A stretch of DNA of 64,000 nt from positions 62,001 to 126,000 of the forward strand of contig PFFG01000009.1 of the NCBI GenBank assembly GCA_002783265.1, written 5' to 3'. The notes under the pieces are model-generated. The model saw only the letters and a program-made list of their open reading frames with translations. It was not told where the DNA came from and ran no database searches. This stretch comes from Candidatus Gracilibacteria bacterium CG17_big_fil_post_rev_8_21_14_2_50_48_13 (GTDB lineage: Bacteria; Patescibacteriota; Gracilibacteria; 1-14-2-50-48-13). Shown here one piece after another: positions 1 through 64,000 of the stretch (its first letter is position 1; each line of letters begins with the position of its first letter). A program made the translations under genes and the position numbers.

Positions 1-897
1 CGTGCCGTGACGGCCAATGCGCGTTGGAAGAACACAGTCAAACATGTCCACACCGCGTGCCACCCCTTCCAGCAAATCTTCGGGCGTTCCAACGCCCATG
101 AGATATCGCGGCTTGTTCTTGGGAAGCACCGCATCCACCACCTCCATCATGGCATACATGTCTTCTTTGGACTCACCGACACTCAGACCACCGATGGCAT
201 TGCCCGGCATGTCCAGCGCCGCAATGTAAGCCGCCGACTCCCTGCGCATAGCGGCGTCCACACCTCCCTGCACAATGGGAAAAAGCGATTGTTCATAGTA
301 AAAATCACCCCATCGCTCACGACGCTGTTCCTGCATTTTGGGAAAATGCGCCACACAACGATCGACCCAGCGATGCGTCCGTTCCAGAGCCTCGCGAATA
401 TACGCCGGATCTGCATCCGCAGGGGCGCATTCGTCGAAGGCCATCATAATATCGCCGCCAATACTCCCTTCAATATCCATGACACCCTCCGGCGAAAAAA
501 AGTGCTTGGAACCATCCATATACGATCGAAACTCCACACCATCCTCCGTCATTTTCACCAGAGGGGCACCGTCGCCACGCATGCCCTTCCCGAGGGAGAA
601 CACCTGAAAGCCACCACTATCCGTGAGAATGGGTTTATTCCAGCCTTCAAAACGATGGATCCCGTGCGTGTGCTCGAACATCTCCGTGCCGGGGCGCAGG
701 TACAGATGATAGGTGTTCCCGAGAATAATTTCCGACCCCATGGCGAGGGCCGCTTCCCGATCGATGCCCTTGAGGGCACCCTTCGTGCCAACGGGCATAA
801 AGACCGGCGTATCAAAGGTGCCGTGGGCAGTCGTTACGGTACCGGTGCGCGCGGAGGAGTCGGGATCGCTGTGGTGGATGGTAAAAGAGAGGGGCAT
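1..897 (-). CDS. tgt: Queuine/preQ1 tRNA-ribosyltransferase (Tgt), 3' end cut by window edge
   Basis: Exchanges guanine-34 for a 7-deazaguanine base in tRNAs with GUN anticodons. The reverse strand reads through 299 codons from an ATG at 897 without a stop to base 1. It begins MPLSFTIHHSD and carries the family signatures TPVFMPVGTKGALKG near the N-terminus, LGNTYHLYLRPG, the catalytic-Asp block ILTDSGGFQVFSL, MAFDECAP, FPIVQGG, IGGLSVGE and RYLMGVGTPEDLLE, then the second Asp block MFDCVLPTR. The C-terminal Zn-binding region lies outside the window. It starts only 3 nt after the ruvC stop with no Shine-Dalgarno sequence, so it is probably translationally coupled to ruvC. Identification is secure; only completeness is unknown. 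Confidence 0.95.
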   Translation of the reverse strand, partial: MPLSFTIHHSDPDSSARTGTVTTAHGTFDTPVFMPVGTKGALKGIDREAALAMGSEIILGNTYHLYLRPGTEMFEHTHGIHRFEGWNKPILTDSGGFQVFSLGKGMRGDGAPLVKMTEDGVEFRSYMDGSKHFFSPEGVMDIEGSIGGDIMMAFDECAPADADPAYIREALERTHRWVDRCVAHFPKMQEQRRERWGDFYYEQSLFPIVQGGVDAAMRRESAAYIAALDMPGNAIGGLSVGESKEDMYAMMEVVDAVLPKNKPRYLMGVGTPEDLLEGVARGVDMFDCVLPTRIGRHGT

Positions 898-900
898 GGT

Positions 901-1386
901 CTATAAGTTCGAAGTTCGTAAAGAATGCATTAAACACAAAGCGATGGCAATGGCATCCGCCGCATCATCATGCTTCGAGGCAAACTGTAGCCCAAATTCA
1001 ATGCCAAGGATACTCTGCACCTGTTTTTTATCTGCGCGGCCATCACCAGTAATGCGGAGTTTTACCTGCATCGGATTAAACTCTGCAATAGGCATCCCCC
1101 GCCGTGCGCACTCTTCCACGATCACACCCCGCGCATGAGAAACGTGCATGGCCGTTGTGACGTTTTTGCCGAAAAACACTTCTTCTATACCAACGTGCTC
1201 TGGAGTGTATTTTTCCAGGAGCTCTACCAAATCGGCGCGAATCATAACTAGACGCTCACCAAGGCTAAGCCCTGCAGGCGTTTTGATAATGCCATACTGC
1301 TCTATGTGGGGTTTGCGCGATGCCTCTGTTCGCACAATAGCAAAACCGGTCGTCGCTAAACCTGGATCAATGCCGAGAAGGTACAT
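901..1386 (-). CDS. ruvC: Holliday junction resolvase RuvC
   Basis: Dimeric endonuclease that resolves four-way junctions together with RuvAB during recombinational repair. The 161-residue product has the usual family length. It opens MYLLGIDPGLATTGFA with catalytic Asp7, has the acidic pair Glu68/Glu69 in GIEEVFFGKN, and the C-terminal acidic cluster HDDAADAIAIA (Asp140/141/144). The ATG at 1386 lies just past the terminator of the preceding leftward gene, so ruvC either relies on read-through or has its own promoter in that short leader. tgt follows 3 nt downstream. Confidence 0.96.
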   Translation of the reverse strand: MYLLGIDPGLATTGFAIVRTEASRKPHIEQYGIIKTPAGLSLGERLVMIRADLVELLEKYTPEHVGIEEVFFGKNVTTAMHVSHARGVIVEECARRGMPIAEFNPMQVKLRITGDGRADKKQVQSILGIEFGLQFASKHDDAADAIAIALCLMHSLRTSNL

Positions 1387-1394
1387 AGAGAAAG

Positions 1395-1430
1395 AAAAAA
1401 CCTCGTGCTTTGGATATACACGAGGTTTTG
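1395..1430 (-). terminator. Rho-independent terminator of the 1447-3060 gene
   Basis: A 7-bp perfect stem (CCTCGTG at 1401-1407 with CACGAGG at 1419-1425, extended by two A-T pairs) and an 11-nt loop. On the minus strand it is followed by six T residues. It lies between the stop of the leftward gene (1447) and the ruvC start (1386). Confidence 0.8.
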
Positions 1431-1446
1431 TTTCCTAGCAAAGAAG

Positions 1447-3060
1447 TTATGCAGCGATTTTCAAGTCCTTGAGCTGTTTCAAAAGAGGACCTGCCTTCTC
1501 TAGTGCACCTTCTTGTTTAATCATTGCTTCAATGTTCCGTTTAATAACATCTGCTTTAGCATTATTACCCTTTACCAGGAGTTCTTGCATTTTCGCCATG
1601 CGGGCAGCTAACTCGTTTTGAAAAATCTTTTTACTGGTAAGGTCAACTCCTCTCGCCCCTACTTCAGCCGTTTTGGCTGTTACTTTTGATGCACCCTCGG
1701 CCGACTTACCTGCAATTTTCGTAAGGAGCTTTGGGGCAGCACCCATACTGACTTCCTCAATCGCAACTGCTGCTGGTTTTGAAGCTGCATTGAGCAAAGG
1801 AACTGCAGCCCTTCCCTCTAAGGCCAGCGCCTCTGCAGCAGGAGCGGCTGCAGGCGCCATGCCTGCACCGATAGCTCCAACCCCAAGGGAAATCCCATAG
1901 GCAAGCGCAACACTACGGATATCCTTTAGAAGCTTGTCCATAACATACCAGGACTCCTCAAAGTCTTTTTGTGCATCTGCACGTAATTCAGGCGCCCTAA
2001 CTTTGGCTGCATTGATGACGGCCTTCGCACCTTTTTGTTTGAATGCATAGAGCTTATCATTGATTTCTTTAGGTGTTAAAAAGGGTGAGGCCATATCCTT
2101 AATTAAACGTGTCAACTCTTTGGCCTCCTTTGGTTGAATACGGAGATCCTTCTGACGTGCAGACCATGAACGAAGGAGCTCCTTACTACGAGCTTCCGCA
2201 GCTTCTGCCTGCACTTCATAGTTCGAGACGACATTTCGGTACTCTTCTGTGCCTGGTTGCAAAATTGACCCATCTGCGCGCGTAATATCACCACTCGGTT
2301 TCACCTTAAACTCCTGATTATTCACTATAAATGTTGGAGTCGTTCCCTGGCGAAACTCATGAGACGCAGCATCCAGTTTTGGTGATAGCGCAGCAAGTTT
2401 TGTACCTCCAGTAATCCCTAACTCCGTCTTGCGCTCACCAGATAAACTTGCCAGTTCTTTGCTCGCCAGCTGCTGCACTTCCGATTCGGTGAGCTTCCCC
2501 TCGTTATGCAGTCGCGCTTTCGTTATCGCACGAGCCCTTGCTTCTTGAACGGCGTTTGCATCTACCGTCGCAAAGTCCGCTGCCGCTTTTGCACGATCCA
2601 GTGCTACATCTGTACGCCCCTTTGAAAGAGCATCTTTGACGTTTCCAAGGCGAACACGCGTTGCTTCATCCCGCTTATTTAAATTCCTCGCTAGTCGATC
2701 GTATTCTGCTTTGTTCATTCTCGCTTTCTCCAGATTACGCATTGCTGCCGCCTTGTCTTCTGGACTCTTTGCCTCTCGTTCCTTTTGAGTCCAGAAGTTT
2801 ACACTCGACTGGGTAGACTTTTGATATTTCTTTACGTCTTGCACCTGCTTGGATAGGTTCTTGGTTTCTTTCTGGACATAGGTCTTCACTGCATTGAGGT
2901 CTGCTTGCTTTTTTACAGCAGCAGGAGCAGCATTTTTCAACTCCTTAAGCTTTGTTTGCGTTTCTGCCTTTACCGCCTGTTTCGCTTCCGGTGCTTTTTT
3001 GGGCATCGGAGCTGGAGCTGGTTTAGGAATGTTGTTGTTTTTTTCTGCCATTTTTGTCAT
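1447..3060 (-). CDS. Large Ala/Lys-rich protein of unknown function
   Basis: I do not recognise the family. About 537 residues from the ATG at 3060; an in-frame ATG at 3051 (MAEKNNN) is an equally good start and neither has a clear ribosome-binding site. The N-terminal 60 residues are Pro/Ala/Lys-rich and probably disordered. Residues about 60-190 are highly charged and predicted helical or coiled coil (KYQKSTQSSV, MRNLEKARMNKAEYDRLARNL). A central segment contains a small beta-like patch (FIVNNQEFKVK). A hydrophobic Ala/Gly stretch follows near residue 385 (SVALAYGISLGVGAIGAGMA), which could be one membrane segment, then an Ala-rich tail. It is a single-gene unit with its own terminator and a perfect TATAAT upstream. 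Its composition resembles the partial gene at 63066-64000, but I see no convincing alignment. Confidence 0.75.
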   Translation of the reverse strand: MTKMAEKNNNIPKPAPAPMPKKAPEAKQAVKAETQTKLKELKNAAPAAVKKQADLNAVKTYVQKETKNLSKQVQDVKKYQKSTQSSVNFWTQKEREAKSPEDKAAAMRNLEKARMNKAEYDRLARNLNKRDEATRVRLGNVKDALSKGRTDVALDRAKAAADFATVDANAVQEARARAITKARLHNEGKLTESEVQQLASKELASLSGERKTELGITGGTKLAALSPKLDAASHEFRQGTTPTFIVNNQEFKVKPSGDITRADGSILQPGTEEYRNVVSNYEVQAEAAEARSKELLRSWSARQKDLRIQPKEAKELTRLIKDMASPFLTPKEINDKLYAFKQKGAKAVINAAKVRAPELRADAQKDFEESWYVMDKLLKDIRSVALAYGISLGVGAIGAGMAPAAAPAAEALALEGRAAVPLLNAASKPAAVAIEEVSMGAAPKLLTKIAGKSAEGASKVTAKTAEVGARGVDLTSKKIFQNELAARMAKMQELLVKGNNAKADVIKRNIEAMIKQEGALEKAGPLLKQLKDLKIAA

Positions 3061-3084
3061 CAAACAAAGTAAAACTATCATTTC

Positions 3085-3090
3085 ATTATA
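3085..3090 (-). promoter_or_regulatory. -10 box of the 1447-3060 gene
   Basis: A perfect TATAAT reads on the minus strand about 25 nt upstream of the start codon, preceded by TG. No good -35 box is visible at 16-18 nt. Confidence 0.4.
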
Positions 3091-3177
3091 CACGAATCAT
3101 GCGAAAACAGGGAAAATTCCTTTGGAAAAACCACAATTCCAGCTACTATACACCCGATTTCGCTCTAATTTTCCTCC

Positions 3178-5628
3178 ATGTACCTTTCTAAAAACTGGCT
3201 CTCCCGATACGTCACTATTCCTGCGGACTTCGACCTCTTTACAACCCTCTCGCTGCACACGGCAGAAGTGGAGGAGGCAAAGACCGTCGGTTCTTTCCCA
3301 CACATGGTTGTCGGGCATGTCGTCAAGCTTTCCGCGCACCCCAATGCTGATAAACTGCGGGTTGCTGAGGTTGATACAGGAAATGGAATCCGGACCATTG
3401 TCTGTGGAGCCGCAAATATTGCAGAAGGTCAAAAGGTACCGGTCGCCCTTCCAGGAGCGGTCATGCCGGCAGGTTTTACCATTACGGAGGCGGAGCTGCG
3501 TGGTGTCATGTCGAGTGGCATGATTTGCAGCAAAGATGAGCTTGGGCTCACGGACGGAAGACAACCCGGCATTTGGGAACTTCCCCAGGACACCAAAACA
3601 GGTATGCCCCTTGAAGAGTTTCTTGGAGGGAGCGATCTGGTGCTGGAAATTGAAAACAAGTCTATTACGAACCGCCCGGATCTCTTTGGGCACTATGGTA
3701 TTGCGCGGGAAATTGCCGTACTGACCAAACAGGATCTTGCACCCTACCTGCAAAAAGAAGCGCGCCTGGAAACGGATCACCTACCTGCGCTGGATATCAC
3801 CATCGAGAACCCCGACGCATGTAGCCGTTATGTTGCGATTGTGCTGGAAAACATTGCACCCAAAGCGTCCCCTGCGTGGCTTGTGCAGAGCCTCGCCCGT
3901 GCTGGCATCAAGAGTCATAACAGCATTGTGGATGTCACAAATTACGTGATGATGGATCTCGGGCAACCCATGCACGCCTTCGATTACGACCGCATTGACG
4001 GAAATAGCATTTCTGTAGGCTACATGGAGCACGAGGAGATGCCTATGACAACGCTCGACGACATTGAACGTCATGTGCCTAAGCAGGTATTGCTGATTAA
4101 GAACAAGGAAAAGCCCCTTGCTCTTGCGGGTATTATGGGGCTTGCCCATAGCGCAATTTCCGACAAAACCACGAGCATTCTTCTGGAATCCGCAACCTTC
4201 AATAAAAGTGTTATTCGCAAAGGCGAAGGTCTCGTGAACCTGCGAACGGACGCGTCTATTCGTTTCGAGAAAAATCTAGCGCCAGAGCACGCTCTGTTAG
4301 GTATGTACAAGGCGCTGGAGCTGCTTATGGAGATTCATCCGGAAGCAACTTTGGCTTCCCGTCTTATGGATGTACAAAGTCAGGACCAGCGCGAAGTTAT
4401 CATCCACACCTCCTGGGAGTTTTTACTACGTCGCGTTGGTGATGCAAACCTGACAAAAGCTATAGCGGCGGATCTTCTGGATCGCCTTGGCTTTGTTTGT
4501 ACAGAAGAGGGGGAAACCCTGCACGTAACGGTGCCCTTCTGGAGAGCAACGGGCGATTGCTCCATTCCTGAAGATCTTGTAGAGGAACTCTGCCGCATCT
4601 ATGGCTATAACAAACTGGTGAGCACTGTTCCAAATATGCCTCTGCGCTCTGCACCGGAGCTCAAACTGCGTCGCTTTGCACGTGATTTGAAAGAGGCGCT
4701 TTCCGGTCGTCACCATCTTATGGAAGTGAACAACTATGCCTTCTATGCAGAGCAGGCCCATGCGGATTTTCTTTTGAAGGAAGGTATCCACAGCGATCCC
4801 ATCCGTGTTCTCAATCCCCTTTCGGCAGAGGCAGGGATCATGCGTACATCAACTATTCCTCTCCTTGGACGTGGTGTAGCAAAATTTGGCCGCGAGTATG
4901 CGACGTTAGGCGTGTTTGAAATCGAAAAAATCTACTGGAAAGAAAATGGCCGTGTTTATGACGATGCGGCAATGCATGATTTCGAAGATCTCTATGCAGG
5001 ACTTTTTCTGCTGGGGAGCAAAGAAGCAGCGGGAACGTATAAAGAACAGTGGGAGCAGCACGCGTTTTATCATGCAAAAGCCATTGTGGAGGATGTTATC
5101 CATGCAGGGACACTCGAAGGGCTCACGCTGGAAATACCTTCCACCGACGATTGTGCGCGGTATCCCTGGGCACATCCAAAGGAAGCGCTTGCGATTCGTT
5201 TAAAGAAGAAAACCATTGGACTTGTGGGCGGTCTCCATCCCGCGATTCTTGCTAAGCTCGATCTTGCGGGACGTACTGCCGCCGCAGCGGAATGGTCTGT
5301 CTCCGGCCTCATGGAAGCCGAGAAGGAGCAGGTGCTCGAGCCCATCTCCGATTTCCCTGTTGTAACGCGTGATATTTCTTTTGTGATTGAAAAAACCGCC
5401 CATGTAGATGCAGTCATAACGCTGTGCCGTGAGTTTGACCCCTTGATTACCCAGGTGTCCATGCGCGACATCTTTGAAGGAGAAAATCTTCCCAATCAAA
5501 AAAGCGTTACCCTTATGCTGGAACTTGCTCATCCAGAGCGAACCCTCACGGATAATGAAATTTCTCCGGTCATGGACGCCCTCATCGAAAAAGCCGCGAC
5601 CATCGGAGCAACAGTGCGACTTGCTTAA
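3178..5628 (+). CDS. pheT: Phenylalanine-tRNA ligase beta subunit (PheT)
   Basis: Large subunit of the alpha2-beta2 enzyme that charges tRNA-Phe. The 816 residues match the usual full-length bacterial architecture: N-terminal B1, an EMAP/tRNA-binding OB domain at about 40-150 (VVGHVVKLSAHPNADKLRV), the B3/B4 editing domain at about 200-400 (SHNSIVDVTNYVMMDLGQPMHAFD), B5, the class-II-like core, and a C-terminal anticodon-recognition FDX domain at about 720-816 (FPVVTRDISFVI). The ATG at 3178 has only a weak CCTCC upstream. The partner pheS is not adjacent but about 45 kb away at 49699-50733. The gene ends in a strong terminator. Confidence 0.97.
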   Translation: MYLSKNWLSRYVTIPADFDLFTTLSLHTAEVEEAKTVGSFPHMVVGHVVKLSAHPNADKLRVAEVDTGNGIRTIVCGAANIAEGQKVPVALPGAVMPAGFTITEAELRGVMSSGMICSKDELGLTDGRQPGIWELPQDTKTGMPLEEFLGGSDLVLEIENKSITNRPDLFGHYGIAREIAVLTKQDLAPYLQKEARLETDHLPALDITIENPDACSRYVAIVLENIAPKASPAWLVQSLARAGIKSHNSIVDVTNYVMMDLGQPMHAFDYDRIDGNSISVGYMEHEEMPMTTLDDIERHVPKQVLLIKNKEKPLALAGIMGLAHSAISDKTTSILLESATFNKSVIRKGEGLVNLRTDASIRFEKNLAPEHALLGMYKALELLMEIHPEATLASRLMDVQSQDQREVIIHTSWEFLLRRVGDANLTKAIAADLLDRLGFVCTEEGETLHVTVPFWRATGDCSIPEDLVEELCRIYGYNKLVSTVPNMPLRSAPELKLRRFARDLKEALSGRHHLMEVNNYAFYAEQAHADFLLKEGIHSDPIRVLNPLSAEAGIMRTSTIPLLGRGVAKFGREYATLGVFEIEKIYWKENGRVYDDAAMHDFEDLYAGLFLLGSKEAAGTYKEQWEQHAFYHAKAIVEDVIHAGTLEGLTLEIPSTDDCARYPWAHPKEALAIRLKKKTIGLVGGLHPAILAKLDLAGRTAAAAEWSVSGLMEAEKEQVLEPISDFPVVTRDISFVIEKTAHVDAVITLCREFDPLITQVSMRDIFEGENLPNQKSVTLMLELAHPERTLTDNEISPVMDALIEKAATIGATVRLA

Positions 5629-5648
5629 GTACGCAGCAGGCAGAAAGG

Positions 5649-5679
5649 CGCGAGGCACCTACTGGTCCTCGCGTTTTTT
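5649..5679 (+). terminator. Rho-independent terminator of pheT
   Basis: Stem CGCGAGG (5649-5655) with CCTCGCG (5667-5673), extended by an inner ACC/GGT helix around a TACT loop, then six T residues. It overlaps the 3' end of the convergent phosphatase gene, whose stop is at 5659. Confidence 0.85.
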
Positions 5680-7254
5680 AATGACCATCAAACTCACATC
5701 GTCTGCCTGAGGTACACCTTCCATAAATCGATAGACGTCTTCAAGGATACCATCGTAAATTTCCTTGGATTTCATTTTCCCCGCATGTTTTTCGATACTT
5801 TCCACCAGTCGATCAATGGTATACATTTTTCTCTCACTGTTCCATGCTTCTGGAATACCGTCGGTGTAGAGCACTAACACGTCGTTGTCATCGAGCGTGA
5901 TGGTTTCTTCCTTCAATATTTTCTGCACCTTATCCACCATACCAAGCGCGATACCTTCTTTTTTGAGCATACGACTTTGTTTGGTGCGCGTATTGTAGAC
6001 AAAGGTCGGTTCGTGTCCACATGGTGCATAGGTTAGTGTCTTCTTCTTTGTATCCAGAATTCCGATAAACAGCGTAATAAACATGTCAGGACGGGTTTTT
6101 GCACGCATAACACGATTGAGCGTTAAGGTGAGTTCTTCAATATTAATATCCCGTTCCTCTGTCGCCATAGAGTATATGAGTGAGTTTGCGATGGCTGTCA
6201 CGAGACCTGCTGATACTCCATGCCCCGTCACGTCTCCGATGTAAAACAAAAGTCGTTCATCATCCAGGGGAATAAAGTCGTAACAGTCACCTCCGACTGC
6301 ATCTGCGGCAATAACGCCAGCCTGAATGTCCAGGTTCCCCAAGGTCGGCATTTTCTTCGGCAGAAATTCATCTTGGATCTTACTCGCAAGCTCGATTTCC
6401 TTTGCAAGTCGCTCCTTTTGTACCAGCTGATCTGTGGCTGCTTTAAGCTCCAGTGACATTTTGTTAAAAGACTTTGAAAGCTGCCCCACCTCATCACGTG
6501 TCGAGATATTGACCACTTGGCCAAAGCGACCTCGGGAAATATTCACGGCACTTGCAGTGAGCTTTTTCAGCGGTCGGACAATACCCGTCGTAAAGATAAA
6601 GGTGACTAAAATACCCAGGACAATGTAGACAATCGACACCATGAGTGCATTCATGGTGACGTCCATCGTGCGCTGCGCTAGAGTTGCGTAGGAGATGGCA
6701 TAAATGAGAGCGTAGGAGGCACCGTCAACTTTCATGGGGTAGACAACGGTTTTCATTTCCGCGTCCTCACCAAAGTTTTCGAGGGTCTTCCCTGCCTGAT
6801 CCACGAAATTTAATCGACCCCCCTCCGTTTGTTTCACAAAAGCAATTTCACCGTGCATGTTTTCCACAGAAGGATCATTCGCCTGAATGCGCGCCAATTG
6901 AGGAGCATCGGCAATCTTTCTACCCTCCTTCGGCGTATTTTCACTCTTGTCTTCTTCCAAATTATAGCGAACGTCTCCCTCATAGCCCACGACTTGCACA
7001 TTGGTTATGTCTGCATTGAGATCTAGAAAAGATCGGAGCTGGCCAGGAAGTTTTACAAAGGATTTTGTTTTTTCCGTTTCCTGGTAGGTATCCAAAATAT
7101 CCGTGGAGATCAACTGCGCAAACCGAAGGGACCCCCTGAGGATGTCCCCACGAAGCTCTGTGCTACTCTGCATAAGCACAAGCAGTGTATTGGTACCAAT
7201 AACGGCAATAATCAGGAAACTGACCAGCAGGGTAAATTTGGTGCGAAGAGACAT
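5659..7254 (-). CDS. Membrane receptor-type PP2C (SpoIIE/RsbU family) serine phosphatase with HAMP
   Basis: A 531-residue predicted sensor phosphatase. A first membrane segment (about 8-28, FTLLVSFLIIAVIGTNTLLV) is followed by a roughly 165-residue external domain, a second membrane segment near 200-222 (MVSIVYIVLGILVTFIFTTG) and a HAMP linker (IVRPLKKLTASAVNISRG, then DEVGQLSKSFNKM). A short coiled coil leads to a SpoIIE-type PP2C domain with metal-binding motifs VGGDCYDF, IGDVTGHGVSAGL, LYTDGIPEAWN and DDVSLMVI. Family members dephosphorylate anti-anti-sigma proteins or similar targets; no such partner is visible here. The start codon lies 1 nt after the stop of the binding-protein gene upstream, so the two are almost certainly co-translated. 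The external domain may read that protein; this is inference. Confidence 0.9.
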   Translation of the reverse strand: MSLRTKFTLLVSFLIIAVIGTNTLLVLMQSSTELRGDILRGSLRFAQLISTDILDTYQETEKTKSFVKLPGQLRSFLDLNADITNVQVVGYEGDVRYNLEEDKSENTPKEGRKIADAPQLARIQANDPSVENMHGEIAFVKQTEGGRLNFVDQAGKTLENFGEDAEMKTVVYPMKVDGASYALIYAISYATLAQRTMDVTMNALMVSIVYIVLGILVTFIFTTGIVRPLKKLTASAVNISRGRFGQVVNISTRDEVGQLSKSFNKMSLELKAATDQLVQKERLAKEIELASKIQDEFLPKKMPTLGNLDIQAGVIAADAVGGDCYDFIPLDDERLLFYIGDVTGHGVSAGLVTAIANSLIYSMATEERDINIEELTLTLNRVMRAKTRPDMFITLFIGILDTKKKTLTYAPCGHEPTFVYNTRTKQSRMLKKEGIALGMVDKVQKILKEETITLDDNDVLVLYTDGIPEAWNSERKMYTIDRLVESIEKHAGKMKSKEIYDGILEDVYRFMEGVPQADDVSLMVIKKREDQ

Positions 7255-7255
7255 G

Positions 7256-8779
7256 TTACTTGGTCGTTAAGGCAGGAAAATAGATTACGCCATCCAGGCG
7301 GGGTTCAAACTGCAGCCCTTTTTTGAAGGCATAGAGACGTTTACTTTCAAAGAGAGGAACACCTAAGGCGCCCTCCAGGACATTTTTCTGCACCTGTTTC
7401 AGAAGACTCACACGCTTTGTTTCGTCGAGTTCACGTTCTGCCTGTTCGATGAGTGCATCGACGGTCGCATTGGAATAACTGGCTGCATTGTATTCACCAT
7501 ATTGCCCTTTTTTAGAGTGAATGACGGACTTAAAAAAGGTCATAGAGTCGCCCATATCAAACTTCCAGCCAAGAATGTAGGCCTGCATGGAGTTGTTTTT
7601 GATACGGCTCAGAAACTCTTCTTCCGAAGATACTTCATCAATTTCCACGTCAATACCCACACCCTTGAGATGGACTTTAATATACTCCGCAAGAATCTTC
7701 ATTGGGCGAAGAACGCTGACGGTTATACTCATTTTTCGCTTATCCACGTATTTGATGGATTCTTCTGGGTTGTAGATTTTCTCTGGAAGATCCGCGTCAA
7801 AGCCCGTTACACCAGAGGAAATAAACTGATTCGTTGGCGTTGCATAACCCTCCGCAAAGGAGGCAATTTCTCTATTATTAATAGCCTTGGAAATAGCTTC
7901 ACGCATAGGGCGATCAGGTATGCCTTTCGTGCCTACATTCATGATAAGAAACATGGTTTCTAAGCTTGGAACAGGACGGACTTCCAAAAACCCCGCATCG
8001 GAGAGTGATGCCATTTGTTCTGTCGCCGTGGGTACATTGGCGAGCAAGTCTATCTGCCCTTTAGTCAAAAGGTCGATGCGATCAAACTTATCTGCTACAC
8101 CCAGTACCTCTACTTCTTTATACTGCGGCTTCACACCGTGGTATCCTTCGAAACGTGTAAAGGTAAGGCGGTCTTTTGTGCGTGCGGTCAGCATGTAGGG
8201 ACCCGTTCCAATATAGGGGCTTGGGGCCTCAGGATTGGGATTGACTTTCGTAATGGGGACTGCCGCTACTTTGAGGGGGAGCAGTGGGTCCGCAATGTCC
8301 GTTTGTATGCGGAGAACCATGGGCTCCGGTGAGGAAACCTTCGAAATATTTTCGAGGGTGAGCACAAGTTCAGGATCCCCCTCCTTTTTCGAGCGCTCAA
8401 AGGATTGCACCACATCTTCCGCCGTCAGTATGGAGCCATCGTGAAAACGCACATCAGGTTTGAGTTTCATTTCCCACTCCGTTGGAGAAATATTTCCATA
8501 GGACAAAGCAAGTTGGCGCTCTGGGCGCATCAATGTGTCGGTGAAGGTGAGCCCCTCAAATACATTCACAGCGATGGCGCGCTGCCCTGCTTGTGAACTG
8601 TAGGGGTTCACCGCCGCAGGCACGCTATCAAAGGCGATATGGAGAGAACTTTTCGAAACTTGCTGCGCGGAAATAAACGGATTAATGCCCGTAAAATACA
8701 TATAGGCAGATAGGCCGGAGGCAAGCAGCAAGAAGGCAATAAGTGCCCCAAGGAGATACGTCGATTGTTTGACCGCCAT
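7256..8779 (-). CDS. Membrane-anchored oligopeptide-type ABC substrate-binding protein (SBP family 5)
   Basis: About 507 residues from the ATG at 8779. One N-terminal membrane anchor (about 7-27, LLGALIAFLLLASGLSAYMY) lacks a lipobox cysteine. The rest is a DppA/OppA-type family 5 binding protein: INPFISAQQ and NPYSSQAG near the start, FEGLTFTD, the conserved WEMKLKPDVRFHDGSILTAEDVVQSFERSK block, IGTGPYML, and REAISKAINNREI. No ABC permease or ATPase gene is in the window, so it is an orphan. It forms a two-gene unit with the downstream receptor phosphatase (1-nt gap), so a sensing role is as plausible as peptide uptake. A TACAAT-like -10 lies upstream at 8804-8809 on the minus strand. Confidence 0.9.
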   Translation of the reverse strand: MAVKQSTYLLGALIAFLLLASGLSAYMYFTGINPFISAQQVSKSSLHIAFDSVPAAVNPYSSQAGQRAIAVNVFEGLTFTDTLMRPERQLALSYGNISPTEWEMKLKPDVRFHDGSILTAEDVVQSFERSKKEGDPELVLTLENISKVSSPEPMVLRIQTDIADPLLPLKVAAVPITKVNPNPEAPSPYIGTGPYMLTARTKDRLTFTRFEGYHGVKPQYKEVEVLGVADKFDRIDLLTKGQIDLLANVPTATEQMASLSDAGFLEVRPVPSLETMFLIMNVGTKGIPDRPMREAISKAINNREIASFAEGYATPTNQFISSGVTGFDADLPEKIYNPEESIKYVDKRKMSITVSVLRPMKILAEYIKVHLKGVGIDVEIDEVSSEEEFLSRIKNNSMQAYILGWKFDMGDSMTFFKSVIHSKKGQYGEYNAASYSNATVDALIEQAERELDETKRVSLLKQVQKNVLEGALGVPLFESKRLYAFKKGLQFEPRLDGVIYFPALTTK

Positions 8780-8848
8780 TGCGTTGAGTAAAGATATCGT
8801 TACATTGTACACGATAGGAGCGATTTTTTCGAATCTTTTTCAGGAACT

Positions 8849-9529
8849 ATGCGTTTTGCGACACCAAGGTTAGAGGGAATTCTGACTGGGCGGTCGAAAC
8901 GATTTTTTGCGCATTGTCTTCTGGAGGGCGAACCGACCTTGGCACATTGTGTGAATACGGGGAGCATGAAGGGCGTACTCTACCCTCCGCAGCGCTGCTT
9001 GCTGAGCCGTGCAACGAATCCCAAGCGAAAACTTGCCTATACCCTGGAAGCGCTTGAAGTGGATGGTGTTTGGGTTGGCGTCAACACGCATCTGACCAAT
9101 ACCATCGCGAGGGAGGCGTTGGAACGTGGACTCGTACCCGGCCTCGAGAAGGCGGTTTTACGAACAGAAGTACCTATTCTCGAAGGGCGCATTGATTTTG
9201 TCGCTGAAGAACCGGGGAAAACCACCTATATTGAAGTAAAGCACGTGTCTCTTGCGGAACATGGTATTGCGCGTTTTCCCGATTCCCCCACGGAGCGTGG
9301 CCAAAAACACCTGCGTGCGCTGCAAAGACTCGCAGGTGAGGGTCACCGGGCAATTATGCTCTACATGACGCAACGAGATGACGTACGCGGTTTTGAAGCG
9401 GCGAGTGATATCGATCCTGTCTATGCCTCTTTACTCGAAGAAGCAAAGCAGAGCGGCGTCGAAATTTACGCTTTCAAATGCACCGTTTCGCCTGATTCCG
9501 TAGAGATTATTCCTTCTTCAATATACTGA
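8849..9529 (+). CDS. sfsA: SfsA family DNA/RNA nuclease-like protein
   Basis: 226 residues, the usual SfsA length. Recognisable blocks are an OB-like N-terminal part (LEGILTGRSKRFFAHC), HCVNTGSMKGVL, VGVNTHLTNTIAREAL, and a PD-(D/E)xK-type nuclease core (EGRIDFVAEEPGKTTYIEVKHVSL) followed by FPDSPTERGQKHL. The E. coli protein was named for stimulating sugar fermentation genes; the core fold suggests nucleic acid binding or cleavage. It is transcribed divergently from the binding-protein gene and overlaps the 3' end of lepA by 23 nt. Its stop is TGA. Confidence 0.93.
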   Translation: MRFATPRLEGILTGRSKRFFAHCLLEGEPTLAHCVNTGSMKGVLYPPQRCLLSRATNPKRKLAYTLEALEVDGVWVGVNTHLTNTIAREALERGLVPGLEKAVLRTEVPILEGRIDFVAEEPGKTTYIEVKHVSLAEHGIARFPDSPTERGQKHLRALQRLAGEGHRAIMLYMTQRDDVRGFEAASDIDPVYASLLEEAKQSGVEIYAFKCTVSPDSVEIIPSSIY

Positions 9530-11345
9530 GGAAGGCCTCTTGTGGGATGCTCACCTTTCCCATCTGTTTCATACGCTTTTTCCCTTCCTTCTGCTTTTTC
9601 AGCAGCTTCATTTTTCGGGAAATATCTCCACCATAGAGTTTAGCCGTCACATCTTTACGCATGGCACTGATGGTTTCGCGGGCTATGACTTTTGCGCCGA
9701 TTGCTGCTTGAATGGCAATCGTAAAAAGTTGCTTTGGGATAAGTTCTTTGAGTTTTGCGCACACAACGCGGCCCTGCGACTCCGCATTTTGGCGATGCAC
9801 AATGAGCGCGAGGGAATCTACCACTTCACCCGCAACCATAACATCCAGCTTCACCAGATCACCGGGCCGGTAATCCAGAAAATCGTAATTCATAGAGGCA
9901 TACCCTGAGGTTGTGCTTTTCAGATGATCGTAGAAATCGACCACAATTTCCATGAGGGGCATGTGATAGCGAAGAAGGACCCGTTCCGGTGTGATATACT
10001 CCATACCGGTTTGCAGGCCGCGATTGCGCTGTGCAAGCTCCATAACACTCCCCACATAACTGTTTGGTGTCACGATTTCAACCGTAACATAGGGTTCGTA
10101 GATTTCGGCAATAATACCGCGATCGGGCATCTGCGCAGGGTTAGTCACCCAGTAAAACCCTTCTTCATCAAACAAATGCGGGTCAGCGCCCTTACGCGTC
10201 ATGAGCTCAAGCTTGTAGGGCACACTGGGCGATGTAACAATCAGATCAAGATTGTATTCACGCTCAAGACGTTCCTGCACAATTTCCATGTGCAGGAGTC
10301 CGAGGAAGCCGCAGCGATACCCGTGGCCGAGGGCGTGGGAATGAGCCACTTCATATTCTAAGGCGCTGTCGCTGAGAATGTATTTTTCCAGAGCGTCCCG
10401 GAGGAGCGGGTAATCCGCAGCGTCGAGAGGGAAAATCGTTGCAAAGACAAAGGGTTTTGCCTTTGCGTAACCCGGAAGCGACTCTGGATGTACTTCCTCT
10501 GGAGGTGTGCCTTTGTTGTGACGCCACACCGTATCGCCCACACGCGCATCTGATGTTGTTTTCAGCCCCGTCACAATGTACCCCGTTTCCCCTTCAGACA
10601 GAGTCGGTGTGGGAAGATATTTTGGAGAAAAACACCCAACTTCCAGCACATCAAAGGAACTGCCACTATTGAGCAGGTGTACCTTGTCTCCACGCTTAAT
10701 GGAACCTTCCATCACACGAACATAGGACACCACACCCCGGTACTGATCGAAGACGGAATCAAAAATCAGCGCCTTCATCTGGTCAGGTTCCTTCCCTTCT
10801 GAAGGACAAGGAAGACGCTCAATAACCGCATCCAACACGGCATCGACATTGGTACCGTTTTTTGCAGAGACATGAATAATCTGATCCGCAGGAATCCCGA
10901 TAATATTCTCAATTTCCTTCGCAACACGTTCCGGATCCGCCGCAGGCAGGTCGATTTTATTGAGTACTGGAATAATCGTCAGATCATGCTCAAGGGCCAT
11001 ATAGAGCGTCGTGAGTGTCTGAGCCTCGATCCCCTGTGACGCATCCACCACCAAGAGAGCGCCGTCCACCGCAGCAAGCGAGCGCGAGACCTCATAGGAG
11101 AAGTCCACATGGCCAGGTGTATCAATCAAATTGAGCTGATGACCTTTCCAGCTCATACGCACGGGCTGAAGTTTGATAGTAATACCGCGCTCTTGCTCGA
11201 TATCCATCGTATCCAGCATTTGGCCACGCTTCATTTCCCGTTTTTCCAGGGTATTCGTCACTTCCAAAAAGCGATCTGCAAGGGTGGATTTCCCGTGATC
11301 GATGTGGGCAATGATACAGAAATTTCGAATATGTTGTCGGTCCAT
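9507..11345 (-). CDS. lepA: Elongation factor 4 (LepA) back-translocating GTPase
   Basis: 612-residue ribosome-associated translational GTPase. G-domain motifs are AHIDHGKST (G1), RGITI (G2), DTPGHVDF (G3), NKID (G4) and SAKNG (G5), followed by EF-G-like domains II, III and V. The LepA-specific C-terminal domain ends with LYGGDISRKMKLLKKQKEGKKRM, the family hallmark. It lies directly downstream of rpsO, separated by a terminator hairpin. Its 3' end overlaps sfsA by 23 nt on the opposite strand. Confidence 0.97.
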   Translation of the reverse strand: MDRQHIRNFCIIAHIDHGKSTLADRFLEVTNTLEKREMKRGQMLDTMDIEQERGITIKLQPVRMSWKGHQLNLIDTPGHVDFSYEVSRSLAAVDGALLVVDASQGIEAQTLTTLYMALEHDLTIIPVLNKIDLPAADPERVAKEIENIIGIPADQIIHVSAKNGTNVDAVLDAVIERLPCPSEGKEPDQMKALIFDSVFDQYRGVVSYVRVMEGSIKRGDKVHLLNSGSSFDVLEVGCFSPKYLPTPTLSEGETGYIVTGLKTTSDARVGDTVWRHNKGTPPEEVHPESLPGYAKAKPFVFATIFPLDAADYPLLRDALEKYILSDSALEYEVAHSHALGHGYRCGFLGLLHMEIVQERLEREYNLDLIVTSPSVPYKLELMTRKGADPHLFDEEGFYWVTNPAQMPDRGIIAEIYEPYVTVEIVTPNSYVGSVMELAQRNRGLQTGMEYITPERVLLRYHMPLMEIVVDFYDHLKSTTSGYASMNYDFLDYRPGDLVKLDVMVAGEVVDSLALIVHRQNAESQGRVVCAKLKELIPKQLFTIAIQAAIGAKVIARETISAMRKDVTAKLYGGDISRKMKLLKKQKEGKKRMKQMGKVSIPQEAFLSILKKE

Positions 11346-11352
11346 AGGCTTG

Positions 11353-11395
11353 AAAAAAGCCTCCCCGTTCTGTGCAATGCGCCGAAGGGGAGGCT
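11353..11395 (-). terminator. Rho-independent terminator after rpsO
   Basis: A 9-bp stem (AGCCTCCCC at 11358-11366 with GGGGAGGCT at 11387-11395) around a 20-nt loop, followed on the minus strand by a run of T. It ends 8 nt before the lepA start, so it may act as an attenuator that leaves some read-through for lepA. Confidence 0.8.
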
Positions 11396-11408
11396 ATGAG
11401 GGAGTAGA

Positions 11409-11675
11409 TTACCCTACGCGAAGTTGAAGCGATTCTACAACAGACTTATATCCTTCTGGATCCTTTGGCTTAATATAGTTGAGGAGTTTGCGACGCTTTC
11501 CTACCATCTTAAAGAGTCCACGACGGCTGTGATCGTCTTTCTTGTGGGTTTTGAGATGCTCCGTAAGGTGCGCAATGCGCTCGGAGAGGATTGCGATTTG
11601 AACAAGGGACGAACCCGTATCTTTCGCGTGTTTCTGGTAGTTCTTCATGAGATCTTTCTTTTCTGACCGCTTCAT
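11409..11675 (-). CDS. rpsO: 30S ribosomal protein S15
   Basis: 88 residues from the ATG at 11675 ([14 protein letters not shown]), the normal S15 length; upstream in-frame residues do not belong to the protein. It binds the central domain of 16S rRNA. Family signatures are [34 protein letters not shown] and RRKLLNYI. It is a monocistronic unit with its own promoter and terminator. The roughly 45-nt leader could host the autoregulatory site known for S15 in other bacteria, but I see no specific structure. Confidence 0.97.
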
Positions 11676-11726
11676 TTTCTGACGGAAAAAGTGAGTAAAA
11701 CGGAGGGACAAGCCCAATACGGCGTT

Positions 11727-11755
11727 ATTGTAGGAGGCAATGGCTTCCTTTGCAA
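11727..11755 (-). promoter_or_regulatory. Promoter of rpsO
   Basis: On the minus strand, -35 TTGCAA (11750-11755), a 17-nt spacer and -10 TACAAT (11727-11732). The predicted start of transcription is about 45 nt before the rpsO ATG. Confidence 0.65.
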
Positions 11756-11799
11756 GGAAAACTGTGTTTTTATGTCTTTTTTCCGTACCCTCTTCGAAC

Positions 11800-11828
11800 T
11801 TGCATCTCGCGAAAAACAGTTGTAGGAT
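11800..11828 (+). promoter_or_regulatory. Promoter of the 11850 membrane protein gene
   Basis: -35 TTGCAT (11800-11805), a 17-nt spacer and -10 TAGGAT (11823-11828), about 20 nt before the ATG. It is back-to-back with the rpsO promoter. Confidence 0.5.
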
Positions 11829-11849
11829 AGGCGCGCAATTTTTCGAACC

Positions 11850-12845
11850 ATGACGCATCAAGAGATTTTTCGCAAGGCATGGAGTATAGCCCGGCTGCAG
11901 AAGTACAAGAAACTTCTGTGGTTTGGCTTTGTTCCTGCATTTTTGACAACGGTGGTGAGCTCCCTCGTCTATTCGCTCCGCGGATATCAGTATTGGGTCG
12001 AGCTCTTTATGGGAGAAAATATTCTCAATGTTGCGGGCACCTTTGGTTCTACGTTTTTTAGTTCGCTTGCTGGGCAACCCCTACTAATGCTGCTGATGAT
12101 CGTTTTCATCGCACTGTTTGCTGCCTGCTACATGCTGCTCCCCATATTTTTGCACGGAGGTATGATAAAGCTGACGGAACAAGCCATTTTAGGGGAGCCT
12201 ATTCGCATTCGCATGGGGCTTTTGTATAGCTCCCAACACTTTCTGCGACTTTTTGAGGCGGATGCGATAACCTACCCTTTTCGCCTTTCCCTGGTGTTTA
12301 TGATTTACTGGGCGGTGCGCACCTTTGCACCGGAGCTGCTTGTTTTGGTTCTCTTCCCTCTTGGATGCTGGTTTCTTGTGAGCATTCTGATGAATGTGAT
12401 GCTGCTGTTTACGGATTATTTTATTGTTTTGAAGGAAGAACATATTTTTCCGAGCTTCATGACCAGTATGCAGACTGTGTTTCTCAATATTGAGGAAGTA
12501 CTCAGCATGCTGATGATCCTGATTTTGATTGCACTGCGCGTTTTGCTCAATACGGCCATTGCCATCGGCGTGCCACTCCTGGTTATGTATGTGTTTAGCT
12601 GGTTTACCTCGTCGCTCCTGGTTTCTCTCGCGTGGCCTGTGGCGATTCTTATCGGAATAGCATCTCTCACGATGCTTTCGTACATTAACGCAATTTTTTC
12701 TGTGTTTTTGACGGCGGCATGGACTCTGATGTTCATGAAGTACACAGGAACACTGCCGGTCGAGGAAAGTACTGAGGAGGTATCACCGAGCATGACGGAT
12801 ACTCCCGATAGGCAAAGCCAGCAGCTCCCCTTGCTTGCAGAGTAA
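11850..12845 (+). CDS. Polytopic membrane protein of unknown function
   Basis: 331 residues. About six hydrophobic segments can be read: roughly 24-44, 72-100 ([23 protein letters not shown]), 140-190, 215-240, 250-280 and 275-295. The soluble tail is rich in Glu/Ser/Thr. The short Arg/Lys N-terminus ([27 protein letters not shown]) resembles proteins of the DUF7544 / glycerophosphodiester-phosphodiesterase membrane-domain type seen in many bacteria, but I cannot assign a function. It stands alone between rpsO (divergent) and tRNA-Glu (same strand). Confidence 0.8.
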
Positions 12846-12851
12846 AAACCC

Positions 12852-12879
12852 TTGCCACGGCACCAAAAATTTGTAGAGT
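12852..12879 (+). promoter_or_regulatory. Promoter of tRNA-Glu
   Basis: -35 TTGCCA (12852-12857), a 16-nt spacer and -10 TAGAGT (12874-12879), 13 nt before the mature tRNA 5' end. Confidence 0.5.
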
Positions 12880-12892
12880 GGTGAAGCAAAAT

Positions 12893-12967
12893 GGCCCTAT
12901 CGTCTAATGGTTAGGACTTCGCCCTCTCACGGCGGCAATCGGGGTTCGAATCCCCGTAGGGTCACCA
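12893..12967 (+). tRNA. tRNA-Glu (CTC)
   Basis: Complete cloverleaf: acceptor GGCCCTA pairs with TAGGGTC (one G-T), the D-arm contains TAATGGTTAGGA, and the anticodon stem TCGCC/GGCGG carries loop CTCTCAC with anticodon CTC. The T-arm is GGGG-TTCGAAT-CCCC. CCA is encoded (12965-12967). Confidence 0.95.
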
Positions 12968-13049
12968 AAGATTCATCAAAGCACGCAGCATCAACAGCCC
13001 GCGCTCTTTCATCAATGCTCCGTACCTACGGGGATTCGAAACCAGCGCA

Positions 13050-13077
13050 GGGGAAAGCACCATAATGTGCTTTCCCC
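13050..13077. repeat. Perfect 11-bp inverted repeat (hairpin)
   Basis: GGGGAAAGCAC (13050-13060) and GTGCTTTCCCC (13067-13077) flank the 6-nt loop CATAAT. No T-tract follows on either strand, so it is not a standard intrinsic terminator. Confidence 0.8.
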
Positions 13078-13091
13078 AAGCCTTCGGGGCT

Positions 13092-13170
13092 CCGCCGCAG
13101 GTGAGATGAGCGGCGAACGCTCAGTGAGCCAGCGAATCCACCGTGAGGTGGGCGAATCCCCCTATAGGTA
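13092..13170. repeat. Degenerate tandem repeat, unit about 20 bp
   Basis: The core GCGAAYSC recurs at 13113, 13132 and 13152, a spacing of 19 and 20 nt, with GTGAG-like sequence after the first two cores. A weaker related unit precedes them. Four units at most, too degenerate to be a CRISPR array. Confidence 0.45.
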
Positions 13171-13177
13171 TATTCCC

Positions 13178-13498
13178 CTACAAAACGGCCATATCTTCCG
13201 CAGCTGCACGCAGCACGATTTCAATTCCAAACCGACAAAGTGCCTCCCAAAGCGTAATGGGGTCGACAAGCCTTCCCTCTACTGCCCCAGGATAATTGCG
13301 CAGCAGCCACCCTGCAGTGCGATCGACACAAAAAGGTTTCTCCTGTCCTGATAAAAGATGTTGAATTTGCTCTCTTGTGGGACGAGCAAACTTCCCAATT
13401 TTCTTTTCCACATAGGAAGGGCAAAGAAAAGCATGGAGCAGGGTTGGATTTTCTTCAAACTTCTGGAGGACATCCTCATGTATTTCTCGATTCATCAT
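13178..13498 (-). CDS. Hypothetical 106-residue protein
   Basis: No family recognised. The ATG at 13498 (MMNREIHEDVLQKFEE) has GGA 5 nt upstream; a TTG at 13507 directly abutting the previous stop is an alternative. The product is soluble with mixed charge and contains FLCPSYVEKKIGKFARPTRE and DPITLWEALCRFGIEIVLRAAAEDM. It is the last gene of a leftward unit after the large GT-C-like membrane protein, about 10 nt apart, suggesting co-translation and perhaps a related task. Confidence 0.65.
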   Translation of the reverse strand: MMNREIHEDVLQKFEENPTLLHAFLCPSYVEKKIGKFARPTREQIQHLLSGQEKPFCVDRTAGWLLRNYPGAVEGRLVDPITLWEALCRFGIEIVLRAAAEDMAVL

Positions 13499-13507
13499 AG
13501 TATCCAA

Positions 13508-16402
13508 TTAGGGCAAAATCTTCCAAATAATAAATCCAGAGGCACGCATCACCTCCTCGAGTCGTGGGTTTCCACCTTCTCGAAATACTCGTTCACCTCG
13601 TTCATCCATGGGCGCCGTAGCTTCTGGCGCTTCCCCATTGACCATATTCTGAAATATATCGACTTTTTTCGTGAGGGTTTTTTTCGTTGTTTTATCGATA
13701 GAATCCGTCCCTAAGTCAAAGACAATATAGCGAAATCCCGCATCATACAGCATTCCCGCATAGTATGCAGCGTCGCCTCGCGGAAGATAGGTCGCAAGAA
13801 ACTGATCCAGCTGGTTATCTGAGGCCACACGTGTATCGTTTGAGGCGATAAAGTACGGTAGAAGCGTTCCAATACGAACAATTTTGCTTTCTGTCTCTGT
13901 ATTCAGGAGCTTAGAAGCCGCATAGTACTCTGCATTGAAAAATTTCAGACCTGCATCCTGGCTGAGTACACCTGCTTTAAAGAGTAAGAAGTGACGGGAA
14001 TCAAAGGCCTGAGCAGGTTTCAACATGGATACCACGGAAGCTCCGGACCGTTCGAAGGTCTTTATGGTCGTCTCTGACGTCGTGAGTTTGTAGGAAAGCA
14101 TAGGCAGGATCCAAAGCAGCACAATCGCTACGATAAAAAACTGATATTGTCGTGGGCGCTCTTCTTCACGCAGCCGTGAAAGCACGTACCCTCCGCCCAT
14201 CAGTACACCGATAAATCCAACAATACCATACCAGAGAACGCCACTGGCTGCGTACATCCAGAGGAATCCATAGAGCATTGTCACCAACGTCAGGTGCAGA
14301 ATCATGGGAGCATGACGAAGGTCCTTTTGCTCTTCCAGAAGATGCCCGCGTGCTATGGCATAGAGTATGCCTATACCAGAGAGAAGAGTCAGCGTATGCG
14401 TTATAGGCGCGGGTGTCTGTACATTCACCAAGATAGAGGTCAGAAACCACAAGAAGATCGCTCCATATATAGTGACAACCCACGCATCCGTGATGAATTT
14501 TGCACGTGCAACCACGTAGGCCAGCAAGGCAAAACACAAGGCCAGGAACACCCACCCCATGGCAACATAATCACCACCGACATTCACACTGAAGGTCGCA
14601 TCCAGTGGCAAAGACATATAATGCATGAGACCCGTGTCAAACCCTGCATACCGACCAAGCTCCTCCGTTACCGTACCTCCCTGCTCTTCGAGCGTCGATT
14701 TGAGAGCCGTTGATTCTGCGAGAGATGCACCCGTTGCGGTAGAAACAGCCGAATCTACCGGAAGTCGGGGACTTTGCATCTGACTAAAGAGCAACATCTG
14801 CACAGAAAGCGGAGCACATTGTGGCGTACACCAGGACCTGAGATTGAAGACCATCCATGGACTAAAGGCGAGGAGAAAGCCAAAAGCCATGGTCAGAAAC
14901 CATCCCAGAAGACGTGAAAAATGCTCGACACTTTTTCTCGCAAAAAACACAGAAGCGACGGATCCCAGAGCGGTCACTATCAGAAGGATCGTTCGCACTA
15001 TAACTGGAACCTCCAGACCACCCATGGCAAAAACATTCCCCAAGAGCAGAACAAATACTCCGCCCAAAATACCCGCACTTGCCCCCCAGCCTCCTGCAAA
15101 ACGTAACAGCAAAAAGACAACAAGCATCACCAGCGCCAAAATTGCGGTCATTTTTACACCAAAGGCAACGCCAAGCATAAGCCCTATCGTGAGAAACCGT
15201 GCTGGTGTGCGAAGATTTTCATGCTTCCACAGCTGTATACAGAGAAGCAGTGCACCTCCAACAAGAAACAGGAGCCCTAAATCCACTTTCATATCTTCTG
15301 AAAGTTGGAAAATGACAAAGGGTGAGACGGCAAAAGTCGTTGTCAGCAGCAGTGGAATACCTCCTTCATGCTTTGGCAGAACTTCCCGCACAAGTATGTA
15401 AAGCATCCAAAAAGCGCAGATCCCGCCCAGAAAGGAGAGCAACATCGCAACATAGGGTGTATTCCAGAGGACAAAACCAAGGGACATCACCAGCCCCCAG
15501 TTATAAGAGCCAAACCCACCAATAAGGGAACCGTGCTGTGCTAAAAGCGACGGAACATTCATGTAAACGCCAATATCATCCCACCCAATGGGAATAGGGC
15601 GAAGTACATGGAGAAAAGAAGCCGCCGTAACCACCATAAACACCGTCGCAAAGATGGGGCCAAGGTATACGTCGCGGCGAGCCCAAGTAAGCGTTAGAGG
15701 TGTTGTCAGGAGGTGAAAAATAGCCTTTCCTTCGCGAAACAGACCGATAGCACAACCTATGAGTAGAATCGGCCACAACAGACCTGGGATAAACTGACCA
15801 AAAAGAGCAGCAAGAAGAAGAACCAAAATCAACACAGCTGCCCCCAGAGCAAGCTGCACAAACAATTTTGTACTTGCGAGATCACTCTCCCCCATAAATA
15901 GTTTCGCAGGATAGGAACCAAACCCAATCATAGCGAGCACGACAAGAAGGAGCGCACCAAGTCCAAAGACGACTTTACCAAGCAAATGGCCAAACATGGA
16001 AAACCCTGAAACCAACACAGGATCTGTCAGGGAAAATTCACGCATCATCACGTCAATTTTTTGCTCTGCAGTCATGGGTAAATGACCAAAGTCCCACACA
16101 TCACCAAAGGCTACGAGCCCCATAAGCAGAACAAGCACGACCCAAAAGAAACCAACGGTTAGGGGACGAATCTTCAATGGAAGATCATCGCCTCGAAAGA
16201 TGAGGACCGTCATCCAAATCGCAGCAAATACCAAAGTCATAACCATTATGGCCGCTGCACCAGGAGAAATGGCCAAAAATCGGTCCCAGACTGGCAAAGC
16301 CGTCGGTAAAATCTGCACACTCAAATGGCGCACCCAGAAAAGGCCAATACAGAGTAACGTGGGGATCCAAAGTCCGAGGGAAAAAAGAAGAGGTCGTTTC
16401 AT
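13508..16402 (-). CDS. Large polytopic membrane protein, probable GT-C type glycosyltransferase
   Basis: About 964 residues from the ATG at 16402 (MKRPLLFSLGLW); an upstream in-frame extension would overlap the divergent GT2 gene and is rejected. More than a dozen hydrophobic segments span roughly residues 5-810, then a soluble domain of about 160 residues ends the protein. The loop RPIPIGWDDIGVYMNVPSLL places an acidic pair (Asp275-Asp276) in an external loop after a membrane segment, the layout of GT-C enzymes of the PMT/ArnT (GT39/GT83) type that use polyprenyl-phosphate sugars. The adjacent divergent GT2/DUF2304 pair fits as donor supply. Exact substrate unknown; the enzymatic role is inference from topology and context. 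Confidence 0.65.
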   Translation of the reverse strand: MKRPLLFSLGLWIPTLLCIGLFWVRHLSVQILPTALPVWDRFLAISPGAAAIMVMTLVFAAIWMTVLIFRGDDLPLKIRPLTVGFFWVVLVLLMGLVAFGDVWDFGHLPMTAEQKIDVMMREFSLTDPVLVSGFSMFGHLLGKVVFGLGALLLVVLAMIGFGSYPAKLFMGESDLASTKLFVQLALGAAVLILVLLLAALFGQFIPGLLWPILLIGCAIGLFREGKAIFHLLTTPLTLTWARRDVYLGPIFATVFMVVTAASFLHVLRPIPIGWDDIGVYMNVPSLLAQHGSLIGGFGSYNWGLVMSLGFVLWNTPYVAMLLSFLGGICAFWMLYILVREVLPKHEGGIPLLLTTTFAVSPFVIFQLSEDMKVDLGLLFLVGGALLLCIQLWKHENLRTPARFLTIGLMLGVAFGVKMTAILALVMLVVFLLLRFAGGWGASAGILGGVFVLLLGNVFAMGGLEVPVIVRTILLIVTALGSVASVFFARKSVEHFSRLLGWFLTMAFGFLLAFSPWMVFNLRSWCTPQCAPLSVQMLLFSQMQSPRLPVDSAVSTATGASLAESTALKSTLEEQGGTVTEELGRYAGFDTGLMHYMSLPLDATFSVNVGGDYVAMGWVFLALCFALLAYVVARAKFITDAWVVTIYGAIFLWFLTSILVNVQTPAPITHTLTLLSGIGILYAIARGHLLEEQKDLRHAPMILHLTLVTMLYGFLWMYAASGVLWYGIVGFIGVLMGGGYVLSRLREEERPRQYQFFIVAIVLLWILPMLSYKLTTSETTIKTFERSGASVVSMLKPAQAFDSRHFLLFKAGVLSQDAGLKFFNAEYYAASKLLNTETESKIVRIGTLLPYFIASNDTRVASDNQLDQFLATYLPRGDAAYYAGMLYDAGFRYIVFDLGTDSIDKTTKKTLTKKVDIFQNMVNGEAPEATAPMDERGERVFREGGNPRLEEVMRASGFIIWKILP

Positions 16403-16491
16403 AACAACATAAATAGACAGAGTGCGGGAGCCAGTATAGAATGCAGCCACGCATACGTAAAGCGAAGCTCGCCCCCTCTTGTTGGAGAAAT

Positions 16492-17175
16492 ATGACAACA
16501 CATCCTTCTATTCTTGTACTGGTTCCTGTTTACAATGAAGCAGCGCATATTCTTGCTGTGGCCAAAGCGCTTAAGGAGGCAGGATTTCGAGATATGCTTT
16601 TTATTAACGACGGATCAACAGATGGAACCCGGGCGCTCCTAGAGGAGCACGAAATTCCCGCTTTGCACCATATGATCAATCGTGGGCAAGGTGCTGCGAT
16701 ACAAACCGGTTTCGATTATGCCAAAACGGGTAAATGGGACGCGGTTGTTACTATGGATGGTGATGAGCAATGTGATGCGGGAGATATTTCTGCCCTTGCG
16801 CAGCCAATTCTTGATGAGCGCGCAGATATGGTTGTCGGCAACCGGTTTCGCCATCAAAATCACGTTCCCTTTCGTAGGCGTGTCTACAATTTTATGGGCA
16901 GTGTCATTACATGGCTACTCTCGGGCAAGTTCCTCCTCGATACGCAATCAGGCATGCGTGCGTACTCCATGAAGGCTGTGCATACAATAGAAATTGAGGC
17001 CAACGGCTATGAGTTCTGCAGTGATATTATTCGTCAGGCGGGATATGCGAAACTGCGCATTGCAGAGGTACCAATCCGTGTCTATTACACGCAAGCGAGC
17101 ATGCGCAAGGGCCAGAGCTTTGCCACAGGCCTGAACACGGTCACAAAACTTATTTTACGCAGTATAATGCGCTAG
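16492..17175 (+). CDS. GT2 glycosyltransferase, polyprenyl-phosphate mannose/glucose synthase-like (DPM1 family)
   Basis: 227 residues from the ATG at 16492, which has GGAG 6 nt upstream; an in-frame upstream extension is rejected. GT-A fold motifs are LVLVPVYNEAAHI, FINDGSTDGTRALL, the donor loop NRGQGAAIQTGFDYA, the metal-binding TMDGDEQCDAGD (DxD-like) and the acceptor region VGNRFRHQNHVPFRRRVYNFMGS, DTQSGMRAYS. Family members transfer a sugar from a nucleotide donor to a polyprenyl phosphate at the cytoplasmic face. It lacks C-terminal membrane segments; the following DUF2304 protein, 5 nt downstream, likely supplies them. Confidence 0.9.
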   Translation: MTTHPSILVLVPVYNEAAHILAVAKALKEAGFRDMLFINDGSTDGTRALLEEHEIPALHHMINRGQGAAIQTGFDYAKTGKWDAVVTMDGDEQCDAGDISALAQPILDERADMVVGNRFRHQNHVPFRRRVYNFMGSVITWLLSGKFLLDTQSGMRAYSMKAVHTIEIEANGYEFCSDIIRQAGYAKLRIAEVPIRVYYTQASMRKGQSFATGLNTVTKLILRSIMR

Positions 17176-17180
17176 ATTTT

Positions 17181-17528
17181 ATGGAACTCCCACTCTATCA
17201 GATTCTGATTCCCGGCTTTTGTCTCCTTATGATCGCAAAAGCCTTTAGTCATTTCCTGCGGCATGAGCGCACACTGCGTGAACTTCTCACCCTCATACTC
17301 ATTTGGGGAGCCATTGGTCTCGCAGCTCTTTTCCCCTCGGCAACCTCTGTTATTGCCGGATTTTTGGGCATTAAAAGCAACGTGAATGCTATTCTTTTCA
17401 CCTCCATTGCCTTTCTTGCCTACCTTAGTTTTTCTCTCTTTATCAGTGTAGAAAATCTAGAACATGTGGTCACACGTCTGACGCGGGAACTTGCTTTGAG
17501 GGAGAAGAAGGAGAAAGAACAAAAGTAA
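17181..17528 (+). CDS. DUF2304 family small membrane protein
   Basis: 115 residues with three hydrophobic segments (about 5-20, 34-52, 70-90) and a Lys/Glu-rich cytoplasmic tail. DUF2304 proteins typically sit next to DPM-like GT2 genes, as here (gap 5 nt), and are thought to anchor or flip the lipid-linked sugar. The gene ends at the bidirectional terminator shared with the ribosomal cluster. Confidence 0.8.
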   Translation: MELPLYQILIPGFCLLMIAKAFSHFLRHERTLRELLTLILIWGAIGLAALFPSATSVIAGFLGIKSNVNAILFTSIAFLAYLSFSLFISVENLEHVVTRLTRELALREKKEKEQK

Positions 17529-17550
17529 AAGGTCGTCCGGAGTTTCATTC

Positions 17551-17584
17551 AAAAAAAAGAGCCTGCCGGAGCAGACTCTTTTTT
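17551..17584. terminator. Bidirectional terminator between DUF2304 and rpsI
   Basis: AAGAG-C-CTGC, loop CGGA, GCAG-A-CTCTT, with a run of A on the left and T on the right, so it works on both strands. It closes the rightward GT2 unit and the leftward ribosomal supercluster. Confidence 0.85.
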
Positions 17585-17590
17585 GTATCC

Positions 17591-17995
17591 TTAACGCTTT
17601 GCCCACTGTGGAGATCGGCGTGCCTTACGCTTACCTGGCTTCTTACGCTCAACAATACGTGAGTCGATGGAGAGCAGACCTTCCTGACGAAGGATTGGCT
17701 TAAATTCTTCGTTGAGTTTGAGGAGAGCGCGCGCAATACCTGTGCGGCATGCATCTGCCTGACCAGACTTTCCACCACCCTTCACGAGGATAGAGATATC
17801 AAAGGTCTTGAGCTTCTCAATGAGCTTGAGAGGAAACGTGACCACATCAATGAGATAGGGATCCGTTACGTAGTCCTTCATCGCGCGACCATTGATGATA
17901 ATGGTTCCGTTGCCACCTTCGTAGAGGCGAACCTGCGCCGTTGTTGTTTTACGTCGGCTGTATGAGTAAATGTACTTGCGTCCTGTGAAATCCAT
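17591..17995 (-). CDS. rpsI: 30S ribosomal protein S9
   Basis: 134 residues; last gene of the leftward supercluster. S9 signatures are GRKYIYSYSRRKTTTAQVRLYEGG at the start, then KGGGKSGQADACRTGIARALL, ending in the basic tail KKPGKRKARRSPQWAKR that reaches the P-site tRNA. It follows rplM by 18 nt, the conserved L13-S9 pair. Confidence 0.97.
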   Translation of the reverse strand: MDFTGRKYIYSYSRRKTTTAQVRLYEGGNGTIIINGRAMKDYVTDPYLIDVVTFPLKLIEKLKTFDISILVKGGGKSGQADACRTGIARALLKLNEEFKPILRQEGLLSIDSRIVERKKPGKRKARRSPQWAKR

Positions 17996-18013
17996 AAGAT
18001 TCGTCGTGCGTTA

Positions 18014-18445
18014 TTATGCGAATAAAGGCTGTGGGTTCTGTCCTGCGTGCGTGTGCTCTGTACCGACAAAGAGTTTGAGACGAAGCATACGTTCCTTGCG
18101 AAGCTTGTTGCGAGGGATCATACCGTCGACAGCGAGTTGCAGTGCATGCGTTGGCTGCTTCTCCAACTTCGTCGCCAAGTTCATTTCAGAAATTCCACCA
18201 ATATACCCTGAGTGGGTGTAGTAAATTTTATCTTCGAGTTTCTTTCCCGTTACCGCAATTTTATCTGCATTGAGGACAATAACATAGTCACCCACATCAA
18301 CGTGATTGCTGAAGTTAGGTTTGTGCTTTCCCTGCAATACAGAAGCAATCTTTGTTGCCAGGCGTCCGAGAGTTTGTCCCTGTGCGTCAACCACGTACCA
18401 AGTACGTTCTGTTGTGGCTAAAGGCTTTGAGTGCATCGTTTTCAT
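18014..18445 (-). CDS. rplM: 50S ribosomal protein L13
   Basis: 143 residues, normal length. Signatures: RTWYVVDAQGQTLGRLATKIAS, GDYVIVLNADKIAVTGKK, KIYYTHSGYIGG, and the C-terminal MIPRNKLRKERMLRLKLFVGTEHTHAGQNPQ. Early-assembly 23S rRNA-binding protein; paired with rpsI downstream. Confidence 0.97.
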   Translation of the reverse strand: MKTMHSKPLATTERTWYVVDAQGQTLGRLATKIASVLQGKHKPNFSNHVDVGDYVIVLNADKIAVTGKKLEDKIYYTHSGYIGGISEMNLATKLEKQPTHALQLAVDGMIPRNKLRKERMLRLKLFVGTEHTHAGQNPQPLFA

Positions 18446-18470
18446 GTGCTGCGCGTCGTCGTTATATAAA

Positions 18471-18824
18471 TTAGAGTATCTCGATGAGCGTCATAGACGC
18501 ATTGTCGCCCTTTCGTGGCATCAGACGAGTTGTTCTCGTGTAGCCAGAAGTGCGATCATCCAGACGCTTCAAAATCACCTCAAGCATCTTCTTTCCAGGA
18601 ATATCCGAATAGAATACTTCCTTGAGAAGACGGATTTGCACCATTGCGGATCGGCCTTTGAGTCGAGTCACAAGCTTATCAAAAGATTTTGTCACCAGGC
18701 GAGCCTTAGACTGCGTGGTTTTCATTTTCTCATGAAGTACAAGAGATGTAAGGAGATTACGCTCCAAGGCACTCATATGTGCCTTATCTCGTCCAAATTT
18801 TTTAGTGGTAGATCGATGACGCAT
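18471..18824 (-). CDS. rplQ: 50S ribosomal protein L17
   Basis: 117 residues, starting MRHRSTTKKFGRDKAHMSALERNLLTSLVLHEK, the conserved L17 N-terminus. It lies near the polypeptide exit tunnel. It follows rpoA as in the standard alpha operon and precedes rplM by 25 nt. Confidence 0.97.
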   Translation of the reverse strand: MRHRSTTKKFGRDKAHMSALERNLLTSLVLHEKMKTTQSKARLVTKSFDKLVTRLKGRSAMVQIRLLKEVFYSDIPGKKMLEVILKRLDDRTSGYTRTTRLMPRKGDNASMTLIEIL

Positions 18825-18857
18825 GGTCGAAACACGAAAGAATCAAATAAATATATG

Positions 18858-19847
18858 TTACTCGTCGCCGAAGAGAGTCATTCCCTTCTGCTTCAAGGCT
18901 TCACGAACTTCATTCATAGCCTTCTTACCAAACCCGCGAAGGTTGGCAAGCTTGCTCTCCGTACACTTGGTCAGCTGTTCGATAGAACCAATACCACCGT
19001 TGATGAGGGCATTGAGTGACCGAGGAGACAGGTTCAAAATTTCAATAGGAGTGTAGGTTTCGCGAGATTTCTCCAGCTCCTTCTCCTTTTCCTCACGTTC
19101 CTTCACAAGAATTTCGTCGATGTTGGCAACGAAGTCTGACTCAACCATGACTCCATCCACATTAAACAGTGTGAAGTAAGAGTTGAGGAGGTTTGCAGCA
19201 AAACGAAGTGCATCGTCCGCTGTAATAGACCCGTCTGTCAAAATCTCAATATCCACAGAGTCGAGGTCCGTACGCTGACCAACACGATCTGCAGAAACCG
19301 TATAGGCAACCTTGAGAATAGGAGAGAAAGATGCGTCAACCAAAATCAATTCAGGATCTGTATTTTCCTTCTTGAGTTCAGCAATAGACTTGTATCCAAC
19401 ACCCTTTTCCACACGGATTTGCATCTCCAGCTCCACATTGGAAGCATCAAGCGTCGTGATGTACAGATCCTTGTTGAGAATCTCCACATCGCTGTCAGCC
19501 TTGATGTCCGCTGCAGTAACAACGCCTTCCTTCTTCACCTTCAGTGTCAGGAACATAGGCTCCGCTGTGTGCTTACGCATACGAAGCTGCTTCAAGTTGA
19601 GAAGAATATCGAGAACCGTATCCTTCACGCCTGCAAGAGCCGTATATTCATGAGCAGCACCCTTAATCTTTACACCCGTTACTGCGACTCCTGGAAGAGA
19701 GGAGAGAAGCGCGCGTCGAAGCGCGTTTCCTACAGTAGGACCGTATCCCGATGGCAAAGGCTTCACTGTGTAAATCACGTGAAACTCGTTTCCCTGCTGA
19801 TTCACGATGACCTTTGGAGCGCCGATCTCAACGTGTATTTGATGCAT
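18858..19847 (-). CDS. rpoA: RNA polymerase alpha subunit
   Basis: 329 residues, standard two-domain length. The N-terminal dimerisation domain shows YGPTVGNALRRALLSSLPG and VTGVKIKGAAHEYTALAGVKDTVLDILLNLK. The alpha-CTD at about 255-325 contains IEILNLSPRSLNALINGGIGSIEQLTK and LRGFGKKAMNEV, which in other bacteria contacts UP elements and activators. The usual alpha-operon position between rpsD and rplQ is kept. Confidence 0.98.
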   Translation of the reverse strand: MHQIHVEIGAPKVIVNQQGNEFHVIYTVKPLPSGYGPTVGNALRRALLSSLPGVAVTGVKIKGAAHEYTALAGVKDTVLDILLNLKQLRMRKHTAEPMFLTLKVKKEGVVTAADIKADSDVEILNKDLYITTLDASNVELEMQIRVEKGVGYKSIAELKKENTDPELILVDASFSPILKVAYTVSADRVGQRTDLDSVDIEILTDGSITADDALRFAANLLNSYFTLFNVDGVMVESDFVANIDEILVKEREEKEKELEKSRETYTPIEILNLSPRSLNALINGGIGSIEQLTKCTESKLANLRGFGKKAMNEVREALKQKGMTLFGDE

Positions 19848-19891
19848 GTCGTATGGAAAAACGAAGTAGGAGAAAAACCAAACGGGAAACC

Positions 19892-20512
19892 TTACGAACG
19901 TGAGTAGTACTCAACGAGCATACGGCTTTCAATAACCTGCTCAAAATCATCCTTCTCAGGAGACTGGGCAACAGTAACACTGAAGGACTTCGGGCTTACT
20001 TGAAGCCATTTTGCTGTGGCAGGCTGCGTAATTTCACGAGAAACGAAAAAGTTGTTGCTCTTGCAATCTGGATCAAGAGAAAGCACATCACCAACTCGGA
20101 GACGAATTGAAGGAGTTTTAATCTTCTTTCCATTCACCATAAAGAGACCGTGGTTGATCATCTGGCGAGCCTGCTGGCGAGAATCGACAAGACGAGAGCG
20201 GTACAACACGTTGTCTGCACGAAGTTCAAGAACAGACATCATGTAATCTGCCGTTGGAGAATTTGATGCTGCAGCCTCTGCATAGAGGTTTGCAAACTGT
20301 GTCTCATTGAGACCAAAGATACGCTTTGCCTTCTGCTTTTCGCGCAGCTGCTTTGCATATTCTGTTGGCTTACTACGAGATGCTCCGTGCATTCCAGGAG
20401 GAGTTGCTCGGCGCACAACCGCACATTTTGGGGTTTCACATCGGTCACCTTTGAGGAAGAGCTTCACGCCTTCTCGTCGGCACAATCGGCATTTTGGTCC
20501 AGTGTATCGCAT
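19892..20512 (-). CDS. rpsD: 30S ribosomal protein S4
   Basis: 206 residues, normal length. It starts MRYTGPKCRLCRREGVKLFLKGDRCETPKCAV; two Cys pairs (CRLC and CETPKC) form the Zn-binding N-terminal motif of the C+ S4 type. The S4 RNA-binding domain (DNVLYRSRLVDSRQQARQMINHGLFMVNGK) lies at about 100-160. A 16S assembly initiator and, in other bacteria, translational regulator of the alpha operon. Confidence 0.97.
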   Translation of the reverse strand: MRYTGPKCRLCRREGVKLFLKGDRCETPKCAVVRRATPPGMHGASRSKPTEYAKQLREKQKAKRIFGLNETQFANLYAEAAASNSPTADYMMSVLELRADNVLYRSRLVDSRQQARQMINHGLFMVNGKKIKTPSIRLRVGDVLSLDPDCKSNNFFVSREITQPATAKWLQVSPKSFSVTVAQSPEKDDFEQVIESRMLVEYYSRS

Positions 20513-20547
20513 ACGTCTATTGAGAGAAATTGAGAATTAAGAGAAAA

Positions 20548-20949
20548 TTATGGTCGTCGTACCTTACGCTTACGGCATCCACCATGGGCAACAGGGGTGA
20601 TATCCGTGATCGTGAGGATTTCTACTCCAGAAGAAGCAATGGAGCGAAGCGTTTGATCGCGCCCTACTCCGTAACCTTTCACAAACACAGTTACCTTCTC
20701 AATACCATAGAGTGGAACACTCTTCATAGCGCTTTCTGTAGCAAGCTGCGCTGCATAAGGAGTAGACTTACGTGTTCCTTTGAAACCAGAGGCGCCAGCA
20801 GAACCCTGCATAACAGAGTTCCCTTCCAGGTCAGCAACCGTAATGATGGTATTATTGAGTGTACAAAGCACATGCACCACTGCGTGTGGAATGCTTCGTC
20901 GTGATTTCTTGGTTTTCTTTGATGCTGTAGTCTTTGAGGCCGTTGCCAT
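20548..20949 (-). CDS. rpsK: 30S ribosomal protein S11
   Basis: 133 residues. A basic N-terminal tail (KTTASKKTKKSRRSIPHAVVHV) precedes the S11 core with NNTIITVADLEGN, KGTRKSTPYAAQLATE, VFVKGYGVGRDQTLRSIASSGVEILTITDITPVAHGGCRKRKVRRP, the very conserved C-terminus. Part of the platform of the small subunit. Confidence 0.97.
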   Translation of the reverse strand: MATASKTTASKKTKKSRRSIPHAVVHVLCTLNNTIITVADLEGNSVMQGSAGASGFKGTRKSTPYAAQLATESAMKSVPLYGIEKVTVFVKGYGVGRDQTLRSIASSGVEILTITDITPVAHGGCRKRKVRRP

Positions 20950-21003
20950 GAGTCAGAAATAAGTAGTGAGTAAGGTAATTCCCGCGAGGGAGAAAGGTAA
21001 GGA

Positions 21004-21375
21004 CTATCCTTCCTTCTTCTTGTTTGCAACCGTTCGACGTTTACCCTTACGAGTACGTGAGTTGGTCTTCGTTCGCTGACCGCGAACGGGAAGTCCACGA
21101 GAGTGACGATAACCACGGTAGCAGCTAATATCTTGTAGGCGTTTAATATTCATTGCTACTTCACGGCGACGATCTCCCTCCACCACCATCGTACGAAGTT
21201 CGTTACGAATGAGGTCGAACTCGTCCTCTGTCATTTCATGGACACGCTTGTCGCGGTTCAATTGCAATTTTTCCAAAATTTTATTGCTCGTTGGACGACC
21301 AATACCAAACACGTAGGTCAATGCAACTTCAATTCTCTTATTCTTGGGGAGCGTAACGCCTGCTACTCGAGCCAT
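21004..21375 (-). CDS. rpsM: 30S ribosomal protein S13
   Basis: 123 residues from the ATG at 21375 ([27 protein letters not shown]); a TTG two codons earlier is a less likely start. Conserved [39 protein letters not shown] at the C-terminus contacts the P-site tRNA. It is preceded by rpmJ and infA as in the standard spc/alpha junction. Confidence 0.97.
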
Positions 21376-21415
21376 GTTCAACGGAAATTAGTAAAGTAAC
21401 TTGAAAGGTAAAAGC

Positions 21416-21529
21416 TTATCCTTGTCGCTGTTTGTGCTTTGCCGTATCGCAAATGACCATAACACGACCCTTTCGTCGGATCACGCGGCATTTATTACAC
21501 ATTGGCTTTACGGATGGTCGTACTTTCAT
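21416..21529 (-). CDS. rpmJ: 50S ribosomal protein L36
   Basis: A 37-residue gene read directly from the reverse strand: it starts [20 protein letters not shown], and Cys11, Cys14, Cys27 and His32 form the CCCH zinc site of the Zn-containing L36 form. It lies 13 nt after infA and 40 nt before rpsM, the conserved position. Confidence 0.96.
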
Positions 21530-21542
21530 CGTGTGGGGAACG

Positions 21543-21803
21543 TTATTTAATGTAAGTATTAGCTAAGTTGGTTTCTCTAAAAGTGATGCGGCCCTTCTGA
21601 AGATCGTACACGCTGATTTCTACGCGTACCTTGTCTCCAGGAATAATTTTAATGAAGTGTTTCTTCATTTTTCCGGAAAGGTAGGCGAGGATGATGCGTT
21701 CTGGTCCTTCAGTAATGCCAAGGATTCGCACCTTGCATTTCATTCCTGGTAGGACTTCCAGAACCTCACCTTCCACAACGACTATATCTTCTTTTTTAGA
21801 CAT
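21543..21803 (-). CDS. infA: Translation initiation factor IF-1
   Basis: 86 residues with a slight C-terminal extension over the usual 72. Single S1/OB fold: [59 protein letters not shown]. It binds the ribosomal A site during initiation. The map gene that usually sits between adk and infA is missing here. Confidence 0.96.
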
Positions 21804-21866
21804 GGGGCGGTCAGATTTTAATGTGCGAAAAATCTACATGAAAGGTCCTGCCTTGGCAACAGTTTT

Positions 21867-22511
21867 TTAAAAAACATTAAAACGTGAAAACGTATGTGTA
21901 TCAAGTCGACTTTTTAATTCGAAGAATATCGCATCACGATCACGGTCCGCATTCAAGAATATGATGTTCCCCTGACGAATTACCTCAAGGACAACAGGAA
22001 AAGTATCACGATAAAACACTGCAAATCTTTGCAGAACGCTATCAATATTTCGATCATCTTCACGAACCTTCAATTCATTCCGGCAGTAGCCACAAAACTT
22101 CGCCTCAGCATCATAGGAAGCCTTATGGCAGGTAATACACACGCGTCGCCCCTTCAGGCGCTCAAGTGCTGTTTCCAGCGTTATCTCAAAGAAGACCGGA
22201 ACATACTCGCGTTCGAGAGTTGCAAGCAACTGGGTTAGACGAAGGTACTGGGAAACTGTTCGAGGCATCCCATCAAATATGAAGGATTTCTCTTTACCCT
22301 CCTTCTCAATCTTTTCTTTAATCAGGGAAAAAACCACCTCATCTGGAACGAGTTTGCCGCCACGAAGGAAAAAAGCGATGTCCTCGTCGGACTTCGCTTT
22401 TTCTCTCAGCATTTCTCCAATGCTGATGTTGGTATAGTTTCCTGTACTGAGCAGTTTCTCCGCCTGGGTACCTTTTCCCGCCCCCTGAATTCCAAGCAAG
22501 ATGATATCCAC
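21867..22511 (-). CDS. adk: Adenylate kinase
   Basis: 214 residues. Interconverts ATP + AMP and 2 ADP. P-loop GIQGAGKGT at 7-15, the NMP-binding region with FDGMPRTVSQ (80-88; most homologues have FDGFPRT), and a LID domain carrying a four-cysteine zinc site (Cys125, Cys128, Cys140, Cys143), typical of Gram-positive-type enzymes. The usual arginines of the LID region and DRDRD-like end are present, although the C-terminal half is divergent. It lies directly downstream of secY (18 nt). Confidence 0.93.
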   Translation of the reverse strand: MDIILLGIQGAGKGTQAEKLLSTGNYTNISIGEMLREKAKSDEDIAFFLRGGKLVPDEVVFSLIKEKIEKEGKEKSFIFDGMPRTVSQYLRLTQLLATLEREYVPVFFEITLETALERLKGRRVCITCHKASYDAEAKFCGYCRNELKVREDDRNIDSVLQRFAVFYRDTFPVVLEVIRQGNIIFLNADRDRDAIFFELKSRLDTHTFSRFNVF

Positions 22512-22529
22512 CGAATGGTACTGTAAAGT

Positions 22530-23846
22530 CTAGTAAAATTTATCGTAATCCTTCGTCACCAATTCTACTTGAATCTTACGAAGGACTTCCAGAACCACAC
22601 CAACAATGATGATCAAACCTGCACCGGAAATGAGGAGTTGCACACTTCCAAAGCTACTGGATGAAGTAAAGGCCTGGAAGACGTAGGGGAAAATCGCAAC
22701 GAGAGCAATGAATAGACCTCCCCACAGGGTCAGTCGAGCAGAAACGGCACCAATAAACTGTGCAGTTTCCTTTCCTGGACGAACGCCCGGAATGAATCCT
22801 CCTCGTTTCTGAATGTTTTCCGCCACCTGATCAGGATGGAAAACGATACTCACATAGAAATAGGAGAAGAACATGGTGAGCAGGAAAAAAATCACCTGGT
22901 ACCACATGTTGGGAGCTGAAGGATTGAAGTTAGCAAGAATCCAGTCGGAAATTGAACGCAGAGTTGAGTTCGTCGAGAAGGCAGCAATTAGGTTCGCCGC
23001 TATACTTGGAAACGTCACCATACTGACACCAAAGATAATTGGTACCATTCCCGCCTGGTTCAAACGAATAGGCAGATTTGACTTTTCCATTCCCCGTTTT
23101 CCATGCTCAGCATAGGTAATAGGAATGTTTCTCTGAGCCTCCGTAAACCACGTTACAAAAAGCAACAGTGCGACCGTAATCACAAGGAGGAAGACGATAG
23201 AAGCAAAAGCCGCATTATCTTCCAGAGAGATCGAGAGATTGTTGATGAAATATTGTGGGATCGCCGTCACGATAGAAGCAAAGATGAGAATGGAAACACC
23301 ATTTCCAATTCCCTTCTCCGTAATCATTTCTCCAAGCCAGAGCAGCAAGAGAGAACCTGCTGTCACAGAAATCATGGCGATAGGAATCATAGCGGGAGCG
23401 ACGAGCTCTCCTCCACCAAAACTTGTATTGAGGAGCAGGATCATCCCATAGGACTGGAGCAGTGCGAGAGGCACCGTCAGCCAGCGAGTATATTTGTTGA
23501 TGATTTCCTGACCACGCTGACCATCCTTAGAAATAGCTTCAAGCTTTGGGATAATGACCGCGAGAAGCTGAAGAATGATCGACGCATTAATGTAGGGAGA
23601 AAGTCCCATCAAAATGAAGGAGAGACCTTCGGAGTTTCCTCCACCCATCAGCGCGCTGAAAGCACTAAAGGTATCCGCAAGACCACCCGCTGCCGCCTGC
23701 TGATTAAACAACTGGCTGAGCGCCGCGTAGTTCGATCCTGGGACTGGCACGTGTGTAAGTACCTTGTAAACGAGGAGAATAAAAAGCGTAAACAGAATTT
23801 TATTCCGCAGGTCGCGTGATTTGAACAAAGAGACAAGGTAATTCAT
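22530..23846 (-). CDS. secY: Protein translocase subunit SecY
   Basis: 438 residues with ten predicted membrane helices. Pore of the Sec export channel. Signatures: NKILFTLFILLVYKVLTHVPVPG at helix 1, the plug region SEGLSFILMGLSPYINASIILQLL, GIGNGVSILIFASI, NLPIRLNQAGMVPIIFGVS and the cytosolic loop ENIQKRGGFIPGVRPGKETAQFI. Standard spc-operon position between rplO and adk. Confidence 0.98.
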   Translation of the reverse strand: MNYLVSLFKSRDLRNKILFTLFILLVYKVLTHVPVPGSNYAALSQLFNQQAAAGGLADTFSAFSALMGGGNSEGLSFILMGLSPYINASIILQLLAVIIPKLEAISKDGQRGQEIINKYTRWLTVPLALLQSYGMILLLNTSFGGGELVAPAMIPIAMISVTAGSLLLLWLGEMITEKGIGNGVSILIFASIVTAIPQYFINNLSISLEDNAAFASIVFLLVITVALLLFVTWFTEAQRNIPITYAEHGKRGMEKSNLPIRLNQAGMVPIIFGVSMVTFPSIAANLIAAFSTNSTLRSISDWILANFNPSAPNMWYQVIFFLLTMFFSYFYVSIVFHPDQVAENIQKRGGFIPGVRPGKETAQFIGAVSARLTLWGGLFIALVAIFPYVFQAFTSSSSFGSVQLLISGAGLIIIVGVVLEVLRKIQVELVTKDYDKFY

Positions 23847-23883
23847 CGTGCCCTAAAATTAAGAATATGGGAGAGAGCTTTTC

Positions 23884-24330
23884 TTAGAGAAGCGTGACAG
23901 AACCACCCTTCGCCTCAACAGCAGCAACAGCCGCTTTGGAAGCCGCGTGAACAGAAAGCGTGAGCTTCTTATCGAGCGTACCTCGAGCAAGAAGTTTTAC
24001 TTCAGACTTCGCATTGGAAACAAGTCCTGAAAGAATGAGTTCTTTCATACCAACCGTCGCACCGTCCTCAAAACGCTCATTCAAATCGCCCAGGTTAATT
24101 GGCGTGCGAACAACTTTGTTGATAGCCTTAAAGCCCTTGAGCTTAGGAATCTTCATCAAAAATGATGTTTGACCACCCTCGAGCTGCGCTTTAATTGTCC
24201 AACCGGTTCGTGCCTGTTGTCCCTTATTTCCACGACCAGCTTTTCCACCTTTGCCGGATCCATAACCTCGTCCAAGGCGTTTCGCCTTTTTCACGATCTT
24301 ATTTCCGTTCTGGATATCTTGGAGACTCAT
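23884..24330 (-). CDS. rplO: 50S ribosomal protein L15
   Basis: 148 residues. Glycine-rich N-terminus KRLGRGYGSGKGGKAGRGNKGQQARTG, then KLKGFKAINKVVRTPINLGDLNERF. The gene directly follows rpsE with a 33-nt gap: the L30 gene (rpmD) that normally separates them is absent, as reported for CPR bacteria. Confidence 0.97.
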   Translation of the reverse strand: MSLQDIQNGNKIVKKAKRLGRGYGSGKGGKAGRGNKGQQARTGWTIKAQLEGGQTSFLMKIPKLKGFKAINKVVRTPINLGDLNERFEDGATVGMKELILSGLVSNAKSEVKLLARGTLDKKLTLSVHAASKAAVAAVEAKGGSVTLL

Positions 24331-24363
24331 GATGCAATAATGAAAGAAATGTGTACGAATTAT

Positions 24364-24975
24364 TTATGCTTTTGGTGCTTCTTCAGTTTTTTTCGCTGCT
24401 GCCTTTCGAGGAGCAGGGCGGCGAGCTGGGCGTCGCTCTTCAGCCTTTGGAGCCTCTTGCTCGAGCTTAGGACGCTCAACGGATTCTACCTTCTCAACGT
24501 GCATATACTTGGCAGTAAGTGCTTCAAGAGCAAAGAGTGCTGCACGGGAAGAGGAGATTTTATTACTTGAACCGAGAGACTTACTCATAATGTTCTTAAA
24601 CCCCGCAAGCTCAACGACCTTACGGATCGCTCCTCCAGCGATCAGTCCTGTACCTTCCGCTGCAGGCATCATACGAACTACTGCACTCTTGTACTTGAAC
24701 TCAATAGGGAAAGGAATCGTATCCTTCACAATGGCGATGGTCTGCATATTCTTCTTTGCTTGCGTGACTGCTTTCGTCACAGCAACCATAACTTCATTGG
24801 CTTTCCCGACACCAATGCCGATTTTACCGTTGCGGTTACCAACGATAACTGTTGCTCGAAAACGAAGACGACGACCTCCAGATACAACACGCGTTACGCG
24901 GTCGATCGCGAGTACTTCTTCAAAAAATTCGGTGTCCTTCTTGCGAACGTTGTTCGATTTATGTCCTTTAGCCAC
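24364..24975 (-). CDS. rpsE: 30S ribosomal protein S5
   Basis: 203 residues, starting with GTG. The dsRBD-like domain and S5 core contain DRVTRVVSGGRRLRFRATVIVGN, GIGVGKANEVMVAVTKAV, PFPIEFKYKSAVVRMMPAAEGTGLIAGGAIRKVVELAG. A 35-residue Glu/Ala/Arg-Pro-rich C-terminal extension (EERRPARRPAPRKAAAKKTEE) is probably disordered. Confidence 0.97.
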   Translation of the reverse strand: MAKGHKSNNVRKKDTEFFEEVLAIDRVTRVVSGGRRLRFRATVIVGNRNGKIGIGVGKANEVMVAVTKAVTQAKKNMQTIAIVKDTIPFPIEFKYKSAVVRMMPAAEGTGLIAGGAIRKVVELAGFKNIMSKSLGSSNKISSSRAALFALEALTAKYMHVEKVESVERPKLEQEAPKAEERRPARRPAPRKAAAKKTEEAPKA

Positions 24976-25005
24976 GAGAGTTGAAGTTATGAGGTGGGAG
25001 AAATA

Positions 25006-25350
25006 TTAGAGTGTGATGTCAGCTGCACGGAGAGCTTCAGCGATTGCCTTCACTTTACCATGATACTTGCGACCTCGGCGATCGAAAACCAGAGTCGATA
25101 CTCCTGCTTTCTTAATCTGATCAGCAAAGGTAGTTGCCATCTTCGCTGCGCTCTCCATATTCACAGAAGAGATGCCTGCTTTTTTGCTGTGCAATGACGC
25201 GAGGGTTTTTCCAGCCGTGTCATCAATAAGCTGCAGGAAGATTGTCGTCCCTCCGATGTTCACGGAGAGACGTGGTCGCTCACTTGTTCCGCTAACCTTT
25301 GCGCGGATTCGGTTTTTTCTCTGTTTGAGGCGTGTCGCTGATGCGTTCAT
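25006..25350 (-). CDS. rplR: 50S ribosomal protein L18
   Basis: 114 residues; 5S rRNA-binding protein. Signatures RIRAKVSGTSERPRLSVNIGGTTIFLQLIDD and VFDRRGRKYHGKVKAIAEALR. Lies between rplF and rpsE, 30 nt from each. Confidence 0.97.
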   Translation of the reverse strand: MNASATRLKQRKNRIRAKVSGTSERPRLSVNIGGTTIFLQLIDDTAGKTLASLHSKKAGISSVNMESAAKMATTFADQIKKAGVSTLVFDRRGRKYHGKVKAIAEALRAADITL

Positions 25351-25380
25351 GTCGATGAAATATAGGAAATGCTGAAATGC

Positions 25381-25929
25381 TTACTTACCTGCAGATTTAC
25401 CTGCCTTACGCACAACGTGTTCATCACGGTAGCGTAGACCCTTACCCTTATACGGCTCTGGTGGACGAAGCTTGCGAATATTAGCCGCAACCTGACCAAC
25501 AAGCTGTTTGTCGATTCCTTCAATGAAGATACCTTGAGCATCCGCTGGATTAATGGTGAACTTAATTCCCTGGGGAGCATCAACTTCAACAGGGTGAGAG
25601 AAACCAAGGCTGAGAGCCAGCTTCGTTCCCTTTACCTGTGCCTTGTATCCTACACCGAGGAGTACGAGCTCGCGAACATACCCTTCTGATACACCCACGA
25701 CGAGATTCGCGATGGAATTACGCGTGAGACCTTGATACATTGCTGCACCAAGTGCACCTTCGCGAGGAAGAACGTGCATCACGGATCCCTCTAATGAAAC
25801 CGTTACAAACTCAGGGAGATAGGTGAAGGAGAGTTCTCCTTTCTTTCCCTTCACTGTAACAGTATTGCTACCAATGAGTGCGGTGACTCCTTCTGGCAAA
25901 TGAATTGGTTGTTTTCCTACGCGTGACAT
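25381..25929 (-). CDS. rplF: 50S ribosomal protein L6
   Basis: 182 residues, normal length, with two tandem L6 folds. MSRVGKQPIHLPEGVTALIGSNTVTVKGKKGEL starts the first; the second ends in RKLRPPEPYKGKGLRYRDEHVVRKAGKSAGK, the conserved tail near the sarcin-ricin loop. Confidence 0.97.
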   Translation of the reverse strand: MSRVGKQPIHLPEGVTALIGSNTVTVKGKKGELSFTYLPEFVTVSLEGSVMHVLPREGALGAAMYQGLTRNSIANLVVGVSEGYVRELVLLGVGYKAQVKGTKLALSLGFSHPVEVDAPQGIKFTINPADAQGIFIEGIDKQLVGQVAANIRKLRPPEPYKGKGLRYRDEHVVRKAGKSAGK

Positions 25930-25959
25930 GGTATGTATCGTTTTAAGAATATGTGCTGA

Positions 25960-26358
25960 CTAGTAGATTTGGCAGAGATACTCTCCTCCAAGACCTGCGT
26001 GCTTTGCCTCGTATGAAGACATAAGACCCTTAGAGGTAGAAATGATTCCTACACCATGGCCGTTATGCACAGGGCGAATATCTTGTGCCTTCACGTAATA
26101 TCGTCGTCCAGGACGGCTCATACGCTTAAGAACTGGAAGTGGTACGTTCTTTGGCTGATCTGCAAGGGTAATGACAATATCCTTGAAACCATCTTCGTTT
26201 GTCTCAACAGTAATTGCTGCCGCAAAACCTGCCTTCTCCATAATTTTAGAGACTGAGAACTTCATCTGAGAGTGCGGAACTCGTACCTGTGCGAGACCGG
26301 CCATATAACCGTTACGCACACGTGTGAGAAGATCTGCAATCGGGTCATTCACCATCAT
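25960..26358 (-). CDS. rpsH: 30S ribosomal protein S8
   Basis: 132 residues (or 131 from the second ATG). MVNDPIADLLTRVRNGYMAGLAQVRVPHSQMKF and the C-terminal GHGVGIISTSKGLMSSYEAKHAGLGGEYLCQIY are S8 signatures. Binds the central domain of 16S rRNA and, in E. coli, represses the spc operon. Confidence 0.97.
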   Translation of the reverse strand: MMVNDPIADLLTRVRNGYMAGLAQVRVPHSQMKFSVSKIMEKAGFAAAITVETNEDGFKDIVITLADQPKNVPLPVLKRMSRPGRRYYVKAQDIRPVHNGHGVGIISTSKGLMSSYEAKHAGLGGEYLCQIY

Positions 26359-26393
26359 CGTGTTTACGTTAAATATGTGGAAACAAAAATATA

Positions 26394-26618
26394 CTACCAG
26401 CTTGCCTTCTTAAAACCGACCACATCGCCATTGGCAACGCGCTCACGAACGCAAATACGACACATCTGAAAGAAACGCATGTATCCACCAATGCGCCCAC
26501 AAAGACGGCAGCGGTTATACACACGAGTTGGATGTTTCATTTTCTTACCAAGTGCACGCGCTTGCTCCTGCTGAGCGAGTCGACGTTGTGCCTTGATGAC
26601 AATTGCTTTTCGTGCCAC
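26394..26618 (-). CDS. rpsN: 30S ribosomal protein S14, zinc-binding type
   Basis: 74 residues. CRLCGRIGGYMRFFQMCRIC supplies the four-cysteine zinc ribbon of the short C+ S14 class, followed by VRERVANGDVVGFKKASW. Somewhat longer at the N-terminus than the 61-residue Gram-positive form. Confidence 0.96.
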   Translation of the reverse strand: MARKAIVIKAQRRLAQQEQARALGKKMKHPTRVYNRCRLCGRIGGYMRFFQMCRICVRERVANGDVVGFKKASW

Positions 26619-26644
26619 GATTTGAAGAGGGAAAAATATAAGGA

Positions 26645-27187
26645 TTATTTCTGGAAGGGGAATGCCATTGCTTTGAGCAGAGCCAAACCGTCATCGTTGT
26701 TTGTTGCGCTGGTGGAGAATGTCACCTGCACACCGTGCAGTAACATACCATCATCCTGTCGTACTTCTGGGAACACGGTCTGCTCTGGAAGACCGAGAGA
26801 GTAGTTTCCATGTCCATCAAAGGAACGAAGAGATACGCCGCGGAAGTCGCGAACACGAGGAAGGACCACGTTGATGAGCTTTGAAAGGAATGCATACATG
26901 CGAGGACCACGCAGTGTTACCTGGAGACCTACAGGCATACCCTCTCGAAGCTTGAAGTTAGAGATCGCCTTCTTAGATTTACGCATAACTGGCTTCTGGC
27001 CAGTGAGCTGCGCAAGGTTCTTTTCAATTGCAGAGTAGTCTTTACTCTTCTGCATGTAGGAACCGATACCAACGGAAACGATAATCTTATCGAGCTTAGG
27101 AACCGCATGCTTGTTCTTGTACGCGCCTGATTTCATGAGATTGTCCGCAATTGCGTCGCGATACTCTGTGATATACTGGTGAGCCAT
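26645..27187 (-). CDS. rplE: 50S ribosomal protein L5
   Basis: 180 residues. 5S rRNA/P-site-associated protein. Signatures: KLDKIIVSVGIGSY, LTGQKPVMRKSKKAISNFKLREGMPVGLQVTLRGPRMYAFLSKL, DFRGVSLRSFDGHGNYSLGLPEQTVFPEV. Standard position between L24 and S14. Confidence 0.97.
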   Translation of the reverse strand: MAHQYITEYRDAIADNLMKSGAYKNKHAVPKLDKIIVSVGIGSYMQKSKDYSAIEKNLAQLTGQKPVMRKSKKAISNFKLREGMPVGLQVTLRGPRMYAFLSKLINVVLPRVRDFRGVSLRSFDGHGNYSLGLPEQTVFPEVRQDDGMLLHGVQVTFSTSATNNDDGLALLKAMAFPFQK

Positions 27188-27213
27188 AGGGGGAGAAGTG
27201 AACTGGAAGTGAA

Positions 27214-27525
27214 TTACTTATCAAGGTTTTTACCTGACTTTTTGCTGATACGTACCTTTCGACCGTTTTTGTCGACGGTATAGCCGATACGAGTAGGCTT
27301 CTTCGTTTCAGGGCAAACCAACATGACATTGGATGCGTCGAGAAGCATCTCTTTCTTCGTGATCTCGCCAGGTTGACCGCGAGATGGCTTCACGTGTCGA
27401 ACGGCGATATTGATACCTTCGATCTTCACGTGGGTGTGTGCTTTGTTGATGGCAACGATCTTACCCTGCTTGCCGGATTCTTTTCCGCGCATGACCTGTA
27501 CTAGATCGTTCAATTTAAATTTCAT
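27214..27525 (-). CDS. rplX: 50S ribosomal protein L24
   Basis: 103 residues from the ATG at 27525 (MKFKLNDLVQVMRGKESGKQG). The longer in-frame reading from 27651 overlaps rplN and is rejected. KOW motif (VMRGKESGKQGKIVAINKAHTHVKIEGIN) and CPETKKPTRIGYTVDKNGRKVRISKKSG are typical. Early assembly initiator of the large subunit. Confidence 0.96.
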   Translation of the reverse strand: MKFKLNDLVQVMRGKESGKQGKIVAINKAHTHVKIEGINIAVRHVKPSRGQPGEITKKEMLLDASNVMLVCPETKKPTRIGYTVDKNGRKVRISKKSGKNLDK

Positions 27526-27550
27526 GATGCTCGTATGGAGAGATATAGGA

Positions 27551-27919
27551 CTACAAAACTTCAGGTGCGAGAGAGATGATCTTCTGGTAACCGCGACCTC
27601 GTAATTCACGAGGGACAGGACCGAAGATACGAGTTCCCTTTGGATTTCCATCCGCGTTCACGATAACAACTGCATTTTCGTCGAAACGTAGGTAGGTGCC
27701 ATCTTTACGACGTACACGGTTGATGGTTCGAACCACAACAGCGCGCTGAACGGATTTTCGCTTCACTGCTCCCTTTGGAGATGCGCTCTTGATAGAAACA
27801 ACGATAACGTCGCCTACTTCAGCATATCTACGCTTGGAACCACCGAGAACCTTTATACACATGACTTCCTTGGCGCCACTGTTATCTGCTACCTGGAGTC
27901 GGGACATTGCCTGTATCAT
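27551..27919 (-). CDS. rplN: 50S ribosomal protein L14
   Basis: 122 residues, exactly the usual length. [44 protein letters not shown] and [19 protein letters not shown] are diagnostic. Located between S17 and L24. Confidence 0.97.
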
Positions 27920-27952
27920 AAGACGCTTGAGAAAAAAAGAAAGAGAACGGAT

Positions 27953-28207
27953 TTATGCAAGAATTTCTTTGAGAGCCCATCTTTTGAGCTTACTCATAGG
28001 CCGCATTTCTGCGATGATGACCTGGTCACCAATCTGAGCCTTGTTGCCCTCATCATGCGCGTAGAACTTCTTCGACGTGCGATAACGCTTTTTGTAGATA
28101 GGGTGAGTTTTGTAGGAATCAACGCGGACCACAATGGTCTTGTCCATCTTATTGGAGTGAACCACTCCTTTGATAACGCGCGATCGATTGTTAATTGCCT
28201 GAGTCAT
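27953..28207 (-). CDS. rpsQ: 30S ribosomal protein S17
   Basis: 84 residues. VVHSNKMDKTIVVRVDSYKTHPIYKKRYRTSKKFYAHDEGN is the S17 OB-fold signature. Its start lies only 19 nt after the rplP stop, leaving no room for rpmC (L29), which nearly always sits between them. Confidence 0.97.
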   Translation of the reverse strand: MTQAINNRSRVIKGVVHSNKMDKTIVVRVDSYKTHPIYKKRYRTSKKFYAHDEGNKAQIGDQVIIAEMRPMSKLKRWALKEILA

Positions 28208-28226
28208 AATGCGGATAGTATAAAAA

Positions 28227-28631
28227 TTACTCGGTAACGATCTTCGTATTCACGGGAAGCTTGTGTGCAGCAAGGCGAAGCGCCTCACGTGCAGTTTCTT
28301 CGTCTACACCACCGATTTCGAAGAGAATTCGGCCAGGCTTCACAGGAGCCATGTAGTATTCCACACTACCCTTTCCGGATCCCATCGGTGTTTCCGCCGC
28401 TGTCTTCGTCCAAGGCTTGCTTGGGAAGATACGAATCCAGATCTTTCCTCCTCGCTTGAAGTAACGCGTCATTGCACGACGTGCAGCCTCGATTTGGCGA
28501 GAAGTAATGAATGCACTGGTCGTTGCCTTGAGTGCAATTTCACCATATGCAATGGTGGAACCTTTTACCGCGACACCCTTGAGGCGACCGCGTTGGGTTT
28601 TTCTGTACTTGGTTTTCTTCGGAACGAGCAT
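28227..28631 (-). CDS. rplP: 50S ribosomal protein L16
   Basis: 134 residues. [84 protein letters not shown] are diagnostic; the loop reaches the peptidyl-transferase and A-site finger region. Confidence 0.97.
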
Positions 28632-28699
28632 GGTAGTGCAAAAATTACTTGAGAAATAGTAGTGCGAACAATCTGGAAGTCAATAGAATGTCCGTTTGT

Positions 28700-29332
28700 C
28701 TAGGAGCCAAATTTTAAACCTTTGTAGACCCAAACTTGAATTCCGATGATTCCGTAGGTTGTATTTGCTTCAACCTTTGCGTAATCAACATCAGCACGAA
28801 GTGTGTGGAGAGGAATATTTCCATTCTTGAAGAACTCACGACGAGCGATTTCCGCTCCATTGAGACGTCCTCCAATTTTTACCTTCACTCCCTGCGCTCC
28901 AGCCTGCATCACTTTTTCGATAACAGACTTCACTGCACGACGATAAGGGATTCGTCGTTCAATTTGACCAGCTACATTCTCACCGGCGAGCACTGCGCTG
29001 AGATCTGGCTGAGCAACTTCTTTAATGTTAATCATGAAGGTCTCACCAAAGGTAGACTCAAGAAGAGACTTAATCTTATCGATGTTATCTCCCTTCTTTC
29101 CGATGATGACACCTGGCTTTGAAGACATGATGTTCACTGTCACATTCCCAAGGGAACGCTCAATGTGTACACCAGCTACACCTGCATTTTTCAAAACTTT
29201 TCGGAGAATGTCCTTAATTTTTACATCCTTGTACAAGTAAGAACCGAACTGTTTCTTACCAGCATACCAGCTGGAGTTCCAGGTGCGGTTGATTCCTATA
29301 CGGAAGATGATTGGATTTACTTTCTGTCCCAT
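28700..29332 (-). CDS. rpsC: 30S ribosomal protein S3
   Basis: 210 residues. MGQKVNPIIFRIGINRTWNSSWYA, the KH domain around VNIMSSKPGVIIGKKGDNIDKIKSLL, and the C-terminal domain RAVKSVIEKVMQAGAQGVKVKIGGRLNGAEIARREFFKNGNIPLHTLRADVDY. Forms part of the mRNA entry channel. Confidence 0.97.
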   Translation of the reverse strand: MGQKVNPIIFRIGINRTWNSSWYAGKKQFGSYLYKDVKIKDILRKVLKNAGVAGVHIERSLGNVTVNIMSSKPGVIIGKKGDNIDKIKSLLESTFGETFMINIKEVAQPDLSAVLAGENVAGQIERRIPYRRAVKSVIEKVMQAGAQGVKVKIGGRLNGAEIARREFFKNGNIPLHTLRADVDYAKVEANTTYGIIGIQVWVYKGLKFGS

Positions 29333-29361
29333 TGTGCTCGCTTAAGAGAGAATAAATAGAT

Positions 29362-29685
29362 TTAAACGCCGACTTCCACAAAAATGTGGGAGGTGCGCTT
29401 GAGTTCACGGTGTGCTCGTCCTTTGGAAACGGGACGAATACGCTTGAGGGTTGGACCTGGTACAACAAGAAGTTTCTGAACCTTAAGAGCGTTCTCATCT
29501 TGAGCAAAGTTCGCAACTGCATTTGCAGAAGCAGACTTAATTGCCTTATAGAGCTCGTTTCCTGCCTTCTTGTTCATGAGACGAAGCATGTTGAGTGCTT
29601 CAACCACGGAGCGGCGACGAACGAGTCCTGCGACGACATTCACTTTCTTCGGTGAAATTCTGATGTATTTACGTACTGCTTTCAT
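29362..29685 (-). CDS. rplV: 50S ribosomal protein L22
   Basis: 107 residues. MKAVRKYIRISPKKVNVVAGLVRRRSVVEALNMLRLMNKKAG and LLVVPGPTLKRIRPVSKGRAHRELKRTSHIFVEV; its hairpin lines the exit tunnel. Confidence 0.97.
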   Translation of the reverse strand: MKAVRKYIRISPKKVNVVAGLVRRRSVVEALNMLRLMNKKAGNELYKAIKSASANAVANFAQDENALKVQKLLVVPGPTLKRIRPVSKGRAHRELKRTSHIFVEVGV

Positions 29686-29706
29686 AGTGATAAGAACTTA
29701 TAATAG

Positions 29707-29994
29707 TTATTTTGCATTACCTGTTGATCGAGCCAACTGACCTCCGTGACCACGGAATTTGCGCGTGATGGCAAACTCTCCCAGGCGATGACCTACCATA
29801 TTTTCTGTACAGAAAACTGGAATGAAGTCCTTACCATTGTGGACACCAAAGGTAAGTCCTACAAAGTCAGGAGAGATAACACAGGCACGAGACCAAGTAC
29901 GAATGATTTTTTTCGAATCCGTAGCTTTTGCATCGTTGACCTTCTTCATGACGCGAGGATCTATGTAGAATCCTTTCTTTAAACTTCGTGACAC
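29707..29994 (-). CDS. rpsS: 30S ribosomal protein S19
   Basis: 95 residues. [74 protein letters not shown] are the S19 hallmarks. Located between L2 and L22. Confidence 0.97.
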
Positions 29995-30023
29995 GGCGAG
30001 TGGATATTAATAGCTAAATACAA

Positions 30024-30857
30024 TTATTTCTTCTTTCGAGAACGAACGATCATACCGTTCGTAATCTTACGTCGTCTTGTTTTAACACCAAGAGCTGGCT
30101 TACCCCAAGGAGTCTTCGGGTATTTCAAACCAATGGAGTTTGAACCTTCACCACCTCCATGCGGGTGATCAACTGGGTTCATCACCTTACCACGTACCTG
30201 TGGACGCTTACGCATCCAGCGGGAACGTCCAGCCTTACCAACGTTCACGTTCACGTGATCGCTGTTTCCTGACTGACCGATGGTTGCAAAGCAGTTCTTG
30301 GCGATAAAACGAATCTCACCAGATGGCATCATGATTTGTGCATACTTTCCTTCGAGGGAAACAACACGAGAGCTCATTCCAGCACCACGTGCTATCTGAC
30401 CTCCCTTTCCTGATGACATCTCGACATTGAAGATCGTATATCCTTCAGGAATATTTTGAATGTGCATGCGATTACCCTTTTTCACTTTGGCTTTCACATC
30501 ACAAACGACAACGTCCCCAACCTTCATATCTTGCTCAGCAAGGATATATCGTTTCTCACCGTCTGCATAGACAGCGAGTGCGATAAAGGCTGTGCGGTTT
30601 GGATCGTACTCAAGTGCCTTAATTGTTGCTGGAATTCCAAGCTTGTCTGCCTGGTTGAAGTCAACAAAACGGAAGAGACGCTTCGCACCACCTCCACGGT
30701 GGCGAACAGCAATCTTACCAGCACTGGATCGACCAGCTGCATTTTTGATAAAGGAGGTCAAACGACGCTCCGGGCGCTTTCTCGTGAGTTGAGAGTAGTC
30801 CACGACAGACATATCTCTTCTTCCTGCTGAGGTTGGGCGGTATTTCTTAAGAGCCAT
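30024..30857 (-). CDS. rplB: 50S ribosomal protein L2
   Basis: 277 residues, normal length. Signatures: RRDMSVVDYSQLTRKRPE, GGGAKRLFRFVDFNQ, MSSRVVSLEGKYAQIMMPSGEIRFIAKNCFATIGQSGN and the conserved catalytic-core region RPQVRGKVMNPVDHPHGGGEG (His in HPHGGG). Required for subunit association and peptidyl transfer. Confidence 0.98.
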   Translation of the reverse strand: MALKKYRPTSAGRRDMSVVDYSQLTRKRPERRLTSFIKNAAGRSSAGKIAVRHRGGGAKRLFRFVDFNQADKLGIPATIKALEYDPNRTAFIALAVYADGEKRYILAEQDMKVGDVVVCDVKAKVKKGNRMHIQNIPEGYTIFNVEMSSGKGGQIARGAGMSSRVVSLEGKYAQIMMPSGEIRFIAKNCFATIGQSGNSDHVNVNVGKAGRSRWMRKRPQVRGKVMNPVDHPHGGGEGSNSIGLKYPKTPWGKPALGVKTRRRKITNGMIVRSRKKK

Positions 30858-30893
30858 AGAAAGGTTGAGAACAAAACTGTAGAAGTAGGATGC

Positions 30894-31187
30894 TTATGCT
30901 TTGGAAGAAAGATCGAGGATCTTCTCCTTATCTTTTAAGGAAACGATAGCTTTTTTGAAGCGAGGGCGCTTAGTGAGGGTTCGTCCGCGTCCAACGATGC
31001 GAACTTTGCTGTTTACACGGGCCATACGAACCGTATCCACAGCGAACTCTTTTCCAAACTGTTGTTCAATGGCATTCTTCACATCGATTTTCGTTGTGTC
31101 GAAGGGAACACGGAACGTATAGAAACCCTTTGCTTCTTGCTGAGTCGATTTCTCGGTCAGATATGGTCTGAGGTTGATCGTTTTCAT
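30894..31187 (-). CDS. rplW: 50S ribosomal protein L23
   Basis: 97 residues. LRPYLTEKSTQQEAKGFYTFRVPFDTTKIDVKNAIEQQFG matches L23, the exit-tunnel protein that docks SRP and trigger factor. Starts 3 nt after the rplD stop. Confidence 0.96.
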   Translation of the reverse strand: MKTINLRPYLTEKSTQQEAKGFYTFRVPFDTTKIDVKNAIEQQFGKEFAVDTVRMARVNSKVRIVGRGRTLTKRPRFKKAIVSLKDKEKILDLSSKA

Positions 31188-31190
31188 GCT

Positions 31191-31817
31191 TTAGTTCAGT
31201 TTTGAAGATACAGTATACTGTGCAGTGAAAGCTTCTAGAGCCTTCTGCGTAAAGTACACAAAACGTGCCTTCATAAGAAGATGCGTTTGAATGTTGCGTA
31301 CATCAACGACCGAAACACCGGGCAAGTTTCCGATCAATTTTCCAAGAACGTGTGCGTCCGTATCGAAGATGATCACATCAGATACAGCTGGCAAAGAGGC
31401 AATTGTCTCCTTGAGTTCCTTAAGCTTTGTTGCTTCAGGAAACACAACAACACCGAGCTTTTTTGCGACAGCTAACATAGAGAGAGCTGAGAACAGAGCA
31501 AGTCGACGCTCCTTAATAGGCATAGAGAGCGACCAGTTTTCAATACCAGTTCGTCCGAATGCGACACCACCACCCTTATAATGAGGGTTTCTTGTGGAAC
31601 CTTGACGTCCATTACCAGTCCCCTTCTGACGGAATGGCTTGCGTCCACCACCACGCACTTCAGCTTTCGTCTTCGTGCGAGCAACTGCCGCACGTCGGTT
31701 GTTTTCCACAACACGAATGGACTTGGCTACAGTACGAGGCATTGCTTCGACACCAAAGATCTCAGGGAGAACCGCTGTACTCTTTTTGTCGGCTACACCA
31801 AAAATTGGCAAATTCAT
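31191..31817 (-). CDS. rplD: 50S ribosomal protein L4
   Basis: 208 residues. The tunnel loop RTKTKAEVRGGGRKPFRQKGTGNGRQGSTRNPHYKGGGVAFGR is diagnostic. In E. coli L4 also regulates its own operon. It lies between L3 and L23 with gaps of under 10 nt. Confidence 0.97.
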   Translation of the reverse strand: MNLPIFGVADKKSTAVLPEIFGVEAMPRTVAKSIRVVENNRRAAVARTKTKAEVRGGGRKPFRQKGTGNGRQGSTRNPHYKGGGVAFGRTGIENWSLSMPIKERRLALFSALSMLAVAKKLGVVVFPEATKLKELKETIASLPAVSDVIIFDTDAHVLGKLIGNLPGVSVVDVRNIQTHLLMKARFVYFTQKALEAFTAQYTVSSKLN

Positions 31818-31825
31818 GATAGTCT

Positions 31826-32389
31826 TTACGAAAGAGTAATATAAACGATAGAGTCGATTGCTCCGGGAACTGGTCCCTTCACAACAAGGAGTCGCTTTGC
31901 TTGAACAACGTCAAGCACTGGAACCTTTTTCAACGTTATCTGGTCAACTCCCATGTGACCTGGCATCTTGCGACCTTTGTACACTTTTGTAGGCTTACGG
32001 GTTCCAATAGAACCTGGAGCACGGCGGTACTTACCACCATGCGTCGCGCGACCTCCGCCAAAATTGTGGCGGAACATCACACCCTGAAATCCTTTACCTT
32101 TTGAAATAGACGTAAGTTCTACAACCGAGTCAGAGGAGACCCCATCAAGACTAATCGTCTGGCCCTTCTCAAACGCATCATCCTCAGAAACACGAAACTG
32201 CTTTAGAATCGGTTTCTTGCGGGAAGCGAAAGAACCAGAGAGTACGATTGCTCGTACATTGTCGTGAGGAGGCATCTTGACCTGCGCAACCGTCATGTCT
32301 GCAACTTCAAGCACAGTTGCAGGTACGAAATCACCGGTTTCAGTAACAACTCTTGTCATTCCTAGTTTTCTTGCAATAAGTCCGGACAT
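31826..32389 (-). CDS. rplC: 50S ribosomal protein L3
   Basis: 187 residues. MSGLIARKLGMTRV starts the protein and KGKGFQGVMFRHNFGGGRATHGGKYRRAPGSIGTRKPTKVYKGRKMPGHMG is the signature block that reaches the peptidyl-transferase centre. Confidence 0.97.
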   Translation of the reverse strand: MSGLIARKLGMTRVVTETGDFVPATVLEVADMTVAQVKMPPHDNVRAIVLSGSFASRKKPILKQFRVSEDDAFEKGQTISLDGVSSDSVVELTSISKGKGFQGVMFRHNFGGGRATHGGKYRRAPGSIGTRKPTKVYKGRKMPGHMGVDQITLKKVPVLDVVQAKRLLVVKGPVPGAIDSIVYITLS

Positions 32390-32405
32390 TTGGAATGAGG
32401 TTAAA

Positions 32406-32729
32406 TTACGCAGCTAACATTTTAATAGTAACATCAACACCAGACTGGAGGGACAAGTTCGTAAGAGCGTCCACTGTCTTTGGGTTGACCTCAGTGATGT
32501 CGAGAAGACGAATATGGGTTCGCATCTCAAACTGATCACGAGCATCCTTGTTCACGAAGGTGGAACGGTTGACCGTTACCATCTTTCGCTTAGTAGGAAG
32601 AGGAATAGGACCAATGACAATGGCACCAGTTCGGGCAGCAGTATCCACAATAAGGGTTACTGCTTCCTGAATGATGTTCTTATCAAAAGATTTCACCTTA
32701 ATACGAATTTTTTGTCCCTTTGCTGCCAC
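32406..32729 (-). CDS. rpsJ: 30S ribosomal protein S10
   Basis: S10 core ([74 protein letters not shown]). No ATG exists near the N-terminus. The GTG at 32729 gives 107 residues, close to the family length; a TTG at 32762 that overlaps the tuf stop by 8 nt would add 11 residues ([11 protein letters not shown]). I prefer the GTG, with low certainty. It begins the S10 section of the supercluster, after tuf. Confidence 0.94.
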
Positions 32730-32754
32730 AGTCTGTCGAGTTAATGTATAGGAA

Positions 32755-33954
32755 TTACTCAAGGATCTTACCTACAACTCCTGCACCAACGGTACGACCA
32801 CCTTCGCGGATAGCGAAACGTGTTCCTTCGTTAACGGCTACAGGAACCATGAGTGTAACGATCATCTTCGTGTTGTCTCCAGGCATAACCATTTCAACAC
32901 CTTCTTGAGGGCTGATCTCACCAGTTACGTCTGTTGTACGAATAAAGAACTGAGGCTTGTACCCCTTGAAGAATGGAGTGTGGCGACCACCTTCCTCTTT
33001 CGTCAAAACGTATACTTCTGCCTCAAACTTTGTATGAGGAGTAATGGACTTCTTTGCAGCAAGTACCATACCACGCTCGATATCCTCACGCTCAACACCA
33101 CGGAGAAGAAGACCAACATTGTCTCCAGCCTCTCCACGATCGAGCTCTTTCTTAAACATTTCCACACCCGTAACCACAACGGTACGAGTATCGCGGATTC
33201 CAACCATTTCCACTTCGTCACCAACGTTGATTGTTCCTTGCTCAACACGACCCGTAGCAACAGTACCACGACCCTTGATGGAGAAGACGTCCTCAACTGG
33301 CATAAGGAAAGGCTTGTCGAGATCACGCTCAGGCATAGGGATGTACTCATCCACTGCCTTAAGAAGATCAAGAATAGGCTGTGCATCTGGACCACTTGGG
33401 TTCTCAGTTGCCTTAAGCGCAGATCCACGGATGATTGGAGTATCATCACCTGGGAAGTCGTAGGAAGAAAGAAGATCACGAATCTCCATCTCAACGAGAT
33501 CAAGAAGTTCTGGATCATCTACCATGTCACACTTGTTCATGAAGACAACAATCTTCGGAACGTTTACCTGCTTAGCAAGAAGAATGTGCTCACGAGTCTG
33601 AGGCATAGGTCCGTCTGCTGCAGAACATACGAGGATAGCACCGTCCATCTGAGCGGCACCAGTAATCATGTTCTTAACATAGTCGGCGTGACCTGGACAG
33701 TCTACGTGCGCATAGTGACGAGAAGGTGTCTCGTACTCTGAGTGGTGAGACGCGATGGTGATACCGCGCTCGCGCTCTTCTGGAGCGTTGTCGATTTGAT
33801 CATACGCTTCGACTTTAGCGTTGTAGCCCTGCGCCTGGTTTGCAGCACAAACCATCGTGAGAGCTGCCGTCAATGTAGTCTTACCGTGGTCAACGTGACC
33901 AATGGTACCGACATTCATGTGCGGCTTGTTGCGGAGAAATTTTCCTTCAGCCAT
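32755..33954 (-). CDS. tuf: Translation elongation factor Tu
   Basis: 399 residues; delivers aminoacyl-tRNA to the ribosome. G motifs: [11 protein letters not shown] (G1), ERGITI (G2), [12 protein letters not shown] (G3), NKCD (G4) and SALKA (G5), followed by beta-barrel domains II and III. The switch I segment reads [13 protein letters not shown] rather than the common GITINTAHVEYET. First gene of the leftward supercluster; rpsJ follows at once. The promoter at 34028-34056 probably drives tuf and the downstream ribosomal genes. Confidence 0.98.
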
Positions 33955-34027
33955 AACGGAAGTTGAAATGAGTAAAGATAGAAGGGATAAGCGTGAGCTT
34001 AAAGGTCGCTACAAAATAGCGAGCGAA

Positions 34028-34056
34028 ACATTAACAAAGAAGAATTGCTTTGACAA
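34028..34056 (-). promoter_or_regulatory. Probable promoter of tuf and the S10-spc-alpha cluster
   Basis: Minus strand: -35 TTGTCA (34051-34056), a 17-nt spacer and -10 TAATGT (34028-34033), giving a leader of about 65 nt before the tuf ATG. Confidence 0.5.
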
Positions 34057-34158
34057 GGCTTTTTTTAACTCCCTAATGAATCAATTAGCTCGCTTCTCTT
34101 GAGACCCTCCACGAAACCATGGGGAAGGAAAATTTTTTTATATATATAATATAGAATG

Positions 34159-34188
34159 TTACTCAAAATCTATTCAATGTTGTATAAT
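34159..34188 (+). promoter_or_regulatory. Upstream promoter of rsmH
   Basis: Perfect -10 TATAAT at 34183-34188 with a weak -35 TTACTC 18 nt upstream. Transcription would start just before the first TGTGCACA palindrome (34200-34211), which could therefore block it. Confidence 0.45.
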
Positions 34189-34199
34189 ACTATAGACAG

Positions 34200-34296
34200 T
34201 TTGTGCACAAATCGTATCCACAGAAAGATGTTTATAAAACATTTGTGCACATTCATGGGAAAAGTCTCGTCATTTTATTGACAATCTGTGCACAAA
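34200..34296. promoter_or_regulatory. Three phased TGTGCACA palindromes
   Basis: TTTGTGCACAAA (34200-34211, perfect 12-bp palindrome), TTTGTGCACATT (34242-34253) and TCTGTGCACAAA (34285-34296). Centres are 42 and 43 nt apart, about four helical turns. A related GTATCCACA lies at 34214-34222. Each palindrome contains TTGTGCACA on at least one strand, one base from the DnaA-box consensus TTATNCACA. They may be operators for an unknown dimeric regulator of rsmH/tuf or DnaA boxes. Confidence 0.7.
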
Positions 34297-34305
34297 ATAT
34301 AGATT
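34278..34305 (+). promoter_or_regulatory. Proximal promoter of rsmH, overlapped by the third palindrome
   Basis: Consensus -35 TTGACA (34278-34283), a 16-nt spacer and -10 TAGATT (34300-34305). Transcription would begin at or just before the ATG at 34318, so the mRNA may be leaderless; no Shine-Dalgarno is visible. The third TGTGCACA lies inside the spacer. Confidence 0.5.
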
Positions 34306-34317
34306 CAACATGTACTT

Positions 34318-35283
34318 ATGCCTCTAGCAGACACTCCTCCAGTTAGTCCAACCCACATCCCCGTCCTCAAACAAGAGGTCCTTGATGCCTTTTCTGGCGT
34401 ACCTCATCAGGTACATATCGACGGCACAACAGGATTGGGCGGTCACCTGGAAGCTGTCTTGAGCACGTATCCTGAAATACGCACCGCTCTCGCTATAGAC
34501 ATGGATCCTTTACATCTCTCTCTTGCACAAAAACGTCTTGCAAACACACCCTTTGCAGATCGAATTCGTTGGCACCATGGTCATTTTGAACATATGTTGG
34601 CCTTCTGTCAGGAACAAAACGTTGCAGGATCCGTCTCCAGCATTCTGCTAGATCTCGGCCTCTGCTCGGCGCACGTCGATATGGCGGAGCGAGGGTTTTC
34701 CTTCTTAAAAGATGGCCCCCTCGATATGCGATTTGATACGACAGCAAAACGATCTGCAGCAGACATTGTGCACAATTCTTCCGAGGAAGAACTTGCAACA
34801 ATGTTCTGGAGATACGGCGAAGAGCGATATGCACGGAAACTCGCCCAGGTCATTGTGGAACGACGAAAGAAATCGCCCTTCACAACAACAACCGACCTTG
34901 CCGATGTTATAAAGCAGGCGACTCCTGCACACAAACAGCAGGGTATTCACCCTGCAACCCGCGTGTTTCAAGCACTCCGTATCGTCGTCAACGACGAACT
35001 GGGACAAATAGAGCGCGTGCTCCAGGACCTTCCGCACATCCTCGGCTCAGGAGGTCGCGTTGCCGTCATTACATACCACTCCCTGGAAGATCGCATTGTC
35101 AAACATGCCTTCAAAGAGCTGGCCGTCGACTGTGTTTGCCCCAAGGAATTACCTATGTGCGTTTGTGGGGGCATGGCAAAGGCAAAAATTCTGACGAAAA
35201 AGCCGCTACTTCCCAGTGAAAAAGAGAGAGAGCTCAACCCAAGGTCACGTAGTGCTAAACTACGCCTTCTCCAAAAAATTTAA
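34318..35283 (+). CDS. rsmH: 16S rRNA (cytosine-1402-N4)-methyltransferase RsmH (MraW)
   Basis: 321 residues. SAM-dependent methylation of 16S rRNA C1402. Motifs: THIPVLKQEVLDAF, the SAM site HIDGTTGLGGHLEAVL, DMDPLHLSLAQKRL, SILLDLGLCSAHVDMAERGFSFLKDGPLDMRFD, and the C-terminal GGRVAVITYHSLEDRIVKHAFKELA and NPRSRSAKLRLLQK. First gene of a shortened dcw-like cluster; mraZ, which usually precedes it, is absent. A further ATTGTGCACAAT palindrome occurs inside this gene at 34765-34776. Confidence 0.97.
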   Translation: MPLADTPPVSPTHIPVLKQEVLDAFSGVPHQVHIDGTTGLGGHLEAVLSTYPEIRTALAIDMDPLHLSLAQKRLANTPFADRIRWHHGHFEHMLAFCQEQNVAGSVSSILLDLGLCSAHVDMAERGFSFLKDGPLDMRFDTTAKRSAADIVHNSSEEELATMFWRYGEERYARKLAQVIVERRKKSPFTTTTDLADVIKQATPAHKQQGIHPATRVFQALRIVVNDELGQIERVLQDLPHILGSGGRVAVITYHSLEDRIVKHAFKELAVDCVCPKELPMCVCGGMAKAKILTKKPLLPSEKERELNPRSRSAKLRLLQKI

Positions 35284-35302
35284 CTTCTACATTTCCCGCT
35301 TC

Positions 35303-35662
35303 ATGGCGACCCTTCTCCTGACAAAAGGTTCAAGCAACCGAAATGGAATTAAGAAAAAAACTCTTGCTCAGCAAGTGACGATTGGCGCAAATACGCTTGT
35401 TATCGTCATTATTTCCATGATTTGTTTAGTGAGCGTTAGCTATTTGATTAGCTCGAATCGCAGTGCAGCGAGAGGATATATTTTAAAAGAGCTTCAGGAA
35501 GAGGAAAAGCAGTTACTGCAAATCGCCAACTATTGGTCCCTGAAAATAAGCAAATCACGCTCTTTAAAAGCAATTAGCGCCTCCCCTATGCAGCGAAATA
35601 TGCGCCCTGCGGGAGACGTCGTATATGTGAAAGGTGACACAGCAGTTGCTCTGCTTCGATAA
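35303..35662 (+). CDS. FtsL-like small bitopic membrane protein
   Basis: 119 residues from the ATG at 35303 (MATLLLTKGSSNRNG); upstream in-frame residues overlap rsmH. A basic cytoplasmic N-terminus, one membrane helix at about 27-49 (TIGANTLVIVIISMICLVSVSYL), then an external region with a short coiled coil (ILKELQEEEKQLLQIANYW) and a C-terminal VVYVKGDTAVALL. Size, topology and position directly after rsmH match the cell-division protein FtsL, but the sequence is too short and divergent for a firm assignment. The next gene overlaps by 1 nt (TAATG). Confidence 0.65.
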   Translation: MATLLLTKGSSNRNGIKKKTLAQQVTIGANTLVIVIISMICLVSVSYLISSNRSAARGYILKELQEEEKQLLQIANYWSLKISKSRSLKAISASPMQRNMRPAGDVVYVKGDTAVALLR

Positions 35663-35985
35663 TGAAACTGCGGTATAAAAATGAGGGATTTCGCTGTCAG
35701 CATTGTCAGGTCGATGTACCACCAGCGATGAAAACCTGTAGAGACCACTGTCATATGTGTCTCTTTTCTTTACATATAGACAACCTACCGGGTGATCGGG
35801 AGGCCACCTGTCATGGGTTGTATCGTCCAGTATATATAACGTCTCATCCGAAAAAAGGATATGTGATTCAGTACAACTGTATGACGTGCGGCCAGGGGCA
35901 CAAAAACAAAGTTGCAGAAGATGACAGTGAAGAAGCCATCATAGCCCTGGTTGTTGCTGGAAATACCCGCAATCTCCATAATTAG
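35662..35985 (+). CDS. RNHCP domain protein, zinc-ribbon-like
   Basis: 107 residues. Three CxxC-type pairs (FRCQHCQ; CRDHCHMC; YNCMTCG) and the pattern around RDHCHMCLFSLHIDNLPGDREATCHGLYRPV match the RNHCP family, where the namesake motif is RNHCP; here it is RDHCH. Family function is unknown; the cysteines suggest zinc binding. It is translationally coupled to the FtsL-like gene where ftsI would be expected. Confidence 0.85.
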   Translation: MKLRYKNEGFRCQHCQVDVPPAMKTCRDHCHMCLFSLHIDNLPGDREATCHGLYRPVYITSHPKKGYVIQYNCMTCGQGHKNKVAEDDSEEAIIALVVAGNTRNLHN

Positions 35986-36026
35986 ATCTTGCACAATATT
36001 TCAAGAAGGTCTCAAGTGTTCCTTCT

Positions 36027-36055
36027 TTGACTTCTATTGGCTTTAATAGTACAAC
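36027..36055 (+). promoter_or_regulatory. Promoter of the 36101 lipoprotein gene
   Basis: -35 TTGACT (36027-36032), a 17-nt spacer and -10 TACAAC (36050-36055), about 45 nt before the ATG. Confidence 0.5.
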
Positions 36056-36100
36056 CATTGCACGTTTAAATGCGTCACTATTTCATTTTTTTTGACGAGT

Positions 36101-37297
36101 ATGATTTTCTCCAACTCTCATAAGGCTTTGGCGGTTTCCGCACTCAGCGTTATGCTCCTCACCAGCTGTGGTCAGCCGGCGCTCAACCAGAATGCCGATC
36201 CCGCTCAAGTCCTCAAGGACGCGCGAACAAACTTGGCCACTTCTCTCAGCAATGTGCTCGATAAAACAGCTGCGGGCACTGCAAAGCTTTCCTTTGACGG
36301 AACGCTGGAAAACCCAGAAGTGAATGCAAAGGCAACAGGAATTGCGGAGCTTTCCAGCAACAAGGCAAACGAACGAGGAGGGATGCTCAACTTGAATGCT
36401 GAAGTTACAACGCCAACAACAGGTAAAATTACGGGTGAAGTCGCTCTTGAAGCTCGTACAGTTGGCAAGATGGTGTATGCAAACCTCATGAAGCTTTCTG
36501 CGAAGGCAGATCAGGCGGAATTGCAAAGCGCCATTGATAGCTATATTGGTATGGCAGCACTGTTCACAGGAAAGTGGATGTCTCTTGACCCTGTAGCACT
36601 TTCTGCTGGAGCTTCTGCAGAAGATATGGCTGCAATCGATGCAATCTTTGCAGAAAACGATGTAGAGTCGACCAAAAAAATGTTCGCTCTCCTCAAGGAT
36701 CATGAGATTTTCACCATGAAGGAAAAACTCGCCGATGAAGATGGCATGTATGTTTTCAAGGTTGTTCCAAACAAAGAGGGAATTCTCGCTCTCATGGAAG
36801 CAAGCGAAAAAGAGCTTTCTGGTGCGTCAACAATGACTCCTGAGTCAAAGGCACAATTTGAACAGGTTCTTGATGCGCTTTCTGCTGAAAATGTTACACA
36901 CAAGTTGTACATTGATGGTGACATGCACTACCGCAAGTTTGTCTCCACTGGTATGATCGACAGCCCAGAAGCAAAGGCAGACATTACGTCCACCTTGACA
37001 CTCGATAAGGATCTGAACAATACGCTTGTCATCGATGTAGTCGTTACAAACCCTGCGGATGCGAAGCAAAATATGACGATTAGCTTCAAGTCTGATTCTA
37101 AAGATTTGAACGGAACCTTCGACTTCAGCTTTGACGCGCCATTTATGACGACGAAGTTTATGCTCAAGGGAACTTCAGGTTATAAGGCTGGAGAGACAAA
37201 AATTGAAGTACCTGCTGATGCAGTAGACTTCACCTCTCTCATGGGAGGTATGGGTGCTTCTACCGGCACGACAATGCCTTCAACAGATATGAAGTAA
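36101..37297 (+). CDS. Predicted lipoprotein of unknown function
   Basis: 398 residues from the ATG at 36101. The signal peptide ends in a lipobox LLTSC (Cys23), so it should be anchored to the outer face of the membrane. The rest is soluble, rich in Ala/Lys/Asp/Thr, with repeated beta-strand-like segments (GTAKLSFDGTLENPEVNAKATGIAEL, DITSTLTLDKDLNNTLVIDVVVTNPAD, MTISFKSDSKDLNGTFDFSF), a pattern seen in LolA/LppX-like folds; this comparison is only suggestive. Monocistronic, with a clear promoter and terminator. Confidence 0.8.
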   Translation: MIFSNSHKALAVSALSVMLLTSCGQPALNQNADPAQVLKDARTNLATSLSNVLDKTAAGTAKLSFDGTLENPEVNAKATGIAELSSNKANERGGMLNLNAEVTTPTTGKITGEVALEARTVGKMVYANLMKLSAKADQAELQSAIDSYIGMAALFTGKWMSLDPVALSAGASAEDMAAIDAIFAENDVESTKKMFALLKDHEIFTMKEKLADEDGMYVFKVVPNKEGILALMEASEKELSGASTMTPESKAQFEQVLDALSAENVTHKLYIDGDMHYRKFVSTGMIDSPEAKADITSTLTLDKDLNNTLVIDVVVTNPADAKQNMTISFKSDSKDLNGTFDFSFDAPFMTTKFMLKGTSGYKAGETKIEVPADAVDFTSLMGGMGASTGTTMPSTDMK

Positions 37298-37327
37298 GGT
37301 GTTCCTCTTTCAAGAAGAGAAGGAAAA

Positions 37328-37354
37328 GCCGCCCTACGGGGTGGCTTTTTTTTT
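37328..37354 (+). terminator. Rho-independent terminator of the lipoprotein gene
   Basis: GCCGCCC (37328-37334), loop TACG, GGGTGGC (37339-37345), then nine T residues. Confidence 0.92.
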
Positions 37355-37405
37355 GTGTCATGATACAAAGAATGTACTCATACTCAGCGATTTCCGCTTC
37401 CATCT

Positions 37406-39298
37406 ATGCCTGAGAAAAAAATGCCTCTTCCCTCCCCGCATCAAGAACACCTGGAGAATATTATAAGTCGTCTCCCCTCTACCCCTGGCGTCTACCAGAT
37501 GAAAAATGAAGAGGGAGATATCATCTATGTGGGAAAAGCAAAAAACTTGTCTAAGCGCGTCACGAGTTACTTCCGCCTGAGTAAAACGCACAGTCAGAAA
37601 ACCCGACGCATGGTGAAGGAAATCCGCGATATTCTGTATATCGAGCTCAAAACCGAGCTCGAAGCACTGATTGTAGAAACGAGCCTCATTAAACAACTGA
37701 GGCCAAAGTACAACATCCTGATGCGAGACGACAAAAATCATCTCTATATCAAAATTACTGTCCAAGAGGATTATCCACGGGTTATGACTACACGAAAAGT
37801 CATGGACGACGGCGCCTTGTATTTTGGACCAAAAACCAGTAGTAAGAGTGTCTTTTCGACACTCAAACTGCTGCGAAAACTGTTTCCTTATCGTAGTTGT
37901 AATCTCGACATTATAGACAAAGGAGAAACCGTTGAAGTGACGAAGAGAACCATTCAATATCCCTGTATATATCTGCACATAAAGCGGTGTATGGGTCCGT
38001 GTGTGCAGGTATGCAATCCGGACTACCATGACATGATTGGCAATATCATTCGCTTTCTCAAAGGCGAATATAAAGACATCGCAAAAATGCTTGAAGCACA
38101 GATGCGTGAGCAGGCATCCCAGCATCTGTTTGAAAAGGCAGCAAAGACAAGGGACCTCCTTCGGGGAGTATTAAGCCTCATGGAGAGACAAAATGTAAAC
38201 CTAGCAGACATCACGCAGGAGCACGACGTTTTGGGCTATGTCCATAGATTTGGCAAGTACTTTGTCCATATCTTTCAAGTTCGTGAGGGAGCGATTATTG
38301 GCCAAGAGCATTTTGTTCTCGACGAAAGCGCAAGTAGCGAACAAGACGATTCCATTCTCCGCAGTTTTCTTATTGATTACTATCAAAGAACGCCCCAGGT
38401 GCCTCGCGTTATTCTCCTGCAGGAAAAGATTCCCGAGCAAGCACTCCTCTGTACATGGCTAAAGGAACAATGTGGACACGCTGTAGACATCTCTGTTCCA
38501 GAACGGGGAGCCAAGAAAGAGCTCGTGGAACTCTCCGTCAAAAACGCCCTTTCCTATGCTGAGCAGCAAAAGACGCGTTGGATGACAGAGGAGCAGCGCA
38601 GTACCGGAGCGGCGAAAGAACTTGCCGCGGCACTGAATATCACGGGGAAATTAGACCGTATCGAATGTTACGATATTTCTCATCTTGGCGGCACCTCTAC
38701 CGTTGCGTCCATGGTCGTTTTTAAAGACGGAAAACCGTCCAAAAAAGACTACCGCCGCTTTACCATTAAGTCACTCGGAGAAGGTGAAATCAACGATTTT
38801 CAAAGTCTTTCCGAAATTTTGCTGCGTCGCCTGACAAGACTTGCCAAGGAGCAAGCAAAGGGGAGCGAAGATTCCTTTGGTGAAATTCCGGATCTCATCA
38901 TCATCGATGGAGGAAAAGGACAACTCTCCTCTGTCTATAGTATTATGCAGCAAGTACAGTTGTCGCTCCCTCTCATTAGTCTTGCGAAACGGGAGGAGGA
39001 AATATTCCTTCCCGAGAATAAAACACCCATTATACTGCCCAATGATTCCAATGCACTGTATCTCATACAAAATATTCGTGATGAGGCACACCGCTTTGCC
39101 ATTTCCTATAACAGAAATGTACGCAGTAAAAAGCTGACAAAGTCACTGTTAGACGAAGTGCCCGGCATTGGTCCAAAAAATAAAAAACTGCTCCTCTCGA
39201 CGTTTGGTGATCTGAGGAGCATAGAAAATGCAAGTTTTGAGGAACTCTCCTCTGTGGTGGGAGAGAAACTTGCTCAGAATATTAAAGAAGTCATTTAA
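37406..39298 (+). CDS. uvrC: Excinuclease ABC subunit C (UvrC)
   Basis: 630 residues. Makes both incisions in UvrABC nucleotide excision repair. N-terminal GIY-YIG nuclease (PGVYQMKNEEGDIIYVGKAKNLSKRVTSYF, about 27-55), a Cys-containing linker (RCMGPCVQVC), the UVR/UvrB-binding motif near 205-240, the RNase H-like C-terminal nuclease (RIECYDISHLGGTSTVASMVVF, LIIIDGGKGQLSSV) and the terminal helix-hairpin-helix (LDEVPGIGPKNKKLLLSTFGDL). Full length and intact. Confidence 0.97.
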   Translation: MPEKKMPLPSPHQEHLENIISRLPSTPGVYQMKNEEGDIIYVGKAKNLSKRVTSYFRLSKTHSQKTRRMVKEIRDILYIELKTELEALIVETSLIKQLRPKYNILMRDDKNHLYIKITVQEDYPRVMTTRKVMDDGALYFGPKTSSKSVFSTLKLLRKLFPYRSCNLDIIDKGETVEVTKRTIQYPCIYLHIKRCMGPCVQVCNPDYHDMIGNIIRFLKGEYKDIAKMLEAQMREQASQHLFEKAAKTRDLLRGVLSLMERQNVNLADITQEHDVLGYVHRFGKYFVHIFQVREGAIIGQEHFVLDESASSEQDDSILRSFLIDYYQRTPQVPRVILLQEKIPEQALLCTWLKEQCGHAVDISVPERGAKKELVELSVKNALSYAEQQKTRWMTEEQRSTGAAKELAAALNITGKLDRIECYDISHLGGTSTVASMVVFKDGKPSKKDYRRFTIKSLGEGEINDFQSLSEILLRRLTRLAKEQAKGSEDSFGEIPDLIIIDGGKGQLSSVYSIMQQVQLSLPLISLAKREEEIFLPENKTPIILPNDSNALYLIQNIRDEAHRFAISYNRNVRSKKLTKSLLDEVPGIGPKNKKLLLSTFGDLRSIENASFEELSSVVGEKLAQNIKEVI

Positions 39299-39307
39299 CT
39301 GCTTGTT

Positions 39308-40675
39308 ATGTTTCTCGCTGCACAGTACGGACTTGCCGCTCTCCTGTTTGGTCTCGGTACATGGTGGACCTTCGGTCGGGAAAAATATCTACTCCTCCTA
39401 CTGAGCATCTGTCTGGTTCTCGGTCAGCTTGCACGCCTGCCGCTCCCTATCTCCGACATTGGTATCCTTATCAGCGATTTACTGATCCCTTGGATTGTCT
39501 TTCTTTGGTTTGGCAAACAACTCCTATTCTATAAATGCCTTCCCAAAACACGTTTTGGTTTACCCATCTTCCTGTTTCTTGGTATAGCCTGCTTCTCGCT
39601 TCTGGTGCAGGTACCCTTTCTCCCTCTCGGGCAAATTGTCCAGGCAGGGTTTTACCTGGTGCGTCTCCTTAGTTATTTTTTGCTCTTTTTTGTTTGTGTT
39701 CATATTTTTGAACAAGAAGGGGAGAAAGCTACTCCCAAGCACCTTCATCTCCTTCTCTGGACCGCACTCCTTCTGGGAATCACAGGAATACTACAATTTT
39801 TGTTCGTTCCAGACTTTCGTTTTATGGCGCCTTTAGGCTGGGATCCACACATAGGGAGACTTTTGGGTACCTGGTATGACCCAAATTACATTGCGGGCTT
39901 CTTTTCCGTCGTCATAGGCCTCTTTGTTTGTCATTGGTATGCAAAACCTCTCAAGGAGCGTGGTTTCTTTATTCCAGCAGTCGTTTTGTTTTTAGCAGTT
40001 TGTTTCCTGCTGACCTACTCGAGAAGCGGTATGGTGGCATTTGGTGTTGTCGTTGCAGTTTTAGGACTCCTCCGTTTTCGCAGCCTGTTCATCGTAGCGC
40101 TGCTCATCTTTAGTCTTGGCCTTATGGTCAGCGATCGTCTTCAGGAACGATTTATGGGCCTTGTGGAGGGCGGTCTTGCCACCGTAACTGGTTCCCTCGA
40201 CTACGACCTCGACGTTACGTCTCAAAAACGCGTGGAATCCTGGGATCAATCCCTAAGTCTACTCGAAGGCAACCTGGTCTTGGGCATTGGATACAATACC
40301 ATTGAGTTTCGCAAACAAGATCGAGGACTCATTCTCGATCCGAAATCTCACTCCGCAAGTGGCTCCGATTCAAGTCTCCTAAATATTCTGCTGACCACCG
40401 GCATTCTTGGTCTTCTCCTCTATTGCTATCTCTATGCATCCTGGTGCTATGCGAGCCTAAGACTGTTCTTTAGCAATAATACCCGTGCGAGCACATCCTT
40501 CTTTGGTCTTGGTATGTTCGCACTTCTCATGAGCCTTCTCCTCCACTCCTTTTTTGTGAACAGTCTGCTCCTCCCCTTCTTTCTCATGTTGCTCATGCCC
40601 CTCACGGCACTCCTCGATATAGAATCGCGTAAACTCCTAGAGCCGCTTGGAGACAAAGTGGATGAACAAGCCTAA
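39308..40675 (+). CDS. O-antigen ligase / polymerase-like membrane protein (Wzy/WaaL superfamily)
   Basis: 455 residues with about eleven hydrophobic segments. The conserved Wzy_C region contains DPNYIAGFFSVVIGLF, LLTYSRSGMVAFGVVVAVLGLL (the SRS-type motif), and the long external loop ending GIGYNTIEF and DSSLLNILLTTGILGLLLY. Such proteins join or polymerise surface glycans on a lipid carrier. It follows uvrC by 9 nt but is functionally unrelated; its 3' end overlaps the convergent K+ channel gene by 39 nt. Confidence 0.85.
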   Translation: MFLAAQYGLAALLFGLGTWWTFGREKYLLLLLSICLVLGQLARLPLPISDIGILISDLLIPWIVFLWFGKQLLFYKCLPKTRFGLPIFLFLGIACFSLLVQVPFLPLGQIVQAGFYLVRLLSYFLLFFVCVHIFEQEGEKATPKHLHLLLWTALLLGITGILQFLFVPDFRFMAPLGWDPHIGRLLGTWYDPNYIAGFFSVVIGLFVCHWYAKPLKERGFFIPAVVLFLAVCFLLTYSRSGMVAFGVVVAVLGLLRFRSLFIVALLIFSLGLMVSDRLQERFMGLVEGGLATVTGSLDYDLDVTSQKRVESWDQSLSLLEGNLVLGIGYNTIEFRKQDRGLILDPKSHSASGSDSSLLNILLTTGILGLLLYCYLYASWCYASLRLFFSNNTRASTSFFGLGMFALLMSLLLHSFFVNSLLLPFFLMLLMPLTALLDIESRKLLEPLGDKVDEQA

Positions 40676-41431
40676 TATCACATACCCAACTAAGATTTCC
40701 ACACTGACAATGAGTTTTTGCAACAGTGTAATGGGAACAATATCACCATAACCAAGCGACGTGAGCGTAATCGTTGAAAAATAGACATAATCAAACCAGT
40801 GACCAGTGTCGGGCACCATGACATGGGCTGGCGCCATGAGGTCAGATAAGGCGTAGAAAATGCCAAACACGACGATCATGATGAGCAAGAAGATGGGGAG
40901 TCGCCCAATGGACATACCAAAATTTGTGGTCGCCCGAAAAAACGCAATAAACGCCCACTTCCCGTATCGCTTCCTCAGCAAAAGGCTTCCCATGCGAAAC
41001 AAAAGCTTCTGTTCATACGCACGCTCCTGAGCGTCGAGAAAGCCCTTCTGGGCATACCCCGTTTCAAGCGTCACGTAGTACCGTTCCACAATTTTGTAGA
41101 AGGCCTTCATCTGGGTGAAGAGAATTTTCCGTCTATGTTGATCCTTTTCAACTTTGTATTCTGCGATATAGCGTTCTTCCGTCGATTTCAGATGCTCCGT
41201 CATCCGATCAAAATAGCTCCTCGCAAGAGGGTTTTCAAAGGTAATATGCCGGCGTAGTGTGAGCGTCAGAAGATAGTAGTAAAATTCTGCTTTTTTTTCC
41301 GTATCCACCTCAGCGATGTTCGGTAGACCTTCGAGCAAGGTTTTCTCTGCATCAAGAATACGCGTATTCATGACATCATACCCTTCCGCAATGTGAATAG
41401 CCTCCGCGAGCGTTAGCATCTCCTTCTCCAT
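40637..41431 (-). CDS. Two-helix potassium channel with N-terminal helical domain
   Basis: 264 residues. An Ion_trans_2 pore at the C-terminus: helix about 178-196 (LPIFLLIMIVVFGIFYALSD), pore loop and selectivity filter TSLGYGD (224-230), then the inner helix about 236-259. The N-terminal 155 residues are soluble, charged and helical, without a recognised ligand domain; most simple KcsA-type channels lack this. Possibly a sensor or tetramerisation region. It has its own promoter at 41456-41484. Confidence 0.87.
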   Translation of the reverse strand: MEKEMLTLAEAIHIAEGYDVMNTRILDAEKTLLEGLPNIAEVDTEKKAEFYYYLLTLTLRRHITFENPLARSYFDRMTEHLKSTEERYIAEYKVEKDQHRRKILFTQMKAFYKIVERYYVTLETGYAQKGFLDAQERAYEQKLLFRMGSLLLRKRYGKWAFIAFFRATTNFGMSIGRLPIFLLIMIVVFGIFYALSDLMAPAHVMVPDTGHWFDYVYFSTITLTSLGYGDIVPITLLQKLIVSVEILVGYVILGLFIHFVSKRL

Positions 41432-41455
41432 ACATTGTAGTTATAACTTCTGGAA

Positions 41456-41484
41456 AGTATACCATGTACGGGCCGAAGAATCAA
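41456..41484 (-). promoter_or_regulatory. Promoter of the K+ channel gene
   Basis: Minus strand: -35 TTGATT (41479-41484), a 17-nt spacer, extended -10 TGGTATACT with TATACT at 41456-41461, about 25 nt upstream of the ATG. Confidence 0.65.
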
Positions 41485-41494
41485 CCAAGGAAAG

Positions 41495-41914
41495 CTACTC
41501 TTCCGTTTCCATAGCCGCGCGCAAAAGAGAGCTTTTGCAGAAACCCTCCTTATAGGGAAGAGCACGTTCTATGCGAGGTACTTTCGACCATGTGGTTATT
41601 TCCTCAAACAATCCTGGAATGAAGGCCTCCTGGTCATAGCCGAGCAAAATGACATCCGGTTCCAAACGTTGTGCTAATGCATATTTATCACCGAGGGATC
41701 CCATATGCACCATATCGACAAGCGGCTCCATTTCGAGATGGTGTTTTCGCACCTCTGCCCCATAATAGGGCGCCCGCTTTTTTACAACCTGTATGGTTTC
41801 ATCTCGTGCCAATATGATATGCAGTGACTTTCCAAGCTCTTTTGCCTGACGAAAAAGATCACGATGTCCATCGTGGAGAATATCAAATGAACCGAAGAGA
41901 AGAACGAGTGACAT
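41495..41914 (-). CDS. Cytidylyltransferase-like nucleotidyltransferase
   Basis: 139 residues from the ATG at 41914; a longer in-frame reading would run through tRNA-Lys and is rejected. The HxGH signature is in FGSFDILHDGHRDLFRQAKELG and the C-terminal family motif is KSSLLRA (in place of ISTTxxR). Relatives make CDP-glycerol, FAD or ADP-heptose from phosphorylated substrates; length fits the glycerol-3-phosphate cytidylyltransferase / archaeal FAD synthase group. Substrate not decidable from sequence alone. Confidence 0.85.
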   Translation of the reverse strand: MSLVLLFGSFDILHDGHRDLFRQAKELGKSLHIILARDETIQVVKKRAPYYGAEVRKHHLEMEPLVDMVHMGSLGDKYALAQRLEPDVILLGYDQEAFIPGLFEEITTWSKVPRIERALPYKEGFCKSSLLRAAMETEE

Positions 41915-41934
41915 GGAGGGATAGTGAAAAAGCC

Positions 41935-41962
41935 TTGCAATTTTGCACTCAATCGGTATATT
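41935..41962 (+). promoter_or_regulatory. Promoter of tRNA-Lys
   Basis: -35 TTGCAA (41935-41940), a 16-nt spacer and -10 TATATT (41957-41962), 18 nt before the tRNA. Confidence 0.6.
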
Positions 41963-41980
41963 CGGGAAGCTGAAATTCTC

Positions 41981-42056
41981 GGGTTGGTAGCTCAGTCGGT
42001 AGAGCATCGGACTCTTAATCCGCTGGTCGAGGGTTCGACCCCCTCCCAACCCACCA
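41981..42056 (+). tRNA. tRNA-Lys (CTT)
   Basis: Complete cloverleaf: acceptor GGGTTGG/CCAACCC is perfectly paired, D-loop AGTCGGTAGA, anticodon loop CTCTTAA with CTT, T-loop TTCGACC with stem GAGGG/CCCTC. CCA is encoded (42054-42056). Confidence 0.96.
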
Positions 42057-42064
42057 TTTCAGTC

Positions 42065-42085
42065 ATCGCCTTTGGGCGATTTTTT
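42065..42085 (+). terminator. Terminator of tRNA-Lys
   Basis: ATCGCC (42065-42070), loop TTTG, GGCGAT (42075-42080), followed by five T residues. Confidence 0.85.
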
Positions 42086-42146
42086 GTTGCCTGAAAAAAC
42101 AGAAGGCACGGTATACTGCATATCGTTCCTTTCCCACATACTACAT

Positions 42147-43091
42147 ATGGAAATTCTCCTTCTCGTTCTTATTGGCGCGCTTGCTCTCATGATTCTCCGT
42201 CAAGGACAGGCCATGCAGAGTCTGCAAAATGACATGCGAGGGGTGCGCGATGGTGTCGTGAACCAAACCCAGAGTCTTGATGCAAGGCTGGGTACAACGG
42301 CGCAAAATCTCATGCAACTTTCTCGCCATATTGCAGATATTCAAGTTTCTCAGCAGGAGATTACTAATCTCAAAAAAGAGATGACATCCCTGAGTAATCT
42401 GCTCACTATTCCCAAACTGCGCGGTAATATTGGTGAACTGCTTTTAGGCGATTTACTGCGAACCTACTTTCCCGAAGAACGGTTTTCTCTGCAGCATAGT
42501 TTTCGCAATGGAGCCACTGTCGATGCCTGTTTATTTTTGGAAGATGACTATAAACTCTGTATCGATGCCAAGTTTCCCTTAGAAAGTTTTCGTCGGTACC
42601 GCGAAAAACCCGAAGAAACAGCACTTCGGAAAGAATTTCTTCGCGATGTCAAAAAACATGTCCTCGCCATTGCTGACAAATACATGGTCCCGAACGAAAA
42701 GACCCTGGATTTTGCCTTAATGTATATCCCGTCCGAACACGTGTACTACGAACTGCTTACCCACGAGGATCGCGACGATTTTTTTACCTACGCGGCAAAC
42801 AAGAAAGTACTGCCTGTTTCTCCCTCTACGCTGTTTTCCTACATACAAATTTTGCTCATGGGGTTTAAGGGTATGCGTATTGAAGAACATGCCCAGCATA
42901 TTCTTGGGCAGATGGAAAGTGTTCATGGACTGTTAGCACAAACGACGGAGGGGTTAGAGCGCAGCACGAAACATTTGAAAAACGCCACATCCAGTTTAGA
43001 AGATACACAAAAGTCACTCAGTAAATCGAAGGAGCGGGTCGAAAAACTCATGCGCGCTCCAACGGAGGTAACATCTCTGCCAAAACCCTAA
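42147..43091 (+). CDS. rmuC: DNA recombination protein RmuC
   Basis: 314 residues from the ATG at 42147 (MEILLLVLIGALALMIL); an upstream in-frame extension is rejected. An N-terminal membrane segment and a coiled coil (about 20-90) lead to the RmuC domain with GNIGELLLGDLLRTYFPEERFSLQHSFRNGATVDACLFL, CIDAKFPLESFRRY, ALMYIPSEHVYYELL and LPVSPSTLFSYIQILLMGF. Family members limit inversions at short repeats; the domain has a restriction-endonuclease-like fold. Shorter than the 475-residue E. coli protein. It ends 4 nt inside the convergent recJ gene. Confidence 0.93.
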   Translation: MEILLLVLIGALALMILRQGQAMQSLQNDMRGVRDGVVNQTQSLDARLGTTAQNLMQLSRHIADIQVSQQEITNLKKEMTSLSNLLTIPKLRGNIGELLLGDLLRTYFPEERFSLQHSFRNGATVDACLFLEDDYKLCIDAKFPLESFRRYREKPEETALRKEFLRDVKKHVLAIADKYMVPNEKTLDFALMYIPSEHVYYELLTHEDRDDFFTYAANKKVLPVSPSTLFSYIQILLMGFKGMRIEEHAQHILGQMESVHGLLAQTTEGLERSTKHLKNATSSLEDTQKSLSKSKERVEKLMRAPTEVTSLPKP

Positions 43092-44743
43092 TTATGCACG
43101 AGCATATCTCGTACAATCATTTGCGCTGAGCTCTTTCCCTGCCATGTATTGACATCTAAACTCAGGACAATATCCACGAGTTTCCCTTCAATGGTGGGTG
43201 CATGTTGCCCCATACGAAAGGCAATGCCCTTTATACCTTCTGCAGAAAAAGACAGATGCGATTTGTCTGCACCCACCGCACGGACATACATGGGGCGCAC
43301 CTGACGCAGGAGAAAAAGTGGCTCGGGATTGCCGAGACCAAAGGGTTCGAGCGCAGACATACTCTCGATTGTTTCGAGGGTTAACTCATGCGGCAAAATA
43401 TCCGTATCCACCAGAAGTACGGGCGTCAAATCTCTATCCTGGAGAACGTGCCGGGCATGTACTTGCATTGCCTCCTTAAACAACGGGAAGCGGTCTGCTC
43501 GAATGCTCAAACCTGCAGCCATTGCATGCCCCCCAAAGTGTTCAAACATATCGGCAAAGATCCTTAGTTCGGCAACCATATCAAAACCTGCAATACTCCG
43601 ACAAGAGGCAACATATTCGTCGCCCTTTTTAGCAAAAACAATCGCAGGGATACTTAAGGCATCCACGAGGCGACTTGCAACCAACCCAATGACCCCAGGT
43701 GGCCAGTGTTCTCCCAAAACAATGGCTATTTTCTCGTCCGCCCCCATCATGGCAAGCTGTGCCTCATGAAAAGCATCCTGCGTCATTGTCCGCCTTTCCA
43801 CATTCAGCACATCAAGCCGGTGTGCAATAGTCGTCACTGCGTCACTTTGATTCAAAAACAAATGCAGTGCGTCATAGGCACTATCCAGACGACCTGCAGC
43901 ATTGAGACGTGGCGCCATGGCAAAAGAAATATCTGCAGCACGGACCGTGGTATGGTCGATGCCCGCCTTCGTCAGCAGCGCTTCTACGCCTTTGAGAGGA
44001 TTCCTGCGAATAGAATTGAGGCACAGCTGAACAATAGAACGATTTTCACCCACCAGCTGCATACAATCCGCAACTATACCAATTCCCGCAACCTGATATA
44101 AACGATCACAAAATGCATCACGGGCTTCGCCTTCCGGCATATTTCTTTGGACTAAGGCAAGGCAGAGCTTCATAGCTACTGCGGAACCAGACAGTTCTTT
44201 ACAGGGGTAGGTGCATCCCTCCATTTTGGGATTCAAAATACTGTGTGCCGTCGGAAGCTCATCCTTCGGCGGCGGTGTATGATGATCCGTCACAATAATA
44301 TCCATACCCAGATCTATAGCATGGGCAATTTCACGGGCTGCCGCGATACCGTTATCGACAGTAATAACCAGCGTCACCCCCAAGGCGGCCAATTCATCGA
44401 GAAAGTAGTTTTTCAGACTATAACCATCGCGAACACGATGCGGAATACGGTAGGAAACAGTTATGCCAAGTTTATGCAGCGTTCTCACCAGTACAGCCGT
44501 GGCCGTCACCCCATCCACATCGTAATCTCCAAATACCACCACCTTCTCTCCTCGTTCCTTCGCCAGCTCAAGACGCTCACATGCGCGCTCTAAATCATGC
44601 ATTAAATACGGATCATGCAGCTGCTCAAGAGGTGCACTATTGGAAGGTAATTCCGAAAATCCCCGTGCTTCAAGGAGTTTTTTGAGCACGGGCTTCCCTG
44701 CATCGTCCTGCAAGATTTTCCACCGTTTACCTAAGAGAGACAT
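43088..44743 (-). CDS. recJ: Single-stranded-DNA exonuclease RecJ
   Basis: 551 residues from the ATG at 44743 (MSLLGKRWKIL). 5'-3' ssDNA exonuclease for recombination and mismatch repair. DHH domain: VVVFGDYDVDGVTATAVL, LVITVDNGIAA, DIIVTDHHTPP; the DHHA1 domain contains GEHWPPGVIGLVASRLV, SCRSIAGFDMVAEL and the GGHAMAAGLSI motif. C-terminal OB domain for ssDNA present. All metal-binding motifs are intact. It overlaps rmuC by 4 nt and is preceded on the same strand by the Nudix gene (23-nt gap). Confidence 0.96.
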   Translation of the reverse strand: MSLLGKRWKILQDDAGKPVLKKLLEARGFSELPSNSAPLEQLHDPYLMHDLERACERLELAKERGEKVVVFGDYDVDGVTATAVLVRTLHKLGITVSYRIPHRVRDGYSLKNYFLDELAALGVTLVITVDNGIAAAREIAHAIDLGMDIIVTDHHTPPPKDELPTAHSILNPKMEGCTYPCKELSGSAVAMKLCLALVQRNMPEGEARDAFCDRLYQVAGIGIVADCMQLVGENRSIVQLCLNSIRRNPLKGVEALLTKAGIDHTTVRAADISFAMAPRLNAAGRLDSAYDALHLFLNQSDAVTTIAHRLDVLNVERRTMTQDAFHEAQLAMMGADEKIAIVLGEHWPPGVIGLVASRLVDALSIPAIVFAKKGDEYVASCRSIAGFDMVAELRIFADMFEHFGGHAMAAGLSIRADRFPLFKEAMQVHARHVLQDRDLTPVLLVDTDILPHELTLETIESMSALEPFGLGNPEPLFLLRQVRPMYVRAVGADKSHLSFSAEGIKGIAFRMGQHAPTIEGKLVDIVLSLDVNTWQGKSSAQMIVRDMLVHN

Positions 44744-44766
44744 GGCCCAAGGAAAAAATAGTACGC

Positions 44767-45321
44767 TTACTCTACGGCAACACGCTGCAAATGCAACTGG
44801 AGCCTCTCCACACCACGCAAGATACGCGGTGTTTTCGTTTTCTCTGCCACCTGAGATAGGGGTACCCACGCTAAATCCAGTGATTCCTCTGAGATCTGTA
44901 TATTCGTTTGTTTTGCGCGAAAAACAAAGGAAACGTCGTAGTGAAGGTGCTCCGGTACCCCCTGATATTCTGGGATTGTATGGATATCAATACTGAATAT
45001 TTCAGGAATTTCCAGGACAATATCTTCACTTGCCAACCCAGATTCCTCAAAGGCTTCACGGTGGGCAACCCGAAGGACGTCACTGTCTCCATCCGCATGA
45101 CCTCCTAAGGTGAGCCATTCTTCGAGTTTTCGATGATAGGTCATGAGAATGTGCCTTCGATCTGGATGAAGAATGAAGGCAGAACCGGTTATGTGCCCCT
45201 CTAGGGTTTCACGGTCAAAGGGGGCAGGAGAGTTGCGTAAGAAGGTGAGTATTTGATCACGAAAGGAGGATTCTTCCGGAGAAGGATTCCAGTTTTGGAG
45301 TAGCAGGTCAAAGGTATACAT
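44767..45321 (-). CDS. Nudix hydrolase
   Basis: 184 residues. The Nudix box is GGHADGDSDVLRVAHREAFEESGL: the essential REAFEESG half is intact, while the early Glu of the Gx5E pattern is replaced in a DGDSD stretch, a variant seen in one branch of the family. Upstream VLHPDR-like and WLTLGGH elements support the fold. Nudix enzymes cleave nucleoside diphosphates linked to other groups; the substrate is unknown. Confidence 0.9.
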   Translation of the reverse strand: MYTFDLLLQNWNPSPEESSFRDQILTFLRNSPAPFDRETLEGHITGSAFILHPDRRHILMTYHRKLEEWLTLGGHADGDSDVLRVAHREAFEESGLASEDIVLEIPEIFSIDIHTIPEYQGVPEHLHYDVSFVFRAKQTNIQISEESLDLAWVPLSQVAEKTKTPRILRGVERLQLHLQRVAVE

Positions 45322-45476
45322 GGGGAAGCGGTTAAGGGGTCGATGTCAGCTTACTTGCGTCACCATATCAGATGCAAGGCAAGTGAACTTTACTGATTTT
45401 ACCTTGGAGAGAATGCCCCGGTTGCGTAGAGTAGAATGGCCCATATTTTGCTCTACTATTACGAACGCACACCCCA

Positions 45477-48400
45477 ATGTACGTCCATTTGCACAACCAT
45501 AGCCACTACTCCATGTTGGAGGGTTTATCCAGCCCTGCCCAGCTTGCGACGCGTGCCCGCGAACTAGGACAGCCCGGTTGTGCCTTGACGGACCATGGTG
45601 GCATGTACGGTGCAATTGAATTCTACAAAGCATGTAAAGAGCAGGAAATCACGCCCATCCTGGGAAATGAGATGTATCTTGCGGGAACAAACCGCTTTGA
45701 CATGACCCAGGCCACTGGAACAAAACGATACAACATTGTTCTCCTTGCCTACAATCACGAGGGATACAAAAACCTCCTCGAGCTCACAACAAAATCCTTT
45801 ACAGAGGGTTTTTATTACAAACCCCGTATTGATAAAGAACTCCTCCGTGAGTACGCAAACGGTCTCATGTGTTTGACCAGCAATATAGGTGGTGAAATTC
45901 CTCAGGCGATTTTGCAAGGGCGATCCCACGAAGATGTCCTCAAAATCATACAAGAGTACCAGGAAATTTTTGGCCGGGAGAATGTTTTCCTCGAGCTGGA
46001 ACATCACCCTGATGTCGATGGCCAAATGCGGGTCAACGACGCACTCATTGAAATCGGGACCCGCGAGAACATCCCCCTTATTGTGGCGAACAACACGCAT
46101 TATGCACGCCCGGAAGATAAGGAAGCCCACGAAATTATTCTGTGTATGCAGACGGGTAAAGACTATGGCGATCCGTCTCGCTACAGCATGCGCGCTGGGG
46201 ATTACTCGCTCAGAGACGAAAAGGAACTCCGCAGCCATTTTGCTCCCGAACTTGATGCGGCCTTCGCGAACACCGTCTCCATCGCAGAACGCTGTCATTA
46301 CGATTTTGATTTTGGGAAAAACCTGATTCCAAGTTTTCAAATTCCCAAAGAGGAGGGTGCTATGACGGAGGAAATGTACTTCAGAAAACTGTGCTGGCAG
46401 GGTCTTTTGGAGCGTTATAAGCTTCCTTTTACCGAGGAGCAGATTCCTGTGCTCATGGCGAAAAAAAGCGATGTGGGGCTTAAGAAATCGCTTGGTGAAA
46501 CTTCACCGGAGGAGCTCAAAGAATTAGCTGAAGCAGCCTTTACTGACGAAAAACGCGCACTTCTCGACACCCTGTCCGCAAAAGAACGGGAACCCGTCGA
46601 TCGGCTGGAGTATGAAATGTATGTGATCAACGAAATGGGGTTTTGTACCTATTTCCTCATCGTTGGAGATTTCTGTCAGTGGGCGCTTGCGCAGGGAATC
46701 GCCGTAGGGCCAGGCCGTGGATCCGCCGCGGGTGCTATTGTTGCCTATGTGCTGCGGATCACGGACCTAGACCCACTCCTGTATGGCCTGCTCTTCGAGC
46801 GATTTTTGAACCCCGCTCGCGTGTCCATGCCCGATATCGATATCGACTTTCAAGATGATCGCCGAGGAGAAGTATTGGAGTATGTGAAAAATAAATATGG
46901 TGCTCTCAATGTTGCGCAGGTCGCAACCTATGGAACGATGAAAGCCAAACAGGCCGTCAAAGATGTAGGGAGATCCCTTGGCATTCCCTACCAAGAAATG
47001 GACATGGCCGCTAAGAAAATTACGGAAAAACTGGGAACAAAGCTTTCCGCCATTATTGCAGGGAATCCAGATATCAAAGAGTTGATGAAGGAGGAGAAGT
47101 TTCAGCGCGTATTCGACCTTGCTCTACGCATCGAAGGCGTCGTTCGGCAAATGGGTGTACACGCCTGTGCCACCATAATTTCCGAGCGTCCACTGACGGA
47201 ATACACTGCTCTGCAGTATCCACCAAAGGATAAAAACATGTACGTAACCCAGTACAACGCAAAACCTTTAGAGATGCTTGGTCTTCTGAAAATGGACTTC
47301 CTGGGATTACGCAATCTGACCGTGATGCAGATTGCTCTAAAAATTATAGAACGACTAAAGGGCGTGCAAATCGATATGTCTGCTCTGCCCCTCGACGATA
47401 AGGAAACCTACGCGCTCTTTTCACGAGGTGAAACCAAAGGTGTCTTTCAGTTTGAATCGGAGGGTATGCGAAAATGGCTGAAAGAACTGAAGCCAGACAC
47501 CATTGAGGACATTATTGCCATGGCATCCATGTACCGCCCTGGCCCACTCGCGTGGATTCCCGTCTATGTGGCAAAAAAACATAATCTTAAAATTCAATTT
47601 CCGAGTGAAGAGGCGCAGCAGAATTTTGAATCCCTCACAAACATTCTTGAGAAATATCCTGCTGTCAAAGAGATTCTGGAACCGTCAAACATGATCCCCA
47701 TCTATCAGGAGCAGATTTTGCAAATGGCGCAGCGATTCTCAGGGTTTAGTCTCGGGGCTGCTGACCTTTTGCGTCGCGCGATTGGTAAAAAAATTATGTC
47801 TGAGCTCCTCGCACAGAAAGAAAAGTTTATTGAGGGAGCCGTCGCCATGGGGAATGATCGTAAGGACGCGCAGTTTCTCTTTGAGCGCGGAATTGAACCC
47901 TTTGCGGATTACGGTTTCAATAAATCCCACGCCGCCTGTTATGCCATCATTGCCTACAGAACTGCGTATCTGAAGGCACACTTCCCCACGGAATTTATGA
48001 CAGCGCTGCTCTCGACGGTAGAAGACAGTCCAGACAAACTGTCCGTTCAGCTCGCGGATACCATCAGTATGGGTATTAAAGTGTTCGCACCAGACGTCAA
48101 CGAATCGCTTGTGCACTTTACGGCGGTGCGCGATGGAGAAATTCGTTTCGGTCTCAATGCCGTCAAGGGACTGGGTATTGAGGTCGCCAAAGCCATCGTG
48201 CGAGGCCGCGAAGAGCATGGAAATTTTACTAGTCTAGAAGACTTTCTCACGAATGTGCCAAGTCATGTCATCAATAAGAAGACACTAGAGGCCTTAGTCC
48301 TTTCTGGTGGGTTTGATTCCTTTGGTATTCCAAGAGATCAACTGTATGGAAACATCGATAATCTCATTGCTTACACCAAAGCCCACGGAGCTCAAAAGGC

Positions 48401-49247
48401 AAGTGGTCAAACGGATATTTTTGCCATGATGGCGCCAGATGATCAATCCGCACGCGCCATTGTCCTGAGAGAATCGCCCATCATTCCAAGACCGGTCTTA
48501 CTCAAAATGGAGAAAGATGTTCTCGAGTTTTACGTGTCAGGACACCCACTGCAGGGTATTACGGCGTTTATTAAGAAAGGAGCGACGCTCATTGCCGATT
48601 TGACGGATCGGGACCTGGGCAAGCCCCGCATTTTTGTCGCCGTGGTCACAAAATTGCGCCGAATAATGACGAAAAACGGTGCGCTCATGGCCACTGCAGT
48701 AGTTGAAGATATATGTGGCGATATGACGCTTGTGGTCTTTCCAAAAACCTACGAGAAGGTTGGATCCATGCTGCGTGAAGATGTCCTTCTCAAAATCCGC
48801 GGGAAGGTAGAAATGCGTGGCGGTGAAATTCAATGTATCGTGGAAGAACTGAAAGAACTCCACATCGATAAGATGATAGAAAGTGCCAAAGCCGCGAATC
48901 TTTTCGATCCTGATGAAGTACGCCTCTTCAAGAAAAGCATTCTCCTTATGGAAGAGCCTGAAAGCGACCTGGAGGTTCCCACAGTCGCAACGGTACAAAA
49001 AGACATGGAGCCAACTCTAGAGGAACCCAGTACACAAGAAGAAAAGGCCTATACGCTCTGTGTGGAACATACAGATGCCCTGTTACTTGGGCAGCTCAAA
49101 AAGTCCTTGGAGAGTGCCCCAAAGGGTATTACCCGCATTACTCTCAATGTTCTTGGGCGGGTGATCGAAACACCCTATTCCGTCCAGCTCTCACCAGCTC
49201 TGCTCGAAGAGATGGCACAATTTACACGTCCTTCAGTGAACTCATAA
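45477..49247 (+). CDS. dnaE: DNA polymerase III alpha subunit (DnaE)
   Basis: 1256-residue replicative polymerase. N-terminal PHP domain (VHLHNHSHYSMLEGL, LTDHGGMYGAIEFY), palm with GPGRGSAAGA (about 411-420) and the catalytic aspartates in PDIDIDF (452-458), a third acidic motif in LKMDFLGLRNL, KSHAACYAIIAYRTAYLKAHFP, HhH region (GLGIEVAKAIV) and a C-terminal OB fold (IFVAVVTKLRRIMTKNGALMATAVVEDICGDMTLVVFP). A final about 120-residue tail follows, in the tau-binding position. No other replisome core gene is adjacent; holB lies at 56655. Overlaps the convergent 49222 gene by 26 nt. Confidence 0.98.
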   Translation: MYVHLHNHSHYSMLEGLSSPAQLATRARELGQPGCALTDHGGMYGAIEFYKACKEQEITPILGNEMYLAGTNRFDMTQATGTKRYNIVLLAYNHEGYKNLLELTTKSFTEGFYYKPRIDKELLREYANGLMCLTSNIGGEIPQAILQGRSHEDVLKIIQEYQEIFGRENVFLELEHHPDVDGQMRVNDALIEIGTRENIPLIVANNTHYARPEDKEAHEIILCMQTGKDYGDPSRYSMRAGDYSLRDEKELRSHFAPELDAAFANTVSIAERCHYDFDFGKNLIPSFQIPKEEGAMTEEMYFRKLCWQGLLERYKLPFTEEQIPVLMAKKSDVGLKKSLGETSPEELKELAEAAFTDEKRALLDTLSAKEREPVDRLEYEMYVINEMGFCTYFLIVGDFCQWALAQGIAVGPGRGSAAGAIVAYVLRITDLDPLLYGLLFERFLNPARVSMPDIDIDFQDDRRGEVLEYVKNKYGALNVAQVATYGTMKAKQAVKDVGRSLGIPYQEMDMAAKKITEKLGTKLSAIIAGNPDIKELMKEEKFQRVFDLALRIEGVVRQMGVHACATIISERPLTEYTALQYPPKDKNMYVTQYNAKPLEMLGLLKMDFLGLRNLTVMQIALKIIERLKGVQIDMSALPLDDKETYALFSRGETKGVFQFESEGMRKWLKELKPDTIEDIIAMASMYRPGPLAWIPVYVAKKHNLKIQFPSEEAQQNFESLTNILEKYPAVKEILEPSNMIPIYQEQILQMAQRFSGFSLGAADLLRRAIGKKIMSELLAQKEKFIEGAVAMGNDRKDAQFLFERGIEPFADYGFNKSHAACYAIIAYRTAYLKAHFPTEFMTALLSTVEDSPDKLSVQLADTISMGIKVFAPDVNESLVHFTAVRDGEIRFGLNAVKGLGIEVAKAIVRGREEHGNFTSLEDFLTNVPSHVINKKTLEALVLSGGFDSFGIPRDQLYGNIDNLIAYTKAHGAQKASGQTDIFAMMAPDDQSARAIVLRESPIIPRPVLLKMEKDVLEFYVSGHPLQGITAFIKKGATLIADLTDRDLGKPRIFVAVVTKLRRIMTKNGALMATAVVEDICGDMTLVVFPKTYEKVGSMLREDVLLKIRGKVEMRGGEIQCIVEELKELHIDKMIESAKAANLFDPDEVRLFKKSILLMEEPESDLEVPTVATVQKDMEPTLEEPSTQEEKAYTLCVEHTDALLLGQLKKSLESAPKGITRITLNVLGRVIETPYSVQLSPALLEEMAQFTRPSVNS

Positions 49248-49641
49248 GGGATGCTTCTTCTTCATTTTCACGATGCGCGGCGGCAGCCTCCTCTGCTGCA
49301 ATTGCCTGACGTTTTCGTGCAATCTCCTCCTGCGATGGTCGATTTAATGCTTCAAGCGACTGTACACCTTCCGTATAGCGTGCGTTAATTTCCGCAAGTT
49401 TTTGTCGTTCAGCAAGAAGTATCCCACGGAGACGTTCAATATGATCAGGAGCCATCAAAGGCATCAGTTGAATCCAGTACTTTTTTTCATCAAAAATAAG
49501 GGATGGCGTTTGAAAAAGCATCTGAATAATATCGGGATATTTTTCGACCATTTCCCTGTCGAGCATCGAACGAAGCTCGGCCACCTGGGCGGGCGTCATA
49601 TCCGTGGCCACATCCGTTTTTTGTGCTGTTCCTGTCGTCAT
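49222..49641 (-). CDS. Hypothetical 139-residue helical protein
   Basis: No family recognised. Charged and predicted almost entirely helical: MTPAQVAELRSMLDREMVEKYPDIIQMLF, then FDEKKYWIQLMPLMAPDHIERLRGILLAERQKLAEINARY and a Glu/Ala-rich coiled-coil tail. No signal peptide, no cysteines. It has its own promoter inside the end of pheS and ends 26 nt within dnaE on the opposite strand. Confidence 0.75.
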   Translation of the reverse strand: MTTGTAQKTDVATDMTPAQVAELRSMLDREMVEKYPDIIQMLFQTPSLIFDEKKYWIQLMPLMAPDHIERLRGILLAERQKLAEINARYTEGVQSLEALNRPSQEEIARKRQAIAAEEAAAAHRENEEEASLMSSLKDV

Positions 49642-49669
49642 AAGCGGAAGAAAAACTATACATCAGTGC

Positions 49670-49698
49670 AGTATAGCAGATTTCACCCGTTGGGACAA
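49670..49698 (-). promoter_or_regulatory. Promoter of the 49222-49641 gene
   Basis: Minus strand: -35 TTGTCC (49693-49698), a 17-nt spacer and -10 TATACT (49670-49675), immediately after the pheS stop codon. Confidence 0.6.
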
Positions 49699-50733
49699 CT
49701 ACTGAAATTGCCCGAGAAACTTTGGATCGTCTGCATACATCAAGCGACAATCCGCAATTGCATACTTGAGTTGCGTCAATCTCGATAGGCCAAAACCAAA
49801 GGCAAAGCCGCTATACTTTTCTGGATCCACACCGGCATTTTTCAGCACATTTGGATGAATCATTCCACAAGGCATCACTTCAATCCATCCCAGCCCCTTA
49901 CATAGACGGCAACCCGAACCATGACAAACAAGACAATGAATTTCCAGTTCTAAACCCGGTTCAACAAAAGGGAAGTAGCCTGGTCGAATGCGCGTTTTGA
50001 CGTCTTCTTCAAAAATCTCCTTCAAAAACAACTCGAGAGTTGCAATCAGATGGGTCACCGTAATGTTCGTATCCACAACGATTCCCTCAAGCTGCGTAAA
50101 AATCGCCTCATGGCGTGCGTCCGTTGCTTCATTTCGAAAACATTTCCCAGGTACTATGGCACGAATTGGAAAATCCTTTGTTTTTAAAATATGATACTGC
50201 AGGGTTGAGGTATGCGTCCGTAGTAGATACCCCTGTTCGACGTAAAAGGTATCGTGCATTTCCCGCGCCGGATGGTCATCAGGAAAATTCAAGGCGCCAA
50301 AATTTTCAAAATCATTCACGATATCTCCTCCATCCCAAACCGCAAATCCCAGTTTTTCAAAGACACGAACAGCCTTATCAGCCATGCGTGTGAAAGGAGA
50401 AAGTCCTCCTAATTGTTCCAGGTTGAGGTTTTTTTTCCCGGGCATTGTTGGGTCAAAGGTGGAGGTTTCTAAGGCAGCTGTCAGTGCGGCCTCCGCAAGT
50501 GCTGACTTCTTCTGTTCAGCAAAAGAGAGCAGTGCATCTTTCTGCTTGTTTGCTTCTGGTCCGACGAGTTTCTTTTGATCATCCGGTAAATCCTTAATTC
50601 CTTTGAGAATCTCTCCAAGACCGCCGTTTTTCCCCAAAAAGCCTTTGATAATATCGTCTATTGCTTCAGATGTTGTTGCTGATTCAATGTCAGCCTTTGC
50701 TTTTGCAGCAAGGGAAAGAATTTGAGAGACCAT
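49699..50733 (-). CDS. pheS: Phenylalanine-tRNA ligase alpha subunit (PheS)
   Basis: 344 residues from the ATG at 50733 (MVSQILSLAAK). N-terminal coiled coil (about 1-85) that binds tRNA, then the class II catalytic core: motif 1 (FTRMADKAVRVFEKLGF), motif 2 (CFRNEATDARHEAIFTQLEG) and motif 3 (SGFAFGFGLSRLTQLKYAI). The insertion CLVCHGSGCRLCKGLGW, with four cysteines, is common in bacterial PheS. Intact enzyme; its partner pheT is far away at 3178. It lies 4 nt after the small lipoprotein gene. Confidence 0.97.
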   Translation of the reverse strand: MVSQILSLAAKAKADIESATTSEAIDDIIKGFLGKNGGLGEILKGIKDLPDDQKKLVGPEANKQKDALLSFAEQKKSALAEAALTAALETSTFDPTMPGKKNLNLEQLGGLSPFTRMADKAVRVFEKLGFAVWDGGDIVNDFENFGALNFPDDHPAREMHDTFYVEQGYLLRTHTSTLQYHILKTKDFPIRAIVPGKCFRNEATDARHEAIFTQLEGIVVDTNITVTHLIATLELFLKEIFEEDVKTRIRPGYFPFVEPGLELEIHCLVCHGSGCRLCKGLGWIEVMPCGMIHPNVLKNAGVDPEKYSGFAFGFGLSRLTQLKYAIADCRLMYADDPKFLGQFQ

Positions 50734-50737
50734 ACAA

Positions 50738-51112
50738 TTATTGATAATCACGGGTTACTTGATCGATTGTTGCCTGGCTAGGATCGCACATTGTCTTTGC
50801 AAGAGCAACGGCGTTTTGCACCATACGCGCGGCGTCCGGCACAGCTTTTTTCGCCACGCCTTCCTGTTCCTTTGAACCAAAAGAGGTAATTTTTAGGTCC
50901 GCAAGTTCTTTGGAAACACGATCAGTTTCCGTAAGGAGATGCATGACCGTACCGCTTGAAGGATCAATCCGTGCAGCATCAATCGCCTTGTAGGCACCTT
51001 CTGCAGTACAAATCACCTTTGCTAGATATGCCTCAAATTGTTCTTCTGGGGAAACAGAGGAGCAAGAAGTCAGAAGGAGCAAAATTGTACAGAAAAGAGA
51101 GAGAGTGCGCAT
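50738..51112 (-). CDS. Small predicted lipoprotein
   Basis: 124 residues. A signal peptide with lipobox LLTSC (Cys17), then a helical soluble domain containing FEAYLAKVICTAEGAYKAIDAAR and ALAKTMCDPSQATIDQVTRDY. Two further cysteines (in VICTAE and TMCDPS) could pair. Function unknown. Its own promoter lies at 51136-51164; pheS follows after 4 nt, so it probably shares a transcript with pheS. Confidence 0.75.
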   Translation of the reverse strand: MRTLSLFCTILLLLTSCSSVSPEEQFEAYLAKVICTAEGAYKAIDAARIDPSSGTVMHLLTETDRVSKELADLKITSFGSKEQEGVAKKAVPDAARMVQNAVALAKTMCDPSQATIDQVTRDYQ

Positions 51113-51135
51113 GAGAAAAGGAAATGTACGCAGGT

Positions 51136-51164
51136 ATTGTACGAACTGTCGTTTGGAAACTCAA
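51136..51164 (-). promoter_or_regulatory. Promoter of the lipoprotein-pheS unit
   Basis: Minus strand: -35 TTGAGT (51159-51164), a 17-nt spacer and -10 TACAAT (51136-51141), about 25 nt upstream of the ATG and just past the radA stop. Confidence 0.6.
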
Positions 51165-51169
51165 GAGTA

Positions 51170-52549
51170 TCAATGATTTTCCAGCGTTTCAAAAAGCACT
51201 TTGGACAAATCGCCGACAAATCCAACGGGAATAATTTTGACTCCAGGCACATTTTTCAGAGACTTCGTACTGCTGGCAGTGATAATCATACGCTTCATAC
51301 CCATGCGCTGTGCTTCCTTCAATCGTTTCTCCATATGTGCCACACTCCGTACTTCGCCCGTTAAACCCACTTCCCCTACAAGCACCGTCCCTTCTGGGAT
51401 GGGTTTGCCGAGTCGACTCGAGACTATGCTGGCGATGAGGGCTAGGTCGAGAGCAGTTTCACGTATTTTCAATCCCCCCACCACATTGACGTAAACATCA
51501 TGACTATCCATGGTGGTTTTCATAAAACGACTGAGCACCGCAAGCAACATCTCGAGTCGCCGCGGATCACACCCCACTGCCGTACGCTTGGGGTATCCAA
51601 ATTTTGTCGCCGCGGCCAGGGACTGTACTTCGAGTAGAAAAGACCGGGAACCTTCCATGGTGGCTGTCAGCACAGAACCGGGCGCGCCAGAACGTCTCCC
51701 TGTGAGAAAGATAGCGGAGGGGTTTTCAACGGGAATAAGTCCCTCTCCTGACATGGCAAACACGCCAACTTCGTCCGTTGGTCCGAATCGGTTTTTTTCC
51801 GTACGCAAGAGACGTAGTTCTCCTCCTCGCTCTCCCTCGAGCACCGCGACGGTATCGACAAGATGTTCCAACGCCTTTGGACCGGCAATACCACCATCTT
51901 TTGTAACATGACCAATAATAAACACCGTCACGCCCTCGTTTTTTGCTACATCCACCAAAAGTTCTGTCACAAGGCGAATTTGCTGAATACTCCCGGGTGT
52001 ATTACCCAGAACCGAACTAAACATGACCTGAATCGAATCAATGAAGACAATATCTGGTTTATGTTCGCGAATTGTTGCCACCACATCCTCAATCACAGAT
52101 TCGTGCATTAAGAGAATATTTCCTTCAATGCCCAAACGAGACGCCCGCCCACCAATCTGCGCTAAGGATTCTTCACCTGTGACATACAAAACCTGTTTCC
52201 CAAGAGTTGTGAGGGCTTTACATAACATGAGTGTGAGCGTCGATTTCCCAATGCCAGGTTCACCAGCCAAAAGGGTAACGCTGTGTTCTGTAATGCCATC
52301 ACCAAAGACACGATCGAGTTCTGCAATACTCGTGCGAATTTTTTCCATGGTGTGATCACGCGATGCCTGCACACCCTCAAGAGTATGCATATCCCGCACC
52401 GTGCCGCCTACTGCCTTTTTTCCACCTGGCATCATGACCTTACTACTCGCGGCTCGTTGCTCAGATAGGGTGCTCCATTCACGACAAGACACGCATTGCC
52501 CCGCCCACTTGGGCGTCTCATATCCACACGCGGTACAAATATAGGCCAT
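51170..52549 (-). CDS. radA: DNA repair protein RadA (Sms)
   Basis: 459 residues. Ring-shaped ATPase that extends recombination D-loops; also used in natural transformation. N-terminal C4 zinc finger (Cys5, Cys8, Cys19, Cys22), RecA-like core with Walker A GEPGIGKST (96-104) and Walker B DIVFIDSIQVM, the RadA-specific EKNRFG motif, and the C-terminal Lon-like domain (VGEVGLTGEVRSVAHMEKRLKEA). All expected motifs intact. Confidence 0.97.
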   Translation of the reverse strand: MAYICTACGYETPKWAGQCVSCREWSTLSEQRAASSKVMMPGGKKAVGGTVRDMHTLEGVQASRDHTMEKIRTSIAELDRVFGDGITEHSVTLLAGEPGIGKSTLTLMLCKALTTLGKQVLYVTGEESLAQIGGRASRLGIEGNILLMHESVIEDVVATIREHKPDIVFIDSIQVMFSSVLGNTPGSIQQIRLVTELLVDVAKNEGVTVFIIGHVTKDGGIAGPKALEHLVDTVAVLEGERGGELRLLRTEKNRFGPTDEVGVFAMSGEGLIPVENPSAIFLTGRRSGAPGSVLTATMEGSRSFLLEVQSLAAATKFGYPKRTAVGCDPRRLEMLLAVLSRFMKTTMDSHDVYVNVVGGLKIRETALDLALIASIVSSRLGKPIPEGTVLVGEVGLTGEVRSVAHMEKRLKEAQRMGMKRMIITASSTKSLKNVPGVKIIPVGFVGDLSKVLFETLENH

Positions 52550-52571
52550 ACAAGGAGAGACAAGAAATTAT

Positions 52572-53387
52572 CTATATCTTGCCCTGCTCTTTGATCCCAA
52601 GCAACATTGCCTTTGCTTTTTCGTTGTAGGGTTCGTTGTACAGAATTGCATCTAAATACTTTGTCGCCATCATGAGAGCATCTACCTGCATATATGCTTC
52701 CACCAGAGCAAACATATACTCCGTATTTTTTGAATCATATCGAAGTGCCTGTTCATAGGCCTCAATTGCTTCTCGGGTTGCACCGGTCTTTCCATACATT
52801 TGTGCCAAAGTTGCATGACGTGCCGCATTGTGAGGATCCCGCTTTAACGCTTCACTATAGGCACGAAGAGCCATTTCTGTACGATTTTGGTCTTCCAGTA
52901 CCCGTCCAAGACCGCTAAATATTGCCGGATCTTGATTACCCTCTTCAATGAGGTGGACATATATACTTTCTGCTTTACTGAGCTTGTCTTGCTTTCTATA
53001 GACATACGCAAGAGTCGTATTGACATCTTCGTCATCAGGGTTCAAGGCAAGAGCTTCAATACAGATACGCTCCACTTCCTCAAAATCTTCTTCGTCTAAG
53101 GCTTTTTCGGCCTTGCGCAGCAACTGCTGCACTTTTACGTGGTCATCAGGCGTGACTATCACTTCTTCACGGGTAGAAATCTTTTCCTCCTCCACCTCCG
53201 CCGTTTCCGTCATACGCAGAACATCCTGAACACGGCCATGCACATAGCCAATAATATCCATGGCATTTTTTTGCAAAGACCGTATTTTCCCCTTCTCTTT
53301 TTGCATAAACGCGAGGGAGGTCACAAGACCACCCATCGCGAGAACCTGAGTACCGACCAACAACTTCACCACAAGAGCGGTGTCCAT
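52572..53387 (-). CDS. Membrane-anchored TPR protein
   Basis: 271 residues. One N-terminal membrane helix (about 7-28), a charged linker, then at least four tetratricopeptide repeats from about residue 95, e.g. AEKALDEEDFEEVERICIEALALNPDDEDVNTTLAYVY and ATREAIEAYEQALRYDSKNTEYMFALVEAYM. TPRs are protein-interaction scaffolds; no partner is evident. It lies between the HisRS-like gene (23-nt gap) and radA (22-nt gap), probably one transcript. Confidence 0.85.
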   Translation of the reverse strand: MDTALVVKLLVGTQVLAMGGLVTSLAFMQKEKGKIRSLQKNAMDIIGYVHGRVQDVLRMTETAEVEEEKISTREEVIVTPDDHVKVQQLLRKAEKALDEEDFEEVERICIEALALNPDDEDVNTTLAYVYRKQDKLSKAESIYVHLIEEGNQDPAIFSGLGRVLEDQNRTEMALRAYSEALKRDPHNAARHATLAQMYGKTGATREAIEAYEQALRYDSKNTEYMFALVEAYMQVDALMMATKYLDAILYNEPYNEKAKAMLLGIKEQGKI

Positions 53388-53410
53388 ATTCTGGTATAAA
53401 AAGACAAATG

Positions 53411-54748
53411 TTACCCTTCGTCTGAATCTGATGCGTCCTCAATCATTGCCCGAAAATCTTTCGTGTCAAGAAGGGATGGATCGAGTAACTCCACCATACG
53501 ATCCACAACACCTTCAAAGGGCAGCGTTTCCTGTGTTCCCTTCTTCATGTCGCGCATAATGATTTTCTTTTCCACGACTTCCATTTGTCCAAGCACCAGC
53601 GCGTACTCTACTTCAAACTTACTCGCACTCTCGAGCTGTGAACGTATACTCGCCTTTCCAAGAGCTCCCATTGTACGAATGCCTCGTGCTCGAAGATCGG
53701 ATACAAGACGAAGTGCCATTTTTTTCGCGCTATCTCCAAGCTGCACCACAAAAATACTGACCTTGTCTTTTGAGGGTACCGCAAGCTGTACACGGCGCAT
53801 TGCTGTTGCAACGGCATCCATGTCGGCACTAAAGGTGAGAGCAGGTGTTTTCACACCGCCAAATTCCTCTACGAGATCGTCATAGCGACCGCCGCATCCA
53901 AGGATAGTTTCCTGACCCTCATGCTCTATATAAAATTCAAAATACAACCGGCGATAGTAATCAAGACCACCAAACAGTTTGTCATCGATTACCGCCTCAA
54001 TGCCGAGGACGTCCAAATATTCCTGAACTTTTGCAAAATGCTCCTTTGATTCCTTATCAAGACTTGATGCAATAGACGGAGCAATCTGCACCAAAATCTG
54101 CGTGTCTTCGTTTTTGGACGTGAGTACATGCAGCGGATTCACTGCAAGCTTTGAGACATCATCTTCTCCAAGATTGCGTTCTTTCCCAGCAAAAAAGTTA
54201 CGCAGATCTTCACGGTATTTATCCTGCGCATTGCGCGTTCCAATATTATTCAGGCGGAGTTTTACGTTCAGCCCCAAATCAGAGAAAATCTTTGCAGACA
54301 TCTCGATAAGCTGTGCATCCAGTGCGGGGTCTTCTTCACCGAGAATTTCAAATCCAAAGGTATGTTTTTCCGACAATACTCCCTCTGCCTCCCTTTCTGG
54401 AAGTGCTCGCTGCCAGTTTTGATCGATATAGTAAAACTCGACAGGCTGAGGCTTTTCATGAAGATTATGCTCAACGTAGGCTCGGGCCATAGATGCTGCA
54501 TATTCGGGCCTGAGAGCAAACACGCCCTCCTCATTCACCATTTTGTACAACGCATGGGAAACTAAATCGGAGGCTTCACCCAAAGCAGTTTTAAGAAGCT
54601 CAAAATCAGACAAGGCCGGCAAAGAAATACGCCGAAAACCTGATCTTCTTGCGTGGTACCTCACAACTTTTTTAATAAAAGTAAAGTACTCGTGATCGCT
54701 GCTCAGTATGTCCCTCATCCCTGAGACGTGGGGAAATTTAGTATCCAT
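53411..54748 (-). CDS. Histidyl-tRNA synthetase-like protein with lost catalytic motifs
   Basis: 445 residues that align along the whole length of HisRS (VSGMRDILSSD, ALRPEYAASMARAYVEH, DPALDAQLIEM, RLNNIGTRNAQDKYREDL, GLDYYRRLYFEF, GCGGRYDDLVEEFGG, C-terminal anticodon-binding-like domain about 328-425). Key catalytic elements are absent: motif 2 FRxE, which binds ATP, is replaced around NWQRALPERE (111-120); the second catalytic Arg of RGLDYY is Gly260 (FGGLDYY); motif 3 GLERL reads ADMDAVA (308-314). The His-binding Glu of RPE (Glu82) remains. By comparison with HisZ and GCN2-type relatives, this looks like a non-catalytic paralogue rather than the working enzyme; a divergent active HisRS cannot be excluded. 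First gene of a leftward unit with a good promoter. Confidence 0.85.
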   Translation of the reverse strand: MDTKFPHVSGMRDILSSDHEYFTFIKKVVRYHARRSGFRRISLPALSDFELLKTALGEASDLVSHALYKMVNEEGVFALRPEYAASMARAYVEHNLHEKPQPVEFYYIDQNWQRALPEREAEGVLSEKHTFGFEILGEEDPALDAQLIEMSAKIFSDLGLNVKLRLNNIGTRNAQDKYREDLRNFFAGKERNLGEDDVSKLAVNPLHVLTSKNEDTQILVQIAPSIASSLDKESKEHFAKVQEYLDVLGIEAVIDDKLFGGLDYYRRLYFEFYIEHEGQETILGCGGRYDDLVEEFGGVKTPALTFSADMDAVATAMRRVQLAVPSKDKVSIFVVQLGDSAKKMALRLVSDLRARGIRTMGALGKASIRSQLESASKFEVEYALVLGQMEVVEKKIIMRDMKKGTQETLPFEGVVDRMVELLDPSLLDTKDFRAMIEDASDSDEG

Positions 54749-54788
54749 AGAAGTTCGACTGTAGAAACGAAAGTATTACACAAAAAAT

Positions 54789-54816
54789 ACTATACCCTTC
54801 TCGAAATAAATTGCAA
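54789..54816 (-). promoter_or_regulatory. Promoter of the HisRS-like unit
   Basis: Minus strand: -35 TTGCAA (54811-54816), a 16-nt spacer and -10 TATAGT (54789-54794), giving a leader of about 35 nt. Confidence 0.6.
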
Positions 54817-54853
54817 CCTCGGCATTTGTTATCTACCAGCGAAACAGAGGTTA

Positions 54854-54862
54854 TGGTATACT
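54854..54862 (+). promoter_or_regulatory. Extended -10 promoter of the MgtC/DUF4010 gene
   Basis: TGGTATACT (TGnTATACT, -10 at 54857-54862), about 27 nt before the ATG. No -35 box is apparent. Confidence 0.5.
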
Positions 54863-54889
54863 TTGTCGAAAGATTTTCTTTTTGCCTCC

Positions 54890-56173
54890 ATGCTACTGAC
54901 CACCGTTTTACAGTTTTTGTCTGCTCTTGCTCTCTCAGCCCTTATTGGTGCTGAACGCGAACTCAATGGTTTCAAAGATAAACCGAAGGATCAAAAAGAA
55001 AAACAATTTGGCGGTATCCGTACCCATATGATTCTTGGACTCCTCGGCGGTCTTGGTGTTTACCTATCACAAATCTACGAGAATCAGTACATGCTGCTCG
55101 CCATTGGCATTGCCGTCTTCTTGCTGCTGCTTGTGCATTATGTCCACAAAGCATTTGTGACCAATAATATAGGCCTCACGACGACTCTCACGGGTATGAC
55201 GACCTTTCTCATCGGCAGCCTCTGTCTTGCGGAGCATGGGCAATTAGCAGTTATTGTGACTATTGCCACGACGGTTATTCTTCTCTCCAAGCGGTATACC
55301 CACGCGCTTCTCGATCACATCGACCACAAGGAGCTTATGGACACGCTGAAATTTGCAGCAATTCTGTTTGTTATACTCCCACTTCTGCCTCAAACGGCAA
55401 TTGACCCCTGGGGCATGATTGTGCCGCAAAAAATCTGGCAGGTTGTGGTGCTTATTTCTGGAATCAGCTACCTCGGATATATTTTCAGTAAAATTTTTGG
55501 CGCGAAAAAGGGCATTCTTTTTGCAGGAATCCTTGGAGGACTCGCATCATCAACGGCGGTGACCTCCTCCATGGCACAGCAAAGTACCCTTGAGAAAAAA
55601 CATGTCAGCCCTTTTGTCATGGCAACCATTATTGCCTCCTGTATGATGTTTTTTCGCGTTGTCTTTTGGGTCATGAGCTTTAATCAGGAGCTCACGTGGA
55701 GTTTACTACCACCGGTTGTTGCCATGAGCGTCACCAGCGCCCTTATTGTTGGTTTTCTGGTTATGCGCAGTAAGCAAAAAGGACGTGATATGAACGAACC
55801 CGCTGAGGAGGTAGAGCTCAGCAGCCCGTTTCAAATTGGCCCTGCGTTGAAATTTGCACTCTTTTTTCTCCTGATTTCTGTTCTCTCCGAAGTTGCTTCA
55901 CACTATATGGGTGCCCAAGGTGTGTATCTCATCAGTTTTATTTCAGGTCTAGCCGATGTTGATGCCATTACCGTAACGCTCTCCTCACAGGCACTAAACA
56001 ATCAGATTTCCCCTGAAGTTGCCTCAACGGGAATCATCATTGCCATGATGGTCAACACCGCAGTAAAAGTAGGCATTGCAAAAATATTTGGCGGGAAACG
56101 ATTCGGCCGAGTGATTATTGTAAGCTTTAGCCTCATTCTACTTTCTGGCGGCGTAACGCTTCTTCTCCTTTAA
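54890..56173 (+). CDS. MgtC/SapB family membrane protein with DUF4010
   Basis: 427 residues from the ATG at 54890; a longer in-frame reading is rejected because it overlaps hisS and its promoter. About eleven membrane helices. The N-terminal MgtC part has ALSALIGAERELNGF and FGGIRTHMILGLLGGLGVY; the C-terminal DUF4010 part has GGLASSTAVTSSMAQQS and ISGLADVDAITVTLSSQ. Family members are linked to Mg2+ homeostasis or transport, with the mechanism unclear. Ends 4 nt inside the convergent smpB gene. Confidence 0.88.
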   Translation: MLLTTVLQFLSALALSALIGAERELNGFKDKPKDQKEKQFGGIRTHMILGLLGGLGVYLSQIYENQYMLLAIGIAVFLLLLVHYVHKAFVTNNIGLTTTLTGMTTFLIGSLCLAEHGQLAVIVTIATTVILLSKRYTHALLDHIDHKELMDTLKFAAILFVILPLLPQTAIDPWGMIVPQKIWQVVVLISGISYLGYIFSKIFGAKKGILFAGILGGLASSTAVTSSMAQQSTLEKKHVSPFVMATIIASCMMFFRVVFWVMSFNQELTWSLLPPVVAMSVTSALIVGFLVMRSKQKGRDMNEPAEEVELSSPFQIGPALKFALFFLLISVLSEVASHYMGAQGVYLISFISGLADVDAITVTLSSQALNNQISPEVASTGIIIAMMVNTAVKVGIAKIFGGKRFGRVIIVSFSLILLSGGVTLLLL

Positions 56174-56634
56174 GAACGGAAGGCCTTCAGCACGGATTGG
56201 AGTTTGCGCTCCTCATCACGACGCTTGATGGATTCTCGTTTGTCATGTTGTTTCTTTCCCCGCATGATACCGAGCTTTACCTTTGCGTGCGGTCCTTTAA
56301 AGTACATTTCAAGCACCACTGCCGTAACACCCTGTTCATGTATATACTGGGCAAGTTTCTTGATTTCCTTTGTTTTTAACAGAAGTTTTCTTTTCCGCTT
56401 GGCATCCATTTCCACCGTGGAGGCGTACGGATAATGACCAATATGCATGCCTTCAACCCAGGGCGCATCATGCCAGATATGCACAAAATTTCCCTTCAAA
56501 TTCACGTTACCTAGGCGAACGGATTTCACTTCATAGCCCTGAAGCACAATGCCCGCCTCAAAGGTCTCTACCGTTTCGAAATCAAAAAGGGCTTTCTTAT
56601 TGTAAATATGGATTCTTTCCGTATGTTTGGTCAT
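56170..56634 (-). CDS. smpB: SsrA-binding protein SmpB
   Basis: 154 residues from the ATG at 56634 (MTKHTERIHIYNKKALFDFE). tmRNA partner in trans-translation. Signatures: ETFEAGIVLQGYEVKSVRLGNVNLKGNFV, RKRKLLLKTKEIKKLAQYIHEQG, YFKGPHAKVKLGIMRGKKQHDKRESIKRRDEERKLQ. Full length. The tmRNA gene itself was not found in this window. Confidence 0.97.
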   Translation of the reverse strand: MTKHTERIHIYNKKALFDFETVETFEAGIVLQGYEVKSVRLGNVNLKGNFVHIWHDAPWVEGMHIGHYPYASTVEMDAKRKRKLLLKTKEIKKLAQYIHEQGVTAVVLEMYFKGPHAKVKLGIMRGKKQHDKRESIKRRDEERKLQSVLKAFRS

Positions 56635-56654
56635 GACATCATGAATGGACTTGT

Positions 56655-57623
56655 ATGCTCGAGAACTCACCCCGTATTCGTGCGGCCCTTCGCACCCTCC
56701 TCTCGGAAAGTGGCCACCCGGTAAACGAAGTATACCGTACGCTGTGCCGCTTGGCTACAGTACATCATGCAATTCTCCTTGAAGAGCCTGCCTATGGTTT
56801 TGGGCGAGTACTGGCTGAATTCGCTGCAGCGGAGATTTTTGGTATTCCGGAAACCACACTGCATCGCCATCAAGACTTTACGCTCCTCCCCTCAAACGGG
56901 CGTCCCATTTCTGTTGAGACTGCGAGACAAACCCTCGACCGCTTTGGTATTGGAAGCGCTGAAGGGAGGCGAATCGTCGTATGGGAAGACATAGATCGTA
57001 TGAACACCCAAGGGCTCAACATATTTCTCAAAACCCTGGAGGAACCGGAGAGTGCGACTCTCTTTCTGCTGACCACTGCTAACCCCGAGTCTCTCTTGCC
57101 CACGGTTGTGTCACGGGTCCTTTCTGTGACACTCGAAGAGCATCTTCAAAAGGCTGTCGCACGGGAAATGCTCAGAAACCTTCGCCCAGAAGAACAAGAG
57201 GGTTTTGCACACGTCAGTCTCCATAGGCCGGGTCTCCTGGAAATACTTTTAGAAGAACAAGGGAACAAAAAAACGCCCCTTACAGATATTTTGCACCACT
57301 GTTCACAAATTGCCACAGATCTCGTTCTCGGTAAACCAGAAGGACTACTACGCGCCTATAAAGGCATTTTAGAACTCAAGGAGCTTGAGACTGCGCGAAA
57401 AAAAAGCACACACACCGACGAGTACCTATGGAAGCCCATGGAACTCTTTTGTCTCATCATGGAAGGAACCCTTGAGAAAGCACTAATTTCCACTACTATA
57501 GAGGTATACCCTACACACATAAGTCGCCTCGCCACACGTCTTCTGCAATTCAAGAAAGATATGCAGCAGTCGATGAATACAAAACTCTCTGCGCTCGATT
57601 TTATCTTTGGCGCAACGGCCTAA
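56655..57623 (+). CDS. holB: DNA polymerase III delta' subunit-like protein (HolB)
   Basis: 322 residues. Clamp-loader subunit lacking ATPase activity. Recognisable parts are GRPISVETARQTLDRFGIGSAEGRRIVVWEDIDRMNTQGLNIFLKTLEEPESATLFLLTTANPESLLPTVVSRV, matching the delta' signature (EDIDRMN..A/L N-LKTLEEP and T-x-x-SR). The usual N-terminal P-loop is degraded (EEPAYGFGR), as expected for delta'. The family is not very distinct from DnaX, but the length and missing Zn finger and P-loop favour delta'. Starts 20 nt from divergent smpB. Confidence 0.85.
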   Translation: MLENSPRIRAALRTLLSESGHPVNEVYRTLCRLATVHHAILLEEPAYGFGRVLAEFAAAEIFGIPETTLHRHQDFTLLPSNGRPISVETARQTLDRFGIGSAEGRRIVVWEDIDRMNTQGLNIFLKTLEEPESATLFLLTTANPESLLPTVVSRVLSVTLEEHLQKAVAREMLRNLRPEEQEGFAHVSLHRPGLLEILLEEQGNKKTPLTDILHHCSQIATDLVLGKPEGLLRAYKGILELKELETARKKSTHTDEYLWKPMELFCLIMEGTLEKALISTTIEVYPTHISRLATRLLQFKKDMQQSMNTKLSALDFIFGATA

Positions 57624-57630
57624 ATACTCT

Positions 57631-59133
57631 ATGAACAGACATCGTTTTTCCTTCGATACAGAAACTATCCTCTACATTGCTTCAGGGCTGTGTATTGCCG
57701 TTGCCATAGGTATTCTCGTCACACCCAACAGTGGAAAAACCTCTTCCGTCCTACAAAGCTCTCTCATTGATGCAAAGCATATTGATGCTATTGCTCCTGC
57801 AAAAACCCCTGATGTTGTACCTGGCAGAGTAACAACACCGCTACAAATGGATGCCCCAGGGGCAAATACAGACGACAGTACGGCAGACCTTGTGCAAAAA
57901 GGTATGCAGGAGTTGGGCAGAAAAAATGGGCGTGGTGCCCTCGACCTTCTTCTCCGTGCACAGGAGAAAGGTGATCAGTCGGAGTCCGTACGCATTGCAA
58001 CGGCGAAAGCACGCACGCTGCTACGAGATTATGCAAAAGCTGCAGAAGAACTCGTCATACTTTTAGGCAAAAACCCCTCCCAGATAGAGGCAAAAATTGC
58101 TCTAGCAGAAGTACGCATCCACCAGGCCGGCGAACTCGAGAAACCGGAACTGCTGGATGAAGCTGCAACTCTGATCAAAGATATTCCCGGACGTGAGGAA
58201 ACAGCCTTTCTCACGTGTATTATTTCTACCTACAAAAACGACTCAGAGCAGCAAAAAGAATCCTGCATGCAAGCAAAAGAGGGGACATCAACAGACGCGC
58301 GAATTGCAGGAGACATTCTTGCGCAGCGCGATCTCTTTTCTACCTTTCGAGACGGAAACCGATCATACATCGACCTCTTGTTTGCTAAATCCATTGCAGA
58401 TGCTGGGTATTATGAACTGAGCAGCATCATGGCAAAACGTATTGTCGAACAAAACAGAGAATACCGAGATGCCTGGGTAGTCCTTGGATACAATTATCTT
58501 GTTCTCGAAAAATATTCTCTCGCTGGTGTCGCCCTCGATACTGCCTACCAACTCGACACAACTCAGGCGCATATTCAGTACCTTCTTGGAATTGCCTATG
58601 ATCGCACCAATCAAAAAGAAAAAGCCATCACCTTCTATACCCTGGCACTGGATAATCAGTATCCCAACACAGCGGCACTTCGCGGGCGTATAGCACTGTT
58701 ACTGACAGATACCCAGCAGTTTGCCCTTGCACTGAAACAATATCTTGCGCTTGCCGAACAAAATGCATTCTCGACTCCTGAAATGTATGTCACCCCCATC
58801 TGGCTCGCCCTCGATATGGTGAAGGACACGGAAACAGCATGGTCTCTCGCCTTAAAATGCAAAGAAAAATTTGCGGACAGTGCCGTAAGTGACAACCTGC
58901 TTGGTTGGGTTGCGTTAGCACAAGGTCGATATAGCGAAGCAGAAACCTATCTCCGCGCAAGCGTTGCAAAGAATGCAGCCTATGATGCACCGTGGTACAA
59001 CCTCGGACGAGTGCTTGAAGCTATGGGACGACTTGAGGAAGCAAAGGCCTCATACCAAACCGCCTATACACTTGGCAAGGATAGTCAAATCGCTCGCCTG
59101 GCTGCTGAAAGCTTTAATCGGTTATCCCAGTAA
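57631..59133 (+). CDS. Membrane-anchored TPR protein
   Basis: 500 residues from the ATG at 57631 (MNRHRFSFDTETILYIASG). One N-terminal membrane helix (about 13-32), a Pro/Thr-rich linker, then tetratricopeptide repeats, e.g. GMQELGRKNGRGALDLLLRAQEKG, DTTQAHIQYLLGIAYDRTNQKEKAITFYTLAL, APWYNLGRVLEAMGRLEEAKASYQTAYTLG. A scaffold located between holB and the prepilin peptidase; the short gaps (7 and 3 nt) indicate a shared transcript. Possibly a pilus-assembly or secretion factor, by context only. Confidence 0.85.
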   Translation: MNRHRFSFDTETILYIASGLCIAVAIGILVTPNSGKTSSVLQSSLIDAKHIDAIAPAKTPDVVPGRVTTPLQMDAPGANTDDSTADLVQKGMQELGRKNGRGALDLLLRAQEKGDQSESVRIATAKARTLLRDYAKAAEELVILLGKNPSQIEAKIALAEVRIHQAGELEKPELLDEAATLIKDIPGREETAFLTCIISTYKNDSEQQKESCMQAKEGTSTDARIAGDILAQRDLFSTFRDGNRSYIDLLFAKSIADAGYYELSSIMAKRIVEQNREYRDAWVVLGYNYLVLEKYSLAGVALDTAYQLDTTQAHIQYLLGIAYDRTNQKEKAITFYTLALDNQYPNTAALRGRIALLLTDTQQFALALKQYLALAEQNAFSTPEMYVTPIWLALDMVKDTETAWSLALKCKEKFADSAVSDNLLGWVALAQGRYSEAETYLRASVAKNAAYDAPWYNLGRVLEAMGRLEEAKASYQTAYTLGKDSQIARLAAESFNRLSQ

Positions 59134-59136
59134 ACT

Positions 59137-59946
59137 GTGGATGCATTTTTTGTTAGCTATGTTCTTGCCTCTGGAATCCTCGGCCTGGCAATCGGGAGTT
59201 TTCTCGCTGCACGGGTTGCACGAACCGTTGCTGCACGCCCACAAAACCTGTGGGGCCGCTCACACTGTTTTACCTGCAACAGCGTCCTTGGACCACTGGA
59301 TATGATCCCCCTGGTATCGTATACAATTTCGCGGGGCAAATGTCGACATTGCCATACTCCCTATAGTTCCATGTACTCCTGGATTGAGCTCACAACCATG
59401 CTGCTCTTTCTTTTGCTTAGTTTTGTTCTTTTCCAGCGATGGGGAACAAACGTTGGTCTCCATTGGATTTCCATAACCAGCATTTTACTGACGGGAAGTC
59501 TTCTTCTCTATACAGCCTTTGTGGACATCAAACTCCGCGCCTTTCCCGTCCATCCTCTTCTCGCTTGTACACTGCTCAATCTTGGCATTGCCGTCTTTGG
59601 ACTCCCCCATACATTTCTTGATGCACTGCTTGCGAGTCTGATGTTTGCTGGATCCCTTGCGATGGTTCGCTTCGTCGGTCGATGGGTTGCAAAACAGGAG
59701 GTTATGGGAAGTGGCGATGTCTGGCTTGCGCTGCTTCTAGGGAGTTCCCTGGGGGTCACTGGATCGATAGTGGCCTTTTATGGAGCTTTTCTCAGCGGGG
59801 CAATTCTGGGGATTGGTATTCTATACAAAGCACATCGTGCGCAGAGGAGACCTAATCCTCTCCCCTTTGCTCCCTTTCTGGTATTTGGCTGGATTATTGC
59901 TCTCCTCGCAGGGGACCCTATCTTTCACCTTCTCTTCCCCCTATAA
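59137..59946 (+). CDS. Type IV prepilin peptidase (A24 family)
   Basis: 269 residues, starting GTG 3 nt after the TPR gene. Cleaves and N-methylates prepilins. The Zn-binding N-terminal loop has Cys44, Cys47, Cys69 and Cys72; catalytic aspartates are Asp130 (FVDIKLRAFP) and Asp194 (GSGDVWLALLLG). About seven membrane helices. The pilin substrates and PilB/PilC homologues are not in the window. Confidence 0.93.
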   Translation: MDAFFVSYVLASGILGLAIGSFLAARVARTVAARPQNLWGRSHCFTCNSVLGPLDMIPLVSYTISRGKCRHCHTPYSSMYSWIELTTMLLFLLLSFVLFQRWGTNVGLHWISITSILLTGSLLLYTAFVDIKLRAFPVHPLLACTLLNLGIAVFGLPHTFLDALLASLMFAGSLAMVRFVGRWVAKQEVMGSGDVWLALLLGSSLGVTGSIVAFYGAFLSGAILGIGILYKAHRAQRRPNPLPFAPFLVFGWIIALLAGDPIFHLLFPL

Positions 59947-59987
59947 GCCCTTTGTTTCCTCTTTCATACCACATCACCTTCCTTCCT

Positions 59988-60539
59988 ATGTATTGGATTC
60001 TTGGCCTTCTCGTCCTACTACTTGTCTGGATCGCATTTGCCTACAATCAGTTTGTGCAATTACGGAACAACCGTTCTCAATCCTTTTCTGATGTGGATGT
60101 CCAGATGAAGCTACGCTACGATCTCATTCCCAATCTTGTGGAAGTGGTCAAAGGGTATGCAACCCACGAAAAAGGCACCTTTGAAAAAATTGCTGAGCTC
60201 AGAAGTGCTGCAATGCGGGCGGGAACACTCGCAGAACGTGCAACTGCAGAAATTGCCCTATCGGGCGCGCTCTCTGGCATTTTTGCCCTTGCAGAAAATT
60301 ATCCAGACTTGAAAGCCAATCAAAATTTTCTCTCACTGCAGCAAGAGCTGTCGGACATTGAAAACAAAATTGCTGCGGCAAGACGCTTTTTCAACAATAC
60401 AACAAAAGAATACAACACGAGTATTCAGAGTTTTCCCAATTTGCTCTTTGCGGGTATTTTCGGGTTTCACCATGAAGAGTTTTTTGACCTCGGCGACGAC
60501 CGTTCTCAAGCTGAGCAACCTGTTTCCATAAAACTTTAG
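59988..60539 (+). CDS. lemA: LemA family protein
   Basis: 183 residues from the ATG at 59988 (MYWILGLLVLLLVWIAF). An N-terminal membrane segment and the conserved YNQFVQLRNNRSQSFSDVDVQMKLRYDLIPNLVEVVKGYATHE block, then SLQQELSDIENKIAAARRFFNNTTKEYNTSIQSFP, define the family. Helical external domain, function unknown. Almost always next to htpX-like peptidases, as here (3-nt gap). Confidence 0.95.
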   Translation: MYWILGLLVLLLVWIAFAYNQFVQLRNNRSQSFSDVDVQMKLRYDLIPNLVEVVKGYATHEKGTFEKIAELRSAAMRAGTLAERATAEIALSGALSGIFALAENYPDLKANQNFLSLQQELSDIENKIAAARRFFNNTTKEYNTSIQSFPNLLFAGIFGFHHEEFFDLGDDRSQAEQPVSIKL

Positions 60540-60542
60540 CAC

Positions 60543-61490
60543 ATGAAAGTGGTTGGCTTACAAACCTTCATTTGGCAGAACAATTTTCGCTCCCTTGCGC
60601 TCATGATTCTGTTTCCTCTCATTCTGGGAGGGCTCATCTTCGCCATCCTCTTTGGCATCAGTATCACAGAAACCAGTAGTGTTTCTGGCGCACTCACGGG
60701 AAGCGTTTCTCTCATGCAAGAACTCGGTTTTTCCATTATAGGCGCCGTCCTCTTGTGGTTTATGGTCGCCTGGATGTTCCATACCTCCATGATTCTTGGC
60801 ATGACGGGCGCAAAACCTCTCAGTCGAAAAGAATCTCCTGAAATCTACAACATTGTGGAAAATCTCTGTATTTCTCGAGGGGTACCCACACCATCGCTCT
60901 ATATTATTGAAGATAGTTCCATGAATGCCTTTGCATCCGGACTATCACCCAATAGAGCACTCATAGCCTTTTCCAGGGGACTTCTGGAATCACTCACGAA
61001 GGAAGAAATTGAAGCTGTCGCGGCCCATGAACTGACCCACATCCTCAATCGGGATAGCAGATTTATGATTATTGCTATTATTTTTGTGGGCATTATTCAA
61101 ACCTTGGCCGAAATATTTCTGCGCACGCGAATAGATACAAATGGCAATGGGAAGGATAGTGGGAATGCAGCCCTTATTCTTTTTCTCATCAAAATTCTCG
61201 TCTACATCATTGGATTTTTTATCACCCTCATTGTGCAGTTGGCGATCTCGAGAAAACGAGAATACCTTGCAGACGCTGGAGCAGTGGAGCTAACAAAAAC
61301 CTCCAAACATCTCATTTCCGCACTGCGAAAAATCTCAGGCGATGCACGCATCGAAGCCATCGAGAACAGAAATGTCGCACAACTTTGTATTGAGAATCCT
61401 CTAGAGCGTGGACATAGTTTTATGAGCAACCTCTTTTCTACCCATCCCTCCACGGAAGATCGTATAAAAGCATTAGAACTTATCGGGTAG
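60543..61490 (+). CDS. htpX: HtpX-like membrane zinc metalloprotease
   Basis: 315 residues. M48 peptidase for quality control of membrane proteins. Two N-terminal helices (about 18-40, 63-85), the zinc motif HELTH (162-166) with the third ligand Glu in REYLADAGAVELT, and two more helices (about 172-190, 215-240). The RGVPTPSLYIIEDSSMNAFASGLSP block is diagnostic. Ends 11 nt inside convergent comM. Confidence 0.95.
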   Translation: MKVVGLQTFIWQNNFRSLALMILFPLILGGLIFAILFGISITETSSVSGALTGSVSLMQELGFSIIGAVLLWFMVAWMFHTSMILGMTGAKPLSRKESPEIYNIVENLCISRGVPTPSLYIIEDSSMNAFASGLSPNRALIAFSRGLLESLTKEEIEAVAAHELTHILNRDSRFMIIAIIFVGIIQTLAEIFLRTRIDTNGNGKDSGNAALILFLIKILVYIIGFFITLIVQLAISRKREYLADAGAVELTKTSKHLISALRKISGDARIEAIENRNVAQLCIENPLERGHSFMSNLFSTHPSTEDRIKALELIG

Positions 61491-62973
61491 ACAGGCGAAA
61501 ATGCACTGCCTGGAGCACATCTTCTTCACGAAGGTGTTCGCGGTCGTCCATGTCAGCAAGAGTCCGTGCAACACGGAGAACTCGTGCTCTACCTCGCATA
61601 GAAAGGCCATAGTGACTGAATAAAGACTCTGAAACAGACTTTGGAAGGTGACTTATGGAACAAATAGAAGATAGGAGCCGAGCAGGTATATCGCTGTTTG
61701 TCTCGATACCATATTTTTTTCCTCGAACTTTTTGACGATCGCGTGCTCCCGCAACCAGTTCTTTTTTTCGCCAATAATCTCGTGGTCTCTCCATACTACT
61801 CACTTGGTCTTCCAAAAAAACACGCATATCAAAACGATCAACAATTGGACCGGAAATTTTTTCCTGATACTGCCTTTTCCTATAGACCGTACAGGTACAG
61901 GAACCATTGTTCATGGATGAAAAACCACATGGACACGGATTCATCGCTGCCACAACCATACACCCTGCGGGAAAATGCACCGTGTACTCATGACGCTGAA
62001 GCGTAATCGCCTTTTCTTCCAGAGGTTCGCGAAGAGATTCAATACTCTCCCTACGAAATTCTGGAAACTCATCAAGCATGAGCACACCATGATGTGCCAG
62101 GGAAATTTCCCCGGGTCTGGGGTTTTGCCCGCCTCCAATGAGCGCCGCGGCAGAAATGCGATGATGAACCTGTCGAAAAGGACGAATTTTACTGGCAAGA
62201 GAGCGCTTTTCTCCTGCAGCAGAATATATAGCAACGACCTGGGCATGCTCAGCATCGGAAAGAGGTGGCAATAAACCCGGAAGTGCTTTTGCCAGCATGG
62301 TTTTTCCACAACCAGGCGCCCCCTCCATGAGAATATTATGCCCACCTGCCGCTGCAATCGTGAGAGCATGCTTCGCTTCCTCCTGACCAAATACATCGTC
62401 AAAGGTCTCGAGTACCTGAGAGACACTCGAATCAACGGGAACCCTTTGCGGCAAAACCTTCCTGCCATGCTGAACAAAATTCTGTACATCCACCATGGTT
62501 GCTGCGGGAACAAGGTCTATACCGGACACCAAAGATGCCTCAGCGTACTGCGTATGCGAAAAACATATGGAGCGAAAGCCTGCTCGATATGCATACTCGG
62601 CCATGGTATAAAGCCCTGGAACTGCGCGAACTTCACCCGATAAGGAGAGTTCACCCACAAAAAGGGTAGAGCCTATCGCATGGGAGGCAATTTGCTTTGT
62701 CGCTGCCAAAATACCCACGGCAATAGGAAGATCAAAGGCCGTCGTTTGCTTGGGAACAGATGCGGGTGCAAGATTGATCACAAGCCGCTGCATAGGGTAA
62801 GTTTTCCCCATGGAAACAATACTACTCCGCACTCGCTCACGTGCTTCTTTGACCGAACTGCCTGGTAGTCCCACAAGGTAAAAACCCGGTAGGCCACGCA
62901 TAATATCAATTTCAATAGAAACCGGAACAACATCAATACCGCGAAGGACAGCAGAGTGGATAGTGAGAGCCAT
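61480..62973 (-). CDS. comM: ComM/YifB family Mg-chelatase-like AAA+ helicase
   Basis: 497 residues. In other bacteria ComM is a branch-migration helicase used in natural transformation. N-terminal Lon-like domain (VPVSIEIDIMRGLPGFYLVGLPGSSVKEARERVRSS), Walker A MEGAPGCGKTML, Walker B LMLDEFPEF, and the zinc-finger-like CPCGFSSMNNGSCTC, ending in the C-terminal ARVLRVARTLADMDDREHLREEDVLQAVHFR. Complete and intact. Confidence 0.95.
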   Translation of the reverse strand: MALTIHSAVLRGIDVVPVSIEIDIMRGLPGFYLVGLPGSSVKEARERVRSSIVSMGKTYPMQRLVINLAPASVPKQTTAFDLPIAVGILAATKQIASHAIGSTLFVGELSLSGEVRAVPGLYTMAEYAYRAGFRSICFSHTQYAEASLVSGIDLVPAATMVDVQNFVQHGRKVLPQRVPVDSSVSQVLETFDDVFGQEEAKHALTIAAAGGHNILMEGAPGCGKTMLAKALPGLLPPLSDAEHAQVVAIYSAAGEKRSLASKIRPFRQVHHRISAAALIGGGQNPRPGEISLAHHGVLMLDEFPEFRRESIESLREPLEEKAITLQRHEYTVHFPAGCMVVAAMNPCPCGFSSMNNGSCTCTVYRKRQYQEKISGPIVDRFDMRVFLEDQVSSMERPRDYWRKKELVAGARDRQKVRGKKYGIETNSDIPARLLSSICSISHLPKSVSESLFSHYGLSMRGRARVLRVARTLADMDDREHLREEDVLQAVHFRLSTR

Positions 62974-62998
62974 AAAAATTGAAGGGAGATAGCCCTCT

Positions 62999-63026
62999 AC
63001 TATACAATTCTCCCTGTAACCGCCAA
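62999..63026 (-). promoter_or_regulatory. Promoter of comM
   Basis: Minus strand: -35 TTGGCG (63021-63026), a 16-nt spacer and -10 TATAGT (62999-63004). A 6-bp inverted repeat GGGAGA/TCTCCC (62984-62989, 63009-63014) flanks the -10 and could bind a regulator. Confidence 0.45.
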
Positions 63027-63065
63027 CACGTTTCTACCTCTTCTGTTGTTGAAGACAAACAACGT

Positions 63066-64000
63066 TTATGCTGCAGGTTTTGCCAGTTCGAGTTCCCGCT
63101 GTTGTCCGTAGGCAACGGCAATTTTACCTGCAGTATACGTGGTCATTCCAACGGTCGCAGCAGTTGTTGCAATATTTATCCCTTTTATATTTTTTTGAAG
63201 AAGAGATATCACCGCTGGAAGCGCTTTATCCCAGCCCACTTTTGCAGCAAAAGCCTCAACCTTAGGCCAAACAGCCAAAAGCTTCGCAGCTGCAGGAAAT
63301 TTTGGAGCAAGTGCTGCGAGTCTCCCCGCAATAACACCGCCTTTTACCGCGACACCCGCCACAGGAACAAACATCAGCACATCGCTTCCAAGGGAAACAA
63401 GGCCCCAACCAGCACTCTCTAATCTATTCACTTTGTTATCCTGGAACTCCACACCAAAAGTAGACAGTGATTTGACGCCAGTTATGACCGACATAGCATT
63501 CGACAAGGTACCTACACCTGGAATGAGATCAACAAGCATCTGCAACGTGTCCATAGAAGCCAATCCACCAAGCGCAGTCACTAAATCATGATCCTTATCC
63601 ATAAGTGTCTCAACAGCAACCTGCGCAGCCATAACCGTTGCGAATTGCGCGCCAAACATTAAAACACGCCCCTTCACGGACAGCACCTTGGTCGCAAGTC
63701 GTCCCTCATTATCTGTGATAAGTTTATTAATGGATTCGGCACGTGCTTTCGTTTGCTTCAGTTTCGGCAGTTTCTTATAGGCAGCAACCAGCTCTTCTGA
63801 AAACTGCATTTTTAAATCTGCAAGCTTCCCTGACCTCGCTGCAATAGCCTCTGTCACACGCTTCGTGGCTTCATCATCTAGTTTCGACACACCCATTTTC
63901 GCAACTGCTTGCTCTAAATATGCATTTGCCGAACGCTCATAGAGATCAAAAAGTTTTACTTGCTCATCAATATTCGAAGCATTGAGCCTTGACCGCACAT
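63066..64000 (-). CDS. Ala-rich protein of unknown function, 5' end outside window
   Basis: No family recognised. At least 310 residues; the frame is open to the right window edge, so the true start is not seen. The N-terminal part visible is charged and helical (LFDLYERSANAYLEQAVAKMGVSK, LKMQFSEELVAAYKKLPKLK). The C-terminal half is a long series of Ala/Val/Gly-rich hydrophobic stretches (VLMFGAQFATVMAAQVAVETLM, VLMFVPVAGVAVKGGVIAGRLAALA), resembling helical hairpins that could be membrane-associated. Similar composition to the 1447-3060 protein. The stop is 92 nt from the comM start. Confidence 0.7.
   Translation of the reverse strand, partial: VRSRLNASNIDEQVKLFDLYERSANAYLEQAVAKMGVSKLDDEATKRVTEAIAARSGKLADLKMQFSEELVAAYKKLPKLKQTKARAESINKLITDNEGRLATKVLSVKGRVLMFGAQFATVMAAQVAVETLMDKDHDLVTALGGLASMDTLQMLVDLIPGVGTLSNAMSVITGVKSLSTFGVEFQDNKVNRLESAGWGLVSLGSDVLMFVPVAGVAVKGGVIAGRLAALAPKFPAAAKLLAVWPKVEAFAAKVGWDKALPAVISLLQKNIKGINIATTAATVGMTTYTAGKIAVAYGQQRELELAKPAA

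Follow-up and report, generated by a model that had tools for sequence, protein, structure and literature searches.

The window, as we call the whole 64,000-nucleotide stretch of DNA analysed here, carries a HisRS-like gene on its minus strand (54748-53411, 445 amino acids); the ORF listing holds no open frame on the plus strand at 53411-54748. The product combines a homologue of the catalytic domain, with a degenerate active site (residues 10-320, positions 53789-54721, minus strand), and an anticodon-binding domain (ABD; residues 328-425, positions 53474-53767, minus strand). In a Pfam scan these parts appear as tRNA-synt_His (residues 10-313) and HGTP_anticodon (residues 332-420), and a PDB sequence search puts E. 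coli HisRS first (E ~1e-59; alignment across residues 7-417). The original prediction of a protein alignable to HisRS over its full length, with an anticodon-binding-like C-terminal domain, is borne out by Pfam and by this alignment; the NCBI models and Foldseek likewise place HisRS homology across both the catalytic domain and the ABD. With 313.7 bits, the protein exceeds the cut-off (286.75) of the NCBI hisS model, TIGR00442, so that automatic annotation would call it a working enzyme. On the HisZ model (TIGR00443), it scores 109.3 bits, below the cut-off of 271.65. An AlphaFold model based on a four-sequence alignment has a mean pLDDT of 67.8, with low values at residues 41-82 and 109-127, and its top Foldseek matches are HisRS structures, 4rdx first. 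The predicted structure supports a HisRS fold and nothing beyond.

The gene was proposed to lead a unit with a TPR protein and radA, and it does come first in a same-strand run. The gene for the TPR protein (52572-53387, minus strand; ORF listing and Pfam scan) follows after a gap of 23 bp, and a radA-like gene, named from its sequence (51170-52549, minus strand), after another 22 bp. Next in the ORF listing are a small lipoprotein-like ORF and pheS. Comparison of orthologue neighbourhoods placed the TPR and radA genes near no orthologue of the HisRS-like gene. Their presence therefore tells little about function, and a function by association with them was ruled out. As for the other flank, an ORF for an MgtC/DUF4010 membrane protein runs divergently (54728-56173, plus strand). 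In its longest form, this ORF shares 21 bases with the beginning of the HisRS-like gene, and its true start probably lies further downstream.

Catalytic residues and a second HisRS

Taking E. coli HisRS as the reference, motif 2 (FRHERPQKGRYRQ) has become WQRALPEREAEGVLSEK in the window protein, with three more residues, R113 replaced by Gln and R121 by Val; the replaced segment NWQRALPERE spans residues 111-120 (54389-54418, minus strand). Gly260 (codon at 53969-53971, minus strand) stands where RGLDYY has the catalytic Arg259. Motif 3 is degenerate (TFSADMDAVATA, residues 305-316, positions 53801-53836, minus strand), GLER being replaced by DMDA with D309 and A312 in place of G308 and R311, and Q127 is replaced by Thr. 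Retained are E83 (E82 in the window protein), E131, Y263, Y264 and Y288. The original prediction had described an FRxE motif replaced by a segment around NWQRALPERE with about three extra residues, Gly260 for the RGLDYY arginine, ADMDAVA for GLERL, and the persistence of Glu82 and of the GLDYY tyrosines, all of which the alignment confirms. The protein is thus devoid of the motif 2 Arg, Arg259 and the motif 3 Arg of functional HisRS. Since 36 intact orthologues keep the lost catalytic positions at 95-100%, the loss is not chance variation.

A search of the genome for a second hisS had been recommended along with the prediction, and there is one. A profile search of the genome (1.28 Mb, 11 contigs, 97% complete) returned two PF13393 proteins, the window protein and another HisRS on contig C6 (L001:1159-2454, minus strand; relatives in L038-L043). 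The C6 enzyme has WRYERPQRGRLRE as motif 2 and RGFDYY, and its motif 3 (GIAMGDVTAY) is without the class II arginine: GIAMGDVTAYNF. Its sequence group provides the sole full-length HisRS found in G041, a genome in one contig, and in G057. It is therefore presumably functional, probably working with a different motif 3, and presumably does the aminoacylation in the window genome. Its grouping with the second HisRS of G022 and of G306 and G377, two genomes outside the class, indicates horizontal spread. Contamination was ruled out (GC 0.476 versus 0.48; both genes on one contig in G022, G353, G364 and G421). Altered tRNA-His identity was ruled out as the cause as well, as the only tRNA-His found in the genome is canonical, with genomically encoded G-1 and C73.

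Repeated degeneration of the native HisRS

We examined 60 genomes of the same class, which we take to be GTDB class Gracilibacteria; of these, 53 match the window protein, a few only via their other HisRS; TGA is read as sense in several families of this class. The set of native-type orthologues comprises 53 proteins, including the window protein and three from named records (Candidatus Peregrinibacteria, Peribacteria). As for whether related genomes share the losses, a check recommended along with the original prediction, the catalytic residues persist in 36 of these proteins; 13 are degenerate and four partly altered (RPLDYY-like, R121 to Thr). The native copy is intact in 30/30 sampled genomes that have the native type only. 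A second HisRS accompanies every one of the 17 altered copies (13 degenerate, four partly so); G032 and the genome of L035 show it as fragments only. Six intact native copies also co-occur with a second HisRS. The association between altered state and second HisRS has a Fisher p of 3e-9, a test that ignores relatedness; about two phylogenetically independent pairs are informative, which are concordant and too few for significance.

Genomes of family f10 (G009, G021, G031, G041, G049 and G057) and G005 have foreign-type HisRS only. The native type was not found in them, which indicates that complete loss of the native gene occurs as well. Two other genomes have unusual gene sets. G042 carries two adjoining foreign-type HisRS genes (L088) and a dead native copy elsewhere, hence three HisRS-like genes. 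G416 harbours an extremely divergent native-type homologue without catalytic motifs (L250; branch length 2.5) and, elsewhere, a canonical foreign-type copy.

Mapped on a tree of 85 native-type proteins, degeneration requires six changes, at least four of which are forced by well-supported branches. As regain of a lost active site is implausible, we read these changes as separate losses, and sequence comparison indicates that dead copies arose at least four times, also outside the class. In family f14, intact G033 and G058 cluster with dead G042, G023, G050 and G013; other clear cases are provided by family f6 and, outside the class, by a clade that comprises families f71, f46, f86, f60 and f102. 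In this tree, the window protein falls with families f13 and f5 on long branches (support 83-90), and its loss may be shared with theirs or be its own. Dead copies of the clade outside the class lie within a lepB-hisS-HIT-rpsU-yqeY-ftsA-ftsZ cluster, in the same order as around intact G312 and G370, and the f14 dead copies, like the intact ones of G058 and G033, adjoin PAP2 and murG genes (we read these gene names from the sequences). From the shared loci we conclude that the resident gene was demoted and that the dead copy is not a duplicate. Gene neighbours vary from one dead lineage to another.

Constraint on the anticodon-binding domain

Columns conserved in at least 95% of intact copies number 95, 80 of them in the catalytic part and 15 in the ABD. 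The window protein keeps 54/80 and 15/15, respectively. All altered copies keep 12-15 of the 15 ABD columns, and most of the lost columns belong to the active site. Among intact pairs of the class, ABD identity minus catalytic-domain identity averages -6.3 points (sd 6.4, 630 pairs), and it is -6.8 points in other classes (190 pairs). Within dead families, constraint has shifted to the ABD, whose pairwise identity is 14-37 points higher than that of the catalytic domain (+17 to +34 in f71, +14 to +37 in f46, +23 to +32 in f14, +16 to +26 in f5 and +20 in f13). The partly altered family f6 is intermediate, at about +2 to +15, and the window protein compared with intact relatives has an ABD excess of +8.4.

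In f71 and f46, dN is about 0.2, whereas dS is saturated or exceeds 1.7; dN amounts to 0.05-0.16 in the ABD versus 0.21-0.32 in the catalytic part. Purifying selection acts on these genes, with its focus on the ABD. As for the window gene, a single sequence without a close relative, its place in this pattern points to purifying selection. Two ABD residues, E390 and R399, are invariant across dead groups. They may match anticodon-contact positions in related synthetases; a look-up of ThrRS anticodon residues for comparison found nothing. Within the conserved ABD stretch, Q371, A375, G387 and E390 are columns common to all HisRS. K26, K27, R34, D215, I218, K327 and D328 (window-protein numbering), which sit on the N-terminal helix and the ABD, are specific to the class: its intact and dead copies both retain them, and they are rare in other classes.

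Possible roles of the HisRS-like protein

Lost catalytic residues, a kept fold, a separate synthetase and selection, the latter measured in related dead families, are the marks of a synthetase-derived pseudoenzyme, and they support assigning the window protein to this kind. The reading that we cautiously favour, as being somewhat probable, is that of a synthetase that was displaced and now serves, without catalysis, as the scaffold for a function that depends on the ABD and is probably the binding of RNA (tRNA-His). The window gene would be the vertically inherited HisRS of the lineage, from which the second, horizontally spread HisRS of contig C6 would have taken over aminoacylation. The original HisRS would then have lost its catalytic residues and persisted under selection as a folded protein, probably a dimer, without catalytic activity. 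The C-terminal ABD would now do the work, most likely through contact with an RNA (tRNA-His or an anticodon-like RNA), on a scaffold formed by the catalytic domain. Residue loss and continuing constraint are observed; absence of activity, dimerisation, RNA binding, target and physiological role are what we infer. tRNA sensing by the window protein is possible given that the ABD is its constrained part. ABD conservation is only suggestive of GCN2-like tRNA binding, and it could equally mark a protein contact. The favoured reading is also weakened by the six genomes in which both copies are intact, by the lineages from which the native gene has gone and by the small number of independent contrasts. 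It is plausible, if somewhat less likely than not, that an ancient second function of the ABD, and not aminoacylation, keeps the native HisRS gene of Patescibacteria after takeover by a foreign HisRS; dead HisRS genes would then evolve in parallel repeatedly, and the intact HisRS of this group would be bifunctional too.

The ABD and its scaffold might instead be kept for a moonlighting protein-protein contact and not for RNA binding, a situation comparable to that of the synthetase-like accessory subunit of mitochondrial DNA polymerase. The class-specific residues retained by intact and dead copies alike would fit such a contact. However, constraint is strongest in the anticodon-binding fold itself, the four columns common to all HisRS among it, and the dead lineages have differing gene neighbours, so that we regard this explanation as rather unlikely. 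We give very little credence to a functionless remnant of a disappearing gene: the long terminal branch of the window protein and the complete loss of the native gene in some lineages are compatible with decay, but the frame is open over its full length, every conserved ABD position is kept, and related dead families span many genera under strong purifying selection.

A HisZ-like regulator of HisG, or a sensor of free histidine, would account for the histidine-pocket residues that remain in the window protein (E82, E134, Y264, Y265 and Y289), and a dead HisRS paralogue is already known in HisZ (PMC9437257). Nevertheless, HisG was found neither in the window genome, at 97% completeness, nor in most relatives with dead copies, the ABD is present, and the HisZ score is weak (109 bits versus 314 for hisS). 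The HisZ analogy of the original prediction is thus not supported, and a HisZ role is unlikely, given that no HisG was found and that the ABD is kept. Histidine sensing fares no better as a shared role, as E83, Q127, E131, Y264 and Y288 (E. coli numbering) are lost in most other dead copies, several of them remaining in the window protein; we consider this whole reading highly improbable. Just as doubtful is that the protein is still an active, if divergent, HisRS or that it serves the second HisRS as a dedicated subunit. The window protein does exceed the hisS cut-off and the C6 enzyme has no motif 3 Arg, but the window protein has lost motif 2 along with R259 and the arginine of motif 3, and enzymes of the C6 type account for every full-length HisRS found in G041 and G057. 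Moreover, the second HisRS enzymes fall into deeply separate groups and differ within one dead family (G306 and G377 versus G421; G013, G023 and G050 versus G042), which argues against a dedicated partner.

The displaced synthetase that we favour resembles bacterial HisRS (TIGR00442) in descent, fold, full-length domain order, ABD and hisS score, and its orthologues are the sole HisRS in related genomes; it differs by the absence of motif 2, the catalytic Arg259 and the motif 3 Arg and by the second HisRS in its genome. Synthetase-derived pseudoenzymes are already known as a kind, with HisZ, SLIMP and GCN2 as examples (PMC9437257, PMC4335047). HisZ (TIGR00443), the regulatory subunit of ATP phosphoribosyltransferase, is likewise a dead HisRS paralogue, but it pairs with HisG and usually has no ABD, the conserved part of the window protein. 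The HisRS-like domain of GCN2, which senses uncharged tRNA (PMC4335047), shares the dead HisRS fold; GCN2 is eukaryotic and kinase-fused, whereas the window protein is free-standing, bacterial and without an effector domain. SLIMP, a SerRS paralogue, is similarly retained without canonical activity (PMC9437257). SLIMP-like proteins are described as duplicates, unlike the resident gene at an ancestral locus that was repeatedly demoted here after takeover by a foreign enzyme. RNA binding of the kind proposed has precedents in this tRNA-sensing GCN2 domain and in yeast synthetases, which are reported to bind mRNA at a putative anticodon mimic (PMC6542539). In the open-access literature searched, of partial coverage and hence weak evidence of absence, we came across no account of a native HisRS that was displaced and survives as a pseudoenzyme, or of HisRS in Patescibacteria/Gracilibacteria.

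The dead copies amount to a replicated natural experiment that separates synthetase catalysis from other roles: once catalysis has passed to another enzyme, the remaining constraint marks the other role. The residues and domain named here thereby become testable in minimal-genome bacteria. The case also calls for caution with annotations, as genes annotated as hisS can be non-catalytic and the window gene passes a curated cut-off.
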